Positions 1-64,000 of a stretch of DNA of 64,000 bases are shown piece by piece (position 1 is the first letter of the stretch; every line of letters begins with the position of its first letter). Position numbers and translations under genes: made by a program. The DNA comes from Massilia eurypsychrophila. GTDB taxonomy: Bacteria; Pseudomonadota; Gammaproteobacteria; Burkholderiales; Burkholderiaceae_D. The notes beneath the pieces were generated by a model. It was not told where the DNA came from and ran no database searches. It worked only from the letters and a program-made list of their open reading frames with translations. The stretch spans positions 1 to 64,000 of the forward strand of contig NZ_PDOC01000016.1 of the NCBI RefSeq assembly GCF_002760655.1, given 5' to 3'.

Positions 1-170
1 AAGCGCCTATATTTCTTCTTTGTGAACATTTGATAATTTAAGTTTTCAGTGACCGAAGTCACTGGCACTTTCATCAAACGCCCACACTTATCGACTGTTA
101 ATTGTTAAAGAACTTGTTCGGTACTGCCTGCTGCTTGGCGATGAAGCGTTGTGTTCATCAGCAGCGAAGG
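1..170 (-). other. rRNA operon leader (5' of 16S rRNA), reading leftward out of the window
   Basis: Read on the minus strand, this AT-richer stretch has a boxA antitermination element (plus-strand complement at 102-113, reading GTTCTTTAACAA on the minus strand). About 20 bases further on comes a GTGTGGGC word, then a perfect small hairpin at about 48-65. The same order (boxA, GTGTGGGC, hairpin) occurs in the E. coli 16S leader, so the 16S gene should begin just beyond base 1. No part of the 16S itself is visible. A 16S-23S spacer could also carry boxA, but the promoter just upstream favours the leader. Confidence 0.75.
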
Positions 171-176
171 AGGAAG

Positions 177-205
177 AGTATGAAGCGTTTCGCTTATTTC
201 GTCAA
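177..205 (-). promoter_or_regulatory. rrn operon promoter
   Basis: On the minus strand a -35 TTGACG (200-205) is separated by exactly 17 bases from a -10 CATACT (177-182). An A-tract lies directly upstream (complement of the T-run at about 208-216), as expected for an UP element. It drives the boxA-containing leader. The stretch from about 217 to 438 between this promoter and the next gene holds nothing I can identify. Confidence 0.7.
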
Positions 206-438
206 CCTCTTTTTTTTACCGCACCGTCGTTTCCGACGTCCCCAACTGCTCGCTAACTACTTGATTTCGCTAACCGTTTCATCGGGGAGGCGAACTATAG
301 CAAACAGCCATGCAGCTTGGCAAGGACTGTTTAACGGGCCCCTCGATATTCCAGGGTGAGCGTCAGCGTGGTTGCTTCGGCGCCGCCCGGAACACGATGC
401 GGCGAGACCGCGCATTCCTGCGCAACCGCCGGGAAGGA

Positions 439-1986
439 TTAGAGCAGCCAGTCGATCGGCAGCCAGGACAAGAGGCGCACGCCCAGGCGCAGCCAGACGC
501 TGGTGCCCGGCTCGGTGTCGTGGCGGGTCACGACGCCCTTGGTGCGCTCGATCCAGTACAGCGCGCCGTCGGGCGCGAGCCGCACTTCGTAGGCCCGCTC
601 GGCCAGGCCGCTGTCGAGCCGTTCCTTCAGTTGCCGCGTCATCGCCGGGCTGGCGATCAGAAAGCCCATCTCGGTATTGAGGTTGATCGAGCGCGGATCG
701 AAATTGAGCGAGCCGATAAACATGTGCTCGCCATCGACCGCAAACGTCTTGGCGTGCAGGCTGCTACCTGAGGAGATCAGGGGTCCGGGCCGGTGCCGGC
801 GGTCCTCGAGCGGCCAGCTGCGGCGCATCTCGTACAGCCTGACGCCGGCTTGCAACAGCCGCTTGCGCCATTTGGCGTAGCCGGCATGCACCGCGGCGAC
901 ATCGGTCGCCTCCAGCGCATTGGTCAGCACGCGCACGGCGACGCCGCTGCGGGCCAGCGCCGCCAGTTCGTCGGTCACGCCCGGGCCGGGCACGAAATAC
1001 GGCGCCACCAGGTCGAACTCGCGCTGCGGTGTGCCAACCAGCTCGCGCAGCTGCGTTTCGACGCCGCTGCCCTGCGCCTCGCGCTGCAGGGCCTTGGCCG
1101 GATCGTCGCTGACCAGCCGCGTATCGGCCCATTCCAGCGGCAGCGTGCGCGCGACCAGGTCGGGCAGCAGCGTCGAGGTGCGCCGCGCCAGTTGCAGGGC
1201 CGCGGCGGGCGGCCCCGCGTCGACCGCCGTCGCTTCGGCGCGCACGGCGGAGGCGTCGGGATTGGGCGGCACGATCAGCGCGAGCGGATAGGCCGAGGCG
1301 CTGTTCCAGTAGCGGTCGAAATCGTTCGACACCGGCGCCACCACGGCGCCGATCGCCAGCACGTCGAGGTCGGCGAACAGCACGTCGCCGGCCGCATCGA
1401 AGTATTTGTCGCCGACATTGCGCCCGCCGATGATGGTGATCTGGCCGTCGGCGGTGAACGACTTGTTGTGCATGCGCCGGTTCAGCCGGCCAAATTCGGT
1501 CAGATAGCCGAGCAGGCGAAGGCGCCGCAGCACAAACGGATTAAACAGGCGCACTTCGATATTCGGATGGGCGTCGAGCTGCGCCAGGGCGGCGTCGATG
1601 CCGGAGGTGCCGAAGTCGTCCAGCAGCAGCCGCACCCGCACGCCGCGCCCGGCGGCCGCGCGCAGGGCGTCGAACAGCAATGCGCCGCTGATGTCGTTGC
1701 TCCAGATGTAGTACTGGACGTCGAGACTGCGGGTGGCCGCGTCGGCCAGCACGGCGCGCGCGGTGAAGGCGGTGCGCGCGTCGAGCAGACCGTACACGCC
1801 GGACTTGCCCGGATGGGCCGCCACCAGCGGCGCCACCGCCCGCCCGAGCGGGGTGGCGGCAGTATCGCTGAAGGCGCTCGAGGCCACGCGGCCGTCGAGC
1901 GGCGGCGGCGCCGTGCACCCGGCCAGGCCGAGCGACAGCGCCAGCACCAGGGCCAGGGCATGGATTTGCGTCAGCAACGAGCGCAT
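439..1986 (-). CDS. Phospholipase D family lipoprotein
   Basis: A 515-residue protein with two HxKxxxxD catalytic motifs of the phospholipase D/cardiolipin synthase superfamily: H173-N-K175 with D180, and H411-A-K413 with D418. The first 23 residues form a lipoprotein signal peptide ending LAGC (Cys24), so it is probably anchored in the envelope. Two-motif enzymes of this length transfer or hydrolyse phosphatidyl groups; the lipobox argues against a classical polytopic cardiolipin synthase. The start is the ATG directly before the signal peptide. It is followed (leftward) only by the rrn promoter, and the enoyl-CoA hydratase ends 22 bases upstream on the same strand, so the two may be cotranscribed. 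Substrate is unknown. Confidence 0.85.
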   Translation of the reverse strand: MRSLLTQIHALALVLALSLGLAGCTAPPPLDGRVASSAFSDTAATPLGRAVAPLVAAHPGKSGVYGLLDARTAFTARAVLADAATRSLDVQYYIWSNDISGALLFDALRAAAGRGVRVRLLLDDFGTSGIDAALAQLDAHPNIEVRLFNPFVLRRLRLLGYLTEFGRLNRRMHNKSFTADGQITIIGGRNVGDKYFDAAGDVLFADLDVLAIGAVVAPVSNDFDRYWNSASAYPLALIVPPNPDASAVRAEATAVDAGPPAAALQLARRTSTLLPDLVARTLPLEWADTRLVSDDPAKALQREAQGSGVETQLRELVGTPQREFDLVAPYFVPGPGVTDELAALARSGVAVRVLTNALEATDVAAVHAGYAKWRKRLLQAGVRLYEMRRSWPLEDRRHRPGPLISSGSSLHAKTFAVDGEHMFIGSLNFDPRSINLNTEMGFLIASPAMTRQLKERLDSGLAERAYEVRLAPDGALYWIERTKGVVTRHDTEPGTSVWLRLGVRLLSWLPIDWLL

Positions 1987-2008
1987 GCCTGGCTGGCCCG
2001 GCGCGATG

Positions 2009-2785
2009 CTACAGGCCGTCGAAGTTGGCCGGACGCTTGGCCAGGAAGGCGGACATGCCCTCTTTCTGCGCCGGCGTGCCGAACGCGGCGTGGAAGTAGC
2101 GGCGCTCGTAGCGCACCCCTTCGGTCAACGTGGTTTCGAACGCGCGGTTGACGCTGTCCTTGATCGCCATCGCCACCGTTACCGACATCGACGCGACGAC
2201 GGTGGCCGCGGCCAGCGCCTCTTCCATCAGCTTGTCGGCGGGGACCACGCGCGAGACCAGGCCGGTGCGCTCGGCTTCGGCGGCGTCGATCATGCGCGCC
2301 GTCAGCAGCAGATCCATCGCTTTGGCCTTGCCGATGGTGCGCGGCAGGCGCTGGGTGCCGCCGGCGCCTGGCGTGACGCCGACCTTGATCTCCGGCTGGC
2401 CGAAACGCGCGCTGTCGGCGGCGATCAGGAAGTCGCACATCATCGCCAGTTCGCAGCCGCCGCCGAGGCAGAAGCCGGCCACCGCGCCGATCACCGGCTT
2501 CCTGATGTTGAGGATGTGCTCCCAGTTGCGCCCGATGTAGTTGCCCGGATAGGTGTCGGCGTAGGTGTAGTTGGCCATCGCGGCGATGTCGGCGCCGGCG
2601 GCGAATGCTTTCTCGCTGCCGGCCAGGACGATGCAGCCGATGTTGGCGTCGGCATCGAACTGCTGCAGCGCGGCGCCCAGCTCGTTCATCATGTTGTCGT
2701 TGAGCGCATTCATCGCCTTTGGACGGTTCAGGCGGATCACAGCGACGCGGCCGTGAGTTTCGATCAGCAAATCTGCATACTGCAT
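2009..2785 (-). CDS. Enoyl-CoA hydratase
   Basis: A 258-residue crotonase-fold protein of the usual length. It should hydrate trans-2-enoyl-CoA to 3-hydroxyacyl-CoA in fatty-acid or amino-acid degradation. The two catalytic glutamates fall in the expected contexts: E112 in GGGCEL and E132 in GQPEIKVG. The oxyanion-hole region AAGADI (about 62-67) and the TPGAGGTQRL loop are intact. The strong resemblance to short-chain enoyl-CoA hydratases makes hydratase likelier than isomerase. It sits upstream of the phospholipase D gene on the same strand with no obvious functional link. Confidence 0.9.
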   Translation of the reverse strand: MQYADLLIETHGRVAVIRLNRPKAMNALNDNMMNELGAALQQFDADANIGCIVLAGSEKAFAAGADIAAMANYTYADTYPGNYIGRNWEHILNIRKPVIGAVAGFCLGGGCELAMMCDFLIAADSARFGQPEIKVGVTPGAGGTQRLPRTIGKAKAMDLLLTARMIDAAEAERTGLVSRVVPADKLMEEALAAATVVASMSVTVAMAIKDSVNRAFETTLTEGVRYERRYFHAAFGTPAQKEGMSAFLAKRPANFDGL

Positions 2786-2849
2786 GGGCTACCCCTTTAT
2801 TGGTTGTGGGAACGTCAATAGCGCGATTGTAGCCCTTCCGCCAGTTCGG

Positions 2850-3056
2850 TCAACGGCCCGGCTCAGGCTTGGGCGCCGGCGTAGGTTGTGGTTCGGGCGC
2901 CGGCACCGCCACCGGCCCGACCGGCGCCGGCATCACGATTGGCGGCTGCGGTTTCGGCTCGGGCGGCGCCGGCGGCGGCGTTGTCGCGCAGCCGCCTGAC
3001 AGTGCGACGGCGACGGCTCCCATCGAAACGGGTAAACTGCGGCGAGTAGCTAACAT
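2850..3056 (-). CDS. Small proline-rich putative lipoprotein
   Basis: A 68-residue ORF with a possible lipoprotein signal (SGGC, Cys23), after which the chain is almost entirely Pro/Ala/Glu/Lys, ending in PAPKPEPGR. Such extended Pro-rich tails are typical of small envelope lipoproteins that reach through the periplasm. No strong ribosome-binding site precedes the ATG. An internal ATG at 3021-3023 could also start, but would leave a very short signal. It is divergent from the small membrane protein that begins 11 bases away, so the two share an unusually tight start region. No family recognised. Confidence 0.5.
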   Translation of the reverse strand: MLATRRSLPVSMGAVAVALSGGCATTPPPAPPEPKPQPPIVMPAPVGPVAVPAPEPQPTPAPKPEPGR

Positions 3057-3066
3057 AAGGAAGTGT

Positions 3067-3228
3067 ATGTGGATCTTGATGGTTGAAGCGGCAGTGGCGC
3101 TGTTCCTGCTGGTGTTTATTGTATGGTGGACGATGTATTCGGGCCCGAAGGCCGGCGATGACGACCTCGACGCGATCGAGCCGCCGAAAACGGACAAGCC
3201 CGATCGCCTGGACGGCCCGCAAGGCTGA
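3067..3228 (+). CDS. Small single-span membrane protein
   Basis: A 53-residue ORF preceded by a good AAGGAAG ribosome-binding site four bases before the ATG. Residues 5-22 form one hydrophobic helix (AAVALFLLVFIVWW core), followed by a charged tail rich in Asp, Lys and Pro. Its TGA (3226-3228) abuts the stop of the convergent apaG (3229-3231), so the six bases TGATCA serve both genes. Function unknown. The RBS, the membrane helix and the precise stop-to-stop fit argue that it is real. Confidence 0.6.
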   Translation: MWILMVEAAVALFLLVFIVWWTMYSGPKAGDDDLDAIEPPKTDKPDRLDGPQG

Positions 3229-3603
3229 TCAGTGCAGGGTGCGCGGCAGCGACAGCACGAATTCCGGGATTTTCGCTTCGAACCGGTGTCCATCTTCGGC
3301 CACGCAGAAATATTCGCCCAGCATGGAGCCTTGCGGCGTGGCCATCTGGGTGCCGCTGGTATATTCGAACTGTTCGCCAGGCTGCAGCAGCGGCTGATGG
3401 CCGACCACGCCCAGGCCGCGCACCTCTTCGACATGGTTGTTGGCGTCGGTGATGACCCAATGCCGGGCGATCAGCTGGGCCGCGACGCTGCCGGTGTTCT
3501 TGATCGTGATCGTATAGGTGAACACGTAATTGGTGCGTGCCGGGTCTGATTGCTCCGGCAGGTACTGGGTGCGGACAGTGACAGTCAATTCGTAGGGTGC
3601 CAT
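3229..3603 (-). CDS. apaG: ApaG domain protein (Co2+/Mg2+ efflux-associated)
   Basis: A 124-residue protein matching the ApaG family over its full length, with the conserved FTYTITIKNTGS strand, the RHWVITD segment, VVGHQPLL and the GSMLGEYFC signature. ApaG is a fibronectin-III-like fold. In E. coli the gene lies beside apaH, and mutants have been linked to cobalt resistance and magnesium efflux; the biochemical role is unsettled. In Burkholderiales apaG commonly lies next to and divergent from rpe, as it does here. It is convergent and stop-to-stop with the small membrane protein. Confidence 0.93.
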   Translation of the reverse strand: MAPYELTVTVRTQYLPEQSDPARTNYVFTYTITIKNTGSVAAQLIARHWVITDANNHVEEVRGLGVVGHQPLLQPGEQFEYTSGTQMATPQGSMLGEYFCVAEDGHRFEAKIPEFVLSLPRTLH

Positions 3604-3667
3604 CGGGTTTCCTTAGTGAAGCTATTATTTTCGAGCATCGTTCATCATACCTCGCAGCGCAAAAGTC

Positions 3668-3733
3668 CTGGTGTCAGGTCTGACATTCGGACATTTCGCC
3701 TTTGAAATGTCGGAATGTCAGACCTGACACCAG
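3668..3733. repeat. Long REP-like hairpin (30-bp arms, 6-base loop)
   Basis: Bases 3668-3697 are the reverse complement of 3704-3733 with a single mismatch, around the loop GCCTTT. Arms begin CTGGTGTCAGGTCTGACATT. It lies in the apaG-rpe divergent region. The length and near-perfection suggest a REP/MITE-type mobile palindrome, possibly mobilised by REP-associated tyrosine transposases, rather than a terminator, since no T-run follows. No second copy was seen in the window. Confidence 0.8.
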
Positions 3734-3803
3734 CTTCCGGGTACGGCCAAGGCGTGCAACAGCGTAAAATAGCGGCTCCGATATTGATAACCTGCGCCAC
3801 GCC

Positions 3804-4475
3804 ATGACCCAATTCCGCATCGCCCCCAGCATCCTGTCCGCCGATTTCGCCCGCCTCGGCGAGGAAGTGCGCAACGTCGTCGCCGCCGGCGCCGACATCA
3901 TTCACTTCGACGTGATGGACAACCATTATGTTCCGAACCTGACAATCGGGCCGCTGGTGTGCCAGGCCATCCGTCCGCATGTCGACGTGCCGATCGACGT
4001 GCACCTGATGGTCAAGCCGGTCGATCGCCTGATCCCGGACTTCGCCAAGGCCGGCGCCAACATCATCACCTTCCACCCGGAAGCGTCCGAGCACATCGAC
4101 CGCACCTTGCAGCTGATCCGCGATAACGGCTGCAAGGCCGGCCTGGTGTTCAATCCGGGCACGCCGATGCACTTCCTGAACCACGTGATGGACAAGATCG
4201 ACATGATCCTCATCATGTCGGTCAATCCGGGCTTCGGCGGCCAGTCGTTCATTCCGGAAGCGCTGAAAAAAATCAGCATCGCGCGCCGCATGATCGACGA
4301 ATCGGGCCGCGACATCCTGCTCGAAGTCGACGGCGGCATCAAGATCGACAATATCGCCGCCGCCGCCGCCGCCGGCGCCGACACCTTCGTCGCCGGCTCG
4401 GCCATCTTCGGCCAGCCAGACTACAAGGGCGTTATCGACGCCATGCGCGCGGAATTGGCCAAAACCGCGCGCTGA
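3804..4475 (+). CDS. rpe: Ribulose-phosphate 3-epimerase
   Basis: A 223-residue TIM-barrel enzyme interconverting ribulose-5-phosphate and xylulose-5-phosphate in the pentose phosphate and Calvin pathways. Diagnostic segments are all present: the [11 protein letters not shown] start, [12 protein letters not shown] (metal ligands His and Asp), HLMVKPVDR, the [10 protein letters not shown] phosphate loop and EVDGGI. Length is typical. In related bacteria rpe is normally followed by gph and the trp genes. Here its stop is only 19 bases from the convergent kdpE stop, and gph lies 9 kb further on. Confidence 0.97.
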
Positions 4476-4494
4476 TCGAGCCCCGCCCTTTCCA

Positions 4495-5196
4495 CTAGGG
4501 CGTGCTGGTCGACAGACGGTAGCCGACGCCGGTTTCAGTGAGCAGGTGGCGCGGCTGGGACGGATCGTCTTCCAGCTTGTGACGCAGGTGGCCCATGTAG
4601 ATGCGCAGGTAGTGGCCGTCCTCGGCGTGCGACGGGCCCCACACGGAGCGCAGCAGCTGCGGATTGGTCAACACGCGGCCGGCACTGCCCACCAGCACGG
4701 CGAGCAGCCGATATTCGGTTGGCGTCAGGTGCACCCGGACGCCGGCTTTCGATACGCAGCGGTCCTTCAGGTCGACCGTCACGCTACCGAAGTGCACCTG
4801 GCCGGCAAGGTCGGCGCCAGGCTGGCGCTGCCGGCGCACCGTCGCCCTCACCCTCGCCTGCAATTCGCCGACGCTGAACGGCTTGGTCAGGTAGTCGTCG
4901 GCGCCGGCGTCGAGCGCGGCGATCTTGTCGGCTTCGCCGGTGCGCGCCGACAGCACGATGACCGGCACCGTCGACCATTTGCGGATGTCGCCGATGAAGT
5001 CGATGCCGTCGCCATCGGGCAGGCCCAGATCGAGAATGATGAGATCAGGACTGCGGGTGCCGGCGTCGCTCAGGCCACGCTGGACGGTGGCCGCTTCCTG
5101 CACGTTCCAGCCCTCTTCCTCGAGGGCGCCGCGCAAGAAGCGGCGGATCTGCGGTTCGTCTTCTACCAGCAGTGCAAGCGGCGCAAGGTCGTTCAT
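4495..5196 (-). CDS. kdpE: Response regulator KdpE
   Basis: A 233-residue OmpR-family regulator: receiver domain (about 7-120) with acidic E12/D13, phospho-acceptor D56 in LIILDLGLPDG and K105 in YLTKPF, then a winged-helix DNA-binding domain (about 133-229). It activates the high-affinity potassium ATPase operon when phosphorylated by KdpD. The start ATG (5194-5196) overlaps the kdpD TGA by the four-base ATGA arrangement, indicating translational coupling. The open frame continues far upstream through kdpD, but only the MNDLAPLALL start makes a normal-length regulator. The direct repeats upstream of the operon and of the porin gene are the natural candidates for its binding sites. Confidence 0.95.
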   Translation of the reverse strand: MNDLAPLALLVEDEPQIRRFLRGALEEEGWNVQEAATVQRGLSDAGTRSPDLIILDLGLPDGDGIDFIGDIRKWSTVPVIVLSARTGEADKIAALDAGADDYLTKPFSVGELQARVRATVRRQRQPGADLAGQVHFGSVTVDLKDRCVSKAGVRVHLTPTEYRLLAVLVGSAGRVLTNPQLLRSVWGPSHAEDGHYLRIYMGHLRHKLEDDPSQPRHLLTETGVGYRLSTSTP

Positions 5197-7892
5197 GCAG
5201 GCGATGCTTCCTGTTCGAGATCGGGCGTTGCAGGCGGCTGCCCCAACGGGAGCCTTATTATAAAGGCCGCGCCGCCAAGGTCCGATCGGGCGTAACCGAT
5301 GGTGCCGCCATGCGCTTCGACGATGGCACGGCAGATTGCCAGCCCAAGGCCGACGCCGCTGCCGGCCGACTCGCGCGCGCCACGCGTGAATTTTTCGAAC
5401 ATCTCCTCTTCCCGTCCCGCCGCCACGCCGGCGCCGTTGTCGGCCACGGTCAGCGTCGCCCATGCGCCGTCCACCGCGGCCGCGATGTCGACGCGCGAGC
5501 CGCGCGCGGTATGCTTGGCGGCGTTCTCCAGCAGGTTGCACAGCACCCGCTCCAGCAGCACCGCGTCGAATCGCACCAGCGGCAGATCGGCCGGCATGCT
5601 GGTCGTGACGATATGCCCGCTCAGTGGCCCGGCGCTCAGGCGCAGCGCCGTGCCGACCGCTTCCTCGAGCGCCTGCCACTCCAGGTGCAGCTTCACCTGG
5701 CCGCTCTGCAAGCGCGCCATGTCGAGCAGATTGGCTACCAGGGCGCTCATGCGCAGCGCTTCGCCGTGCAGGCTGTGCGCCATGTCCAGCTGCGCTGCCG
5801 GCAGCGGCGGTTTGGCCCGCGTCAGCGATTCGGACAGGCCGACCAGCGACGTCAGCGGGGTGCGCAGGTCGTGCGACAGCGCCGCCAGCAGCGAGTTGCG
5901 CAGGCGCTCGGTCTCCATGTTTACCAGCGCGCCCTGCGCCACTTCGATGTAGTGCACCCGCTCGAGCGCGATGGCGGCCAGCGCGGCGAAGGTATCGAGC
6001 TGCTGGCGTTGTTCGGGAATCAGGATCCAGCGCTGCTGTTCCGGCTCGATCGCCAGCACGCCGCGGGTGCGCATCGGCGCCACCAGCGGCAGGTAGAAGC
6101 ATCGGCTGGCGGGCAAGGTGCCGGTGCCGAAGCCGGCGCTTTCGGCGTGATCGTAAGCCCACTGCGCAACGCCGATATCCGGCGCGCCTGCCGTGTCGGC
6201 GCCGGCCGGCAGTTGCAGGCGCCCGTCCAGGTCAGGCACCAGCAGGATCGCCCTGGCGCCGAACGTGCGCCGAATGAACTCGCCGGTGATGTCGAAGATC
6301 TGCTCGGTCTGCAGCGCGCCGGATAGCTCGCGGGCGAACTCGTACAGCGCGCGCGAGCGCCGTTCGCGGTGCGCCGCGACATGGGCCTGGAAGCGCAACC
6401 CGGCCGTCAGGTGGCCGGTGATCAGCCCTACTGCCAGCATCACGCCGAACGTGACCACGTACTGCAAGTCGGAGACGGCAAACGAGAACCGTGGCTCGAC
6501 GAAGAAGAAGTCGAAACAGGCTACGCCGACGCAGGTGGCGACGACCGAGGCGCCGCGGCCAAGGCGAACCGCCACCAGTACCACCACCAGCAAGAACAGC
6601 ATGGCGATATTGGCCAGGTCGAGGTAGCCAACCAGGGGCGTGGCCAGCAGCGCGGTGGCCAGGCTGCTGGCGGCGGCCACGCCAAAGGCCAGCCAGCGGT
6701 GCTTGCCGGTCGTCGCCGCCTGCGCCGCCGGCGCCGGCGGCGCAGGCGCATGGGCGGCGTCGCCGATTTCCAGCAGGTCGATATCGGGCGCCATCGCCGT
6801 GATGCGCCGCAAGTGCGCGGTGCGCCACGGCCACGTCCTGTGGCCGCGCGCCATGACGATCTTCGACAAGTTGTGCTCGCGCGCATAGTCGACGATGGCC
6901 GCGGCGATATCGGCGCCGGCCACCACGGCGGAGCTCGCGCCCAGTTCCGCCGCCAGCTTCAGGGTCAGCAGCGTGGCTTCGCGGCGTTCGGCCGGCAGAC
7001 GCTGCAGCTGCGGCGTTTCGACATACACCGCATGCCAGTCGGCGCCGAGCTGGCCGGCCAGGCGCGCGGTGCTGCGCACCACATGCTCGCTGCCGGGCCG
7101 CGGACCGACGCAGGCAAGCAAGGCGCCCGCCGTTTTCCATACCGTGTCGATCGACTTTTCAATGCGGTAGGCGCGCACGTCGTCTTCGATGCGGTCGGCG
7201 GTGCGCCGCAAAGCCAGCTCGCGCAGCGCGATCAAGTTCCCTTTGCGGAAAAAATTCCTGGAGGCGCGCTCGGCCTGGGGAGCCTGGTAGACGCGGCCGC
7301 TCTTCAGGCGCGCCAGCAGCTCGTCGGCAGGCAAGTCGACCAGCACGACTTCGTCGGCGGCGTCAAACACGGTATCGGGGACCGTTTCAGCGACCCGGAT
7401 GCCGGTGATGCCGCCAACGACGTCGTTCAGACTTTCCAGATGCTGCACGTTGACAGTGCTGAACACATCGATGCCGGCGTCGAGCAACTCCTCCACATCC
7501 TGCCAGCGCTTGGGGTGGCGCGAACCGGGCGCATTCGAGTGGGCCAGCTCGTCCATCAGGATCAGCGCCGGCCGCCGCGCCAGCGCCGCGTCGAGGTCGA
7601 ATTCGCCGAGCGACTTGCCGCGGTAGCTGAGCGCCCTGGGCGGCAGCAGCTCGAGCCCGTCGAGCAGGGCGGCAGTCTCGGCGCGCCCGTGCGTTTCGAT
7701 CACACCAATTAACGGCGCATGCCCCTCGGCCTGCAGTTTGCGCGCGGCCGCCAGCATGGCGTAGGTCTTGCCGACCCCCGCCGATGCACCGAAGTAGATG
7801 CGCAGGCGCCCGCGCGCGTCCCTGCGCTGCTGGCTCTGTACCTGGGCAAGCAGCGCGTCCGGGTCGGGTCGCTCGCTGTCATTCTGAAACAT
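5193..7892 (-). CDS. kdpD: Osmosensitive K+ channel sensor histidine kinase KdpD
   Basis: An 899-residue membrane sensor kinase. The N-terminal KdpD domain holds Walker A GASAGVGKT (about 34-42) and LILMDELAHSN, followed by a universal-stress-protein-like domain (about 250-370). Four closely spaced transmembrane helices lie at about 395-490, then a GAF-like region. The C-terminal kinase carries H674 in the H-box LSHDLRTPL, an N-box NLLENAAKHT and G-boxes DNGAGV and GLGLAI. Length and order match full-length KdpD. It senses potassium limitation and phosphorylates KdpE, with which it overlaps by 4 bp. It starts 21 bases after the kdpC stop. Confidence 0.97.
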   Translation of the reverse strand: MFQNDSERPDPDALLAQVQSQQRRDARGRLRIYFGASAGVGKTYAMLAAARKLQAEGHAPLIGVIETHGRAETAALLDGLELLPPRALSYRGKSLGEFDLDAALARRPALILMDELAHSNAPGSRHPKRWQDVEELLDAGIDVFSTVNVQHLESLNDVVGGITGIRVAETVPDTVFDAADEVVLVDLPADELLARLKSGRVYQAPQAERASRNFFRKGNLIALRELALRRTADRIEDDVRAYRIEKSIDTVWKTAGALLACVGPRPGSEHVVRSTARLAGQLGADWHAVYVETPQLQRLPAERREATLLTLKLAAELGASSAVVAGADIAAAIVDYAREHNLSKIVMARGHRTWPWRTAHLRRITAMAPDIDLLEIGDAAHAPAPPAPAAQAATTGKHRWLAFGVAAASSLATALLATPLVGYLDLANIAMLFLLVVVLVAVRLGRGASVVATCVGVACFDFFFVEPRFSFAVSDLQYVVTFGVMLAVGLITGHLTAGLRFQAHVAAHRERRSRALYEFARELSGALQTEQIFDITGEFIRRTFGARAILLVPDLDGRLQLPAGADTAGAPDIGVAQWAYDHAESAGFGTGTLPASRCFYLPLVAPMRTRGVLAIEPEQQRWILIPEQRQQLDTFAALAAIALERVHYIEVAQGALVNMETERLRNSLLAALSHDLRTPLTSLVGLSESLTRAKPPLPAAQLDMAHSLHGEALRMSALVANLLDMARLQSGQVKLHLEWQALEEAVGTALRLSAGPLSGHIVTTSMPADLPLVRFDAVLLERVLCNLLENAAKHTARGSRVDIAAAVDGAWATLTVADNGAGVAAGREEEMFEKFTRGARESAGSGVGLGLAICRAIVEAHGGTIGYARSDLGGAAFIIRLPLGQPPATPDLEQEASPA

Positions 7893-7913
7893 CGGTACCT
7901 TGCTCCTGCGGTG

Positions 7914-8498
7914 TTAACGGTGTGCTGGCGGCTCGGCATCGAGCGCCAGGTTCAGGGCAAGTACTTTGACCCTGGCTTCGCCGAAAAGCCCCAGCGTTTG
8001 CCCGACAGTATGCGCCGACATCAGCGCTTCGACCCGCTCGGGCGCCAGTTGGCGCGCCGCCGCCACCCGGCCGGCCTGAAAGCGCGCGGCGGCCACGCTG
8101 ATCTCCGGATCGAGTCCGCTGGCCGAGGCCGTTACGAGGTCAACCGGAATCGGGGCGATATTGGCCGGGTCGGCCTCCCGCAGCGCGGCAATCCTGCCCT
8201 TGACCGCATCGACCAGTGCCGGGTTGAGCGGACCCTGGTTCGAGCCCGAGCTGCCGCTGGCATTGTTGGGCATGGGTCCGGTGGCCGATGGCCGGCCCCA
8301 GAAGTAGCGCGGCGACGAGAACGATTGGCCGATCAGGGTCGAGCCCACCGGCTTGCCGTCGCGCAGCACCAGGCTGCCGGACGCCTTGTCGGCAAATGCG
8401 ACCTGGCCGATGCCGGTCACGGCCAGCGGATAGAGCACGCCGACGACCAAGGTCAGCGCGCCAAACAAGACGAGGGCGGGACGCAGAGTGGATTTCAT
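7914..8498 (-). CDS. kdpC: Potassium-transporting ATPase subunit C
   Basis: A 194-residue KdpC with one N-terminal membrane helix (about 7-28) and a periplasmic domain. Family signatures include the [19 protein letters not shown] block, FWGRPSA and the [10 protein letters not shown] segment, followed by the [11 protein letters not shown] motif. KdpC assembles and stabilises the KdpFABC complex and helps cooperative ATP binding to KdpB. It lies 11 bases downstream of kdpB in the same operon. Confidence 0.96.
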
Positions 8499-8509
8499 GA
8501 GCAGTTCCT

Positions 8510-10612
<2,103 letters not shown>

Positions 10613-10636
10613 CGTGGACTCCGTGGCCATGGATGA

Positions 10637-12442
10637 TTACTTGGTATAGAGCTGCAGGTGTTCGACTACCGGGCCGAGGGCCAGGGCAGGAACGTAATTG
10701 AGCACACCGACGAGCAGCACCACGCCGACCAGCAGCCCGACAAAAATCGGCCCGTGGGTCGGCATGGTTCCCGGATTGGCCTCGAGGCGTGGCTTGGCAG
10801 CGAGCGCGCCGGCGATGGCCAGGATCGGCACGATCACGGCGAACCGCCCGAACCACATCGCGATGGCCAGCATGGTGTTGTAGAACGGCGTATTGGCGGA
10901 CAAGCCGGCAAAGGCGCTGCCGTTATTGTTGGCGGCAGAGCTGAAGGCGTACAGGATCTCGGAGAAGCCATGCGCGCCTGGATTGGCGATGCCAGCCTTG
11001 CCGGCATCGAGCATGACGGCAATGGCGGTACCGCCCAGCACCAGCAGTGGCGTGACCAGGATCGCGATCGACGCCATCTTCATTTCATGACTCTGGATTT
11101 TCTTGCCCAGGTATTCCGGCGTGCGGCCGATCATCAGGCCGGCGATAAAGACGACCAGGATAGCAAACACCAGCATGCCGTACAGGCCAGAGCCGACGCC
11201 GCCGAAGACAACCTCGCCGAGCTGCATTAACAGCATCGGCACGGCGCCGCCCAGTGGCGTAAAGGAATCGTGCATGGCGTTGACGGCGCCACACGAGGCG
11301 GCCGTGGTCACTGCGGCGAACAGGGCCGAAGCCGAAATGCCGAAGCGCGTTTCCTTGCCCTCCATATTGCCCCCTGCCTGCAGGGCGTTGCTGCCCTGGT
11401 CGACGCCAAGCGCCGCCAGATGCGGATGGGCTGCCTGCTCGGCGCCCATCACAAGCAGCGTGGCGGCGACGAAGATGAGACTCATGGCGGCCAGCACCGC
11501 AACGCCCTGGCGCTGATCGCCGACCAGGCGTCCGAACGCGAAGCACAGACCGGCAGGAATAAGGAAGATGGCGATCATCTCCACGAAATTCGACAGCGGT
11601 GTCGGGTTCTCATACGGATGCGAGGAATTGGCGTTGAAGAAGCCGCCGCCGTTGGTGCCGATCAGCTTGATCGCTTCTTGCGAGGCAACCGGGCCCATGG
11701 CGATGGTCTGGGACCTTGCGACGACGCTCTGCATCACCGCCTGGCCCTGGGCGTCCTTGAGCGGCTGTCCATCGGCGCCGGCTTTCGGCATCGAATAGGT
11801 GACCGGATCGATCAGCTGCACTTCCTGGTAGGCAGAGAAATTCTGGATCACGCCTTGCCCCATCAGCACGACGGAAAACAGCAAGGACAGCGGCAACAGT
11901 ACATATAACGTCGAGCGCGTCAGGTCGACCCAAAAATTGCCGATGGTCTTGGCCGAACGTGCGCTGAAGCCGCGCACCAGGGCAAACGCCACTGCCATGC
12001 CGGTGGCTGCGGAGAAAAAGTTCTGACCGTTGAGAGCAAGCATCTGCGTCAGGTAGCTCATGGTCTGTTCGCCACTGTATCCCTGCCAATTCGTATTTGC
12101 GACGAAACTGACGGCCGTATTGAACGACGAGTCCGGGCTGATATTGGCCAGCGCCTGGGGGTTAAGCGGCAGCCATCCCTGCAAGCGCTGCAAGGCAAAA
12201 ACGAACAGCGCGCCGACGCCGTTAAAGACGAGCAGCGCAACCGTATAGGACTTCCATCCCATGTCGGCCTCGGGTGACACGCCCGCGGCCTTGTACAAAA
12301 GCCGTTCGGCGCGCCCCATCCAGGTCAGGCCGGGGACGGCGCCGCCATCGCCGACGCGGGCAAGCACGATGCCCAAGGGCCATGCAAGCACGAGCAGGAC
12401 AGCCAGGAATGCGCCAAGCAGCGCCAGAGATTGCATCGTCAT
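10637..12442 (-). CDS. kdpA: Potassium-transporting ATPase potassium-binding subunit
   Basis: A 601-residue multi-span protein related to K+ channels, forming the ion-selective pore of KdpFABC. Selectivity-filter-like segments such as [10 protein letters not shown] with the following [11 protein letters not shown] are clear, and the protein is of normal length. The ATG at 12440-12442 follows a GGAGGAG ribosome-binding site and overlaps the kdpF stop (TGATG). A GTG one codon earlier is possible. Ten or more hydrophobic helices are evident. The gene begins the main structural block of the operon and is 24 bases upstream of the kdpB start used here. Confidence 0.96.
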
Positions 12443-12528
12443 CACAGCTCCTCCGCTTTCAGCAATGCGTGGACCAGGTAGGCCAGCAGGCCCACGGCGA
12501 CGACCGCGCCAATTTGCCAGATTTCCAT
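12442..12528 (-). CDS. kdpF: Potassium-transporting ATPase small subunit KdpF
   Basis: A 28-residue single-helix peptide (begins [13 protein letters not shown], ends KAEEL), the right size and position for KdpF, a lipid-like stabiliser at the KdpA interface. Its TGA overlaps the kdpA ATG, and its own ATG overlaps the stop (TAATG) of the preceding 29-residue ORF. The chain of one- to four-base overlaps suggests tight translational coupling. Confidence 0.85.
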
Positions 12529-12617
12529 TATTTGCTTCCCAACTTGTCGCAGCCGGCCGCGAACGCCCAGGTCAGAGCGAAAAACAGCGCCAGTGCGCCG
12601 ATGTAAATTGCATCCAT
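12528..12617 (-). CDS. 29-residue membrane peptide at the head of the kdp operon
   Basis: The reading frame starts at 12615-12617 after a clear AGAGGGA ribosome-binding site and ends TAA, overlapping the kdpF start by one base. The peptide ([20 protein letters not shown], then AGCDKLGSK) is one membrane helix with a short polar tail. It resembles KdpF in size and could be a second small subunit or regulator of the pump. Comparable short ORFs before kdpF occur in other bacteria but have no firmly assigned role. Evidence rests on its RBS, its overlap and its hydrophobic pattern. Confidence 0.65.
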
Positions 12618-12636
12618 GTCATCCCTCTTGGTTTTG

Positions 12637-12663
12637 ATACGGCAAGGGTATCGATTGCCGTAT
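12637..12663. promoter_or_regulatory. Perfect 9-bp inverted repeat before the kdp operon
   Basis: ATACGGCAA (12637-12645) and its exact complement TTGCCGTAT (12655-12663) flank a nine-base spacer, between the direct-repeat operator and the first small ORF. It could be a repressor operator or, if transcription starts upstream of it, a leader hairpin that masks or spaces the ribosome-binding site about 10 bases further on. Its right edge touches the first half-site of the operator. Confidence 0.55.
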
Positions 12664-12710
12664 AAAGATTTTCTAAAGACTTCAACGTGCGCCGTAAACA
12701 AACCGTAAAA
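12661..12710 (-). promoter_or_regulatory. Four-half-site operator upstream of kdp (probable KdpE box)
   Basis: TAAA-centred half-sites begin at 12663, 12674, 12695 and 12706, that is with spacings of 11, 21 and 11. The same four half-sites with the same spacings recur 870 bases away upstream of the porin gene, including a 17-base identical word (12664-12680). An 11-base period of direct repeats is what OmpR/PhoB-family regulators such as KdpE bind. The assignment to KdpE is inferred from location; the repeats themselves are visible. Confidence 0.65.
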
Positions 12711-12711
12711 A

Positions 12712-13452
12712 TCAGAAGGTTTTAGTGACCGTCAGTACGAGCGCCGATTTGCCGAGAAATTTGCCATTCGCGGGCGAGGCATAGGCCACCTTGCCGGCAT
12801 TGGTGCCGACATAGGCAAGAGAGCCGGTAACGACGCCGAAGTCGCGTGTTACGCCGATTTTCCAGTCCGTGTAGCTGGCCGCGGCGTTGTTGGCCACGCG
12901 CTGGCGGCCTGCATGAAGATTGGCGATCAGCCCTTGGCCGGCGTCCAGGTTGGCAGCCAGATCGAGGTAGCCGCTGTTCTTGCTGTCGACGAAGCCGAAC
13001 AGATTTGTCACGGCGTGCGAATACTTCACCAGTGCCGGCCCGTAAGACAATTGGCCGTACACCTCGGTGGTGTTGGCGTTGGCGAAGCCGGGCACTGTCG
13101 CCAGCTTGTTCGATGGGTAGACGTAAGTGAGGACGCCGACGTCGTAGCCGAGGCCGGCCGCCAGTTCTCCGCGCTTGCCTGCATACAGGTCTATCTCGAT
13201 GTCGCCGTCTCCGCCAGCATCCTTCGTCCATTTGATTGTTGAGGCCCACGCACCGGCATACAGCCCGGACGCTTTTTGGACGAAGTCGGCGCCGCCCTGC
13301 AGTGCAGGCTTCAATCGCGTCTGGGAAATGCCGCGGTAGCGATAGTCGCTGGTCACGGCGGCGTTGAAGCTCAGGTCGGTCGCCTCGTCGGCGCGCGCGG
13401 CGCCGGCAGAAAAAGTAAGGATTGCAGCAGCTGTAAGGAGTAAAAGTTTCAC
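12712..13452 (-). CDS. TorF-like outer membrane porin (TIGR02001 type)
   Basis: A 246-residue outer-membrane beta-barrel with a cleavable signal peptide (VKLLLLTAAAI...ARADEA). The mature start has the family's hallmark: SFNAAVTSDYRYRGISQT, then a PALQGGADF strand, and the chain ends in aromatic KTF. The start is a GTG (13450-13452) with GGAAGAG seven bases upstream; an in-frame ATG at 13524 gives an implausible leader. Function within this family is not established. Sharing an operator with the kdp operon suggests a role in outer-membrane permeability when potassium is scarce. Confidence 0.85.
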   Translation of the reverse strand: MKLLLLTAAAILTFSAGAARADEATDLSFNAAVTSDYRYRGISQTRLKPALQGGADFVQKASGLYAGAWASTIKWTKDAGGDGDIEIDLYAGKRGELAAGLGYDVGVLTYVYPSNKLATVPGFANANTTEVYGQLSYGPALVKYSHAVTNLFGFVDSKNSGYLDLAANLDAGQGLIANLHAGRQRVANNAAASYTDWKIGVTRDFGVVTGSLAYVGTNAGKVAYASPANGKFLGKSALVLTVTKTF

Positions 13453-13530
13453 GTCGGCTCTTCCGGTTATTGTCAAAATGGACGCGCACTCGACATGCGT
13501 CATCAACTGGAAGTAGCGTAGCAAGCAAGC

Positions 13531-13580
13531 CGTAAAGATTTTCTAAAGACATGGGCCGGTCTTGTAAACGCGGCGTAAAG
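13531..13580 (-). promoter_or_regulatory. Four-half-site operator upstream of the porin gene
   Basis: Half-sites at 13533, 13544, 13565 and 13576 reproduce exactly the 11-21-11 spacing of the operator before kdp, each displaced by 870 bases. Bases 13534-13550 are identical to 12664-12680. The block lies about 80 bases before the porin GTG and about 75 before gph on the other strand, so it may also touch gph transcription. Confidence 0.65.
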
Positions 13581-13656
13581 ATTCGTCTGCGGCAAGGCGG
13601 GCAATCGATCTCCTCCAGTTCCGATAAAATGGAACATTATCTCCAGCCAACACGTC

Positions 13657-14370
13657 ATGTTTACCAACTTTAACAACGCGCGCCAGGGCGCCATCCGCGG
13701 CGTCATCGTCGACCTCGACGGCACCATGCTCGACACGGTGCCCGACTTCCACGTGGCGATCAATCGCATGCGCGCAGAGTTCGAGCTGGCCGCGATCGGC
13801 CAGGAGCGCATCCAGAACATGGTCGGCAAAGGCTCCGAGAACCTGATCCGCTCGGTGCTGGCAGTCGACTTCGACCAGGCCGGCGTCGAGCGTCACTTCG
13901 TACAAGCGATGGAGGCCTACCAGCGCCACTACCTGGCGATCAACGGCGACCACAGCGCGTTGTATGACGGCGTGATCGAAGGCCTGGAGGCGATGCGGGC
14001 GATGGGTTTGCGGATGGCCTGCGTGACCAACAAGCCGATCGCGTTCGCCGCGCCGCTGCTGGCAAAAAAGTGCCTGGCGCCGTATTTCGAGGTGGTCTAC
14101 GGCGGCGAGTGCCTGCCGCGCAAAAAGCCGCATCCGATGCCGCTGCTGCAGGTGTGCGCCGACTTCGCGCTGGAGCCGGCCGAAGTAGTGGCGATCGGCG
14201 ACTCGTCGAACGACGCCGAAGCGGCGCGCGCAGCGGGCTGTTTCGTGCTCACCGTCCCCTACGGCTACAACCATGGACAGGCTATACAGGAAACCGATTC
14301 CGATGGTATAGTAAGCTCGCTGCTTGAAGCGGCAACACTAATAAGTACGCATAACCGCACCGCTAACTGA
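13657..14370 (+). CDS. gph: Phosphoglycolate phosphatase
   Basis: A 237-residue HAD-superfamily phosphatase that removes 2-phosphoglycolate. HAD motif I is VDLDGTMLDT (nucleophile Asp at about 19), motif II is CVTNKP, the lysine lies in PRKKPHP and motif III/IV is IGDSSNDAEAARAAG. Length is typical. In this group gph sits directly before trpE, as here, and only nine bases separate its stop from the trp leader peptide. A trp promoter would therefore have to lie inside the 3' end of gph or upstream of it. Confidence 0.94.
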   Translation: MFTNFNNARQGAIRGVIVDLDGTMLDTVPDFHVAINRMRAEFELAAIGQERIQNMVGKGSENLIRSVLAVDFDQAGVERHFVQAMEAYQRHYLAINGDHSALYDGVIEGLEAMRAMGLRMACVTNKPIAFAAPLLAKKCLAPYFEVVYGGECLPRKKPHPMPLLQVCADFALEPAEVVAIGDSSNDAEAARAAGCFVLTVPYGYNHGQAIQETDSDGIVSSLLEAATLISTHNRTAN

Positions 14371-14379
14371 ACAAATCGC

Positions 14380-14466
14380 ATGTTTTTCACCAAAAAACAC
14401 ACTGTCACCCAAACCGGCCCGCTTGAGGCCTGGCTTTGGCGACGCTGGCAATCCTGGGCTAAGTAA
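14380..14466 (+). CDS. trpL: trp operon leader peptide
   Basis: A 28-residue ORF with four Trp codons (residues 18, 20, 23 and 26) in its last eleven positions, ending AK-stop. It is followed at once by a strong hairpin and a T-run (14480-14514) before trpE. This is the classic layout of ribosome-mediated attenuation: stalling at Trp codons when charged tRNA-Trp is scarce prevents the terminator from forming. The ATG lacks a strong ribosome-binding site. Confidence 0.85.
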   Translation: MFFTKKHTVTQTGPLEAWLWRRWQSWAK

Positions 14467-14479
14467 CCCGTAATGATTG

Positions 14480-14514
14480 CTGCCGGCGGCGCTCGCGCGC
14501 CCGGCAGGTTTTTT
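14480..14514 (+). terminator. trp attenuator terminator
   Basis: Stem 14480-14486 pairs with 14501-14507 (CTGCCGG/CCGGCAG). It continues, after a two-base bulge, as 14489-14492 with 14497-14500 around a TCGC loop, and six T residues follow at 14509-14514. It lies 14 bases after the leader peptide stop and 43 before the trpE ATG. Confidence 0.85.
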
Positions 14515-14556
14515 GACCACCACCGCAGCCCTCCCCCGGCTGCCTGGAGAAAAAGC

Positions 14557-16053
14557 ATGACCGAACTCGAATTCAAATCGCTTGCCAACGCCGGCTACAA
14601 CCGCGTCCCCCTCATTTCCGAAGCATTCGCCGACCTCGAAACGCCGCTCACCTTGTACCTGAAGCTGGCGCAGACGCAGAACGCCGGCAAGAACACCTTC
14701 CTGCTCGAATCGGTGGTCGGCGGCGAGCGCTTCGGGCGCTACTCGTTCATCGGCCTGCCCGCCACCACGGTGCTGCGCACCACCGGCCGCGTCACCGAGA
14801 TCGTCAAGGACGGCAGCGTGATCGAAACGCACGAGGGCAATCCGCTCGACTTCATCGAATCGTTCCAGGCCCGCTTCAAGGTGGCGCTGAGCCCCGGCCT
14901 GCCGCGCTTTTGCGGCGGCCTGGCCGGCTACTTCGGCTACGACACGGTGCGCCACATCGAACGCAAGCTGGCCGCCAGCACGCCGAAGGACGACCTGGGC
15001 CTGCCCGACATCCAGCTGATGGTGACCGAGGAACTGGCGGTGATCGACAACCTGTCGGGCAAGCTGTACCTGATCGTGTACGCCGACACTACCCGCCCGG
15101 AAGCGTTTTCGAAAGCGCGCCAACGCCTGAAAGACCTGCGCATGATGCTGCGGCGCGGCGTCGATGCGCCGGTCACATCGAGCTCGGTGCGCACCGAAGA
15201 GATCCGCGACTTCAGCAAGGAAGACTACCTGAAGGCGGTCGCCCGCGCGCACGAATACGTGATGGCCGGCGACCTGATGCAGGTGCAGATCGGCCAGCGC
15301 ATCCGCAAGCCTTACGTCGACTCGCCGCTGACGCTGTACCGCGCGCTTCGCTCGCTGAATCCCTCGCCGTATATGTACTACTACAATTTCGGCGACATGC
15401 AGATCGTCGGCGCCTCGCCCGAGATTTTGGTGCGCAACGAGACCTCGTCCGACGGCAGCAAGAAGGTCACGCTGCGCCCGATCGCCGGCACCCGGCCGCG
15501 CGGCGCCACGCCCGAGCGCGACGCCGAACTGTCGAAGGAGCTGCTGGCAGACCCGAAGGAAATCGCCGAACACGTCATGCTGATCGACCTGGCGCGCAAC
15601 GACATCGGCCGCATCGCCGAAACGGGCAGCGTCCGCGTCACCGAGCGGCTGGTGGTGGAAAAGTACTCGCACGTGCAGCACATCGTCTCGAACGTGGAGG
15701 GCAAGCTCAAAGACGGCATGTCGAATCTCGACGTGCTGCGCGCAACCTTCCCGGCCGGGACCTTGACCGGCGCGCCGAAGGTACGGGCGATGGAAGTGAT
15801 CGACGAACTCGAGCCGACCAAGCGCGGCATCTACGGCGGCGCCTGCGGCTACCTCAGTTTTGGTGGCGAGATGGACGTGGCGATCGCGATTCGCACCGGC
15901 GTCATCAAGGACGGCATGCTGTATGTGCAAGCCGCCGCCGGCATCGTCGCCGATTCGATCCCCGAGATGGAATGGCAGGAAACTGAAAACAAGGCGCGCG
16001 CCGTGCTGCGCGCGGCGGAACAGGTGCAAGACGGCCTGGATGGGGAGCTCTGA
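14557..16053 (+). CDS. trpE: Anthranilate synthase component I
   Basis: A 498-residue chorismate-using enzyme that makes anthranilate with TrpG-derived ammonia, the first step of tryptophan synthesis. The N-terminal [16 protein letters not shown] element matches the Trp feedback site. The C-terminal catalytic half has [10 protein letters not shown]-like and IVGASPE segments, [18 protein letters not shown] and [12 protein letters not shown]. The chosen ATG follows a GGAG ribosome-binding site; an in-frame ATG 28 codons earlier lies in the attenuator. It is controlled by the upstream leader and is almost contiguous with trpG. Confidence 0.97.
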
Positions 16054-16054
16054 C

Positions 16055-16618
16055 ATGCTGCTGATGATCGATAACTACGACTCGTTCACCTACAACCTGG
16101 TGCAGTACTTCGGGGAGCTGGGCGAGGAAGTGCGCACGCTGCGCAACGACGAAATCACGCTGGCTGAAATCGGCGCGATGAAGCCCGACCGGATCTGCAT
16201 TTCGCCTGGCCCGAAGACCCCGGCCGAAGCCGGCGTGTCGGTCGACATCCTGCGCGAATTCAAGGGCAAGCTGCCGATCCTGGGCGTGTGCCTCGGCCAC
16301 CAGGCGATCGGCGCTGCGTTCGGCGGCAACGTCATCCGCGCCAAGCAAGTCATGCATGGCAAGACGTCGCTGATCGCCCACACCGGCGTGGGCGTGTTCA
16401 AGGATCTGCCAAGCCCGTTTACCGTGATCCGCTATCACTCGCTGGCGATCGAGCGCAGCTCTCTGCCGTCCTGCCTCGAAGTGACGGCGTGGACCGACGA
16501 CGGCGAAATCATGGGCGTGCGGCACAAGGAGTTCGACATCGAGGGCGTGCAGTTCCACCCCGAGTCGATCCTGTCCGAGCATGGCCACAAACTGCTGCAG
16601 AATTTCCTCGAACGCTGA
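16055..16618 (+). CDS. trpG: Anthranilate synthase component II (glutamine amidotransferase)
   Basis: A 187-residue class I glutamine amidotransferase that supplies ammonia to TrpE. The nucleophile is C79 in [10 protein letters not shown] and the His/Glu pair is in VQFHPES. The N-terminus [16 protein letters not shown] is diagnostic for TrpG/PabA. It starts two bases after the trpE stop with GGGGAG as ribosome-binding site overlapping the end of trpE. In this operon it may also serve folate synthesis as PabA. Confidence 0.97.
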
Positions 16619-16638
16619 TACCCCATACCGGAAATGCC

Positions 16639-17673
16639 ATGAAAATCACCCCACAAGAAGCCCTGCTGCGCTGTATCGAACACCGCGAAATTTTTCACGA
16701 CGAGATGCTGCACCTGTTCCGCATGATCATGTCGGGCGAAATGTCGCCGACCATGATCGCCGCGCTCACCGTCGCCTTGCGCGTGAAGAAGGAAACCATC
16801 GGCGAGATCGCCGCCGCCGCCCAGGTCATGCGCGAGTTCTCGACCAAGGTGCCGATGGCCGACACCACCAACCTGCTCGACATCGTCGGCACCGGCGGCG
16901 ACGGCGCCCACACCTTCAACATCTCGACCGCGTCGATGTTCGTCGCCGCGGCAGCCGGCGCGCGCGTGGCCAAGCACGGCGGGCGCAGTGTGTCGTCGTC
17001 GTCCGGCAGCGCCGACGTGCTCGAGTCGCTAGGCGCCAACATCAACCTGACGCCCGAGCAGATCGCCCAGTCGATCGCGCAGACCGGCATCGGCTTCATG
17101 TTCGCGCCAAACCACCACGCGGCGATGAAGCACGCCGCGCCGGTGCGGCGCGAACTCGGCGTGCGCACGATCTTCAACATCCTCGGTCCGCTGACCAATC
17201 CGGCCGGCGCGCCGAACATCCTGATGGGCGTTTTCCACGCCGACCTGGTCGGCATCCAGGTGCGCGTGCTGCAGCGTCTTGGCGCCCAGCACGCGGTGGT
17301 GGTGTACGGCCGCGACAACATGGATGAAGTCTCGCTGGGCGCGGCCACCATGGTCGGTGAACTGGTCGATGGCGAAATCCGCGAATACGAAATCCATCCG
17401 GAAGACTTCGGCCTGCCGATGATCGCCAGCCGCAACCTGAAAGTGACCGGCGCCGCCGAATCGAAGACGATGATGATGGAGGCGCTGACGGGTGAGCCGG
17501 GTGCCGCTTTCGACATCGTCGCACTCAACGCCGGCACCGCCCTGTATGCAGCCGGCGTGGCCGACTCGATCGAAGACGGCCTGGCGAAGGCCCGCGCTGC
17601 CATCACGTCGGGCGCCGCGCGCGCCAAGGTCGATCAGTTCGTGCAAGTGACCCAGCAACTGGGCCAGGGCTGA
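16639..17673 (+). CDS. trpD: Anthranilate phosphoribosyltransferase
   Basis: A 344-residue enzyme joining anthranilate to PRPP. The PRPP-binding [14 protein letters not shown], the [18 protein letters not shown] loop and the [10 protein letters not shown] segment are all intact. The frame stays open well upstream through trpG, but the [11 protein letters not shown] start is the normal N-terminus and lies 20 bases after the trpG stop. It is followed after two bases by a LysE-type exporter. Confidence 0.97.
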
Positions 17674-17675
17674 GC

Positions 17676-18302
17676 ATGTTCGGCATCCACGACCTGGGTC
17701 TGTTCGTTGTCTCGGGTCTGCTGCTGAACCTGATGCCGGGACCCGATTCGCTGCTGATCATGACGCGCAGCGCCACCCAGGGCGCGCGCGCCGGCTGCGT
17801 GGCGGCGCTCGGCATCGGCGCCGGCGTCTTCATCCACATGTTCGCCGCCGCGCTCGGGCTGTCGGCGATCCTGTCGACGTCGGCCACCGCCTTCACGGTC
17901 GTCAAATACGTCGGCGCCGCCTACATCCTGTACCTGGCGTTCGGCCTGCTGCGCAGCAAACCGCGCGCCGCCGTTAACGCAGCGCCGGCCGCACCGCTGC
18001 CGTTTTCCAAAATCTTCGCGCAGGGCTTCCTGACCAACGTGTTGAACCCCAAGGTGGCGCTGTTCTTCCTCGCCTTCGTGCCGCAGTTTATCCAGGCCGA
18101 CGCCCAGTACAAGGCGTTTGCCTTCATCGTCCTCGGCGTCATTTTCAACGTCAACGGCATGCTGTGGTGCTTTGCGCTGGCGCTGTTTACGGCGCGCGCC
18201 AAGGCGCGGCTGCAGGTCAGCGCGCGCACCTCGCTGTGGCTGAACCGCGTTACCGGCGGCCTGTTCGTCTGGCTCGGCGTCAAGCTGGCCCTCTCCAAAT
18301 AA
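17676..18302 (+). CDS. LysE/RhtB family amino-acid exporter inside the trp operon
   Basis: A 208-residue inner-membrane protein with about six hydrophobic helices. It carries the family's N-terminal LNLMPGPDSLLIMTRSATQGARAG signature in two parts, and a central NVLNPKVALFFLAFVPQF. LysE/RhtB proteins export amino acids or related compounds. It sits two bases after trpD and 12 before trpC, so it is cotranscribed with tryptophan genes. A role in relieving excess tryptophan, anthranilate or another aromatic is an inference from context. Confidence 0.9.
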   Translation: MFGIHDLGLFVVSGLLLNLMPGPDSLLIMTRSATQGARAGCVAALGIGAGVFIHMFAAALGLSAILSTSATAFTVVKYVGAAYILYLAFGLLRSKPRAAVNAAPAAPLPFSKIFAQGFLTNVLNPKVALFFLAFVPQFIQADAQYKAFAFIVLGVIFNVNGMLWCFALALFTARAKARLQVSARTSLWLNRVTGGLFVWLGVKLALSK

Positions 18303-18314
18303 GATCGAGTCCCC

Positions 18315-19115
18315 ATGTCCGACATCCTCAACAATATCCTGGCCGTCAAGGCCGACGAAGTGGCCGCCGCCAAAAAGCACCGCAGGCTGGCCAGCCTGCG
18401 CAGTGACGTCGAGGGCGATGCCGTCCTGCGCGCAGGCCTGCGCGGCTTCGAAGCGAGCCTGCGCAATACCATCGCGGCCGGCCGCGCCGGCGTGATTGCC
18501 GAAGTGAAGAAGGCGTCGCCGTCGCGTGGCGTGCTGCGCGAGAACTTCCGCCCCGCCAACATCGCCGAGAGCTACGCCCGGCATGGCGCGGCCTGCCTGT
18601 CGGTGCTGACCGATGCGCCGTTCTTCCAAGGGTCGCCCGAATACTTGCAACAGGCGCGCGCCGCATGCGAGATTCCGGTGCTGCGCAAGGACTTCATGGT
18701 CGACATGTACCAGGTCTACGAAGCGCGCGCGATGGGCGCCGACGCGATTCTGCTGATCGTCGCCGCGCTCGATCACGGCCTGATGGCCGAAATGGAAGCC
18801 TGCGCGATGGAACTTGGAATGGATGTGCTGGTCGAAGTACATGATGACGATGAGTTGACGGCTGCGCTGAAGCTGCGCACTCCGCTGCTCGGCATCAATA
18901 ACCGAAACCTGCGCACGTTCGAGACCTCGCTGCAGAACACGATCGGCCTGCTGCCGCGCATTCCGCCTGGCAGGCTGGTGGTGACCGAGTCGGGAATCAT
19001 GTCGCAAGATGACGTCAAGCGCATGCGCGACGCGAACGTGCATGCATTCCTGGTCGGCGAGGCCTTCATGCGCGCGCCTGACCCCGGTGTGGAACTTGCA
19101 AGGCTGTTCGACTAA
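18315..19115 (+). CDS. trpC: Indole-3-glycerol phosphate synthase
   Basis: A 266-residue TIM-barrel enzyme converting CdRP to indole-3-glycerol phosphate. Catalytic and binding segments are present: [57 protein letters not shown] and VTESGI. It is the single-function form without TrpF, as usual in betaproteobacteria. It is the last trp gene in this cluster; a small lipoprotein gene follows after two bases and may be read through. Confidence 0.96.
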
Positions 19116-19117
19116 CC

Positions 19118-19615
19118 ATGAACATTATCCGCATTACCAGGACCGCCAGCGCGGTCCTGCTGGCTTTACTCGCCTGCGCATGCAGCCAGCCACGGCTGGC
19201 GTCGCTGGTGCCGTACGGCCAGCCACAGCCGAAAGCAGGCGCGCCCTTGACCGGCCAGCGGGCGGCGTTCGCCAGCGTCGACACTTACAAGGACGATGTC
19301 GCCGCGCTGATCATGCGCTACAACGGCGCCCACACCTTCAGCGGCAAGCTGCCGCCGATGCTGCCCGCCATTGTCGTGCTCCGCATCACGGTCGATCGCG
19401 ACGGCCGCATGACCGACGTCACGGTGCAGCGATCGCGCAACCAGGAAGCATCGCGCGTGGCGCTGGCGTCGATGCAGCGCACCGGCTCGTTGCCGCGGCC
19501 ATTCAACCTGGCCACCGGGCCTAGCCGGTCGCTGACGTTTTCCGAGACGTTCCTGTTCAACGCCGACTACCGCTTCCAGCTGCGCACCTTGGCCCCGATT
19601 CAGACCGCGGACTGA
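19118..19615 (+). CDS. Putative lipoprotein with a TonB-C-like domain
   Basis: A 165-residue secreted protein with a lipobox (LLACAC; Cys at about 22). The later part reads PAIVVLRITVDRDGRMTDVTV, followed by SRNQEASRVALASM and a GSLPRPF segment. This is the pattern of TonB C-terminal/energy-transducer-like domains, which pair a 'V-x-I-x-DG-V' strand with a Lx-A-P-F end. It has no N-terminal TonB helix, so it is unlikely to be a true energiser. It is two bases from trpC, probably by chance of packing. Function unknown. Confidence 0.65.
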   Translation: MNIIRITRTASAVLLALLACACSQPRLASLVPYGQPQPKAGAPLTGQRAAFASVDTYKDDVAALIMRYNGAHTFSGKLPPMLPAIVVLRITVDRDGRMTDVTVQRSRNQEASRVALASMQRTGSLPRPFNLATGPSRSLTFSETFLFNADYRFQLRTLAPIQTAD

Positions 19616-20077
19616 ACTCTACTAGTCGGCGACCGTCAGCTTCCGAGCCATCTGGGCTGCAAGCGGCGGCCGGTTGAATGGTTTATTCCCAGAAATTATT
19701 CTCAATTATTCGGCAGCCGTAATTATAGCGATGCGATAATTCATCGCAATCGAGGACGTGATACGTTCAAGCGGTACGGGATTCAACCGCGCATCGTCCT
19801 GAGGGCGCGACACAGGAAACTTGGCCGTTAAGGGTAGCGGCTCGCATTTCAAACCGCCCGTGCTAGCGATCGACGCCGTTTTTGACTCACATTATCTGCA
19901 AACGACGGCAGGCCCGTGCTCACGCTATCTGCAAATGAGCTTGCAATCGACGGCGCCGGCTCGCACTCCATGGCTGCTGGATCACGCTAACTGCAAACGA
20001 GAGCCTATATCGGCAAGTCTCTTTTCGACGTTCGCCAAGGGCCGATTTCACTCCTGAAGCGGAAGTTTGGGTAGCCG
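19616..20077. other. Intergenic spacer, AT-rich left part
   Basis: About 460 bases without a credible gene. The left part (about 19680-19750) is AT-rich and contains a short inverted repeat (TGCGAT/ATCGCA around 19732-19748). The right part holds three related 19-base direct repeats, listed separately. No promoter could be assigned with confidence. Confidence 0.6.
19887..20000 (+). repeat. Three degenerate 19-base direct repeats (possible IS end)
   Basis: Units at 19887-19905, 19920-19938 and 19982-20000 follow the pattern TCAC(A/G)(T/C)TA(T/A)CTGCAAA(C/T)GA, with start-to-start distances of 33 and 62. Adjacent text repeats the word GGCTCGCA. Multiple subterminal repeats of about 20 bp are a feature of IS21-family ends, so this may be a relic of such an element, but no transposase or second end is present. 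Confidence 0.45.
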
Positions 20078-20599
20078 TCACGATTCGTCCTCGGAGAACC
20101 TGGGCAACTTCCAACTAGCATAAAGTGGGGGAAGACTGACAAACCACGTCATGTTTCCCAAAAAGAGGGCAAAGGCGACCCCAACGACACGTTCGACCGC
20201 CCATCCATGTTGCGCTACTGTCAGCAGCAAGATTGGTCCACCGACAATGTTGGAGATTGCAAGGAAAGCCATGCTGAAGGCGAACGCATTCTTGCGCAAC
20301 GCAGCTTCCCATTCGTCGTCATCGATAGATGGCTTGCTCAACGGCCCGTTCATAGCGATGGCTGCGGCAACTGCCATAATCGGACCGGCGACGGCATAAA
20401 ACATGTGAGGCACAGGGAAAGCGGTGGCGGAGAAGATGAGTCCCGCTCCGAATGCCATCGGAAGCAGCGGCAGCCACCGCATTGGTCGGTGTCTGCGTAC
20501 ATCGGCATCACCGGACATATCGCGTCGAACCTGATCGGACGCCTTGGACCACCAGACAAATGCATCCATCCTCTGGAGAGCGCCTGTGGACGTTTGCAC
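20078..20599 (-). CDS. Hypothetical four-helix membrane protein
   Basis: A 173-residue protein with four predicted membrane spans (about 42-61, 64-84, 108-130 and 134-157) and a charged loop (PSIDDDEWEAALRKN) between the second and third. No family recognised. The first codon is a GTG without a clear ribosome-binding site; an ATG ten codons later (20567-20569, MDAFVWW...) is equally possible. It stands alone between the repeat-bearing spacer and the peptidase gene, so it may be a recent arrival. Confidence 0.6.
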   Translation of the reverse strand: MQTSTGALQRMDAFVWWSKASDQVRRDMSGDADVRRHRPMRWLPLLPMAFGAGLIFSATAFPVPHMFYAVAGPIMAVAAAIAMNGPLSKPSIDDDEWEAALRKNAFAFSMAFLAISNIVGGPILLLTVAQHGWAVERVVGVAFALFLGNMTWFVSLPPLYASWKLPRFSEDES

Positions 20600-20870
20600 T
20601 TAATCTGAGCCGAAAACGCGCCACCGACGGGAAATCTCAGCAAAGACGTCTATAGGAATGAAGGGATGCACACGGCGGCGATAGTCGCGAGTGTGCCCGG
20701 TGCTGATCGAAACGTTGAATGGTGCTGGCTCTCGTGGCCAAACCGCGCGCAAGACCCAGAATTACGCGCTTTTCGAAACCCGTTCACATACTCAGGTATC
20801 GCTCACTCAGGAGAATGACCGTTGCGTTCTACATGCTGGGGATTTGCGTCTACGCGCTTGGTCTTTCCTT

Positions 20871-22679
20871 CTAGGCGCTTGGACGCTTGAGCTTCTTGGC
20901 GCCGGCCGCCGCCTCCAGCGATATCGACGGCGTGCGGTCGCCCTGCAGCTTGACGTTAAACGTCAGCAGCTCGTCGCGCCGGAAGGCGTGCACCGCGACC
21001 GTGTCGCCGACGCGGTAGCGCCCCAGCAGCGCATCGAGGTTGACCGGATTGCCGGAGACGCGCAAACCATCGATCGCCACCAGCACGTCGCCGGCCGACA
21101 GGCCCGCGCGATGCGCCGCCCCACCCTCGTGCACCTGCGTCAGTTTGCAGTCGCCGCCATCGCGCCCGGTGCTCGCATCCAGCGCCGGCTTGGCGTCCTT
21201 GCGCTGGTCGATGAGCTTGATGCCGAACGGCGCGTACAGCTTGGCCAGCGGCAGGTCGTCGGTCCCGCGCACGTAGCGGTCAAACAGCGGCTTCAGTTTC
21301 AGGCCACTGACTTCATCGAACAGCGCCTCCACTTCCGCTTCGGTGACGCCGCGCGCAGCTACCGCATAGAAGTCGCGCCCGTAACGCTGCCACAGCGCGG
21401 CCATCACGTCGTCGAGCGACTTCTTGCCGTCGGTCTTGGCGCGGATCGTCAGGTCGAACATCAGCGCCACCAGCGAACCCTTGGTGTAGTAGCTGACGAT
21501 CGCATTCGGCGCATTCTCGTCCTGGCGGTAGTACTTGCCCCACGCGTCAAAGCTCGAATCGGCCACGCTCTGCTTGGTGCGGCCACTGCCGCGCAGGACG
21601 CTGCCGATCGTCTTGGCCTGCAGCTTCAGGTACGCCGCCTCGTCGAGCAGGCCGCTGCGCACCAGCAGCAGGTCGTCGTAATAACTGGTGAAGCCTTCGA
21701 ACAGCCAAAGCAGCGGCGTGTACGTCTCGGCCTGCAGATCGTATGGCGCAAAGGCGGCCGGCTTGATGCGCTTGACGTTCCAGGTGTGGAAGTACTCGTG
21801 GCTGCACAGGCCGAGGAACTTGAGGTAGCCGTCGGTCGCCTCGAGTTTTTTCGGCGTGGCCGCCGTCGGCAGGTCGGCGCGCGCGCAAATAAGCGCGGTC
21901 GAAGCGCGGTGTTCGAGGCCGCCGTAACCGTCGCCGACTACCAGCGTCAGGAACACGTAGCGGTCCATCGGCGCCTTCTTCGACTTCGGCTCGAAAAATT
22001 CGATCTGCGTTTCACACATCACCTTCAGGTCGGCCTGCAGGCGCGCCATGTTCAGATTCGGGACGCGCCCGGAAATGACGATGTCGTGCGGGACGCCGTG
22101 CGCCTTGAACGTCGCCAGCGCGAAGTCGCCCATTTCAACCGGGTGGTCGATCAGGTCGTCATAGTTGGTGGCAACGTAGGTACCGAAGCCATAGCGCTTC
22201 GCGCCCAGCTCCGGCAGCGACGTCGCCACCCGCCACGCCGCCGCGGCAGGGTCGGCCGGCCGCTGGATGTCGACCTGGTGCGCCATCTCTTCCTGGCCGA
22301 GCACGCGCAGGTAGACGCTGGTGCCGTTGAAGAAGCCGTGGGTCTGGTCGAGGTGGGCGGCGCGCACCGACAGGTCCCAGGCATACACTTCATAGCGCAC
22401 CGTCAGTGCCCCGACAACCGGCGCCGCGCGCCAGGTATGCTTGTCGAGCTTAGTCAGCGCGACCGTCTTGCCGTCCGACTCGGCGCTGATCTGAACGATA
22501 TTGCGCGAAAACTCGCGGATCATGTAGCTGCCCGGGATCCAGGCCGGCAGCGCCAGCACTTGTCCATCCGACGCCGGCAAGGCGACAGTGAGGGTGACTT
22601 CAAACAGGTGGCCGGCCAGGTCCTTGGGCACGATCGCGTAGTGGATGGCGGGCTGCTTCTTTTGGGGTGGCTTTTTCAT
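20871..22679 (-). CDS. M61 family metallopeptidase with PDZ domain
   Basis: A 602-residue protein of the glycyl-aminopeptidase (M61) family. An N-terminal beta domain (about 10-170) is followed by the catalytic domain with the zinc motif HEYFH at 294-298 and the downstream Glu ligand in LWLFEGFTSYYDD. A C-terminal PDZ domain (about 490-580) contains HEGGAAHRAGLSAGDVLVAI. The N-terminus lacks a signal peptide (starts MKKPPQKKQPA), so it is probably cytoplasmic. Enzymes of this family cleave N-terminal Gly or Ala. The spacer before its stop (20600-20870) holds no gene that I can support. Confidence 0.9.
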   Translation of the reverse strand: MKKPPQKKQPAIHYAIVPKDLAGHLFEVTLTVALPASDGQVLALPAWIPGSYMIREFSRNIVQISAESDGKTVALTKLDKHTWRAAPVVGALTVRYEVYAWDLSVRAAHLDQTHGFFNGTSVYLRVLGQEEMAHQVDIQRPADPAAAAWRVATSLPELGAKRYGFGTYVATNYDDLIDHPVEMGDFALATFKAHGVPHDIVISGRVPNLNMARLQADLKVMCETQIEFFEPKSKKAPMDRYVFLTLVVGDGYGGLEHRASTALICARADLPTAATPKKLEATDGYLKFLGLCSHEYFHTWNVKRIKPAAFAPYDLQAETYTPLLWLFEGFTSYYDDLLLVRSGLLDEAAYLKLQAKTIGSVLRGSGRTKQSVADSSFDAWGKYYRQDENAPNAIVSYYTKGSLVALMFDLTIRAKTDGKKSLDDVMAALWQRYGRDFYAVAARGVTEAEVEALFDEVSGLKLKPLFDRYVRGTDDLPLAKLYAPFGIKLIDQRKDAKPALDASTGRDGGDCKLTQVHEGGAAHRAGLSAGDVLVAIDGLRVSGNPVNLDALLGRYRVGDTVAVHAFRRDELLTFNVKLQGDRTPSISLEAAAGAKKLKRPSA

Positions 22680-22752
22680 GAGTGGTCGGCGGCGTCGCGA
22701 AATGGGGTCCCCGCGTGCGCGAGGACGACGTTAATCATGTTGTGAGTGTAGC

Positions 22753-23328
22753 TCAACGCTGTAAATCCGAGGGCTGATCGATGTCCTGGAAGATGCCGGG
22801 ATCGTCGACCGCTACCTCGGCGACCTGGTGGCGCTTGAGGATGTGGCGGGCACCCTCGTCGCCGCTCAGCGCCAGCAGTTCGGGCAGACAAGCGGCGCCA
22901 AATGCGACCGGGTTGCCGCGCCTGCCGCCGCACACCGGCGCGGCGATCACGGCGCCGCCGGCCAGCGCATCGGCCAGCGCCTGAATGGTCGATACACGCA
23001 CGTGCGGCATGTCGCCCAGCGCGACCAGCCAGCCGCGCGCCTCCGGCAGGGAATGCCGCAGCGCGTGCACCAGCGACTGCGCCATGCCCTGGTCCGCATC
23101 CGGGCAAGTGGTGACGTCGCAGCCGAGCGCGCGCAAGGCGTCGGCGACGCCGCCGTCATCGGGAGCGACCACCGCGACTACCTTCGGCAGCACCGCCAGC
23201 ATCGCGCGCGCGCTGGCGACAACCACCGGCTCGCCAGCAGCCACAGGCTGCAGCAGCTTGTTACGTGCACCGGAGGGATCGAATCGGCGGCCCCTGCCGG
23301 CGGCGAGCAAAATACCGACAGGGGTCAT
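22753..23328 (-). CDS. MocA-like molybdenum cofactor nucleotidyltransferase
   Basis: A 191-residue nucleotidyltransferase with the N-terminal ILLAAGRGRRF loop and NKLLQPV segment, VALGDMPHV (metal-binding Asp) and the RRGNPVAFG motif characteristic of MocA/CTP:molybdopterin cytidylyltransferases. These attach CMP to molybdopterin for hydroxylases of the xanthine oxidase family. It lies six bases after the stop of just such an oxidoreductase subunit, which strongly supports a cofactor-maturation role. Confidence 0.85.
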   Translation of the reverse strand: MTPVGILLAAGRGRRFDPSGARNKLLQPVAAGEPVVVASARAMLAVLPKVVAVVAPDDGGVADALRALGCDVTTCPDADQGMAQSLVHALRHSLPEARGWLVALGDMPHVRVSTIQALADALAGGAVIAAPVCGGRRGNPVAFGAACLPELLALSGDEGARHILKRHQVAEVAVDDPGIFQDIDQPSDLQR

Positions 23329-23334
23329 GCGGGC

Positions 23335-25551
23335 CTACGCCGTCTGCAGGTCGAACGGCAACTTGCGCAGGCGCTTGCCGGTCAGCTTGAAGATCGCGTT
23401 GGCAAACGCCGGCGCCAGCGGCGGCACGCCCGGTTCGCCCATGCCGGTCGGCGCATCGCCGGAAGGCACGATGAAGACGTCGACCTGCGGCATGTCGGTC
23501 ATGCGCGCCACGATGTAGTCGCCAAAGTTCTGCTGCTCGACGACGCCGTCTTTCAGCGTGATGGCGGCACCCGGCAGCGTGGTCCCTAGCGCCATCAGCG
23601 CGGCGCCCTCGACCTGCGCCGCAATCGACAGCGGGTTGACGGCCAGGTTGCAGTGCACGCCGGCGGTCACCTTGTGCAGCTTGGGCACGCCCTTGGTCAC
23701 CGACGCCTCGACGACGTAGGCCACCACCGAGCCGAACGACTCGTGCATCGCCACGCCATAGGCACGGCCTTTCGGCAGCTTCTTCTTGCCGTAGCCGGAT
23801 TTGGCCACAGCCAGGTCGAGCGCGGCCAGATGGCGCGCGTGCTTCGGATCGATCAGCGTCTTGCGGTACGCGACCGGATCCATGCCCGCCACATGCGCCG
23901 CTTCGTCGATCAGGGTCTCCATCACGAATGCGGTGTGGGTCGAGCCGACCGAGCGCCACCACAGCACCGGCACGTTCGCCTTGGCGGTGTGCGCGGTCAG
24001 GTTCAGCGGCACGTCGTACGGCGCGCCCATCCCCTCGACCATGGTCTGGTCGACGCCGTTCTTGATCATGAACGGCTCGAACGGCGTGCCGGCGATGATC
24101 GACTGGCCGACGATGGCGTGATCCCATGCCAGGATCTTGCCCTTGGCGTCGAGGCCGATGTCGGCGCGGTGCACGTGCGACGGCCGGTAGTAGCCGCCCT
24201 TGATGTCGTCCTCGCGGCTCCAGATCACTTTCACCGGGCCGCTCTTGCCGGCGGCGCGGTATGCCTTGGCGACATTGACCGCCTCGACGATGTAGTCGGA
24301 GGATGGCACGGCGCGCCGGCCGAAGCCGCCGCCCGCCATCATCGTGTTGACCGTCACCTGCTCAGGCGCCAGGCCCGAGGTGCGCGCCACGGCCGCGTGG
24401 TCGGCGGTCTGGAACTGGGTGCCGGCCCACACGGTGCAGCTGTCGGCCTTCAGGTCGACCACGCAGTTGAGCGGCTCCATCGGCGCGTGCGCCAGGTACG
24501 GAAATTCGTAGACGGCCGAAATCTTCTTCGGCGCCGACGCCAGCTTCGACATATCAGCTTTAAGCGCAACAGCGCCCGGCGTTTTTGCCAGCGCGGCGAA
24601 GTCCGCCATCTGCTTTGCGGTGCTGACCTTCTCGACGCCGCTGGCATCCCAGTCGATGACGAGCGCGTCGCGGCCCTGCTTGGCCGGCCAGTAGCCGTCG
24701 GCGATGACGACCACGCCGCGTCCGCCGCGGTCGGTCTGCACCTCGAGCACGTCGATGACGCCCTTGATCGCTTTCGCCGGCGCGGCGTCGAATTTCGCTA
24801 CCTTGGCGCCGAACACGGGCGGGCGCGCCACCAGCGCCACCTTGGTATTGGGCGGCATGAAGTCGATGCCGAAGACCTGCTTGCCGCTCGACTTGGCACG
24901 CGCGTCGATGCGCCTGGTAGGCTTGCCGATGATGGCGAAGTCCTTCGCGTCTTTCAGCGTGACGGTGGCCGGCATCGGCTGCTTCATGGCGGCGTCGGCG
25001 AGCGAGCCGTAGCTGGCCTTCTGGCCTACCGGCCCCATGACGAAGCCCTTGGAGGTCTTGCATTGTGCCGGCGCGACCTTCCATTGTTCGGCGGCGGCGC
25101 CGACCAGCATCGCGCGCGCCTTGGCGCCGATTTCGCGGTACTGCACGAACGAGTGGGCGATGGTGCCCGAGCCGCCGGTCATCTGCATGCCGAACGCCGG
25201 GTCCTTGAACACGTCGCCGGCCGGCGCCAGCTCGCCGCGCATCTGCGACCAGTCGCAATCGAGTTCCTCGGCGATCAGCATCGGCAGCGAAGTGTGCACA
25301 CCCTGGCCGAATTCGAGCCGGTTGACCATCACCGTCACGGTGTTGTCCGGCGCGATGCGCAGGAATGCGTTGGGCGCGTAGACCGGCTTGGGCGCATCCG
25401 CGGCGCGGGCGAACTTGTTCGAGCCCGGCATGAAGAAGCCAAGTACCAGGCCGCCGGAGACTACCGCGCCGGCTTTGAGGAAGCTGCGGCGCGACAGGCC
25501 GCCTTCTGCCGGGCGCACCAGCGCCGCGGGATTAATCCATTCAATACGCAT
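23335..25551 (-). CDS. Molybdopterin-binding subunit of an IorB-type aldehyde/N-heterocycle oxidoreductase
   Basis: A 738-residue large subunit of the xanthine dehydrogenase superfamily, isoquinoline 1-oxidoreductase beta type. A Tat signal peptide (RRSFLKAGAVVSGG at about 21-34) sends it to the periplasm. Cofactor-pocket segments include RLEFGQGVHTSLPMLIAEEL, MTGGSGT, GGFGRR and GEPGVPPLAPAF (the Glu nucleophile near the C-terminus). It works with the [2Fe-2S] subunit encoded 10 bases upstream. The substrate could be an aldehyde or N-heteroaromatic and cannot be told from sequence. Confidence 0.9.
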   Translation of the reverse strand: MRIEWINPAALVRPAEGGLSRRSFLKAGAVVSGGLVLGFFMPGSNKFARAADAPKPVYAPNAFLRIAPDNTVTVMVNRLEFGQGVHTSLPMLIAEELDCDWSQMRGELAPAGDVFKDPAFGMQMTGGSGTIAHSFVQYREIGAKARAMLVGAAAEQWKVAPAQCKTSKGFVMGPVGQKASYGSLADAAMKQPMPATVTLKDAKDFAIIGKPTRRIDARAKSSGKQVFGIDFMPPNTKVALVARPPVFGAKVAKFDAAPAKAIKGVIDVLEVQTDRGGRGVVVIADGYWPAKQGRDALVIDWDASGVEKVSTAKQMADFAALAKTPGAVALKADMSKLASAPKKISAVYEFPYLAHAPMEPLNCVVDLKADSCTVWAGTQFQTADHAAVARTSGLAPEQVTVNTMMAGGGFGRRAVPSSDYIVEAVNVAKAYRAAGKSGPVKVIWSREDDIKGGYYRPSHVHRADIGLDAKGKILAWDHAIVGQSIIAGTPFEPFMIKNGVDQTMVEGMGAPYDVPLNLTAHTAKANVPVLWWRSVGSTHTAFVMETLIDEAAHVAGMDPVAYRKTLIDPKHARHLAALDLAVAKSGYGKKKLPKGRAYGVAMHESFGSVVAYVVEASVTKGVPKLHKVTAGVHCNLAVNPLSIAAQVEGAALMALGTTLPGAAITLKDGVVEQQNFGDYIVARMTDMPQVDVFIVPSGDAPTGMGEPGVPPLAPAFANAIFKLTGKRLRKLPFDLQTA

Positions 25552-25561
25552 GATCGATCCC

Positions 25562-26020
25562 TCAGGCTAAAGTCTTCGCCGCGTCCTTGATGGCCGCGCG
25601 GATTCGTTGATAGGTGCCGCAGCGGCAGATGTTCCCGCTCATGGCGCCATCGATGTCGGCGTCGGTCGGCGCCTTGTTGGTACGCAGCAGAGCGGAGGCG
25701 CTCATCACCTGGCCGCTCTGGCAGTAGCCGCACTGCGGCACGTCGTGCTTGACCCACGCATCCTGCACCGCCTTGCCGACCTTGTCGGCATCCATCGCTT
25801 CGATGGTGGTGATCTTCTTGCCGGCCGCTGCCGAAATCGGCGTCACGCACGAGCGGATCGGGTCGCCGTCGAGGTGCACGGTGCAGGCGCCGCACAGCGC
25901 CGCGCCGCAGCCGAACTTGGTGCCGGTCATGTTGAGGTTATCGCGCAGGGCCCACAAAATAGGCGTCGATGGATCGGCCTCGACTTGCATGTCGCGGCCG
26001 TTAATATGAAGAGTTACCAT
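25562..26020 (-). CDS. [2Fe-2S] subunit of the IorA-type oxidoreductase
   Basis: A 152-residue two-cluster ferredoxin-like subunit. The N-terminal plant-type cluster motif is [16 protein letters not shown] and the C-terminal cluster motif combines CGYCQSGQ with [12 protein letters not shown]. Together with the adjacent molybdopterin subunit it forms a two-subunit hydroxylase that lacks the FAD subunit, so electrons probably leave through a cytochrome or other carrier. The start ATG (26018-26020) is typical ([12 protein letters not shown]). No separate signal peptide; it probably travels with the Tat-targeted partner. Confidence 0.92.
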
Positions 26021-26083
26021 GCCCTGCCCCTTGGTTTTGGAATGACGATCTATATTGTTTTAGTGGTGCTACCGACTACTTGA

Positions 26084-26806
26084 TTACTTGATGCTGCTGA
26101 ATTTCGCCTCGAGCGTCTTGATGTCGACCGCGCCCGGGATGCGGCTGCCGTCGGCAAAGAAGATCGCCGGCGTGCCCTGGATGCGCATCTTCTGGCCGAG
26201 CGCGAGGATCTTGTCGTTCGGCGTCGCGCAGCTGGCCGCGGCGGCGGGAGCGGCTTTACCGTTGATCATCCAGTCGTCCCATGCCTTGTTGCGGTCCGGC
26301 GCGCACCAGATGTTCTTCGACTTGGCGAACGAATCTTCCGACAGGATGTTGTACATGAAGGTGTAGACGGTGACGTTGTCGAGTTCTTTGAGCGTCGTCT
26401 GGCGGAAGCGCTTGCAGTAGCCGCAGTTGGGATCCTCGAACACCGCGATCACGCGCTTGCCGTTGCCCTTGACCAGCTTGAGCGCCGACTCCAGCGGCAG
26501 GTCCGAGAACTTGATCTTGTTGATCTCGTCGATGCGTTCCTTGGTCAGGTCCTGCGCCGTCTTGGTGCTAAAGACGTGGCCCATGAACAGGTACTCGCCG
26601 CTTTTATCGGTGTAGAAGATGTCGCCGCCGGCGCGGATTTCGTACAGGCCGCCGTATGGCGTGGCCTTGACCGACTCGATCTTCACGCCCGGCCCCAGTT
26701 TCGGCTCGACGATCTTCTTGATGTTCGCTTCGAGCGGCGCCTCGGCGCCGGCGCACGCTGCCACCAGCGCGGTCGCCAGCAGCACAGCGATATGTGATTT
26801 ACCCAT
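26084..26806 (-). CDS. dsbC: DsbC family thiol:disulfide interchange protein
   Basis: A 240-residue periplasmic disulfide isomerase with an N-terminal dimerisation domain (about 24-85) and a thioredoxin-fold domain with the CGYC active site at 128-131 in FEDPNCGYCKRF. The cis-proline region QGTPAIFFADG is intact, as is the second cysteine pair region (WCAPDR, SCATPND). The signal peptide ends VAACAG, which could be read as a lipobox (Cys18); normal DsbC is soluble, so the cysteine may simply be in the signal. It precedes the UbiH-type gene on the same strand with 30 bases between. Confidence 0.9.
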   Translation of the reverse strand: MGKSHIAVLLATALVAACAGAEAPLEANIKKIVEPKLGPGVKIESVKATPYGGLYEIRAGGDIFYTDKSGEYLFMGHVFSTKTAQDLTKERIDEINKIKFSDLPLESALKLVKGNGKRVIAVFEDPNCGYCKRFRQTTLKELDNVTVYTFMYNILSEDSFAKSKNIWCAPDRNKAWDDWMINGKAAPAAAASCATPNDKILALGQKMRIQGTPAIFFADGSRIPGAVDIKTLEAKFSSIK

Positions 26807-26836
26807 GATTTACTCCGAATCGGTTACAAAAAAATC

Positions 26837-28060
26837 CTACTTCCCCATCGCGTGGGCCATCAGCCGACGCTTGAGCATGGGCAACTTATTCAGCAAGTTT
26901 AGCCCCAAATTCCGAACCACGCGCACCGGCTCGAGATCGGCGCCGAACAGGCGCGCCAGGCCATCGGTGGCGAGCTGCATCAGCAGCACGTCTTCCTTGC
27001 GCGCGCGGGCGTAGCGCGCCAGCACGCGTTCATCGCCGATGCTGCGCTGCGCTTCGCGCGCGGCGACCGTTTCGAGCAGCTGGGCCACATCGGCGAAGCC
27101 GAGGTTCATGCCGTGGCCGGCCAGCGGATGCACGACGTGGGCGGCGTCGCCCACCAGCGCCACGCGCGGCGCGACGATGGCGTGCGGGCGGATCAGCATC
27201 AGCGGCACGTCCTTGACCGACTCCGGCTGCAGCGGCTTGAGTTGTCCCAGCTTGTCTTCGCTCAGCACCGCCAGGCGCACCGCCAGTTCGCCGAGCGACT
27301 CGCGCATCAACGTATCGGCCAGCGCGTCGGGCGCCGACCACACCAGCGACACCCTGTCGCCCGGCAGCGGCAGCAGCGCGACGATGCCTTCGTGGCCGGT
27401 GAACCACTGGTGGGCGACGCCGTGGTGCGGTTTGGCGCAGCTAAAATTGGTCACCACCGCGCGCTGGTGGTACGAGCGGTAATCGAGGCCGATGTCGCAC
27501 TGGCCGCGCACCCACGACTGGCCGCCGTCGGCGCCGACCACCAGCGCACTGGCGACGATGGCGCCGCCATCGAGCGTGACGGTGGCGCCGGTGTCGCTGG
27601 TGGCCAGGCTGACCGCGCGGGCGCTGACGATGTTGACGTTGGGCGCAAACCTGAGCGCGGCGTCGAGCGCCTGGTTCAGATTGCGGTCTTCGACGATCCA
27701 CGCGAGCGTGCCGACGTGGGCGCCGAAGGCGTCAAATTCGACGTCGCCCGGCTGCTTGCCGTCGCCGTTGACGGCCATCGAATCGACCGGCGCGACGCGC
27801 GACGCGTCGAGCGCGCCCCACACCTTCAGTGACGCCAGCAGCGTGTGGGCTGTGTGATTGAGCGCGTAAACACGCACGTCCCACGGTTGCTCGGCGCCGG
27901 GCGCCAATGGCGCGGGCGGCGGGCCGGACGGCGGCACCAGCAAGGTGACGGAATGGCCGGCCTGGGCGAAGCCGAGCGCGGTGGTCTTGGCGATCGCGCC
28001 ATTGCCGACGATGCAGACATCGCTGTCGTGCCGCGCGGCGGAGGTAGTTGGGCTGTTCAT
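26837..28060 (-). CDS. UbiH/UbiF family FAD-dependent monooxygenase
   Basis: A 407-residue flavoprotein hydroxylase. The N-terminal dinucleotide fold is VCIVGNGAIAKTTALGFAQAG and the second FAD motif is VALVGDAAHVVHPLAGHGMNLGF, a hallmark of the ubiquinone hydroxylases UbiH/UbiF/VisC. It probably acts in ubiquinone ring hydroxylation. The ATG at 28058-28060 fits the family start. Upstream the minus strand reads TATAAT (about 28068-28073) only seven bases before this ATG, so the mRNA may be nearly leaderless; an alternative ATG three codons earlier would overlap that box. Confidence 0.88.
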   Translation of the reverse strand: MNSPTTSAARHDSDVCIVGNGAIAKTTALGFAQAGHSVTLLVPPSGPPPAPLAPGAEQPWDVRVYALNHTAHTLLASLKVWGALDASRVAPVDSMAVNGDGKQPGDVEFDAFGAHVGTLAWIVEDRNLNQALDAALRFAPNVNIVSARAVSLATSDTGATVTLDGGAIVASALVVGADGGQSWVRGQCDIGLDYRSYHQRAVVTNFSCAKPHHGVAHQWFTGHEGIVALLPLPGDRVSLVWSAPDALADTLMRESLGELAVRLAVLSEDKLGQLKPLQPESVKDVPLMLIRPHAIVAPRVALVGDAAHVVHPLAGHGMNLGFADVAQLLETVAAREAQRSIGDERVLARYARARKEDVLLMQLATDGLARLFGADLEPVRVVRNLGLNLLNKLPMLKRRLMAHAMGK

Positions 28061-28139
28061 CCGAACCATTATAACGGCTGGAAAGGCCACAGTTTTATGC
28101 GGGAATGCAGCAATTTATTTGTTAAGTGAATACTCGGCC

Positions 28140-28168
28140 TTGCAAACCCGCGTTCGGGTGTCTATAAT
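28140..28168 (+). promoter_or_regulatory. Promoter of tRNA-Phe
   Basis: A -35 TTGCAA (28140-28145) and a perfect -10 TATAAT (28163-28168) are separated by 17 bases, ten bases before the tRNA. Decayed copies of the tRNA further right keep at most a TATATT-like box (second copy) or nothing. Confidence 0.8.
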
Positions 28169-28178
28169 CATGCCTCTT

Positions 28179-28254
28179 GGCCTGGTAGCTCAGTCGGTAG
28201 AGCAGAGGATTGAAAATCCTTGTGTCGGTGGTTCGATTCCGCCCCGGGCCACCA
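28179..28254 (+). tRNA. tRNA-Phe (anticodon GAA)
   Basis: A 76-base tRNA with encoded CCA end. Acceptor strands GGCCTGG and CCGGGCC pair throughout (one G-T). The D arm is GCTC/GAGC, the anticodon arm GAGGA/TCCTT encloses loop TTGAAAA with GAA, and the T arm GGTGG/CCGCC encloses TTCGATT. A strong promoter precedes it and an intrinsic terminator follows at 28272-28298. Three decayed copies of this gene lie further right, so it looks like the functional parent. Confidence 0.97.
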
Positions 28255-28271
28255 AGAACATGTTTTACAAG

Positions 28272-28298
28272 ACGCCAATCCATCGTGATTGGCGTTTT
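28272..28298 (+). terminator. Terminator after tRNA-Phe
   Basis: ACGCCAATC (28272-28280) pairs with GATTGGCGT (28287-28295) over a six-base loop and runs into TTTT. The stem is nearly the same as those after the DUF885, rnk and ice-binding genes. Confidence 0.85.
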
Positions 28299-28435
28299 CG
28301 TTTCCGGCACACGTGATCCTCGTGTCCGTCCTATCTGCGAGGCGGCGCGCGCTTCCCCGCCCCGTCAGCCGCGCCGCAGGGCTGCGACTCAGCTTCAGAT
28401 CGGATCAGTTCTTACCCGCTGTTTGTATTTGCGGC

Positions 28436-29141
<706 letters not shown>

Positions 29142-29149
<8 letters not shown>

Positions 29150-30344
29150 GGCGAATCGCCTCCACCGGGTCGAGTGAAGCTGCACGCCGCGCCGGCACCG
29201 CTGCCGACAGGAGGCCGGTGACCGTCGCCAGTGCCGTCGCGGCCACCGGCAGCCATGGCTCCACTGGGATGTAAAACAGTTTTGGCCCGAACGTGTTGAA
29301 CGCGCCCACCAGGCCATATCCCGCGACGACACCGAGCAGCGAACCGGCAAGGCCGAACAGTGCTCCTTGGAATAAGAATACCAGGAGCATCTGTTGCCGC
29401 GTCGTGCCCATCGCGCGCAAGATGCCAATCTCACGCGTTCGCTGGACCACGCTCACCGACAGCACACTGGCAATGCCCAGCGCCACGCTCAACGCCACAA
29501 AGACGCTGATCATCTGCGTGGACAGGCTCTGCGAGCGCAAGGCGTTCATCAGCTGGGCATTCGTTTCCATCCAGCTTTCCGCCTTCAGTCCTGTGAGGCG
29601 GGCAATGCGGGCGGCGATAGTCTGCGCGTCGAATATGTCGTCGACCGTCACATCGATGATCGTCGCGCCACCAGGCAGGTTGAGCAGCGACTGCGCCTGC
29701 TTCATGTCCAGGTACACGTAGCGCGCATCCAGCTCGCGCACACCCAACTCAAAGATGCCAGCGACGGTCACCACGCTCTCCCGTCCCTGGCCGCCGTCCA
29801 GCCGCAGCTTGTCGCCCACGCGCATGCCGAGGTCTATGGCCAGCTGCTTGCCGATCACGCTGTCGCCGGCGCCGATGCGGAACACGCCGGCGACGATGTC
29901 ATCCTGAATCGGGATGATGCGCAGGTAGCGCGCTGCGTCAATGCCGACCAGCGCCACCGACTGCAGCGCCTCGCCGCGCCGCGCAAACGCTGGCCCGGAG
30001 ATCAACGGCGACACGGCCTTGACACGCGGCAGCACGTCGAGCACGTCGCGCACTTGCTGCCAATTGTTGATCGAGCGCAGGCGCTGGGCGCGCTTGCTTT
30101 CCAGAAGCAGCTGCGCGCTTCCCGAAGCAGGCGGCAGGATGCGGTTTTTCTCTTGCGTGGGCTGCACCTTGATGTGGGCCTGAGTGCCCAGGGTGCGGTT
30201 GATGATGTTGCCCTGCAGTCCGGTGATCAGCGCAGTGAGGAAAACAATCACTGCGACACCCACGGCGATGCCAACCAGGATCAGGGTACTCTGCGCCTTG
30301 CCTTCACGTAAAAACCTGGTAGCAATGGTCCACTCAATCCACAT
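29142..30344 (-). CDS. ABC transporter permease, FtsX-like
   Basis: A 400-residue type VII permease with one N-terminal membrane helix (about 20-42), a large periplasmic MacB-type domain (about 45-260) and three C-terminal helices (about 275-390) forming an FtsX domain. The segment [17 protein letters not shown] is the cytoplasmic coupling region of this family, and the C-terminus reads [15 protein letters not shown]. It couples to the ATPase encoded next, with an eight-base overlap. Substrate unknown; MacB-like systems export peptides, lipoproteins or drugs. Confidence 0.9.
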
Positions 30345-30349
30345 CGGCG

Positions 30350-31582
30350 TCAGTCCAGCTTGACCGGCAGTTCATTGCGCGCGGCGGGGTCGACGGTCAA
30401 GCCGGTGGACACCAAGCGCACGCGATCGCCTTGTGCCAGCGCGGCCTGGGCATCCGCCAGGATCCAGTCGCCGACCCGCAAACCGGCCGTGACTTCAGTC
30501 TGGGTGAGGCCACGCAGGCCGAGCTGTACCTGGCGCCGCGTGGCGCGGCCATTCGCGACCAGCCACAACGCGGCTTGGTTGCCGTCCGTGGCCGCCAGGG
30601 CGTCGTTAGGCACGACGATGGCGCGGCCCCGGCGGCCCGTTTCCACGTTCACCGAGACGGTCATCCCCTGGCGCAAGAATGCGGGCACCGGAGTGACGGT
30701 GAGGCGCACGTCCACAGTGCCGCGCTGCGCGTCGACGCTGGGGGCGATGAAGCTCACCTTGGCCGGGAACGGCCGCACAGGGTAGGCGTCGGCGATGCAC
30801 ATGGCCGGCTGACCGATCGCGAGCACTTCGAGGTTTTTTTCATCCAGTGGTACCACCACTTCGGTGTCGCCAATGCGCGCAATTTCGAACAGGACCCGAC
30901 CGGGTTGCACCAGATCGCCCGGCTCGGCGTTACGGGTCAGCACGGTACCGGCGACTTCGGCGCGTATCGTGATCTTGGCCAACTGCGCTTTGGCGCTGGC
31001 CACACGCGCGCGCGCGGCGGCCTCGCTGGGATTGCCGGCGACGAGCGAACGAACAGTCAGCAGCGCCTGCTCGACCGCGATGCGGGCGACAGTCTCCGCT
31101 TGTGTCGCCTGTTCCATCATTTCGCGAGTGATCATCTGCTGCTGGAAGAGATCACGACGACGCTTGGCTTCGCGGCCGGCCTGAGCCAGCCTCGCTTGCG
31201 CCTCGTGCAGACTGGCCTGCGCCTGCGGACGGGTCGACTGCTGCAACTGGGCCAGGGCGGCTTCCGCCTCGCGAACCGAGGCCTCGAGATCGTCGGCACG
31301 GAGTACCGCCAGCACGTCGCCAGGCTGCACCACGTCGCCCTCCTGCACGCGCCGCTCGACTACCACCCCGGTCACCGGGCTGCCGACCTGTGCACGCGAT
31401 ACGGCCGCCACGCGGCCGGTCGCCACGACGGTCTGCACCAGTGGCCGCGCCGCCACTTCGTAACCGGCCAAGGCCGGCCCTCGCATTTTCTGCACTAGCC
31501 CCCATGCCAGGGCGCCGAAGGCCAAGCAGGCGACGGTGACGAGGAAGAGGGCGCGTTTCGTAATGGGACGTGGAATATGCAT
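30350..31582 (-). CDS. Membrane-fusion (HlyD/MacA-type) adaptor of the ABC exporter
   Basis: A 410-residue periplasmic adaptor with an N-terminal membrane anchor (about 10-30), a lipoyl-like half (VGSPVTGVVVERRVQEGDVVQPGDVL in two segments), an alpha-helical hairpin of Ala/Gln-rich coiled coil (about 100-195) and a second barrel half (AEVAGTVLTRNAEPGDLVQPG). It would bridge the permease to an outer-membrane channel. The start is the MHIPRP ATG at 31580-31582, since the upstream open frame has no signal. It is first in the operon, five bases before the permease. Confidence 0.9.
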   Translation of the reverse strand: MHIPRPITKRALFLVTVACLAFGALAWGLVQKMRGPALAGYEVAARPLVQTVVATGRVAAVSRAQVGSPVTGVVVERRVQEGDVVQPGDVLAVLRADDLEASVREAEAALAQLQQSTRPQAQASLHEAQARLAQAGREAKRRRDLFQQQMITREMMEQATQAETVARIAVEQALLTVRSLVAGNPSEAAARARVASAKAQLAKITIRAEVAGTVLTRNAEPGDLVQPGRVLFEIARIGDTEVVVPLDEKNLEVLAIGQPAMCIADAYPVRPFPAKVSFIAPSVDAQRGTVDVRLTVTPVPAFLRQGMTVSVNVETGRRGRAIVVPNDALAATDGNQAALWLVANGRATRRQVQLGLRGLTQTEVTAGLRVGDWILADAQAALAQGDRVRLVSTGLTVDPAARNELPVKLD

Positions 31583-31830
31583 GGTGGCCGCTATGTTAGC
31601 GTATTGTTCAATATCTGGACTTCTGGGGCACGAGCGGCAGCGCCCCGGCGAGGCGTTTCCGGCACCCCGTAATGGCGCGATCGGGCCTCGATGCAAATAA
31701 CGGCACACGCGTCGAAACTGTAGGCTGGTCGGGATCCATTGTCAGCCGCCCCACCGCCCCGGCGCGCAAAAATCAGGTCCGTAGCCGGTCCAAGGTGCGG
31801 ATTTCACGGCCGCAGCGACGAAGTGAAATT

Positions 31831-32145
31831 TCAATAGCCGCGCAGCACGAATTCGATACACGACTCGGCGATCATCTGGTCGCTCGTCGACAGACGGCCA
31901 GCATGCTGGCGCAGCAGGCTCGCCGGCACCGCCAAAAGGTTGGGAGTGTCCATTACATATTCTTGACGTTCAAACTCAATCAGGGCTTGGACGTCTTGCA
32001 CGATTGCTCGTGGCGGCACATGACGGGAAAGCGGAATACACCATCTGGTGCTGAGACGAACAAAATCGCTCTGCACGTCGACGTACAGGAGATGACGGGC
32101 ACTCGTGTTCGGATTAACGAATATATCAAATCTCGGCATGGCCAC
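31831..32145 (-). CDS. CcdB family toxin
   Basis: A 104-residue protein matching CcdB over its whole length: an N-terminal RFDIFVNP strand, LLYVDVQSDFV (compare FVDVQSDII in plasmid-F CcdB), the IPL strand and an internal NLLAVPASLL region, ending near a WG-like hydrophobic residue (EFVLRGY). CcdB poisons DNA gyrase. The end (ESCIEFVLRGY) differs from the F-plasmid WGI tail, so gyrase poisoning is likely but not proven. The gene starts 20 bases inside the antitoxin gene, the usual antitoxin-first overlap. Confidence 0.85.
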   Translation of the reverse strand: MAMPRFDIFVNPNTSARHLLYVDVQSDFVRLSTRWCIPLSRHVPPRAIVQDVQALIEFERQEYVMDTPNLLAVPASLLRQHAGRLSTSDQMIAESCIEFVLRGY

Positions 32146-32464
32146 CAGTCAACATTTCCGGATGCTCCGCCAAAAAGCGCTGTAATTGCTCCGCCGCAGT
32201 TCCCTCTTCCTCAATCTGGCGTGCGTATTGCTCCAAAGCGTCGCGATTGTCCAGCGCCCACTGTGTACACCCGCCATATCCACCAGGTGGCACCCACCCG
32301 TCCGGCACTTGGAGGATCTGCGGTGCCTGAGGCGGCGTGGTCGCCACGACCCGGACCGGAATCAGCTCGAATCGATCGCCAGGGTGACAGATGACGTCAA
32401 AAAGTTTCCCGGCATATTTCTTTCCCAGCGATATCTGGCCGCTGGCACCGACTTCCTTCAACAT
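32126..32464 (-). CDS. Antitoxin with AbrB-like N-terminus and CcdA-like C-terminus
   Basis: A 112-residue protein directly upstream of, and overlapping, the CcdB toxin gene. Residues 1-40 (EVGASGQISLGKKYAGKL, then HPGDRFELIPVRVV) look like the swapped-hairpin AbrB/MazE DNA-binding fold. A Pro/Gly-rich linker (about 41-67) leads to residues 68-98 (WALDNRDALEQYARQIEEEG...), which resemble the CcdA tail that grips CcdB. Classical CcdA has a ribbon-helix-helix N-terminus instead, so this may be a chimera. The ATG at 32462-32464 follows GGAGG by six bases. A 52-base piece of its 5' end is repeated at 38681-38732. Confidence 0.7.
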   Translation of the reverse strand: MLKEVGASGQISLGKKYAGKLFDVICHPGDRFELIPVRVVATTPPQAPQILQVPDGWVPPGGYGGCTQWALDNRDALEQYARQIEEEGTAAEQLQRFLAEHPEMLTGGHAEI

Positions 32465-32667
32465 ATACGCCTCCAAATAGTCATGCAATCATGCCGCATG
32501 ATTGGCTGGGCGTCAACGGAGCTGGCCCGACGCCGAGAAGTTTGTGGCTTCCACACTCCCCGCGTCCGGCCTATGGAGTCGCTGATCAGCGATGCAGATG
32601 ACCATTCACGGACGGTACGCTGAAAAGTGTATGCTATCCGATCAATCCACCTCTCCAACACTTTTCC

Positions 32668-33330
32668 ATGCGCCATTCCATTCACGACACCAGCCAAGGT
32701 GCACTGCCTCAGCGAACCATATTGAAGGCAACCCTTGCGAGCGTGCTCTCGCTGACACTGCTGCCAGCGACCAGCAACGCGACCGAAGAGCCCGCCTATA
32801 CCGTGTTGCGAACGTTCCCGGAATTTGAAATTCGCCAGTACGCGGCCTACACCGTCGCCGAGGTATTGGTCCCGCCCCCCGCCAGCGATGCAGGGAACCG
32901 CGCCTTCCCCGTTTTGGCAGGCTATATCTTCGGCAAGAACAAGGGCGAACGCAAGCTTGCCATGACCGCACCCGTGACCCAGACCGCCGCCCCGATGAAG
33001 CTGGAAATGACGGCGCCGGTGACCCAGAGCATCGCCACCGGTGGAATGTTGGTGCAATTTGTTCTGCCCAAAGGCATCACCATGGAAAACGCGCCGGAAC
33101 CCCTCGATCCCCGCGTCATGCTGCGCGAAGTGCCGCCCAGGCAACTTGCGGTGATTCGTTATTCCGGCTCATGGTCGGAATCGAATTATGGCAAGCATTT
33201 AGCCAGACTCCAGGATGGGCTGCGCGCAGCCAAAATTGCCTGGAAGGGCGAACCGGTGCTATCCCGCTACGACGGCCCGATGACCCTTTGGTTCATGAGA
33301 CGCAACGAGATCTGGCTGAACCTCGATTGA
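32668..33330 (+). CDS. SOUL haem-binding family protein, secreted
   Basis: A 220-residue protein with a signal peptide (about 1-38, cleavage near SNATEE). The mature part follows the SOUL/HEBP pattern: YTVLRTFPEFEIRQYAAYTVAEV, FPVLAGYIFGKNKG, the doubled MTAPVTQ strands, and a C-terminal GPMTLWFMRRNEIWL. SOUL proteins bind haem or related tetrapyrroles. No operon partner; the TA pair is divergent. The start is the first ATG with a plausible signal; the nearby upstream sequence has no strong ribosome-binding site. Confidence 0.85.
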   Translation: MRHSIHDTSQGALPQRTILKATLASVLSLTLLPATSNATEEPAYTVLRTFPEFEIRQYAAYTVAEVLVPPPASDAGNRAFPVLAGYIFGKNKGERKLAMTAPVTQTAAPMKLEMTAPVTQSIATGGMLVQFVLPKGITMENAPEPLDPRVMLREVPPRQLAVIRYSGSWSESNYGKHLARLQDGLRAAKIAWKGEPVLSRYDGPMTLWFMRRNEIWLNLD

Positions 33331-33371
33331 TCGGAAGCACAGCTAGAAGCAGGCTGCCGCAGTCCGGGCAG

Positions 33372-33467
33372 GCGCTGCATCAGCGCTGTCTTGCGTTCGC
33401 GCTCGAAGGTGTCGCGCTCGCGGTCCGGGTGCAATTCGCGCAGCAGTTTACGGAAGATATCGCGCAC
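33372..33467 (-). pseudogene. Fragment of a J-domain-like gene
   Basis: Minus-strand translation of these 96 bases (VRDIFRKLLRELHPDRERD, then ...ERKTALMQR) matches residues of the J-like domain in the gene at 53408-54532 (MRDIFRKLASQLHPDRETD, ...RKTTLMQR), including the HPD triad. The flanking sequence has no further match, so it is an internal relic of a paralogue lying between the SOUL and PhoD genes. Confidence 0.7.
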
Positions 33468-33579
33468 CGGCAGGAATCGCCAAGACAACGTCAGCACGTC
33501 GTTTCAGACTCCTGTCATCAGGAAGTCATGTCATTCGCATAATCTGGTCTGGCAATTCACCCATGACGACAGGCTACCA

Positions 33580-35268
33580 ATGACCCAATCGAATTCACGT
33601 CGCAGCTTTCTCCGTAAGGTTTCACTTGGCACCATGGCGGTGTCAGGCGGCATTGGACTCGCCGGCTGCGGCGGCGACGGTGCCCCCATCGACGTCAGGT
33701 TCATGCACGGCGTTGCCAGTGGCGACCCGCTGGCTGATCGCGTGATCCTGTGGTCGCGCGTAAGCACGACCAGTACGGAAGATATTGAAGTGACCTGGTT
33801 TGTCTCGGAGGACAGCGACTTCAGGACGGTCATTGCGTCCGGCAGCATGACGACCGGGACGGCGCGCGACCATACGGTGAAGGTCGATGCGACAGGCTTG
33901 TCAGCGAACCGGGGCTATTATTATCGCTTCCAATGCTTCGGCGTGGCCTCTCCGACTGGCCGTACCAGGACGCTTGGCATCGGCAACCTGAACCAAGTCA
34001 AACTCGCGGTATTCAGCTGCTCGAACTATCCCGCCGGCTACTTCAATGTCTACGCCGAGGCCGCCAAGCACAACGATATCGACGTCGCGCTCCATCTGGG
34101 CGATTACATTTACGAGTATGCCAAGGACGGCTATGCCTCCGACGATGCAGCAACGCTTGGCCGTGTCTCCTTGCCTGCCAACGAGATCATTACGCTGACC
34201 GATTATCGTCGGCGCCACGCGCAGTACCGCAGCGATCCGGATTTGCAGAACGTTCACGCCAGGCTGCCGTTCATCACGGTGTGGGATGACCACGAGTTTG
34301 CCAACGATGCATGGCGCGACGGCGCGCAGAATCATGACCCGGCAATCGAAGGATTGTTCATCGCGCGGCGCCAGATGGCAATGCAGGCCTATCACGAATG
34401 GATGCCAATCCGGTTGCCCGACGCAAGCCGGCCGGACCGCATCTACCGCTCGTTTGACTTCGGCAACCTGCTGTCGCTGCATATGCTCGACACGCGTGTC
34501 GTTGGCCGCGACAAACAGCTCAACTTCGCGAACTATATCGGCGCCAATGGTGCATTCAACGCCACGGCGTTAGCGGCCGATCTTGCCAACCCGTCACGGC
34601 AACTCATGGGCACTGAGCAGACAAGCTGGCTGCAGGGGCAGATGACCAGATCCAAAGCGACCTGGCAACTGCTGGGCCAGCAGGTGCTGATGGGACGCAT
34701 GAATATTCCAGCGCCGCTCGTGTTGCAGACGATCAGCTTCAGTGCCTACACCGTCCTCGCCACGAAGGCGCAGACCGCGCCCGCAGACCTGACGCCGGCA
34801 GAGCTGAAGATCCTCAGCCAACCAGCGATTCCCTACAACCTCGATGCGTGGGACGGCTATCAGGCTGCGCGCGAAACTGTGCTGGGCATGGCGACAACGC
34901 TCAACAAGAACCTTGTGGTCCTGGCGGGCGACACGCACAACGCCTGGGCGAGCGATCTTGCAGATCTGAGCGGTCAGGCCGTCGGCGTCGAGTTCGGCGT
35001 ATCGTCAGTCACCTCGCCGGGATTTGAAACGGTCTTCCCGAACGAAAATCCGGCCGCTGTCGCGGGCGGCCTGACGCAGATTATCGGGCCACTGCAATAT
35101 GCCGAAACTGCGTCGCGCGGCTTCATGGTGGTCGTGGTCACCCCGGCGGAAACGCGCGCGGAATACCATTACGTCAGCACGGTCAAGTCGAGGACTTACA
35201 CTGCGGCTGTCGGCAAGATCATCAAAACGCTGCCTGGCCCGGGCAACCGAAAGCTCGTTGCGGCGTAA
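33580..35268 (+). CDS. PhoD-type alkaline phosphatase, Tat-exported
   Basis: A 562-residue phosphodiesterase/alkaline phosphatase D. The Tat signal RRSFLRKVSLG (about 7-17) ends at a possible lipobox (LAGCGGDG). PhoD hallmarks follow: FMHGVASGDPLADRVILWSRV, FSCSNYPAGYFN, HLGDYIYEY (metal ligands), TVWDDHEFANDAW, the catalytic core around EQTSWLQGQM, and VLAGDTHNAWA near the C-terminus. PhoD enzymes use Fe/Ca and release phosphate from mono- and diesters outside the cytoplasm. The ATG at 33580 sits just before the twin arginine. Confidence 0.92.
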   Translation: MTQSNSRRSFLRKVSLGTMAVSGGIGLAGCGGDGAPIDVRFMHGVASGDPLADRVILWSRVSTTSTEDIEVTWFVSEDSDFRTVIASGSMTTGTARDHTVKVDATGLSANRGYYYRFQCFGVASPTGRTRTLGIGNLNQVKLAVFSCSNYPAGYFNVYAEAAKHNDIDVALHLGDYIYEYAKDGYASDDAATLGRVSLPANEIITLTDYRRRHAQYRSDPDLQNVHARLPFITVWDDHEFANDAWRDGAQNHDPAIEGLFIARRQMAMQAYHEWMPIRLPDASRPDRIYRSFDFGNLLSLHMLDTRVVGRDKQLNFANYIGANGAFNATALAADLANPSRQLMGTEQTSWLQGQMTRSKATWQLLGQQVLMGRMNIPAPLVLQTISFSAYTVLATKAQTAPADLTPAELKILSQPAIPYNLDAWDGYQAARETVLGMATTLNKNLVVLAGDTHNAWASDLADLSGQAVGVEFGVSSVTSPGFETVFPNENPAAVAGGLTQIIGPLQYAETASRGFMVVVVTPAETRAEYHYVSTVKSRTYTAAVGKIIKTLPGPGNRKLVAA

Positions 35269-35342
35269 CCGCGTTGAGGCGCGCAGCGGCTTCAACATTC
35301 TGGCGCCGGTGGCCACGCGCGACATCAGCACGCACGGACGAA

Positions 35343-35357
35343 TAGACGACTGGTCTA
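35343..35357. promoter_or_regulatory. TetR-type operator before the regulator gene
   Basis: Inverted repeat TAGAC-GACTG-GTCTA, 22 bases before the TetR start. A near-copy (12 of 15 bases) lies before yqhD, so the regulator probably controls itself and the dehydrogenase. TAGAC/GTCTA arms are typical of TetR regulators of the NemR/AcuR kind. Confidence 0.75.
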
Positions 35358-35378
35358 ATTTTCGGGTATGATTGCTTC

Positions 35379-35987
35379 ATGAGCCAAGAACGCCAAGACA
35401 TCCGCCAGCACATTCTCGACACCGGCACCACCATCATCACCGGCAAAGGTTTCGCCGGCGTGGGCCTGAACGAGATCCTCAGCACGGCCGGCGTGCCCAA
35501 AGGGTCGTTTTACCATTATTTCAAGTCCAAGGAACGGTTTGGCGAGGCGATGCTGGAAGACTATGTCGGCAAGTACCTCGCGCAGATGGACGCAACGCTG
35601 GCCAAGCCAGGGCAAAGTGCGCTGCAATCGCTGATGGATTACTGGGCCGGCTGGAGCGCCGACACGGACGATGGCTGCGATTGCCGATGCCTGGTGGTCA
35701 AGCTGAGCAGCGAAGTGGCGGACATGTCCGAACCGATGCGCTTGGCGCTGCGCGATGGCACCGACCGCATCGTCGCCCGGCTGGCGCAGTGCATCGAGCG
35801 GGCGCTGGCCGATGGTTCGCTCAGCGGGATCGCCGATGCCAGCCACACTGCCCTGACAATGTACCAGCTGTGGCTGGGCGCGGCGATCTTGACCAAGCTG
35901 CGGCGCGACCCGAGCGCGTTGCAAGGCGCGCGGGTAGCAACGCTGAACCTGCTTGGCCTGGCAGCGGCACCATCGGCCGGCAACTAG
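35379..35987 (+). CDS. TetR family transcriptional regulator
   Basis: A 202-residue repressor with an N-terminal helix-turn-helix (about 8-55: ...FAGVGLNEILSTAGVPKGSFYHYFKSKE...) and a C-terminal ligand domain containing the unusual DDGCDCRCLVVKLS stretch with two close cysteines. NemR/AcuR relatives use cysteine chemistry to sense electrophiles; the CDCRC cluster could do that here. It lies directly before yqhD and a DJ-1-type gene, both linked to aldehyde defence, and an operator palindrome stands before each transcription unit. Confidence 0.88.
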   Translation: MSQERQDIRQHILDTGTTIITGKGFAGVGLNEILSTAGVPKGSFYHYFKSKERFGEAMLEDYVGKYLAQMDATLAKPGQSALQSLMDYWAGWSADTDDGCDCRCLVVKLSSEVADMSEPMRLALRDGTDRIVARLAQCIERALADGSLSGIADASHTALTMYQLWLGAAILTKLRRDPSALQGARVATLNLLGLAAAPSAGN

Positions 35988-36040
35988 GCGCTTCGGGCAC
36001 GCCGACGCCGGCACGACCGGCGTTGTTTCGCGTCCAATTC

Positions 36041-36055
36041 AAGACGACCAGTCTA
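36041..36055. promoter_or_regulatory. TetR-type operator before yqhD
   Basis: AAGAC-GACCA-GTCTA lies 15 bases before the yqhD ATG, matching the operator at 35343-35357 at 12 of 15 positions, including the flanking AAT. Confidence 0.7.
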
Positions 36056-36069
36056 ATACAAAGGAACCC

Positions 36070-37227
36070 ATGAAGAACTTTCAATTTTACAACCCGACCA
36101 AGATCATCTTCGGCAAGGACACCGTGGCCGAGCTGGCCACGCTGGTGCCGCAACAGGCACGCGTGCTGATCCTGTTTGGCGGCGCCAGTGCCGAAAAGAA
36201 CGGCACCCTGGCCGAGGTGCGCGCGGCACTGGGCCAGCGCAGCGTGCGCGAATTCGGCGGCATCGAACCGAATCCCAGCTATGAAACGCTGATGCGGGCG
36301 GTGGCGATGGCCCAGGCCGAGCACGTCGACTACCTGCTGGCGGTGGGCGGCGGTTCGGTGATCGATGGCACCAAGTTCGTCGCCGCCGCGGCCGTGTTCG
36401 ACGGCGACGCCTGGGAGATCGCTCGCAGCGGTGGCACCAAGGTGCGCAAGGCGCTGGCGTTTGGCGCCGTCCTGACGCTGCCGGCGACCGGTTCGGAGAT
36501 GAACAACGGCGCCGTCGTCACGCACAAGGCAAGCCAGGACAAGCTGGCGTTTCGCAGCCCCTTGCTGTTCCCGCAGTTTTCAGTGCTGGACCCGACCAAG
36601 ACGTTCACGCTGCCCGCCAGGCAGGTCGCCAACGGCCTGGTCGACGCGTTCGTCCATACGACCGAACAGTACCTGACGTATCCGGTGCAGGCGCTGGCGC
36701 AAGACCGGTTCGCCGAAAGCCTGTTGCAGACGCTGGTCGAGATCGCGCCGCGGGCGCTGGCGGCGCCGGATGACTACGCCACGCGCGCCAACCTGATGTG
36801 GACCGCAACGCTCGCACTGAACGGCCTGATCGGCGCCGGCGTGCCGCAGGACTGGGCCACGCACATGATCGGCCACGAACTGACCGCGCTATACGACATC
36901 GATCACGCCCGCACCCTGGCCATCGTGCTGCCGTCGCTACTGAAGGTACAACGTGAACAAAAACGCGCGAAGCTATTGCAGTACGGCGAGCGCGTGTGGG
37001 GCATTCGCGATGGCAGCGAGGAAGAGCGCCTCGATGCCGCGGTCGATGCAACCCGCGCGTTTTTTGAACGGCTTGGCGTGCCCACACGTTTGTCAGCGTA
37101 TGGTCTGGGCGCGCAGGCGGTCGAGGCAGTCCTGGCGCAACTGGCCAAGCACGGCATGACGCGCCTTGGCGAACATGGCGACATCGACCTGGCGCGCAGC
37201 CGGCGCATTCTTGAAGAAGCACTGTAA
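36070..37227 (+). CDS. yqhD: NADPH-dependent aldehyde reductase YqhD
   Basis: A 385-residue group III metal-dependent alcohol dehydrogenase, very close to E. coli YqhD in length and wording: FGGIEPNPSYETLM, LAVGGGSVIDGTKF, LTLPATGSEMN, VDAFVHTTEQY (metal ligands), NGLIGAGVPQDWATH and GHELTALYDIDHARTLAIVLP. It reduces toxic short-chain aldehydes such as acrolein, malondialdehyde and methylglyoxal with NADPH. AAGGA precedes the ATG. The TetR operator sits immediately upstream; the DJ-1 gene follows after 33 bases. Confidence 0.95.
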   Translation: MKNFQFYNPTKIIFGKDTVAELATLVPQQARVLILFGGASAEKNGTLAEVRAALGQRSVREFGGIEPNPSYETLMRAVAMAQAEHVDYLLAVGGGSVIDGTKFVAAAAVFDGDAWEIARSGGTKVRKALAFGAVLTLPATGSEMNNGAVVTHKASQDKLAFRSPLLFPQFSVLDPTKTFTLPARQVANGLVDAFVHTTEQYLTYPVQALAQDRFAESLLQTLVEIAPRALAAPDDYATRANLMWTATLALNGLIGAGVPQDWATHMIGHELTALYDIDHARTLAIVLPSLLKVQREQKRAKLLQYGERVWGIRDGSEEERLDAAVDATRAFFERLGVPTRLSAYGLGAQAVEAVLAQLAKHGMTRLGEHGDIDLARSRRILEEAL

Positions 37228-37260
37228 GTCCCCTACCCACGCACGTCAAAGGAACGAACG

Positions 37261-37938
37261 ATGAACATTCTGATGGTATTGACCTCACACGACCAGCTCG
37301 GCGACACCGGCAAAAAGACCGGCTTCTGGCTGGAGGAATTTGCCGCGCCCTATTACGCGCTCAAGGACGCCGGCGCCGCATTGACGGTCGTGTCGCCGCT
37401 CGGAGGCCAGCCGCCGCACGATCCGAAGAGCGATGAACCGGATGCCCAGAGCGCGGCGACGGCGCGCTTCAAGGACGATCCGCAAGCCCAGGCCGTGCTG
37501 GCGAACACCGCCAGGCTGTCCGACGCAAAGGTCAGCGACTTTGACGCCGTGTTTTATCCGGGAGGCCACGGGCCGCTGTGGGATCTGGCGGAAGACGCAT
37601 CGTCGATCGCCCTGATTGAACAGATGGTCGCGGCCGGCAAGCCGGTGGCCACAGTGTGCCATTCGCCAGGGGTACTGCGTCACGTCAAGGGCCCGGACGG
37701 CAAACCGCTGGTCAACGGCAAGAAAGTGACCGGCTTCACCAACACTGAGGAGGAGGCGGTCGGCCTGACCAAGGTCGTGCCGTTCCTGGTGGAAGACATG
37801 CTGAAGCAAAACGGCGGCATCTATTCCAAGATGGCTGACTGGCAGTCCCATGCGATCGTGGACGGCTTGCTGATTACTGGGCAAAACCCGGCCTCGTCGG
37901 AAGCGGCGGCCAAAGCGCTGCTCAAGCTGCTGGCCTGA
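37261..37938 (+). CDS. DJ-1/PfpI family protein (Hsp31-like glyoxalase/chaperone)
   Basis: A 225-residue class I glutamine-amidotransferase-like protein: FYPGGHGPLWDL and the nucleophile elbow ATVCHSPGVL (Cys at about 138) are typical of the fungal/bacterial Hsp31-type subfamily with glyoxalase III or deglycase activity. GFWLEEFAAPYYALKDAG near the N-terminus carries the usual Glu of the active site. It lies 33 bases after yqhD in a TetR-controlled unit, fitting a shared role in removing reactive carbonyls. Confidence 0.9.
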   Translation: MNILMVLTSHDQLGDTGKKTGFWLEEFAAPYYALKDAGAALTVVSPLGGQPPHDPKSDEPDAQSAATARFKDDPQAQAVLANTARLSDAKVSDFDAVFYPGGHGPLWDLAEDASSIALIEQMVAAGKPVATVCHSPGVLRHVKGPDGKPLVNGKKVTGFTNTEEEAVGLTKVVPFLVEDMLKQNGGIYSKMADWQSHAIVDGLLITGQNPASSEAAAKALLKLLA

Positions 37939-38046
37939 CAGGAAGGCCCGGCCTTGCCAGACCAGGCGGTACACTTGCCGCCCTCGTCGGGCGCGCCCGT
38001 TCAGCAACAATAGGGCGACGCGTCCGGCCTGTGGCCAGGCAGGGAG

Positions 38047-38121
38047 ATCACTGCGGGACCTTTCTGGGAAGCCGAACCAGCGCTCCAGGTCTACCTCGAA
38101 CGCAATCCCAACGGCCACACC
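38047..38121 (+). pseudogene. Fragment of msrA (C-terminal end)
   Basis: Translation from 38047 gives [20 protein letters not shown] then PNGHT. This is the conserved end of peptide methionine sulfoxide reductase A (AGPFW-AEPEHQ-YL-R-P-GYT pattern). The rest of the gene, including the catalytic cysteine, is absent. A relic of an oxidative-stress gene next to the electrophile-defence unit. Confidence 0.65.
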
Positions 38122-38161
38122 ATTGCCGAACCCGTCAGCGCGTCAGCGTTAGCGCGGGCAT

Positions 38162-38311
38162 TCATGTCTTACGCTTGCTCTCCTGACGACAGCGATCTGA
38201 ACAGTACTTGACGTCGCCCCAGACCTTTTCCCACTTTTTTCGCCATGTAAACGGCAACTGGCATTGCTGACATGGCTTGGTCGGGAGGTTCGATTTTTTT
38301 CGCATACGCAT
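38162..38311 (-). CDS. DUF2256 small zinc-ribbon-like protein
   Basis: A 49-residue ORF (start 38309-38311, AGGGA upstream; an alternative ATG two codons later). It contains the DUF2256 pattern: [19 protein letters not shown], then [14 protein letters not shown], with a CxxC and a CxxxC pair that should bind zinc. Such proteins often neighbour cryptochrome or stress genes; their role is unknown. It lies between the msrA relic and the second tRNA-Phe copy. Confidence 0.85.
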
Positions 38312-38490
38312 GTTGAGAATCCCTGGACGCTGTAGGGGCTATAGGTGTAAGCGGTGCGCCTGCCGGCGCAAGACCTGCACACATCGCAACTGGCCTTTGG
38401 ACGCCGACCCGGGCGAGTATGTCATATGCCACGATGCGCAAACCGCAGCCGGCAAAATCCGGCTGCGGCGCTCCTATATTCGGCCGCCAT

Positions 38491-38567
38491 GGCCCTGGTA
38501 GCTCAGTCGGTAGAGCAGAGGATTGAAAATCCTTGTGTCAGTGGTTCGATTCCACCCCGTGCCACCA
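38491..38567 (+). pseudogene. Decayed tRNA-Phe, second copy
   Basis: Nearly identical to the intact tRNA at 28179-28254 but with an extra C in the 5' acceptor strand (GGCCCTGG), CCGTGCC instead of CCGGGCC at the 3' strand, and an A-C mismatch in the T stem (AGTGG/CCACC). Anticodon GAA and CCA end survive. A TATATT box lies at about 38475-38480. The mismatches make function doubtful. Downstream, a decayed terminator hairpin (ACGCCACT/AGTGGGCG) has lost its T-run. Confidence 0.75.
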
Positions 38568-39006
38568 AGAACATCGTTCACGCAACGCCACTCATGCAAG
38601 TGGGCGCTGTCGCTTGTGGGAGCTACTGTCCTTGTGTCCGGTCCGTTTCCGGCCTTCGCTAAAAGCTGGTGATCCGCGGGGTTTCCCAGCATATTTCTTT
38701 CCCAGCGATATCTGGCCGCTGGCACCGACTTCGCACCCACTTCATTCGAAGTCGTTACTTCCTAGCAGTTCCTTGATTCGCACAACTACTCGCGCTAAAC
38801 GCGCCCCGACCTTGGCCTGCTGTGAGGTCATACGCTTGGTCAAGCTCAACGAACCAGCAATCCATTTCGTTACGCTGTTGACGAGTGCCTCCTGTTTCGC
38901 ACTGATTGGTGGGTTTTAGCAACTGAATCGTACGCAATGGCGAGGCGCTGGATTTTTCCATGGCCCCCCACCCGAACCCATCGTACGACTAGCGTAGGAG
39001 ACTTCA
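38568..39006. other. Spacer with gene debris
   Basis: About 440 bases without an intact gene. It contains the copied antitoxin fragment (38681-38732), directly followed on the minus strand by a 5'-truncated open frame ending at 38742 whose last residues read SQQAKVGARLARVVVRIKEL. That frame has no start codon except an internal ATG giving 30 residues, and I do not recognise it. The stretch looks like a recombination scar beside the second tRNA copy. Confidence 0.55.
38681..38732 (-). repeat. 52-base copy of the antitoxin gene 5' part
   Basis: Identical to 32404-32455 except for one base (44 bases, 38689-38732, match without interruption). It encodes the equivalent of about residues 4-20 of the AbrB/CcdA-like antitoxin. 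Both matches break off at the codon after GACTTC on the plus strand. Confidence 0.9.
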
Positions 39007-41094
39007 ATGCATGCGCATAACAAATCCTGGAACAGGAAATTGTCCATCTCCTGCTTGATCCGGCTGTTCCGCCCCCGTTCCGCGCGCTATGTCACGGTTC
39101 AACTTGACGAAAAATACCACGCCATCTTCACGACGATGGTCTACACCGTCATGCTCGGTGCCGTTTTCGGCCTCGCCATCTATGCAGTTGAAGCGCATGG
39201 ACAGAGTGCTGAAACGGAAACTATGCCACCACCGGCTTCGCTCAAGACCGTTCCAGTTCCAGGTCTCTCGGCGTCGGAGCTTGACGACCTCGTGACCGAC
39301 AAGAAGGCGGCCATCCAACTAGGCAAGGCACTCTTTTGGGATGCGCGCGTGGGCAGCGATAATGTGACCGCCTGCGCAACTTGCCACGCCCACGCGGGCG
39401 CTGACAATCGCATCAAGAGTCAGCTCAATCCGGGACTTCTGGCAGGCGATAAAACGTTCCAGTTGGGTGGACCGAACTACACCTTGAAGGCAAGCGATTT
39501 CCCCCTGACCCGACATGCCGATGTGAACGACGCAGCGACGATCATCGGCGACAAAAATGAAGTGGTGTCATCGCAAGGTGTATTCACGCACAGCTTTACC
39601 GATGTTTCTCGAACCGGGGGCGCGGATACGTGTGCTTCGGTCTCTGATGCAGTTGTCCATGGCGGCTCCGGATTCAATGTCGGCGGTATCAACACGCGAC
39701 GGGTGGAACCGCGCAATACGCCAACGATGATCAACGCCGTATTCAACTTCCGCAATTTTTGGGACGGCAGGGCAAACAACGTGTTTAACGGCGGCGATCC
39801 ATTCGGACTTCGAAACCCGGACACGCTTGTCTGGAAGCTCGAAAACGGCGTGCTCCGCCAGGTCGATTTCTCCCTGCAATTCGCCCCCCTAGCCTCGCTG
39901 GCTTCGGGCCCTCCGCTGAGCGAAAATGAGATGAGCTGCCAAGACCGAACGTTCGCGAAGCTCGCGCAAAAGCTGATCGGCCTTCGGCCCTTGGCCAACC
40001 AGACCATTGCACCTGACGACAGTGTACTCGGCGTACGGGCATTTGCTGCCCCCACGTACGGAGCCCTGATCAAACGTGCTTTTCGGCCCGCGTACTGGAG
40101 TTCAATCTCGATTCTCAATCTGAGCGCGGCGGACGCTCTGAAATTCAAGACCGTGGACTTGGAACTGAGCCGCCAATCGCGCAATCCCGGTAGCAGCCTT
40201 CGGCCCCAGCAGTTCAATTCGATGGAGGCTAATTTTGCGCTGTTCTTCGGCGTCGCCCTGCAACTCTATCAGGCAACGCTGATTGCCGACGACACGCCTT
40301 TCGACCGCTATGCCGAGGGCCAAACGGCCGCACTCAACGCGCAGCAATTGAGGGGGCTTGCGATCTTCAGGGGCCAGGGTGAATGCATCCACTGCCACGC
40401 CGGAGCCGAACTCACCAGCGCGTCGTTTAGCAACGTGACCGGCGAAGGACGGCTCGATCAACGCCTGGGGGACAATGGAGCAATCTTCCGCTACGATAAT
40501 GGCTTCTTCAATACAGGGGTGCGGCCGACGGCGGATGATCCTGGCGTCGGTGGCGTTGATCCGTTCGGCCATCCGCTCTCCGAAACCCGCATGGCGCAAA
40601 GCGGAAAAACCGATTTGCTGGGCAGTAGGTTCAACGAATCCGCCATCGCCCCCGCCGCGTTGACCGCAGTCGATGGCGCGTTCAAGACGCCAGGACTACG
40701 CAACGTGGAATTTACCGGCCCCTACTTTCACAATGGAGGAAAAGCGACGCTGATGCAGGTGGTGGACTTCTATAATCGCGGCGGCGACTTTGCTGCCAAG
40801 AATCACCCGAACCCCGACCCGACGATTCACCCGCTTGGCTTGACGGAAGCGCAGAAAAGAGATCTGGTGGCCTTCCTGCTGACCTTGAGCGACGACCGTG
40901 TGCGCTTTCGGAGGGCGCCATTTGATCATCCGTCCATCTGCATTCCGCATGGACAGGCAGGCGACGAAAAATCGCTAAAGGCAAACAAGACGGGGGCTGC
41001 AACCGATATCATGGTTTGTTTGCCGGCAGTCGGCGCCGGTGGTGCGAAAGCGCCGCTCTCGACCTTTCTTAATCTGGATCCATTCCAGCATTGA
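39007..41094 (+). CDS. Di-haem cytochrome c peroxidase/MauG-like protein
   Basis: A 695-residue protein, long for the family. A charged N-terminus is followed by one membrane helix (about 43-62). Two haem-binding CxxCH motifs are present: CATCH (about 119-123) and CIHCH (about 460-464). Family blocks include GKALFWDARVGSD, RNTPTMINAVFNFRNFWDGR, and near the end KTPGLRNVEFTGPYFHNGG. It probably acts in the periplasm as a peroxidase or oxidase. The extra length recalls MauG-like or RoxA-type oxygenases, but the CIHCH motif alone cannot decide. No partner genes. Confidence 0.88.
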   Translation: MHAHNKSWNRKLSISCLIRLFRPRSARYVTVQLDEKYHAIFTTMVYTVMLGAVFGLAIYAVEAHGQSAETETMPPPASLKTVPVPGLSASELDDLVTDKKAAIQLGKALFWDARVGSDNVTACATCHAHAGADNRIKSQLNPGLLAGDKTFQLGGPNYTLKASDFPLTRHADVNDAATIIGDKNEVVSSQGVFTHSFTDVSRTGGADTCASVSDAVVHGGSGFNVGGINTRRVEPRNTPTMINAVFNFRNFWDGRANNVFNGGDPFGLRNPDTLVWKLENGVLRQVDFSLQFAPLASLASGPPLSENEMSCQDRTFAKLAQKLIGLRPLANQTIAPDDSVLGVRAFAAPTYGALIKRAFRPAYWSSISILNLSAADALKFKTVDLELSRQSRNPGSSLRPQQFNSMEANFALFFGVALQLYQATLIADDTPFDRYAEGQTAALNAQQLRGLAIFRGQGECIHCHAGAELTSASFSNVTGEGRLDQRLGDNGAIFRYDNGFFNTGVRPTADDPGVGGVDPFGHPLSETRMAQSGKTDLLGSRFNESAIAPAALTAVDGAFKTPGLRNVEFTGPYFHNGGKATLMQVVDFYNRGGDFAAKNHPNPDPTIHPLGLTEAQKRDLVAFLLTLSDDRVRFRRAPFDHPSICIPHGQAGDEKSLKANKTGAATDIMVCLPAVGAGGAKAPLSTFLNLDPFQH

Positions 41095-41174
41095 TCGCAG
41101 TCTTCGCCAAACCATACGAGGGGGGCTGATAAGAACCGGCGACTGGATTAGTCATCGTCATAGACACTGAACGC

Positions 41175-41714
41175 CTAGCCGGGCATACGCTTCAGTACAA
41201 ATTCCGCGCGTGGCCTGGCATGCCTGTCCAGGCGATATGTCAGCACGGTTCCATCCTGGCTGAGCCTGACGGTCCAGACATTGGTTTCCGCGCCAGGGAC
41301 CAGTCTGGCAGTATGCGCATCGGCGAGGAATGATTGGGAGCGCGCTGTACCGCCGCCCAGCGCCATTCCGCCATACATGGTCACGGCATGGGGCGTACCG
41401 TCCGGATAGCGGTGATCGTGTCGCAGTTCCAGCCCAGCCGGCGGGCGGGTGAAAATCCAGGTACGGGAACGATCATCGCCGACTACCACCGGCATGCGTA
41501 CGCCAGCGTCCGTACAGACGACCTGGGTCGAGATCCTCTTGCCAGCGAAATCGTTTCTCGGATCTATCGCATACGCCTGTCCGCCTTCGAACCGCTGGCT
41601 ACACATGCCCTGTAGCGTGGTCATGAACAGATCACGCGCGTCAACCGGTGCCGGCGCGGCGGCACAGCCGGTTAACAACCATGCGCCTGCGAGAATGGGA
41701 AGAAAGTACTTCAT
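41175..41714 (-). CDS. Hypothetical lipoprotein
   Basis: A 179-residue protein with a lipobox (LLTGCAAAP, Cys at about 17). The mature part contains a run of short strands (TWIFTRPPAGLELRHDHRYPDG, then MYGGMALGGG) and ends in a basic strand ARPRAEFVLKRMPG. No family recognised. The ATG at 41712-41714 is the one next to the signal; upstream in-frame codons lack signal character. It is convergent with the peroxidase gene, 80 bases away. Confidence 0.65.
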   Translation of the reverse strand: MKYFLPILAGAWLLTGCAAAPAPVDARDLFMTTLQGMCSQRFEGGQAYAIDPRNDFAGKRISTQVVCTDAGVRMPVVVGDDRSRTWIFTRPPAGLELRHDHRYPDGTPHAVTMYGGMALGGGTARSQSFLADAHTARLVPGAETNVWTVRLSQDGTVLTYRLDRHARPRAEFVLKRMPG

Positions 41715-41873
41715 TGGATCCGGGATGTGATTGGCGTGATCGCGAGAATAACACGGCAATAACCCCGACCCTGCGCACTGGCGTTGTCCTTATTGCACTG
41801 CGGTCTTGGCGTTTGTCATTATCCGGGCCCGGTCCGGTGTTCGAATGCAAGGACCGTTCCGATGTTCCTTACG

Positions 41874-41942
41874 TTGACGGTGCAGCTGGGCCCGGCGATA
41901 CTCGCTGCTTCTCGATTGCTGAGTTGCACAATGCACGCCCTT
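41874..41942 (+). repeat. 69-base dispersed repeat, copy A
   Basis: Matches 50088-50156 at 61 of 69 positions without gaps. Both copies lie in the space before a plus-strand gene. The sequence has imperfect dyad symmetry around GCTGCTYCTCGATTGCTGAG. Nature unknown: regulatory element, small RNA or decayed repeat. Confidence 0.75.
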
Positions 41943-42005
41943 CATCGGCGTCCGCCAGCTTTCGGTCCGGCATCAACTACTTCACGACCCCGGTTCAGAA
42001 TAAAA

Positions 42006-42824
42006 ATGCAAAACCGAAACAACGAACAAATGACGAGATTGGATGATGTTGCGACAATCCAGGAAAAGTTGTCCAGCTTCTATCTGGAGGCGCTCTCAGC
42101 TCTGCGCCGTTCCGAGGCTTTCAAGGCAGAACAGACGGAGATGCTTTCCGCGCCATTCCTGCTCAACGTCCATGCTGCAAAGGCTTATTTTAAAGCACCG
42201 ATTCGGGTCATGTTCGTTGGCCAGGAAACCAAAGGCTGGCTTTGCCGCCTGCCGGAAGTACTCGACGATCCGACTACCCGTGTGCCCGCTCTGCTTGCCA
42301 AATACGAGAAGGGCCTGCTCGCAGATCCCGGTCACTCGCTCTTCCTGAGGACCCGGCGGCTTCTCGAGAGCGAACTTACTGGAGGCGTCCCCGGCTCCGT
42401 CATCTGGAACAATCTGTTTAAAATGGACGTGTACAAGGGAAAAGGGAAGTCAAGGAACGCCAGGAATCACTCGGTAGCGCTAACGGAATTTTCAGCGAAA
42501 CTGTTCCGCTTCGAACGTGAATTGCTGCAGCCCGATGTTATGATCTTCGGCTGCAGTGCAACGCACGACAACGTCGTCAAGTCTCTGTTCGAGGCGCCAA
42601 CCCGTCAGACCGTGCGGATCCACGTACCGAAAGAGCTTTGGCACTTCAGGCATGGCCGGATCGACTGCTTCAGGACGCTGCACCCTGCGGTCGCACGATT
42701 TGGCAGGCATCGAACTGTACAAAAGCACTACCAGACGATAATTCAAGAAATCAAGTCGAGGAAACAGGATTCTTTTGCCGCTGACGCGATTCTGCACCAG
42801 GCCGCAAAAACAGCAATGATGTGA
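42006..42824 (+). CDS. Uncharacterised protein resembling the uracil-DNA glycosylase superfamily
   Basis: A 272-residue soluble protein. The segment IRVMFVGQETKGW followed by the later VIWNNLFKMD and MIFGCSATHDNVV recalls the fold of the uracil-DNA glycosylase superfamily (a V-G-Q-E/D loop, a central N-x-x-K/F segment and a late G-x-S/T-H loop). No specific family is recognised and activity is not implied. The ATG at 42006 or a nearby ATG at 42030 could start. It is preceded by the 69-base repeat and lies alone on its strand before gdhA. Confidence 0.6.
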   Translation: MQNRNNEQMTRLDDVATIQEKLSSFYLEALSALRRSEAFKAEQTEMLSAPFLLNVHAAKAYFKAPIRVMFVGQETKGWLCRLPEVLDDPTTRVPALLAKYEKGLLADPGHSLFLRTRRLLESELTGGVPGSVIWNNLFKMDVYKGKGKSRNARNHSVALTEFSAKLFRFERELLQPDVMIFGCSATHDNVVKSLFEAPTRQTVRIHVPKELWHFRHGRIDCFRTLHPAVARFGRHRTVQKHYQTIIQEIKSRKQDSFAADAILHQAAKTAMM

Positions 42825-43052
42825 CGCCGACTCATAAGGTTGGAGTTGTTGTCTTCAAGGCCGCCATTGCGCCCTTCCCTACTCGGCCGCGCCGACCCCA
42901 CAAGGTGACGCCCCGCGCCGATGCGTGACCGCCCGCCGACCAGCAATCGGGTCGGAGCTTGCGTCCGCCAGCCACTTCTGCCCCACATGACTCGCAAACC
43001 GTCGTTGATGGCGCTAGCCGAACTGACCCATATTCGATCCTTAGGATGCTCC

Positions 43053-44396
43053 ATGAAATACCCTTCTGTACATCAGTACCTGCAGCACGTTGCCGACCGC
43101 AATCCTGGCCAGCCTGAATTTTTGCAGGCTGTCACCGAAGTGATGGAAAGCCTGTGGCCGTTCATCGAAAAGCATCCCAAGTATGCCGAGCATGGCCTGC
43201 TCGACCGCCTGGTCGAGCCTGAGCGCGTGGTCATGTTCCGCGTCTCATGGGTCGACGATCATGGCCAGGTCCAGGTCAACCGCGGCTACCGCATCCAGCA
43301 CAGCATGGCGATCGGCCCGTATAAAGGTGGCATGCGCTTCCACCCTTCCGTCACCTTGTCGGTACTGAAATTCCTGGCCTTCGAGCAGACGTTCAAGAAT
43401 GCGCTGACCACCCTGCCGATGGGCGGCGGCAAGGGCGGGTCGGACTTCGACCCCAAAGGCAAGAGCCCGGGCGAGGTGATGCGTTTCTGTCAGGCCTTCG
43501 TGAGCGAGCTGTTCCGCCATGTCGGTTCGGACACCGACGTGCCGGCCGGCGACATTGGCGTTGGCGGCCGCGAAGTCGGCTACATGGCCGGCATGATGAA
43601 AAAGCTCACCAATCGCGCCGACTGCGTCTTCACCGGCAAGGGCCTGAGCTTTGGCGGTTCGCTGATGCGTCCGGAAGCGACCGGCTATGGCACCGTGTAT
43701 TTTGCCGATGAAATGCTCAAGACCCGCGGCCGCTCGTTCGACGGCCTGCGCGTGAGCGTTTCCGGCTCGGGCAATGTGGCGCAGTACGCGGTGGAGAAGG
43801 CGATGTCGCTCGGCGCCAAGGTCATCACGGTGTCCGACTCAAGCGGGACGGTTATCGACATGGATGGTTTTACGACCGACAAGCTGGCCATCCTGATGGA
43901 GGTGAAGAACCACCTGTATGGCCGCGTCAGCGACTACGCCGAACGCACCGGCAGCCGCTTCGAAGCCGGCGTGCGCCCATGGCACATCCCTGTCGACGTG
44001 GCACTGCCATGCGCGACCCAGAACGAACTGGACGCGAACGATGCCGCCGTCCTGATCCGCAATGGCGTGCTGTGCGTGGCTGAAGGCGCCAACATGCCCA
44101 CGACCATCGAGGCCGCAAAAGCGTTCGAAGCTGCCGGGGTGCTTTACGCGCCAGGCAAAGCCAGCAACGCGGGCGGTGTCGCCACGTCCGGCCTTGAGAT
44201 GAGCCAGAATGCGGAGCGCCTGTCGTGGCCAGGCGAGGAAGTCGACGCCCGCCTGCTGCAGATCATGAAGGGCATCCATGCAGCGTGCCTGAAGTATGGA
44301 ACGGGCGCCGACGGCAGGGTCAGCTACGTCGACGGGGCGAACATCGCCGGGTTCGTGAAAGTGGCCGATGCGATGCTGGCCCAGGGCGTGATTTGA
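43053..44396 (+). CDS. gdhA: NADP-specific glutamate dehydrogenase
   Basis: A 447-residue enzyme, the same length as E. coli GdhA, interconverting 2-oxoglutarate plus ammonia and glutamate. Motifs: GPYKGGMRFHPSVTL, TLPMGGGKGGSDFDPKGKS (catalytic lysines), PAGDIGVGGREVGYM, and the Rossmann segment VSVSGSGNVAQYAVEK. The MKYPSVHQYL start matches the family, with AGGA upstream. Stand-alone gene; the 230 bases before it hold no other gene. Confidence 0.96.
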   Translation: MKYPSVHQYLQHVADRNPGQPEFLQAVTEVMESLWPFIEKHPKYAEHGLLDRLVEPERVVMFRVSWVDDHGQVQVNRGYRIQHSMAIGPYKGGMRFHPSVTLSVLKFLAFEQTFKNALTTLPMGGGKGGSDFDPKGKSPGEVMRFCQAFVSELFRHVGSDTDVPAGDIGVGGREVGYMAGMMKKLTNRADCVFTGKGLSFGGSLMRPEATGYGTVYFADEMLKTRGRSFDGLRVSVSGSGNVAQYAVEKAMSLGAKVITVSDSSGTVIDMDGFTTDKLAILMEVKNHLYGRVSDYAERTGSRFEAGVRPWHIPVDVALPCATQNELDANDAAVLIRNGVLCVAEGANMPTTIEAAKAFEAAGVLYAPGKASNAGGVATSGLEMSQNAERLSWPGEEVDARLLQIMKGIHAACLKYGTGADGRVSYVDGANIAGFVKVADAMLAQGVI

Positions 44397-44573
44397 CGGT
44401 CGCCTTAGGCCGCCAGTCTGGCGCAACGCCAATCCCATTAGCCAACGCCGCGCGGCTTGCATGGGCGACGAACTGAGCTCTAGGTTTGCGCTGCAAAACG
44501 TGTCTCTTCGCGCCAAGCTGATACCGAGCGGCGCCATGCTATTCTTCCTTGCCTAAAAACGCCAAAGGAAGAC

Positions 44574-46355
44574 ATGACCCGCTCGCTCCCGCTGCTGCTG
44601 TGCACCCTGCTGTGCGCTGCCCTGCCCGCCCTCGCCCAGGTAAAAACGCCGGCCACGCCGGAAAAGATGAACGCGTTGTATGCCCAATACTGGGAGGACT
44701 ACCTGCGCGAGAATCCGGTCGCGGCCACCTTCAACGGCGACCAGCGCTACAACAACCGCCTCGGCGCCGTCAGCTCGGCCGAGCAACGCGCGCAACGCCG
44801 CGCGCTGGCGGAAAAGTACCTGGCTCGCAGCGCCGAGTTCGATCCCGCGCCGTTGCCGTCGGAAGACCGCATCAGCTATGACCTGCTGCGCTATCGCCTG
44901 CAACAGGTGCTCGACGGCCTGCGCTTCCCGTCCGACCTGGTGCCGGTGGACCAGTTCTCGGGCTTGCACCTGACGCTGGCCCAGCTTGGCTCGGGCAGCT
45001 CGGCGCAGCCGTTCCAGACGGTGCAGGACTACGACAACTGGCTGCAGCGCGCCGCCGGCTATCCCGCCGCAGTCGACGCCATGATGGCCGATATGCGCAC
45101 CGGTATCGCGCAGCGCGTGGTGATGCCGAAGGCGCTGATTAGCCGCGTCCTGCCGCAGCTCGAAAACGTCGCCACCGACGACCTGGAAAAGAGCACCTAT
45201 ATGGGTCCGGTGAAAAAATTTCCCGCCTCGTTCAGCCCCGCGGACAAGGCGCGCCTGACCGAAGCCTACGGCAAACTGGTACGTGAACAGCTGACGCCGG
45301 CAAACCGCAAGCTGCTCGCTTTCATGAGCGATACCTACCTGCCGGCCGGACGCGACAGCGCCGGCATCGGCGCCCTGCCCGGCGGCCAGGAGTGGTATGC
45401 CTTCGTGGCGCGCAGATCGACCACGACCGAACTGACGCCGGCACAGATCCACGACATCGGCCTGCGCGAAGTGGCGCGCATCCGTGCCCAGTTCGAAGAA
45501 GCCAAGCTGCGCGTCGGCTTCAAGGGCACGCTCAAGCAATTCTTCGAGCATCTGAATACTGCGCCAGAGTTGCGCTTCAAGTCGCGCGAGGAAATCCTCG
45601 CCGCCTACGAGGCCGTGCGTCCGCGCGTGGAGGCCAAGGTGAACCAGCTGTTTGCGTACGTTCCCAAGGCGCCGTTCGAAATCCGCCCGGTCGAGGCGTT
45701 TCGCGAAGTGAGCGCCGCGCCTGCCTCCTATCAGCGCGGCTCGGTCGACGGCAAACGCCCCGGCGTCTTTTACTTCAATGCCTACAAGCCGGAGACGCGC
45801 ACCCGCTTTACCACCAACGCCTTCTTCCTGCACGAGGCAATTCCGGGCCATCACTTCGAGCGCAGCCTGGCCCAGGAAACCGCTGGACTGCCCGCCTTCC
45901 GCCGCTTCGGCAGCAGCACCGCCTTTTCCGAAGGCTGGGGACTGTATAGTGAAATGCTTGGCCAGGAAATCGGCATGTACGACGATCCCTGGCAGTGGGT
46001 CGGGCGTCTGACTGCCGAAGTGTGGCGCGGCGTGCGCCTCGTGGTCGATACCGGCATCCATTCGAAGGGATGGACGCGCGAGCAGGCGATCGCCTATTTC
46101 AAGGACAATGTGCCGCAGGACGAGGTGACGGCGGTGCAGGAAGTCGAACGCTACATCGCGGTGCCGGGCCAGGCCCTCAGCTACAAGATCGGCGAGTTGA
46201 AACTGCGCGAACTGCGCGCGCGCGCCGAAGCCGCGCTGGGCCCGACCTTCGATTTACGCGCTTTCCACAACGAAGTGCTTTCGCACGGCTCGGTACCGCT
46301 CGACGTACTCGAGTCGGCTGTCAATCGCTGGATTGCGGCACAAAAGAATGGTTAA
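44574..46355 (+). CDS. DUF885 family secreted metallopeptidase-like protein
   Basis: A 593-residue protein with a signal peptide (about 1-21, cleaved after ALA-Q). The DUF885 core has the zinc motif HEAIPGHHFE (HExxxGH type) in the C-terminal half with GWGLYSEMLGQEIGMYDDP downstream, which supplies the Glu ligand. ENPVAATFNGDQRYNN near the N-terminus is typical. These are probable periplasmic peptidases or carboxypeptidases of unknown substrate. A good terminator follows at 46442-46470. Confidence 0.9.
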   Translation: MTRSLPLLLCTLLCAALPALAQVKTPATPEKMNALYAQYWEDYLRENPVAATFNGDQRYNNRLGAVSSAEQRAQRRALAEKYLARSAEFDPAPLPSEDRISYDLLRYRLQQVLDGLRFPSDLVPVDQFSGLHLTLAQLGSGSSAQPFQTVQDYDNWLQRAAGYPAAVDAMMADMRTGIAQRVVMPKALISRVLPQLENVATDDLEKSTYMGPVKKFPASFSPADKARLTEAYGKLVREQLTPANRKLLAFMSDTYLPAGRDSAGIGALPGGQEWYAFVARRSTTTELTPAQIHDIGLREVARIRAQFEEAKLRVGFKGTLKQFFEHLNTAPELRFKSREEILAAYEAVRPRVEAKVNQLFAYVPKAPFEIRPVEAFREVSAAPASYQRGSVDGKRPGVFYFNAYKPETRTRFTTNAFFLHEAIPGHHFERSLAQETAGLPAFRRFGSSTAFSEGWGLYSEMLGQEIGMYDDPWQWVGRLTAEVWRGVRLVVDTGIHSKGWTREQAIAYFKDNVPQDEVTAVQEVERYIAVPGQALSYKIGELKLRELRARAEAALGPTFDLRAFHNEVLSHGSVPLDVLESAVNRWIAAQKNG

Positions 46356-46441
46356 GCAGATAAGGCCGAGGTGGATAAGCGTATGGAAACGTTCCTCGCG
46401 AGTGTCGGAGCCAAGCTGTAATCGATAAGCGTTTCTTCGGC

Positions 46442-46470
46442 AACGCCAACCCCTTCGGGTCGGCGTTTTA
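46442..46470 (+). terminator. Terminator after the DUF885 gene
   Basis: A42-C52 side (AACGCCAACCC) pairs with GGGTCGGCGTT over a CTTC loop with one mismatch and ends in TTTTA. The stem resembles the terminators after tRNA-Phe, rnk and the ice-binding gene. Confidence 0.8.
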
Positions 46471-46514
46471 TGCTTTCTGGGCAAAAGCGCCAATGTCGGG
46501 TTACCCTGCACTAC

Positions 46515-47090
46515 ATGACACCCGACCACCTTCCCGTACAAACCTTGGAACTGCGTGTTCGCGAGCTGCAGCAATTGTTCAACTCGCTCGATCCGTCGCC
46601 ATTCCTGACCAAGGACCTGGCCCGTTCGGCCGAGTCCTACATCGAGAGCTGGGCCCTGCCGTTAGCGCGAGGCAGCCGGCTGCAACTGACGATCCATGTC
46701 GAACAGCTCGACTCTACCGAGGCAGCAAGCGACCTGATGGCCGAGGCGATCCACAATCACTACGGCTACAAGGCGGACCTGGTCCGCGCGGAACTGCGGC
46801 AGATGCTGCGCCAGGGCAGGACCAGCCTGGCCATCGGCATGGCCTTCGTTGCGGCATGCCTGCTGGCGGCGGAAGTGCTCACCCACCCGGCCCAGGGCGC
46901 GGCTGGCAGCATCGCGCGCGAAAGCCTGACCATCATTGGTTGGGTGGCGATGTGGCGGCCGGTACAGATATTCCTGTACGACTGGTGGCCGGTGGTCGGC
47001 CGCATCCATGGGTACGACAACTTGAAGTTCGCCCGTGTCGTCGTGGTGAACGCGGCACAAGGCGAACGCTCCCCTGAAGAAGCGGGCTAG
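46515..47090 (+). CDS. Hypothetical membrane protein with two helices
   Basis: A 191-residue protein. A soluble N-terminal half (about 1-100) with LELRVRELQQLFNSLDPSPF is followed by two membrane helices (about 105-124 and 138-160) and a short C-terminal tail (RIHGYDNLKFARVVV). The ATG at 46515 lies just past the terminator. No recognised family; convergent with the next gene. The pattern 'ELQxLFNSxDPSPF' is characteristic enough for a family search. Confidence 0.65.
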   Translation: MTPDHLPVQTLELRVRELQQLFNSLDPSPFLTKDLARSAESYIESWALPLARGSRLQLTIHVEQLDSTEAASDLMAEAIHNHYGYKADLVRAELRQMLRQGRTSLAIGMAFVAACLLAAEVLTHPAQGAAGSIARESLTIIGWVAMWRPVQIFLYDWWPVVGRIHGYDNLKFARVVVVNAAQGERSPEEAG

Positions 47091-47106
47091 CTTGCTGCTT
47101 CAAAGC

Positions 47107-47562
47107 TCAGTCTTTCTTTTCCCTGAATTCAACATCAATCACCGTGCCATCGGCGCTTCTTGGAGCGTTCTGGCCAGGTGCGAATTTGAAGACAGACGAT
47201 AACATTCGACCGAACATGGCTCGCCTCAGCCACGGGAACGTGAGAAGGAAAGCCGTAGTAAAACCGGTCAACATTGCGGGCACGGTTTCGCCTCGCGCCA
47301 GAAAGCTCAACAAGCAAAGTACGAGCAAGCTCACGATCAGTGGCCGACGGACAGGCTTGGGTAACAGACCAACAGTGCGCAACCTCCCTTTGCGAATCCA
47401 GGGAAATCTGGCAAAGATACCGCCAAGAAGCAGCCCTGCCACGAATCGACCAGTGCCGAGCTGATCAGCCAACACCCCGACCACAAGGTAACCGGTGTAC
47501 GTCATCGTGCTGGCCAAAACAACCAGCGCTAACAATGCAACTGCGATCGTCAGCCTTGGCAT
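47107..47562 (-). CDS. Hypothetical membrane protein
   Basis: A 151-residue protein with about four hydrophobic segments (about 5-30, 33-50, 73-90 and 95-112) and a basic loop (RKGRLRTVGLLPKPVRRP) between the second and third. The tail ends in KKD. No family recognised. Convergent with the preceding gene with 16 bases between stops. Lower GC than the neighbours. Confidence 0.55.
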   Translation of the reverse strand: MPRLTIAVALLALVVLASTMTYTGYLVVGVLADQLGTGRFVAGLLLGGIFARFPWIRKGRLRTVGLLPKPVRRPLIVSLLVLCLLSFLARGETVPAMLTGFTTAFLLTFPWLRRAMFGRMLSSVFKFAPGQNAPRSADGTVIDVEFREKKD

Positions 47563-47739
47563 ACGTATCGCCGCTCTGACTAAGAAAGGTAGGATTTGTG
47601 TACTCCTGCAAATGGGTGCCCGAAGGCTAACGCAAATTTTAACAGCACTGTCCTGCGTCCGGGTTTTCAGTCAACACCCGAACGCTCGCCGCGCGCTGGC
47701 CGGGATCGATCCGACTCTCCAGATTGTTTCATGCCGGGA

Positions 47740-48450
47740 TCAGAAGTTCGCCCGGATGGCGAGGTGCCCGGAAACCGACGTGATTTCGATTAATAGTTCG
47801 CGGACGCCTTCCCACACGATCTGCACGCCAAGGCACAGCAAAATGAAGGCGGTAAGGCGCAGGAAGACGGCGGTTCCGGCTTCGCCGATGAGGCGCAGGA
47901 AGTGCTCCCCATAGCGGAAGGCAAGATATAGCAGCACACCGATAATTGCCAGCGCCAACAAAGCGCCACCCATGCGCGCCAGCGACATCACGAGCTTCAC
48001 ATCGTGCAGGGCGACGCCCACCGTAATGGCGACGGAGATCGAGGCCGGACCGCAACTGATCGGAAAGGTCAGCGGATAAAAAGCCTGTCGGTACGCATGG
48101 TCGGGTGTGAATGCGTCGGCCAGCGCAGCCCGGCTATCCGGTGTGGCCGGCGTCGCTCCAAGCAGGCGCCACGCTACGGAAGCGAGGATCAGGCCGCCGC
48201 CGACGCGCACAATGGGCAGCGAAATGCCAAAAAAATCGAGGACATACGATCCAACCAGCATTGACCCCGTCATCAACCAGAACATATTGCGCGCGATGCG
48301 GCGCGCCAGCAGCGCGCGGGTGGTGGGCGAAGCACCATCGGTCATGCTCAGGAAAATCGGCGCAGTTGCAGCCGGATTCAAAATTGGCAGCATCGCCGCC
48401 AGCACAAACACAAAGCTTTTGGCCGATGCCAGCATTAACTCAATTGTCAT
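47740..48450 (-). CDS. MarC family membrane protein
   Basis: A 236-residue inner-membrane protein with six predicted helices. The first helix region contains LPILNPAATAPIFLSMT, the MarC signature, and the central part has YPLTFPISCGPASISVAI, a second conserved glycine-rich stretch. MarC proteins have no proven function despite their name. It stands alone between a hypothetical gene and the broken BCCT gene. The 150 bases between it and the previous gene contain nothing clear. Confidence 0.88.
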   Translation of the reverse strand: MTIELMLASAKSFVFVLAAMLPILNPAATAPIFLSMTDGASPTTRALLARRIARNMFWLMTGSMLVGSYVLDFFGISLPIVRVGGGLILASVAWRLLGATPATPDSRAALADAFTPDHAYRQAFYPLTFPISCGPASISVAITVGVALHDVKLVMSLARMGGALLALAIIGVLLYLAFRYGEHFLRLIGEAGTAVFLRLTAFILLCLGVQIVWEGVRELLIEITSVSGHLAIRANF

Positions 48451-48465
48451 GGCAATCTAGGCGGA

Positions 48466-49898
48466 CTATGGCGAGCTGGCGGGCCGTTCGGCCAACTCAC
48501 GCAGCCGCCGGCGTAGCGCGCGTTCACGTTCATGCTCCATGTGCCAGTCCTGGCGCACGGCGCGCCACAGCGCGATCACCATCAGGATGATCACAAGCAC
48601 AAATGGCACGCCGAAGACAATGGTTGCTGTCTGCACCGCTTCGACGCCACCAGCTAGCAACAGACTGACGGCGATGCCGGAAACGAGCAGCCCCCAGATG
48701 ACCTTGATGCGGGCACTCGGATCATGTTCGCCGCCAGTGCTCATCATGCCGAGTACCAGCGTGGCCGAGTCACCCGAGGTGATAAAAAATACCAGCACCA
48801 GCAGGGTCGCGACAACCGACATGGCGGTGCCGAGAGGCAGTGCGTCGAACATGGTGAACATGGCCGTCGACACATCCGCCTTGACCGCTTCAACGAGCGG
48901 GATCGATTGCCAGATTTCCAGGTGCAGGGCAGTGCCGCCAAATACGGAAAACCAGACCATACTGGCCAGGGTCGGTGCGAACACGGTGCCGGCGATAAAT
49001 TCGCGGATGGTGCGCCCGCGCGAAACGCGGGCGATGAACAGGCCGACGAAGGGGGACCACGTGATCCACCATGCCCAGTAAAAGACAGTCCAGTCAGCCA
49101 CCCATCCGCTTTCCCGGAAGGGAGTCGTGCGCAGGCTCATGCGCACGAATTCGCTCACGTAAGCGCCCAGCGTTGTGGTGAACGTGTCGATGATCGTGAT
49201 CGTGGGGCCGACGATGAAGACCGTGACCATCAATAGAAACGCCAGTCCAAGATTAATATTGGATAGCAGTTTTATGCCACGCGTTACACCGCTGACAGCT
49301 GAACCAATGAACAGTGTGGCTGTCACGGCGACGATAGCAAGCTGCGAGGGGATGCCAATGGGCAAGCCGAATACCGCGTTCAGGCCGCTGTTGATCTGCA
49401 GCGCACCGATTCCCAGCGAGGCAGCGACACCAAATGCAGTCGCAATGATGGCAAGCACATTGACAACAACCGACAGCTTGGGCGCCCAACTCCACGGGAG
49501 CGACTCGGTCGCAGAACTGATCAGCGCAGGCTTTCCTTTTCGGAAGGAAAAGAAGGCGATTGCAAGCGCAACGACGCTGTACACGGCCCAAGGGTGCAAG
49601 CCCCAATGAAAAAAGCTGTAGCGCATTGCTGCGTTGGCCGCTTCTGATGTGCGTCCGGCGATGCCCGGTGGCGGTGTGCCGAAATGCGAAATGGGCTCGG
49701 CCACGCCCCAGAACACCAGTCCGATACCCATTCCGGCGGCAAACAGCATGGCGAACCAGCTGTGCCGCGAAAACTCTGGCTCGTCATCTTCGTGATCAAT
49801 GCCAGCAAGCGGTCGAATACCGCCGCAAGCGAGGCCGGGGCGAATATGCCCCAGACTACGACGACCAGGATAACGCCCGCCGCGAGGATCAGCTGCAT
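48466..49898 (-). pseudogene. BCCT family transporter with internal deletion and frameshift
   Basis: The start (49896-49898, GGGAG upstream) begins a normal BCCT N-terminus (MQLILAAGVILVVVVWG, then ...FDRLLALITK). At about 49785-49798 the frame must change to reach DDEPEFSRHSWFAMLFAAG. Intact family members have some 30-40 residues (the second membrane helix) between these segments, so a deletion not divisible by three removed them. The remainder is otherwise complete, including the WAWWITWSPFVGLF core, and would have imported betaine, carnitine or choline. Confidence 0.85.
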
Positions 49899-50188
49899 CG
49901 TTAGACTCCCTGAGGGAATAAGTGAGCCAGTCCCCTAAAGGACACGTCCTGCGTCCGTTCGGCACCGGGACGGTCTGCACCACTGCCGTCACCTTGTTCG
50001 ACCAGCCAACAGCAGCGACGGTTCGCCTGGGCGCTTAAAAAGCTGTTGAGCCTTCGCCGATGTCAATACATTCCCAACCTCGAGACATTGACTATGCAGA
50101 TGGGCGCGGCGATACTCGCTGCTCCTCGATTGCTGAGCTGCACAATGCATGCTCTTGATCGGTCCTGAAGCCACAACCCGGAGCCCGC
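49899..50188. other. Spacer with the second 69-base repeat
   Basis: About 290 bases between the BCCT relic and the DUF819 gene. It contains repeat copy B (50088-50156), which ends 33 bases before the DUF819 start. No other element is evident. Confidence 0.6.
50088..50156 (+). repeat. 69-base dispersed repeat, copy B
   Basis: Ungapped match (61 of 69) to 41874-41942. It ends 33 bases upstream of the DUF819 ATG, whereas copy A ends 64 bases upstream of the UDG-like gene. Confidence 0.75.
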
Positions 50189-51439
50189 ATGCCCCCTGTA
50201 TCTGTTCCCATGATCACCAACGATGCCGTCATCCTCGGCATGCTTGCCGTCATACTCGGTGGCGTGCTGTGGACAGCATCGCGTTCGGATGGCTTCTGGA
50301 AAAAATTCTACAGTTACGTACCCGCGCTGCTGTTGTGCTACCTGTTTCCTTCGCTACTGAACACGCTTGGCGTGATCGATGGCTCGCTGTCGAAGCTGTA
50401 TCCGATGGCGCGCGACTACCTGCTGCCCAGTTCTCTGGTGCTGCTGTGCGTGGCGATCGACTTCAAGGCCATTGTCCGGCTCGGTCCGAAAGCGGTCATC
50501 ATGTTCCTGACCGGCACGGCCGGCGTCATGCTTGGCGCCCTGGTGGCGTTCGAGGCGATGCGCGTGATCCATCCTGAAACCGTGGCCGGCGACACCTGGC
50601 GCGGCATGACGACGGTGGCCGGCGCGTGGATCGGCGGCGGCGCCAACCAGGCCGCAATGCGCGAGGTGTTCAACGTCGAGGCAACCATGTTCGGCCAGTT
50701 CGTCGCTGTCGATGTTCTGGTGGGTAATCTGTGGACGGCGGTGTTGCTGTTCCTCGCCAGCCGGGCCCAGGCCTTCGATCGCTGGACCGGCGCCGACCTG
50801 ACGGCGCTGAACCGCTTGCGTGACAGCATTGAGCAATACCAAGCGCAGCACGCACGGATTCCGACCCTGACCGATTTCATGGTGATCCTTGCCATCGGCC
50901 TCGGCGCGACCGGACTGTCCCATTTCCTGGGGCAGCTGATGGTCGAGTGGATCGGCTCCCTGCCTGCCGAGTGGCGCCTGAAGGACTACAGCCTGACGTC
51001 GGGCTTTTTCTGGATCGTCGTGATCGCCACGACCATCGGCCTGCTGCTCAGCCTGACAAAGGCGCGCACTTATGAAGGCGCCGGCGCTTCGCGTGTCGGG
51101 ACCGTGATGCTGTACGTGCTGGTGGCGACGATCGGCATGCAGATGGACCTGGCGGCCCTGCTCGATCGCCCGTGGCTGTTCCTGCTGGGCCTGATCTGGA
51201 TCGCTTTCCACGGCGGCTTGATGATCCTGATGGCCAAACTGATCCGCGCACCGCTATTCATGATGGCGGTCGGGTCGCAGGCGAACATCGGCGCAGCCGC
51301 ATCGGCGCCGGTCGTTGCCAGCGCCTTCCACCCTGCGCTGGCCCCGGTCGGCGTGTTGCTCGCCGTGCTGGGCTATGCGCTGGGCACCTACGGCGCCTAC
51401 GTTACCGGCATCGCCCTGCGCGGGCTGGCCGGGGGCTGA
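50189..51439 (+). CDS. DUF819 family membrane protein
   Basis: A 416-residue polytopic protein with about ten helices. DUF819 landmarks include PSLLNTLGVIDG, LLPSSLVLLCVAIDFKAI, the conserved GAWIGGGANQAAM (about 145-157) and a C-terminal SQANIGAAASAPVVASAF. YjcL-like proteins of this group resemble sodium-coupled carboxylate/amino-acid symporters, but the substrate is unknown. CGGAG precedes the first ATG; a second ATG seven codons later is possible. The third tRNA-Phe copy follows 48 bases after the stop. Confidence 0.88.
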   Translation: MPPVSVPMITNDAVILGMLAVILGGVLWTASRSDGFWKKFYSYVPALLLCYLFPSLLNTLGVIDGSLSKLYPMARDYLLPSSLVLLCVAIDFKAIVRLGPKAVIMFLTGTAGVMLGALVAFEAMRVIHPETVAGDTWRGMTTVAGAWIGGGANQAAMREVFNVEATMFGQFVAVDVLVGNLWTAVLLFLASRAQAFDRWTGADLTALNRLRDSIEQYQAQHARIPTLTDFMVILAIGLGATGLSHFLGQLMVEWIGSLPAEWRLKDYSLTSGFFWIVVIATTIGLLLSLTKARTYEGAGASRVGTVMLYVLVATIGMQMDLAALLDRPWLFLLGLIWIAFHGGLMILMAKLIRAPLFMMAVGSQANIGAAASAPVVASAFHPALAPVGVLLAVLGYALGTYGAYVTGIALRGLAGG

Positions 51440-51486
51440 ACGGCGGCGGGCCGTGCGCAGTCACCGCACGTGACTCGCTAACTCTT

Positions 51487-51562
51487 GGCCGGGTTGCTCA
51501 GTCAGTAGAGCAGAGAATTGAAAATCCTTGTGTCGGTGGTTCGATTCCGCCTCGGGCCACCA
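51487..51562 (+). pseudogene. Decayed tRNA-Phe, third copy
   Basis: Full-length relic of the tRNA-Phe. Changes include TTGCTC for TAGCTC at positions 8-9, loss of the D-loop GG pair (CAGTCAGTA), GAGAA in the anticodon stem causing an A-C mismatch, and a G-G mismatch in the acceptor. Anticodon GAA and CCA survive. The flank to about 51612 matches the second copy's flank. No TATAAT-like promoter. Confidence 0.8.
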
Positions 51563-51701
51563 AGAACATCGTTCACGCAACGCCCACTCATGCAAGTGGG
51601 CGTTGTCGTTTCTGGATTTACAGTCCTCGAGTCCGGTCTATTTCATGCGTAGCTTCTATCATGTAGCTCACCGCCCCCACTGATTTTCGGCAGCCCGAGA
51701 T

Positions 51702-52754
51702 TCAAAAATCATAGCGAATACCGACAGCAATAGCATGGCCGCCGCCAAGGCTTGCATCGAAATCGCTCAAGCCGCCCCGACGCGCAGAGAGGGCGGCAGT
51801 TTCGCCTCGCGATAATATTCGACGAACATCTTGTAGTCTTTCGAAAGTTGATGATCGATGCCAAGATGAGCAATGTAGCCGCCGTAGTTCTCCACTTTCG
51901 CGAACATCAATTTGATCGTATTCCTGCCCAGCATAGCTGCCGAAGAGATTGACGGACCGATTGCCATCCGTTGAAAAGGCGCCAAGCTGACGGTTTCCAG
52001 TGTCGAATACCTCGACCTTAATCGCAAGATATAGCTTGTCGGCCTGATGGCTGGCGGACAGCCCATATAGCCGGTTGCGCCCATAGCCCGCGTCGCCCCG
52101 GTCATCGATGCCCGCGGCGAGGCGAGTGTTGCCAAATGCATAGGTAGCGGCGGCTTGCCAGCGCCGATCATCGATGCGCGCGGTCGAGCGCACGTTTCCG
52201 CCGCTGCCAGCATATGCTGCAGCCAGCGAGAAGCCATTGTGTTCCGGGGTGGAATAGGCAATGGTATTGGCGACGCGAAACACGGTATAGGTCGCGTAGC
52301 CGCTGTAATAGCTGCTGAACATGTCCACCGGCGCTGCGATCGCATTGTAGTAAGGCATCCACTGCTGGCCGTAGGTGATCGATCCGAAGTTGCCCCGCAA
52401 TCCAATCCGCGCGATCCTGAACCGCTGTCCGTGCGGACGGTTGTCATCGCCCTGGTCGTATGGATCGCGCAGCCTGAAGTTTGCGGAATCAACAGCAAGT
52501 TCGAGTTGGCCGGTCAGCGCCAACTGGGCGCCGAGCTGATGGTCGACATTCATTCCCAACCGCGAGTAGGCGTCGCGCAAGGACGTATAAGCGTCGAGGC
52601 GATCTTGACGATCGGGGCTGACCGTCTCGAGTTGGGTACGCAGCGAACCGTAGAAATCGACAGGGGGGACACTTTGGGCGGCAAGGTCGGCACAGTACAT
52701 GCAGCTCGAAACTGCGAGCGCGAAGCCTGCCGGCGTCACGCGCAGCTCAGCCAT
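51702..52754 (-). pseudogene. Gram-negative porin with two compensating frameshifts
   Basis: A trimeric-porin gene starting MAELRVTPAG with a signal (about 1-23, ending LAAQ) and the mature start VDFYGSLRTQLETV. The barrel follows up to SYAGQEYDQ (about 51920). From there to about 51790 the correct protein (KLMFAKVENYGGYIAHLGID, then ...MFVEYYREAKLP) is in another frame. The first frame then resumes for DFDASLGGGHAIAVGIRYDF with the terminal Phe. No stop interrupts the first frame, so a protein with a scrambled stretch of about 45 residues could still be made. GGAG lies seven bases before the chosen ATG. Confidence 0.8.
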
Positions 52755-52990
52755 GGACAGGCTCCGCATGTTGGAATGAAAAGCTCCCCTTAGCTGCGGC
52801 AAGGTGCGTAGAACGGACATAATCTCGAGCCTTGATTCGCGCAGTCGCGTCTGGGCGAAAGCATACCTTGACAGACGCGCACTGTACATGAAGCGCAGTT
52901 GTAGCGAACACCCAGATGGAGCCAGTCGGATTGCACCGAAGACGCGGCAGTTCGGTCCCCTCACAGAAGCTGTTGAGCCCGAGCCGATTC

Positions 52991-53029
52991 TTGAAAATCC
53001 TTGTGTCGGTGGTTCGATCCGCCCCGGCC
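52991..53029 (+). pseudogene. tRNA-Phe fragment, fourth copy (3' half)
   Basis: These 39 bases match the tRNA-Phe from the anticodon loop (TTGAAAATCC) through the T arm to the acceptor 3' strand, with one base deleted in the T loop side and one in the acceptor; the CCA is lost. The 5' half is absent. Confidence 0.75.
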
Positions 53030-53407
53030 TCAAAGGAACTCGACCGCCCTGTCTTTACCTGCGCAAGCTTGCCGTTTGCAACGCCCTCAATTTGTTACTG
53101 TCTTCGAGGCAGGCCTTTTCAACATTCTGTACCGCGTTGGCGATTTGATTCACCTGGGCCGCTCCGATCGGAGTCACCGGTTGTTCAAAGCGCTCAGGCC
53201 GAGTGACGAGACGCTGATCAGATAATCCAGTGAACTGCTGGACGAGGGCCGGTCAAGCGGCGCTGATTGCCTACTCTGCGTTCTATCAGTATTCCTGACG
53301 TTACCCAGCGCTTGAGCACCACGCTGCCCGCACTCCGGCTGCTACCCATCCTACTTAACAGCTCAAGGGTTCCAACGTCCCTTTCCGTGCGAGTCACATT
53401 CCAGGGC
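53030..53407. other. Spacer, no intact gene
   Basis: About 380 bases. On the minus strand an open frame without ATG runs from about 53260 to a TAA at 53055 (includes IGAAQVNQIANAVQNVEKAC). It could be the tail of a lost gene, but I cannot name it. Confidence 0.4.
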
Positions 53408-54532
53408 CTACCAGAACAGATCTTCATCCCGTTGCAGTTGCTGTTTCGATGACTGGTTTGGCAGCTTCTTCAGCCACGCCTTCAGCACTTTGACGTCACG
53501 CAGTGACTGCAGATCTTCTTCGATAATCGCGATCTGAAGGCGCAGATGGGCGATGTCGCTGTCGAGTTCGCGGATCATCGACGCGGGCGTCACCTCGTCG
53601 AAAATATCCGCGTGCATTTCGATTGAGGCCACGCCGACGAAGCCGTCGATCTCGCTCTCGAGCTCGCTTAGCTGCTCTTTCAGCACCTTGTTGTATTGCT
53701 TGATGCGTTCCTCGCTCAGATTGGCCAGGCTCGCCTGGTCGATCTGCTCGACTTCCAGCTGCAGTTCGAGCAAGCCGAGCATGTCATTGGCGGCGTAGGC
53801 CGCATTGACCCGCTGCATCAGCGTCGTTTTGCGCTGGCGTTGGGCATCGTCGGTTTCGCGATCGGGATGCAGCTGGCTGGCCAGCTTGCGGAAAATGTCG
53901 CGCATCGATTGCTTCACCCGCTGCGCTTCGGCGGCCAGGCGGCGCTCGCGTGCAAGATCGGCTGGCCGCTTCGGCCGGGACTCCTCTTGATGCTGCTGCG
54001 GGGCAGCCGCTTCGCCCTCCTGCTCGGCCAGCTGGGCGTGGAAGGCCTTGAGCATGGCCTGCGGCGAGCGCACGTCGATATCGCCTTTGAATTCGGCTCC
54101 CAACAGCGTCTCCATCATGAGCCGGATCTCTTCCTTGCTTTCGTCTTCCTGCGCGTCGAAATCATCGCCGCTATGGCGGTTGTAGAGATCCTTGAGCACC
54201 GCGTCGTCGGCATCGGCCAGCAGGTCTAGCGCGTTGGAGGCAACGAACCTGCTCAGCTTCTGGCGCTCGCGCTTGCCCAGCAATTTGTGATCGTGCATGT
54301 CGTCCAATAGCACGAGCAATTGCTTAAAGTGCTCGCCATGGGTATCGACAAGAGGATTATATTCACCGTCGATCTTGCTCATGACGGCTGGAAGCGTTTC
54401 CTTCCACTCCGCCAACAGCGCGCGCGCCGTTTCGAGCTTTTTAATCAGCGTATTAAATTGTTTGCGCGCTCGCGACACGGGGCCGACAGCAGGAGGAACA
54501 AGGCGGAGGGCTTGCGGGGAGGTCGGTTTCAT
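53408..54532 (-). CDS. J-domain-like protein of the TelA/TerD operon
   Basis: A 374-residue, highly charged helical protein. Around residues 216-260 it has RVKQSMRDIFRKLASQLHPD and then DETDDAQRQRKTTLMQRVNAAYA, which is the helix II-HPD-helix III pattern of a J domain, though placed centrally and without the Gly/Phe and zinc regions of DnaJ. Long coiled-coil stretches flank it. The start MKPTSPQALR is chosen because preceding codons lack protein character. It is last in a four-gene minus-strand unit after the acidic-motif protein (133 bases gap). A relic of a related gene lies at 33372-33467. Confidence 0.7.
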   Translation of the reverse strand: MKPTSPQALRLVPPAVGPVSRARKQFNTLIKKLETARALLAEWKETLPAVMSKIDGEYNPLVDTHGEHFKQLLVLLDDMHDHKLLGKRERQKLSRFVASNALDLLADADDAVLKDLYNRHSGDDFDAQEDESKEEIRLMMETLLGAEFKGDIDVRSPQAMLKAFHAQLAEQEGEAAAPQQHQEESRPKRPADLARERRLAAEAQRVKQSMRDIFRKLASQLHPDRETDDAQRQRKTTLMQRVNAAYAANDMLGLLELQLEVEQIDQASLANLSEERIKQYNKVLKEQLSELESEIDGFVGVASIEMHADIFDEVTPASMIRELDSDIAHLRLQIAIIEEDLQSLRDVKVLKAWLKKLPNQSSKQQLQRDEDLFW

Positions 54533-54664
54533 CGGAGTGGCAAGGCCTCGTTGCTTGGACGCATTGAGGCTGGGGTAAGGACGGATCCGGTAGCATAGCA
54601 AACTATCAGGCTTGCGGTCCTGCTGTCCGGCAGCTCAGCCGGGGTTGCGGGCGGGCCCGACTTG

Positions 54665-55549
54665 TCAATTGCCGCTTTGCGCCTGCGCCATCTCGAGCGC
54701 CGGCAGTGTGACGGTAAGGAAAGACGACACTTGTCCGATCAGGTCGGCAGTTTGCTGGCGCACCTGCCCCATCTGCAATATCGACAGTGCCGCCTGGCGC
54801 GCTGCCTGCTGAATCAGCGTGCGGCGCTGCACCAGCGCATCCAGCAAGGTTGCATCCGCGGCGCCACCGGCAAGTTTCGACACCACGGCAAGCGCGGCCC
54901 AATGCAAGTTCAGGTTTGTCGCCGACTCCTCCAGGTTGCGCGTGGCGACCTCGCTGTCGGTCATCAGCTGCAGCAACTGCGCACGCGCTGATGTCAGCGC
55001 TGCCTTGGACTGGGCCGGCGTCGGCGCCCGGCGGAACAGCTTGCTGAATACGCCCGTTGGCGCCCTGCTGCTCTCGAGCGCTTCCTCAAGCAGCGCCGGT
55101 ACTGCCATTTGCGAAAACTTCAGCACCAGCTCGGTGACCGGCTGCAGCAATGCGGCCTGCGCCATCAATGGCCCCTCCGCCCAACACGTCACCAGCGCCA
55201 GCCTGACCGGCAAGATGCGGCGAAACAGCGCGGCCAGGCGTTGCTCCGAGTGCTTGAATATCGACGGATAGTCGGCGCGGGCGGTCGCCAGGGCGTCGCG
55301 TACCGCCGGATGGTCTTCGCTGTCGAACAGTGGTTTGGGCGCCGCCTTGGCGGTCACCGCCGACGTTTCCGGCACGGGGGGAATGTCGTCGAATGACAGC
55401 GCCTTGGGGGTCGTATTTTGCCGGGCCGCAGTGGTGTCGTCAGCGTCGCCGAAGTCCAGCGCCCGCGGCACAAGCGGGCGGTTGCCCGGATCCGGCGCCG
55501 GCTGCGGCTCGTCGCCGAAGTCGAATGCCTTGGGCGTTTGCTGGCTCAT
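54665..55549 (-). CDS. Uncharacterised protein with four acidic short motifs, TerD/TelA operon
   Basis: A 294-residue protein. The first 80 residues contain four spaced copies of a motif of the form P-(K/R)-(A/P)-(F/L)-x-F-x-(D/E): PKAFDFGD (6-13), PRALDFGD (28-35), PKALSFDD (48-55) and PKPLFDSE (71-78). The rest is predicted helical. TelA in the same operon starts with the similar KPLFSSDEE. No known family. It lies 43 bases after terD; the repeated motifs could be docking sites for partners. Confidence 0.75.
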   Translation of the reverse strand: MSQQTPKAFDFGDEPQPAPDPGNRPLVPRALDFGDADDTTAARQNTTPKALSFDDIPPVPETSAVTAKAAPKPLFDSEDHPAVRDALATARADYPSIFKHSEQRLAALFRRILPVRLALVTCWAEGPLMAQAALLQPVTELVLKFSQMAVPALLEEALESSRAPTGVFSKLFRRAPTPAQSKAALTSARAQLLQLMTDSEVATRNLEESATNLNLHWAALAVVSKLAGGAADATLLDALVQRRTLIQQAARQAALSILQMGQVRQQTADLIGQVSSFLTVTLPALEMAQAQSGN

Positions 55550-55592
55550 CGGCTGGCGGCGACAAGGGCGCGGCAGGAATGCTCGGCCGTCC

Positions 55593-56180
55593 TCAGACCG
55601 TGCCGCCGAGCTTGCGGATGAAGGTCGCCAGGTTCAGCTTGAAGCCGGCGCCGACGGCCTGGAAGCGCCATTCGCCATCCTTGCGGTACAGCGAGCCGAA
55701 CTGCAGTGCGGTCTTGTCCGAATAGTCTTCGTCCAGGTCGTATTGGGCGATCACGTCGCCGGTCTCGTCGTTGTACACCTTGACGTAGGCTTCGGCGACG
55801 CGGCCAAAGGTCTGCTTGCGCGCTTCGGCATCGTGGATGGTAACCACGATCGGCATCTCGACGACCGCCGGGTCGACACGGCTCAGGTCGACGGTGATGA
55901 CTTCGTCGTCGCCATCCTTGTCACCGGTGCGGTTGTCGCCCGAGTGCACGACGGCGCCGTCCGGAGAAGTGACCTGGTTGTAATAGACGAAGTGGGCGTT
56001 GCTGAGCATGACCGGGTTCTCGTCGGCGTCTTTCTTGCACAGGAACACCGACGAGTCGAGGTCGAACGCCTGCCCTTCGGCCGCGTTGACCTTCCATCCG
56101 AGGCCGATACGAACACGCTTCAAGCCCGGTGCGGTTTTTTCGAGATTGATGCGATGGCCAGTTTCGAGCGTGGTCGACAT
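55593..56180 (-). CDS. terD: TerD family calcium-binding stress protein
   Basis: A 195-residue TerD-domain protein: GLKRVRIGLGWKVN, FDLDSSVFLCKKDADENP, VVHSGDNRTGDKDGDDEVITVDL (the acidic calcium-binding loop in the DxDGDDE context), then VYNDETGDVIAQYDLDEDYSDKTALQFG. TerD proteins confer tellurite and phage resistance and bind Ca2+ in a signalling complex. It lies between telA and the motif-repeat protein, 72 bases after telA. Confidence 0.93.
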   Translation of the reverse strand: MSTTLETGHRINLEKTAPGLKRVRIGLGWKVNAAEGQAFDLDSSVFLCKKDADENPVMLSNAHFVYYNQVTSPDGAVVHSGDNRTGDKDGDDEVITVDLSRVDPAVVEMPIVVTIHDAEARKQTFGRVAEAYVKVYNDETGDVIAQYDLDEDYSDKTALQFGSLYRKDGEWRFQAVGAGFKLNLATFIRKLGGTV

Positions 56181-56252
56181 GGACTTTCCTTTTAGGGTGA
56201 GGATGACATTTTCGCGCGAATGCGCATCCGGAGCAATGGGCGGCGTCAGTGC

Positions 56253-57377
56253 TTACGCCGAACCTGGCGAAAAGCGCGCAATCAGGTCGCGCTCCAGCTG
56301 CTGCAATTTCGGCAACTCGTCCTTGCGGCGCTGCTGGCCTTCGTTCGAGATCTGCTCGAGCTTGTCGAAAGCGGTGATCAGCTGCGTCTGGACGTGCTGG
56401 GCAGTTTCGAGACTGACCAGGGAACGCTGCTTGGCGCGGGCCACCGTCTCGGTATTTTCCAGCAGCATGTCGGCCTGGGCGCGGAATGCCGCGTCGGTGG
56501 CGTCGTAGGCGGAGTTGGCGATCGCCGCGCTCTGCTTGGCCTCGAGTTGCAGCAAGTACAGCGAGAACACGTTGCGCCACGCCGGGATCGACACGTTGAC
56601 GATATCGGTAAAGGTGTCCGTCAGCGCGCGGGCGTTGTCTTGCGACAGGCGGATTTGCGGCACCATTTGCGTGGCCATCAACATGGCGCGACGCAAGTCG
56701 TCGATGCGTTTTTCGAGACGCTCAAGACGGCGCCTGAGTTCAGTCGCCTGCTGCGCCTCGAACGCGTTGGCCGCAGCCTCCTGTTGCGCCACTGCCTGGC
56801 GCAGCTGGGCCGCCCACGCTTCGCCCTTTTTCACGTCGGCATCCAGCCCCTGGTAGTACATTTCCAGGCCTTTATACATCTCATCGAAGTCCTGGATGCG
56901 CCCGCGGTGCACGTTGGCGTGACGCGTCATCTCCCCGACCAGGGTCTCCATGCGCGATTCGACCACCTGGTACTGCGACAGCATCTTTTCCTTGACCGAG
57001 CCGAACATGCTCGTCACGCGCGACATCAGGCCGCCCGAGCGCAGCTTGGCCGGGTCCAGGCCCTTGGAGGCGGCAATCAGTTCGTTCAGCTGCGTGCCGA
57101 ACACATCCGCATCAGACGCACGCACAGTGCCGAGCAACTTGGCCGACACCTTCGCCACGCCCGAGCCGGTGTTGCCGCCCAGCGCTTCGATGGCCTTGTC
57201 GTCGATGCCGGAGATATCGACACGGACCAGCGGCGCCGCGTTCGCCTGCGCCGGCGCCGCCGGCAGCATGTCCGGCGAACTGGCCGGATTGATTAGCGGC
57301 GGAAACGACGGCGCGGTCGCCACCGGCATTGGGGATGCTGCGTTCGCTTCTTCGTCCGAGGAGAACAGCGGTTTCAT
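56253..57377 (-). CDS. telA: TelA/YceH-type toxic anion resistance protein
   Basis: A 374-residue, mostly helical protein of the TelA family: ESRMETLVGEMTRHANVHRGRI, DEMYKGLEMYYQGLD, MVPQIRLSQDNARALTDTFTDI and PAWRNVFSLYLLQLEAKQSA are family-typical. The start MKPLFSSDEEA resembles the short motifs of the neighbouring 294-residue protein. TelA-like proteins accompany Ter systems and give tellurite resistance by an unknown mechanism. First gene of the unit. Confidence 0.92.
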   Translation of the reverse strand: MKPLFSSDEEANAASPMPVATAPSFPPLINPASSPDMLPAAPAQANAAPLVRVDISGIDDKAIEALGGNTGSGVAKVSAKLLGTVRASDADVFGTQLNELIAASKGLDPAKLRSGGLMSRVTSMFGSVKEKMLSQYQVVESRMETLVGEMTRHANVHRGRIQDFDEMYKGLEMYYQGLDADVKKGEAWAAQLRQAVAQQEAAANAFEAQQATELRRRLERLEKRIDDLRRAMLMATQMVPQIRLSQDNARALTDTFTDIVNVSIPAWRNVFSLYLLQLEAKQSAAIANSAYDATDAAFRAQADMLLENTETVARAKQRSLVSLETAQHVQTQLITAFDKLEQISNEGQQRRKDELPKLQQLERDLIARFSPGSA

Positions 57378-57482
57378 AACATTCCTTCAGGTTTGAAGTA
57401 ACAATATTGATAGCTTACCACCGGAAAGCGCGGCGCAGCGAGTAGCACCTCGGTCGCCGCCGCCGCCCGGCGATCCGCACTG

Positions 57483-58439
57483 TCAGGCCGCGCTCTGCCG
57501 GTCGACCGCTTGCAGCGCCAGCGTCGCCATGGTGCGAATGCCCTCATACGACTTGGCCGCGGCAATGAACCGGCCGTTGTGGCAAAAGCCGGCGTCGTGC
57601 ACGCCGGTCACCGCGGCGAGCTCGGCATCGCGCAAGCCGGCCCATTCCCCGGGCAGGTCGGCGCGTGCGGCAAAACTTTCCGAGCTGACCGGGATCGCAT
57701 GGATCATGTAGCGCTGCTCGGCGATGTTGTGGCTAATCACGAACAGCACCTTCGGCATTTCCTTGCGCACGACCTGGCTCCACGGCACGGCGCCGTTTTG
57801 CAGGAACAGCACCCTGCCGTCCTCGAGCACTTCCGCCTGCCTGACTTGCTGGACCGACAGCAACGCGCCGACCCGGTATTTGACGGCGTTGATCATGATG
57901 TCGGTGAGCAGCTCCGCCGCGCGGTGGAACTGGCTCAGCCGGTAGGCGGCGTCGGCCTCGCCGTATCCGACCCGTTGCTCGTCGAGCCAGTTGGGGTTGA
58001 AGCCGGATACCACCGCCGACAGCCCATAGCCGCCGGGCGCATTCTTGGCGGCGCCCACGTCGGACAAATCAAGGTATTGCACGACATCGGCATCGATCGC
58101 ATACGCCATCTCGGCCGCCGAGTTATCGGACAGGCGATGACCTGTATGCGTCTCGGCCAGGATGCTGACGCAGCGCGCGCCGTATTCCTTCCACACCAGG
58201 CCAGCGCTGGCGTACGGCACGCCGCTCTGGCGCGCGCCGGCAAAGCCCTTCTGGTGGTGGTCGAAACGTCCCGTGGCGGGATCCCAGATGCCGCCGACGT
58301 CGACCGCAAAATCGGCCGCCTCTACCTGCGCCGGATCGCGCGTGCGCACGACCTCCGACTGCGGGAACACAATCTTGAGCGCGGCCACAGCCCAGGCGTC
58401 GTCGGCGTGGAACTTGCCGCTGTGGGTGACAATTACCAT
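57483..58439 (-). CDS. MYG1 family exonuclease/metal-dependent hydrolase
   Basis: A 318-residue protein of the MYG1 (UPF0160/DHH-like) family. Metal-binding motifs: VTHSGKFHADDAWAVAAL at the N-terminus, DVGG (about 48-51), the DHH-like FDHHQKGF, and a later AEMAYAIDADVV. It probably acts as a 3'-5' RNA exonuclease or phosphoesterase. Start is the ATG giving MVIVTHSGKF. The upstream histidine-phosphatase frame overlaps its 5' end by over 300 bases. The region to telA (about 105 bases) is empty. Confidence 0.9.
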   Translation of the reverse strand: MVIVTHSGKFHADDAWAVAALKIVFPQSEVVRTRDPAQVEAADFAVDVGGIWDPATGRFDHHQKGFAGARQSGVPYASAGLVWKEYGARCVSILAETHTGHRLSDNSAAEMAYAIDADVVQYLDLSDVGAAKNAPGGYGLSAVVSGFNPNWLDEQRVGYGEADAAYRLSQFHRAAELLTDIMINAVKYRVGALLSVQQVRQAEVLEDGRVLFLQNGAVPWSQVVRKEMPKVLFVISHNIAEQRYMIHAIPVSSESFAARADLPGEWAGLRDAELAAVTGVHDAGFCHNGRFIAAAKSYEGIRTMATLALQAVDRQSAA

Positions 58440-59088
58440 TACAGATCCAATCTTTTTGATTTTCGCCGTGCGTCAATGCACCGCGTCTGCGCAATGATAC
58501 CGGTGCCGGGCCCGATCTGTCCGTCAACGAGAAACGTCCGATCATTCGCAGTGCGCCATTTGGCTCGACAGCAGCGACGGCCATCTCCCCCGGGCTCATG
58601 TGGCCACCGACGAGCGCCTGAATATTGACGTCGTGGGTGACCATGACAACGTTACCGGCGCCCCTGGCCGACTTCAGGTAGGCGCGCACGTCCCCCAGCT
58701 TGCGATCCCTGGCATCTGCCTCGTCGAGGAACATGGAATCGAGCATCGGTGCGGGCTCCACGCGCCCGAACGCCAGCTTCGCCGTGTCCAGACAGCGGCA
58801 CCACCGGCTGGACAACACCGCGGCAACCGGAATGCGCTCCTGCCGAAATCGTTCGCCTATTTTTGTGGCATCGGCGCGGCCGGCCTGGGACAGATTGCGC
58901 TGCGTCGCGCACTGCCCGAGTGCGAACCCAGACGGGTCGCCGATGCCGGGCACTGTCATGGCATGGCGCATCAAGATGACATGGCCGCCGGAGCGCAGGA
59001 CGCGCAACAGGTCCGCGCTGCCGGCAGCCACCACCGTCTGCGTGGACATTATCAGAATCAACAAGCCAAGATATGTTCGGCGCTGCAT
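58123..59088 (-). CDS. Histidine phosphatase family protein with overrun C-terminus
   Basis: A secreted (signal about 1-22, VVAAGSA) protein with the RHG-like motif ILMRHAMTVPG (His at about 41) and the second catalytic segment VMVTHDVNIQAL. The natural domain should end near RFSLTDRSGPAPVS (about residue 198), but no stop follows and the frame runs another 120 residues, 317 bases inside the MYG1 gene in a different frame, producing an Arg-rich tail. A lost stop or indel close to base 58480 is likely. The domain itself is intact. No clear partner gene. Confidence 0.75.
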   Translation of the reverse strand: MQRRTYLGLLILIMSTQTVVAAGSADLLRVLRSGGHVILMRHAMTVPGIGDPSGFALGQCATQRNLSQAGRADATKIGERFRQERIPVAAVLSSRWCRCLDTAKLAFGRVEPAPMLDSMFLDEADARDRKLGDVRAYLKSARGAGNVVMVTHDVNIQALVGGHMSPGEMAVAAVEPNGALRMIGRFSLTDRSGPAPVSLRRRGALTHGENQKDWICNGNCHPQRQVPRRRRLGCGRAQDCVPAVGGRAHARSGAGRGGRFCGRRRRHLGSRHGTFRPPPEGLCRRAPERRAVRQRWPGVEGIRRALRQHPGRDAYRSSPVR

Positions 59089-59487
59089 ATTGATCCAAGG
59101 TAGACGCGCACGCGGTGGCGCAACGTTGTTTCGATTTTTTCGGACGCGACAGATCAGCGGCTCGATCAGATATCAGGATACCCTCTGCCGGCGCCAACGT
59201 CGACGCGGCATCGTCGTTGGCAGCCCCCGGCATCGCGATCCCCTCAACGCGCTATACTTTCAAGCATGGTGAACAAGGTCTGCATCTCCGCAAACTGTAT
59301 CGGTTCGTCCCTGAACGAGGGTGCATCGCGTGCGCCGGTCGTCACCAGCTCGCGCTTTCACTCGCACCTCGCCTGGCTTTCGCCGGCTCGGTGAGGCAAC
59401 GGTCGGCATAGCCGCCCATCTTCGCCTCTCCGAGCCGCCCCTGCTTACCGCAATCCGCAAGCACAACCGACACCAGGAGAGTTACCC
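59089..59487. other. Intergenic spacer before rnk
   Basis: About 400 bases. A TATACT box (59253-59258) could serve a promoter for rnk, with no good -35. A 42-codon frame beginning at 59266 follows it by seven bases but shows no protein family or signal, so I do not call it a gene. Nothing else evident. Confidence 0.5.
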
Positions 59488-59895
59488 ATGAAACCACCCA
59501 TCACAATCTCATCGCTCGATGCCGAGCGTCTTGAAACGCTGGCCGGCGCAACGTCGCCGCCCGCCGACGCCAGCCGTCAGGCGCTGCTCGATGAACTGGC
59601 GCGCGCCGACATCGTCGAGCCGCAGGACATGCCGCCAGGCGTAGTGACGATGAATTCCACCGTGCGTTTTGAAATCGATGCACCCGGCGAGCAGTTCTGC
59701 CTGACGCTGGCCTACCCGAAGGACATGGACCGGCTGTCGAACGGCATCTCCATCCTGACTCCGATTGGCACCGCGCTGCTCGGCCTGTCTGTGGGCGACA
59801 CCATCGACTGGCCGCGGCCGGACGGACAGTTGCTGCAAGTGCGACTGTTGGAGGTGCTGTACCAGCCCGAGCGCGCCGGCGAATACTTTCGCTGA
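59488..59895 (+). CDS. rnk: Regulator of nucleoside diphosphate kinase (Rnk)
   Basis: A 135-residue Rnk/GreA-like protein: a short helical N-terminus (SSLDAERLETL) and the C-terminal GreA/GreB FKBP-like domain with MNSTVRFEI, LTLAYPKDMD, ISILTPIGTALLGLSVGDTIDWP. Rnk binds RNA polymerase near the secondary channel and modulates nucleoside diphosphate kinase levels. AGGAGAG lies about seven bases before the ATG. Two hairpins follow, the second a true terminator. Confidence 0.93.
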   Translation: MKPPITISSLDAERLETLAGATSPPADASRQALLDELARADIVEPQDMPPGVVTMNSTVRFEIDAPGEQFCLTLAYPKDMDRLSNGISILTPIGTALLGLSVGDTIDWPRPDGQLLQVRLLEVLYQPERAGEYFR

Positions 59896-59898
59896 GGA

Positions 59899-59924
59899 CT
59901 GCTGATCCTTGCCCGGATCAGCAG
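59899..59924. repeat. Perfect 10-bp hairpin right after rnk
   Basis: CTGCTGATCC (59899-59908) pairs exactly with 59915-59924 around a six-base loop, but is followed by AAAAAT rather than a T-run. It starts four bases after the rnk stop and could protect the mRNA end or pair with the next hairpin. Confidence 0.6.
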
Positions 59925-59940
59925 AAAAATATCCCCAACA

Positions 59941-59967
59941 CGCCAACCGATGCAGGTTGGCGTTTTT
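59941..59967 (+). terminator. Terminator after rnk
   Basis: CGCCAACC (59941-59948) pairs with GGTTGGCG (59955-59962) over GATGCA and runs into TTTTTATT. Confidence 0.85.
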
Positions 59968-60016
59968 ATTTGGCGTGCCCGTTACTGTTTGTCATTTGTA
60001 ACTCGTTGTAACTATG

Positions 60017-60063
60017 TGCGGTAGACCGCATAGGGATTTCCAATAGGAACTGTATAAACAGTT
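60017..60063. promoter_or_regulatory. Two palindromes upstream of the ice-binding gene
   Basis: TGCGGT-AG-ACCGCA (60017-60030) and AACTGT-ATAA-ACAGTT (60048-60063) are perfect inverted repeats, about 90-130 bases before the ATG. They have operator character. The second is not a LexA box (CTG-N6-CAG, not N10). Confidence 0.5.
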
Positions 60064-60149
60064 TCATGCAAACGGTCCCCGCGCCGGCGACTCCACTCTG
60101 CCCTGAAAAACCAGGCTCGGGAGCCGCAACAAAATAAAAAGGAACCACC

Positions 60150-60911
60150 ATGATCCGATTCGAGACCAAGCCGCAAGCCTTACTTTTGGCAACGATCCTG
60201 AGCGCGCTGTTAGCGGCGCCCGGAGTGGCGAGCGCAGGTCCGTCGGCGCGCATTCAGGCGCCGGTCAAGCTCGGCTCGGCGATGACGTTTGCGCTTCTAA
60301 GCAAAACCGGCATCACCAATGTGTACGCCTCAGTCATTACCGGCGACGTCGGCGCCAGCCCGATTACCGGCGCGGCAATCGGGCTGAGCTGCGGCGAGAT
60401 TGCCGCCGGCATCCTCTACACCGTCGACTACGCCGGCCCGCTGCCATGCAGCGTGACGGCGGCCACCTTGCTGACTGCGGCGGTGAGCGACATGGAAGCT
60501 GCCTACACCGACGCTGCCGGCCGCGTCCTGCCTGACTTTACCGAACTCGGTTCCGGCGAAATCGGCGGCAAGACGCTGGTGCCGGGCCTGTACAAATGGG
60601 GCACCGACGTCAAGATCTCGACCGATGTCACGTTGGCGGGCGGTCCGACCGACATCTGGATTTTCCAGGTCGCCGGGGGCATCCATCAAGCGAGCGCAAC
60701 GCGTGTCACGCTGACCGGCGGCGCACTGGCCAAAAACGTCTTCTGGCAGGCCGCCGGCGCAGTGTCGATCGGCACCACCGCCCACTTTCAGGGCGTGATG
60801 CTGGCCAAGACGATGGTTGCCGTCAAGACCGGCGCATCGGTCAACGGACGCCTGCTCGCCCAGACCGCCGTGACGCTCGAGAAGAACACCATCACACAGC
60901 CCGCCCCGTAA
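60150..60911 (+). CDS. DUF3494 ice-binding (antifreeze) family protein
   Basis: A 253-residue secreted protein (signal about 1-29, ending VASA-G) of the DUF3494 ice-binding fold. Typical elements: the N-terminal LGSAMTFALLSKTGITN, ITGDVGASPITG, LPDFTELGSGEIGGKTLVPGLYKW, TDIWIFQVAGG, ALAKNVFWQAAGAVSIGTTAHFQGVMLAKT and a final NGRLLAQTAVTLEKNTIT. The beta-helix carries a flat ice-binding face. It implies cold or freeze-thaw adaptation, or sometimes surface adhesion. Own promoter region and terminator, so a single-gene unit. Confidence 0.93.
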   Translation: MIRFETKPQALLLATILSALLAAPGVASAGPSARIQAPVKLGSAMTFALLSKTGITNVYASVITGDVGASPITGAAIGLSCGEIAAGILYTVDYAGPLPCSVTAATLLTAAVSDMEAAYTDAAGRVLPDFTELGSGEIGGKTLVPGLYKWGTDVKISTDVTLAGGPTDIWIFQVAGGIHQASATRVTLTGGALAKNVFWQAAGAVSIGTTAHFQGVMLAKTMVAVKTGASVNGRLLAQTAVTLEKNTITQPAP

Positions 60912-60954
60912 GCGAGACCAGGCGTTTCGACGCCGCCACCAGTCATGCAAAACG

Positions 60955-60980
60955 ACGCCAACCTTAGGGTTGGCGTTTTT
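60955..60980 (+). terminator. Terminator after the ice-binding gene
   Basis: ACGCCAACC (60955-60963) pairs with GGTTGGCGT (60968-60976) over TTAG and runs into TTTTT. Same core stem as three other terminators in the window. Confidence 0.85.
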
Positions 60981-61144
60981 GCGTGGGCGCAGCTATGAAC
61001 GCCGACTGCAGGCCGCGCATGAGAAGGCGTCGGTGCGCCGGGCTTTCCAGGCGCGGCCTATACTAATTTTCCGCCACACGGCATCGCTGCAGCGATCACC
61101 GATGACGCGAGCGATTTTCGATTAATTTACTGACAGGGGGTAGC

Positions 61145-61402
61145 ATGCAAACAAGCTGGATTATCTCGGCCAATGCAGGCCGGGCGCGATTTTTTGAGGA
61201 GTCCGATCCCGCGGAGCCGCTGCAAGAAATCGAGGACATGGTCAATACCGCGGTGCGCTTGCGCGTGCTGGAAACAGAGTCCGACAAGATCGGGCCGACC
61301 GCGGCAGCTGGCAGCGGCCACAACATCGGAGGTCACAGGCCCACAACACCAGCCGCGGTGGTTGGTGTTGGGCGACCTGGTAGCACCCATTCCCACTGCT
61401 GA
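61145..61402 (+). pseudogene. Truncated host-attachment-like protein
   Basis: The first 60 or so residues (SWIISANAGRARFFEESD, LQEIEDMVNTAVRLR, TESDKIGPTAA...) follow the start of the 'host attachment protein' family, usually about 140-150 residues. The rest of the domain is missing; after GHNIGG comes an unrelated 20-residue tail to a stop. Upstream is a GGGGG-containing possible RBS. Probably a remnant, though an 85-residue product could still be made. Confidence 0.6.
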
Positions 61403-61408
61403 AAGTGC

Positions 61409-61487
61409 GTTTCATAATGTGAACTCATCTGGTTGCGAGGCGGCGGCCTGCATCTCATTTTCTAAAAATATGTTTCATATTGTGATA
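61409..61487. promoter_or_regulatory. Twin TTTCATAnTGTGA sites upstream of aceA
   Basis: GTTTCATAATGTGAAC (61409-61424) and GTTTCATATTGTGATA (61472-61487) match at 13 of 16 positions. They are 63 bases apart, six DNA turns, so they lie on the same helix face. They resemble operators of IclR-family regulators (TTTCAnnnnTGAAA-like). Located 200-280 bases before aceA in an AT-rich stretch. Confidence 0.55.
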
Positions 61488-61688
61488 TGACTATCGTAGT
61501 CTGTTGATTATTAACGATATTTTTTCAGTTATATGTCTTATATAAGAGTTCTCTCGGCGCCGTAAAACGTCTATCATGGTTACAGGTTGTTGAGCTTTGT
61601 TTGGTTGCCTCGCCGGTTGGATCGCGGGCAGCCCCAGCTACAGAACGAACTGTTTCCATATTCGATGTTTACTTACCGGGAGATTCAC

Positions 61689-63272
61689 ATGTCACAGTAC
61701 CAAGACGATATCCAAGCCATCGCAGCACTCAAGGACAAGGAAGGCAGCGCCTGGAACGCCATCAACCCTGAGTCCGCCGCACGCATGCGCGCGCAGAACC
61801 GCTTCAAGACCGGCCTCGACATTGCCAAGTACACGGCCAAGATCATGCGCGACGACATGGCCGCCTACGACGCCGATTCGTCCAAGTACACCCAGTCGCT
61901 CGGTTGCTGGCACGGTTTCATCGGCCAGCAGAAGATGATTTCGATTAAGAAGCACTTCAACAGCACCGACCGTCGTTACCTCTACCTGTCCGGCTGGATG
62001 ATCGCCGCCCTGCGCTCCGAGTTCGGCCCGCTGCCTGACCAGTCGATGCACGAAAAGACCGCCGTTGCCGACCTGATCCGCGAGCTGTACACCTTCCTGC
62101 GCCAGGCCGATGCGCGCGAACTGGGCGGCCTGTTCCGCCAGCTCGACACCGCCGCCGAAGGCGCCGCCAAGCAAGCGATCCAGGACCAGATCGACAACCA
62201 CATCACCCACGTGGTGCCGATCATCGCCGACATCGACGCCGGTTTCGGCAATGCCGAAGCGACCTACCTGATGGCCAAGCAGATGATCGAAGCGGGCGCT
62301 TGCTGCATCCAGATCGAAAACCAGGTGTCCGACGAAAAGCAATGCGGCCACCAGGACGGTAAAGTCACGGTCCCGCATGAAGACTTCCTGGCCAAGATTC
62401 GCGCCGTGCGTTACGCGTTCCTGGAACTGGGCGTCGACGATGGCCTGATCGTAGCCCGTACCGACTCGCTCGGCGCCGGCCTGACCAAGCAGATTGCCGT
62501 CACCCGCGAGCCAGGCGACCTGGGCGACCAGTACAACTCGTTCCTCGACGTCGAAGAAGTGTCGACCGAATCGATGGCCAACGGCGACGTCGTCATCAAG
62601 CGCGACGGCAAGCTGCTGCGTCCGAAGCGCCTGGCCAGCAACCTGTTCCAGTTCCGCGCGGACACGGGCGCGGAGCGTTGCGTGCTCGATTGCATCACCT
62701 CGCTGCAAAACGGCGCCGACCTGCTGTGGATCGAAACCGAAAAACCGCACATCGCCCAGATCGGCGGCATGGTCAGCGAAATCCGCAAGGTCATTCCGAA
62801 CGCCAAGCTGGTGTACAACAACAGCCCATCGTTCAACTGGACGCTGAACTTCCGCCAGCAGATCTTCGACCAGATGAAGAGCGAAGGCAAGGACGTGTCC
62901 GCCTACGAGCGCACGCAGTTGATGAGCGTCGAGTACGACGACAGCGAACTGGCGCTTGCCGCGGACGAAAAGATCCGCACCTTCCAGGCCGATTCGGCCC
63001 GCGAAGCCGGCATCTTCCATCACCTGATCACGCTGCCTACTTACCACACGGCCGCACTGTCGACCGACAACCTAGCCAAGGAATACTTCGGCGACCAGGG
63101 CATGCTGGGCTATGTCGCCGGCGTACAGCGCAAGGAAATCCGCCAGGGCATCGCCTGCGTCAAGCACCAGAACATGTCAGGCTCGGACATCGGCGACGAT
63201 CACAAGGACTACTTCAGCGGCGACGCTGCGCTGAAAGCATCCGGCGCGCACAACACGATGAACCAGTTCTAA
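61689..63272 (+). CDS. aceA: Isocitrate lyase (long form)
   Basis: A 527-residue glyoxylate-cycle enzyme, of the longer proteobacterial type. It cleaves isocitrate to succinate and glyoxylate. Active-site region SDEKQCGHQDGKVTVPHEDF holds the catalytic Cys-Gly-His, with IADIDAGFGNAEATY, IVARTDSLGAGL and YNNSPSFNWTLNF around it. The ATG at 61689 gives the usual MSQYQDDIQAI start; upstream codons are non-family. It is a stand-alone unit with a strong terminator at 63294-63324 and probable operators upstream. Confidence 0.96.
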   Translation: MSQYQDDIQAIAALKDKEGSAWNAINPESAARMRAQNRFKTGLDIAKYTAKIMRDDMAAYDADSSKYTQSLGCWHGFIGQQKMISIKKHFNSTDRRYLYLSGWMIAALRSEFGPLPDQSMHEKTAVADLIRELYTFLRQADARELGGLFRQLDTAAEGAAKQAIQDQIDNHITHVVPIIADIDAGFGNAEATYLMAKQMIEAGACCIQIENQVSDEKQCGHQDGKVTVPHEDFLAKIRAVRYAFLELGVDDGLIVARTDSLGAGLTKQIAVTREPGDLGDQYNSFLDVEEVSTESMANGDVVIKRDGKLLRPKRLASNLFQFRADTGAERCVLDCITSLQNGADLLWIETEKPHIAQIGGMVSEIRKVIPNAKLVYNNSPSFNWTLNFRQQIFDQMKSEGKDVSAYERTQLMSVEYDDSELALAADEKIRTFQADSAREAGIFHHLITLPTYHTAALSTDNLAKEYFGDQGMLGYVAGVQRKEIRQGIACVKHQNMSGSDIGDDHKDYFSGDAALKASGAHNTMNQF

Positions 63273-63293
63273 GTTCGCGCAAGCCAGGCACAG

Positions 63294-63324
63294 AAAGCCG
63301 ACTCGGCACGAGTCGGCTTTTTTA
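63294..63324 (+). terminator. Terminator after aceA
   Basis: AAAGCCGACTC (63294-63304) pairs perfectly with GAGTCGGCTTT (63310-63320) over a GGCAC loop, followed by more T. It can also end the convergent LysR gene. Confidence 0.88.
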
Positions 63325-64000
63325 CGTGTCGATCTGCCGCTTGAGCAGCGCCAGCATCGCCTCCGCCGCCGGCGACAGCGAGCGCTCCCTGCGCTTGACC
63401 ACGCCGATGGAACGGCGAATCACCGGGTCGACCAGCGGTCGGCGCACCAGTCCATCGGCGCTGATCACATCGGCGGCCATCGTCGGCAACGCCGCCACGC
63501 CAAGTTGCTCGACGACCATGGCGCCGATCGTGGCCAGGTGATCGATCTCGAATGCCGGGTGAAAGCCGATCCCGTTCTGCAACGCGGCCGCTTCGACGTA
63601 CTGCCGCACGCTGGTATGGCGCGACATCGAGATATGCGGAAACGCCAGCGTGTCGACCAGGCGCACGGCGCCGCTCACCTGCCCGAGCGGATGGCCGCGC
63701 GAGGCCAGCAAGACGAACGTGTCGGTGGTCAGGGGAATGTAATCGAGGTCCCGATAGGTCGGGTTGGCGGCAGTGATCGCAAAGTCGACGCGCCCTTCCC
63801 GCACCAGCTCGAACGCCGGCTCCGACAAGGTATCGGCCAACGACAAGGTGATGTCCGGATACTGCTCGCCGAAAGCGCGGAACAGGCGCGGCACGATGCG
63901 CGCCGCCAGTGATGGCAGCGCGGCCAGCGCCACCCGTCCGCGCCGCAGCGCCGACACATCGCGCACCGCGGTCACGGTGCGTTCTATGTCAGACAGCAAC
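63322..64000 (-). CDS. LysR family transcriptional regulator, C-terminal part (runs off the window)
   Basis: At least 225 residues of a LysR-type regulator. The visible part is the substrate-binding domain: LRRGRVALAALPSLAARIVPR, then YPDITLSLADTLSEPAFELVREGRVDFAI, and a central HPLGQVSGAVRLVDT region. The N-terminal helix-turn-helix lies beyond base 64000. Its stop falls in the T-run of the convergent aceA terminator, so the two genes end back to back. Target unknown; no evidence ties it to aceA. Confidence 0.9.
   Translation of the reverse strand, partial: LLSDIERTVTAVRDVSALRRGRVALAALPSLAARIVPRLFRAFGEQYPDITLSLADTLSEPAFELVREGRVDFAITAANPTYRDLDYIPLTTDTFVLLASRGHPLGQVSGAVRLVDTLAFPHISMSRHTSVRQYVEAAALQNGIGFHPAFEIDHLATIGAMVVEQLGVAALPTMAADVISADGLVRRPLVDPVIRRSIGVVKRRERSLSPAAEAMLALLKRQIDT

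Follow-up and report, generated by a model that had tools for sequence, protein, structure and literature searches.

The minus strand of a Massilia genome carries two copies of one four-half-site operator at a distance of exactly 870 bp, one before the potassium uptake operon kdpFABCDE and one before the gene for a TorF-family porin that adjoins it upstream. Very likely both are operators of the response regulator KdpE, through which the porin and the Kdp pump would be induced together; the binding and the induction at low K+ are inferred. In the mechanism proposed here, scarce K+ would lead the sensor kinase KdpD to activate KdpE, which would bind both operators and turn on two adjoining transcription units, the porin and kdpFABCDE. 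Each operator would consist of two tandem KdpE sites, with two half-sites per dimer and the pairs 32 bp apart, and would end just upstream of a weak -10 element. A further step, judged separately and about as open as a coin toss, is that the 12-stranded outer-membrane pore would help K+ to reach the pump; sister porins before glnK-amtB would do likewise for NH4+.

The kdp locus and its operators

Massilia is a bacterium of soil and water. The window, that is the whole stretch of 64,000 nucleotides analysed here, carries on its minus strand, in this order, the TorF-family porin, an ORF for a hydrophobic peptide of 29 residues, kdpF, kdpA, kdpB, kdpC, kdpD and kdpE, the last ending at 4495 (Table 1). 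The GTG start of the porin was chosen by eye, and its N-terminus was likewise judged by eye to resemble a signal peptide. The kdp transcript would have the 29-residue ORF as its first gene, with a one-base overlap between this ORF and the start of kdpF.

Table 1. Genes and putative regulatory elements of the kdp locus, with positions in the window
Feature	Position	Strand	Evidence
TorF-family putative porin gene	12712..13452	-	TIGR02001 180.3 bits, PF09694 194.9 bits
Small hydrophobic peptide ORF, 29 residues, before kdpF	12528..12617	-	ORF reading
kdpF, 28 aa	12442..12528	-	TIGR02115 33.6 bits, cut-off 26.85
kdpA	10637..12445	-	profile match
kdpB	8510..10630	-	TIGR01497 1082.6 bits
kdpC	7914..8498	-	profile match
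kdpD sensor kinase	5193..7892	-	profile match
kdpE response regulator	4495..5190	-	NF007820 334.7 bits (cut-off 325); best PDB match E. coli KdpE 4kny, E 2.8e-90
Four-half-site KdpE-type operator before the kdp operon	12663..12709	-	TTTA at 0/11/32/43; no binding data
Four-half-site KdpE-type operator before the porin gene	13533..13579	-	genome pattern search; no binding data
Putative -10 TACCCT, kdp promoter	12645..12650	-	offset 59-64 from operator start
Putative -10 TACGCT, porin promoter	13515..13520	-	offset 59-64 from operator start

An earlier note on this DNA had pointed out eight TAAA words, at 12663/12674/12695/12706 and again at 13533/13544/13565/13576, with every site shifted by the same distance and with identical spacings of 11-21-11. 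When the letters were read again all of this held, down to the exact shift, and only the identical core needed correction, from 17 bases to 18 (TAAAGATTTTCTAAAGAC). The half-sites read TTTA on the minus strand, the same strand as the porin and kdp genes. Across the 5.95 Mb assembly (119 contigs), the pattern TTTA-N7-TTTA-N17-TTTA-N7-TTTA has only two perfect matches, both in the window. Allowing up to 3 mismatches in 16 gives 13 sites, namely the two window blocks with none, one site with 2 and ten with 3, while a backwards control pattern of the same looseness (up to 3 in 16) gives 26, so that the 2- and 3-mismatch sites of this genome are to be regarded as background.

Between the two operators only 35 of 54 aligned bases are identical, which points to a common set of half-sites and not to a freshly copied promoter, and a recent promoter duplication in the window is ruled out on this ground. 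The 18-base core, taken alone, could hint at a copied segment, and one might then suppose that the common block arose by chance or by recent copying and has no regulatory meaning; this is barely credible given the low overall identity, and given that the half-site register and the -10-like element are kept in kdp and porin promoters across genera. A chance repeat is ruled out by the uniqueness of the pattern in the genome together with its conservation before kdp and before porin units.

Conservation of the operator before kdp

Conservation was followed in 115 loci, the window and 114 others of the 118 genomes of the family with KdpA (three fragments, G044, G087 and G133, were left out); L060 and L061 are missing from one tabulation. 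The score applied to porin boxes, here and in the second, named set below, was trained on kdp promoters alone, with no porin sites in the training. An operator with at most 3 mismatches in 16 precedes kdp in 106 of the 115, the best block before kdpA having 0 mismatches in 74 loci, 1 in 22, 2 in 7, 3 in 3 and 4-8 in 9; random windows of the same loci, from which porin promoters were not excluded, reach 3 mismatches or fewer in 10 of 2160 cases. Counted by genus, an operator with at most 2 mismatches is found in 22 of 28 and is absent at that threshold in 6. The earlier note had held that its reading would fail if the block were not conserved while the genes were. The search of relatives finds the block before kdp conserved along with the genes, and that refutation does not apply.

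The consensus over the 115 loci is TTTACA-N5-TTTACA, followed at 32 bp from the start by TTTACA-N5-TTTTAG or something near it. Counted from the operator start, offsets 59-64 hold a TA...T element that is near-invariant in 102 distinct kdp promoters and 34 distinct promoters of porin units. If this element is the -10, the half-sites would begin near -71, -60, -39 and -28, which by inference is the layout of an activator sitting over the -35 position.

Porin placement and the presence of an operator

A TorF-family porin (at least 200 bits) is found near kdp in 71 of the 115 loci, from 14 of 28 genera. The other 44 show no porin match of at least 200 bits in the stretch that was fetched (three have a partial match at the edge, and some contigs are short); partial matches below 200 bits, in L078, L084 and L093, were excluded. 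The porin gene occupies five different places: just upstream of kdp (23 loci), further upstream (5), convergent downstream (7), in the gap between kdpC and kdpD (15), and after kdpE on the same strand (21). Porins in the first three places could not be read from the kdp promoter and were counted as separate units, while those between kdpC and kdpD or after kdpE could be and were counted as in-operon; both assignments come from gene order and strand, not from transcripts. An operator of the porin's own, with at most 2 mismatches within 1.6 kb upstream, is present in 32 of 35 separate units and in 0 of 36 in-operon porins, with 0 of 606 random windows as a control. The Fisher value for operator against placement is 4e-17, which overstates the independence of related sequences, and counts by genus are fairer. 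Three genera (g22, g32 and g40) hold both placements, and in these the operator tracks position, with L064 (g32, 3 mismatches) and L115 (g40, contig end) as the exceptions. These two and L077, which has 3 mismatches like L064 and only 420 bases upstream, are the separate units without an operator at the 2-mismatch threshold. In seven loci with an upstream porin and no near box (L088, L091, L095, L099, L156, L166, L176), a box with 0-2 mismatches was found higher up. That the porin belongs to the potassium regulon, as the earlier note had proposed, is supported by this comparison, in which the porin has or lacks an operator according to whether it would form a separate transcription unit; expression at low K+ remains inferred.

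A second, named set consists of the best 80 of at least 579 porin loci, the titles being mostly of Oxalobacteraceae genera. Its organisms overlap those of the first set, and it is not independent. Among these best 80, 50 porins are linked to kdp, 28 to glnK, none to both and two to neither, one of the last (L267) ending 2 bases from a contig end and the other (L296) lying on a 5-kb contig. For the 50 kdp-linked porins of the best 80, a box stands within 700 bp of 19 of the 20 near-upstream genes and of both convergent ones, and of none of the 8 that lie far upstream or the 20 in the operon. Of the eight far-upstream units, seven carry a 1-mismatch box some 1 kb further up, and in the eighth (L259) the contig end is reached; a box with 1 mismatch higher upstream is recorded for L234, L240, L246, L256, L258, L264, L265 and L270 of the named set. 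In L115 and L259, no box was found in the roughly 0.46 kb that separate the porin ORF from the upstream contig end. In L234, the only far-upstream case that was read, the box is separated from the porin by a small ORF and a ParA-like gene.

A single operon led by the porin and running into kdp is not needed in the window, because kdp has its own operator there, but such an operon may exist in L104 and L167. In these two loci kdp has a degenerate operator (7 and 8 mismatches) and the upstream porin a good box (1 and 2), a pattern that would fit a takeover of the entire operon by the porin promoter. Outside the window's family the kdp-porin partnership is sparse: 4 of 49 KdpA-positive genomes (G285, G302, G324 and G329, from three families) carry a porin gene no more than 9 kb from kdp and on its strand, a count made by eye that includes one genome below the KdpA cut-off.

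KdpE as the regulator

In E. coli, the KdpE half-sites TTTATA and TTTACA, with a 5-bp spacer and an 11-bp period, have been tested by gel shift, and residues R193, R200 and T215 of the protein are important for DNA binding, as given in the accessible part of PMC3264566. The half-sites of the window match this TTTAnA type with its 11-bp period and stand before kdpFABC, as the E. coli site stands before kdpF, and the KdpE of the window is identical to 4kny at all three residues (by alignment, with a chain-numbering offset of two read by the analyst). The systems differ in that one half-site pair is described for E. coli in the same part of PMC3264566, whereas the Massilia window has two pairs 32 bp apart, and there are further targets. 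According to the portion of PMC7657598 that was available, kdpFABC had been the only target known for KdpE in E. coli, to which adeP, uxaA and uxaC are added as further direct targets. None of the six direct targets named in that portion is a porin, a statement that leaves aside 31 genes supported by ChIP only (PMC7657598). The earlier note had seen in the 11-base direct repeats the binding style of OmpR-family regulators and had proposed KdpE, encoded in the operon itself. The gene is indeed there, above its profile cut-off (Table 1), and the proposal gains support from the E. coli half-site letters, the kept residues of KdpE and the conservation of the block; these are comparative data, from which binding by KdpE is inferred.

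Across the family, 113 of 195 genomes contain the block at 1 mismatch or fewer, and such sites are present in 102 of 118 genomes with KdpA and in 11 of 77 without it (counted by eye). The regulon is known only incompletely, the targets being those among the matches listed, read in 40 stretches. Among the matches listed, the operator precedes a gene for a KimA-like K+ transporter (PDB 6s3k, E 4.6e-59, with no hit in Pfam or NCBIfam) and one for a universal stress protein (PF00582). L223:1-4047 comes from a genome that lacks KdpA; there the operator stands before a KdpD-like kinase lacking the N-terminal KdpD domain, followed by KdpE and Kup, and in L210 and L222, also without KdpA, it likewise precedes a KdpD-like kinase without that domain. 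Several of the 40 sites look like chance matches, for example L213, L228 and L230, as judged by the downstream frames.

Two other kinds of gene recur downstream of the operator. A DapA-family gene follows it (operator near 4001) in L192, L194, L196, L197, L200, L201, L204, L207 and L208, and also in L227:3315-4712 and L234:11300-12221; the identity rests on TIGR00674, above cut-off in L227, and on like sequence in the other loci. Operator and DapA-family enzyme are separated in L227 by a small ORF that matches nothing in Pfam or NCBIfam. A ParA/MinD-like gene follows the operator in L193, L195, L198, L199, L202, L206, L209 and L234:9000-9888. In L193 the ParA-like gene has a weak NF041546 match below cut-off and no Pfam match, and in L234 the ParA/MinD-like gene lies directly before the porin.

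The blocks could in principle be bound by another regulator of the OmpR/PhoB family, in which case an osmotic or phosphate signal, say, and not K+, would control kdp and the porin. Many OmpR-family regulators use direct repeats of ~11 bp. Phosphorylation of E. coli KdpE by PhoR as well is reported in the accessible part of PMC7657598. Such a regulator is nevertheless improbable, since the half-site letters equal those of E. coli KdpE, the operator also precedes the KimA-like K+ transporter and the cluster of short KdpD, KdpE and Kup, and genomes with the operator track KdpA.

The porin and its glnK-linked sisters

With KdpE taken as the regulator, there remains the role of the porin. It scores 180.3 bits against the curated TIGR02001 cut-off of 47.15 and so falls within the TorF family (TIGR02001, PF09694 Gcw_chp), which reportedly takes its name from a TorR-regulated gene of Shewanella; what sets the porins of the Massilia family apart is their partners, kdp or glnK-amtB. 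In the available part of one published study, a 'TorF family putative porin' appears as a protein in a nanoparticle shell. The AlphaFold2 model is a barrel of 12 strands preceded by a start helix of low confidence (pLDDT 88.1, pTM 0.81), with a similar barrel for a glnK-linked sister (pLDDT 82.0, pTM 0.76), and the protein is predicted to be an outer-membrane beta-barrel, without localisation data. The closest solved folds are KdgM (Z 16.7, rmsd 2.3 over 163 residues, 6% sequence identity) and NanC (Z 16.4, rmsd 2.7 over 183 residues, 11%), with VhGalP also among the nearest; all three are sugar porins. In Pfam (E up to 0.001) the window porin matches PF09694 only, so that it is no member of a KdgM/NanC profile, and it has no sequence match in PDB (E up to 1). 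KdgM and NanC have a basic pore lining, which suits acidic sugars. By a strand-parity estimate made without coordinates, 11 acidic and 3 basic residues face inward in the window porin, and 8-11 acidic against 3-4 basic in the other 29 porins of both kinds. On the strength of this estimate a cation-friendly pore is plausible, not demonstrated.

The window genome has a second TorF-family porin, which is followed by glnK, and in both loci scanned for it (L276 and L303) amtB follows glnK (PF00909). No KdpE box was found within 700 bp of glnK-linked porins, either in the 28 of the named set or in 23 further loci. A sigma-54-like -24/-12 motif is present before 47 of 47 glnK-linked porins (1 mismatch in 30, 2 in 17, perfect in none) and before 1 of 48 kdp-linked ones; 47 of 51 and 48 of 52, respectively, were kept in this comparison, the others failing a motif or length filter. 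A loose NtrC-type box pattern did not separate glnK-linked from kdp-linked porins, and only the sigma-54 motif is therefore claimed. The glnK label requires 10 changes on a tree of 122 porins, at least 9 of them on well-supported branches, with the caveats of long branches, an arbitrary root and uneven sampling. In G100 the kdp-linked stretch matches the glnK-linked one at 97% identity over 828 bp, which, from the sequences, would be a recent case of such a change of partner. The gene partnerships and the promoter swap are thus observed, and the sister copies suggest a K+/NH4+ pore, passage of cations and ion selectivity being inferred.

The porin could also belong to the KdpE regulon and serve envelope or turgor adjustment, or for example oligosaccharide uptake, instead of K+ passage, which would be compatible with co-regulation. 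This has to be taken seriously, although we lean away from it. The nearest folds are sugar porins, which makes sugar or another substrate possible on structural grounds, and general porins usually pass K+, so that a dedicated pore is not obviously needed. The porin, as modelled, shares the 12-stranded fold of KdgM and NanC, but its gene partners do not suggest sugar specificity: sister copies have a sigma-54-like motif and precede glnK, with amtB next in both loci where this was checked, and the repeated change between kdp and glnK on well-supported branches fits a common K+/NH4+ property better than sugar. The acidic lumen predicted from strand parity also speaks for passage of cations. We therefore put forward, at roughly even chances, that in Oxalobacteraceae and some other Burkholderiales the porins of the TorF family are outer-membrane pores dedicated to small monovalent cations, joined in modular fashion to either the potassium-starvation regulon (KdpE operator, Kdp) or the nitrogen-starvation regulon (sigma-54 promoter, GlnK-AmtB).

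Significance

In the phosphate systems PhoE and OprP under PhoB, one two-component regulator switches on a pore of the outer membrane together with a high-affinity uptake system of the inner membrane. The arrangement proposed here would be alike in its working, with pore and uptake system co-induced, for potassium instead of phosphate and with barrels unrelated in size and sequence. To our knowledge, Kdp regulation has so far been described up to the inner membrane only, and no title or abstract opening that links kdp or KdpE to a porin was found in the openly licensed literature, an absence that is weak evidence. A porin controlled by KdpE would add an outer-membrane step to potassium scavenging and gives the Gcw_chp/TorF family, whose function is unknown, a role that can be tested. 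The defined operator can be used to map K+ regulons beyond E. coli. If the reading as a pore for monovalent cations is true, the outer membrane would limit the entry of K+ and NH4+ in dilute habitats, and this step would be regulated.
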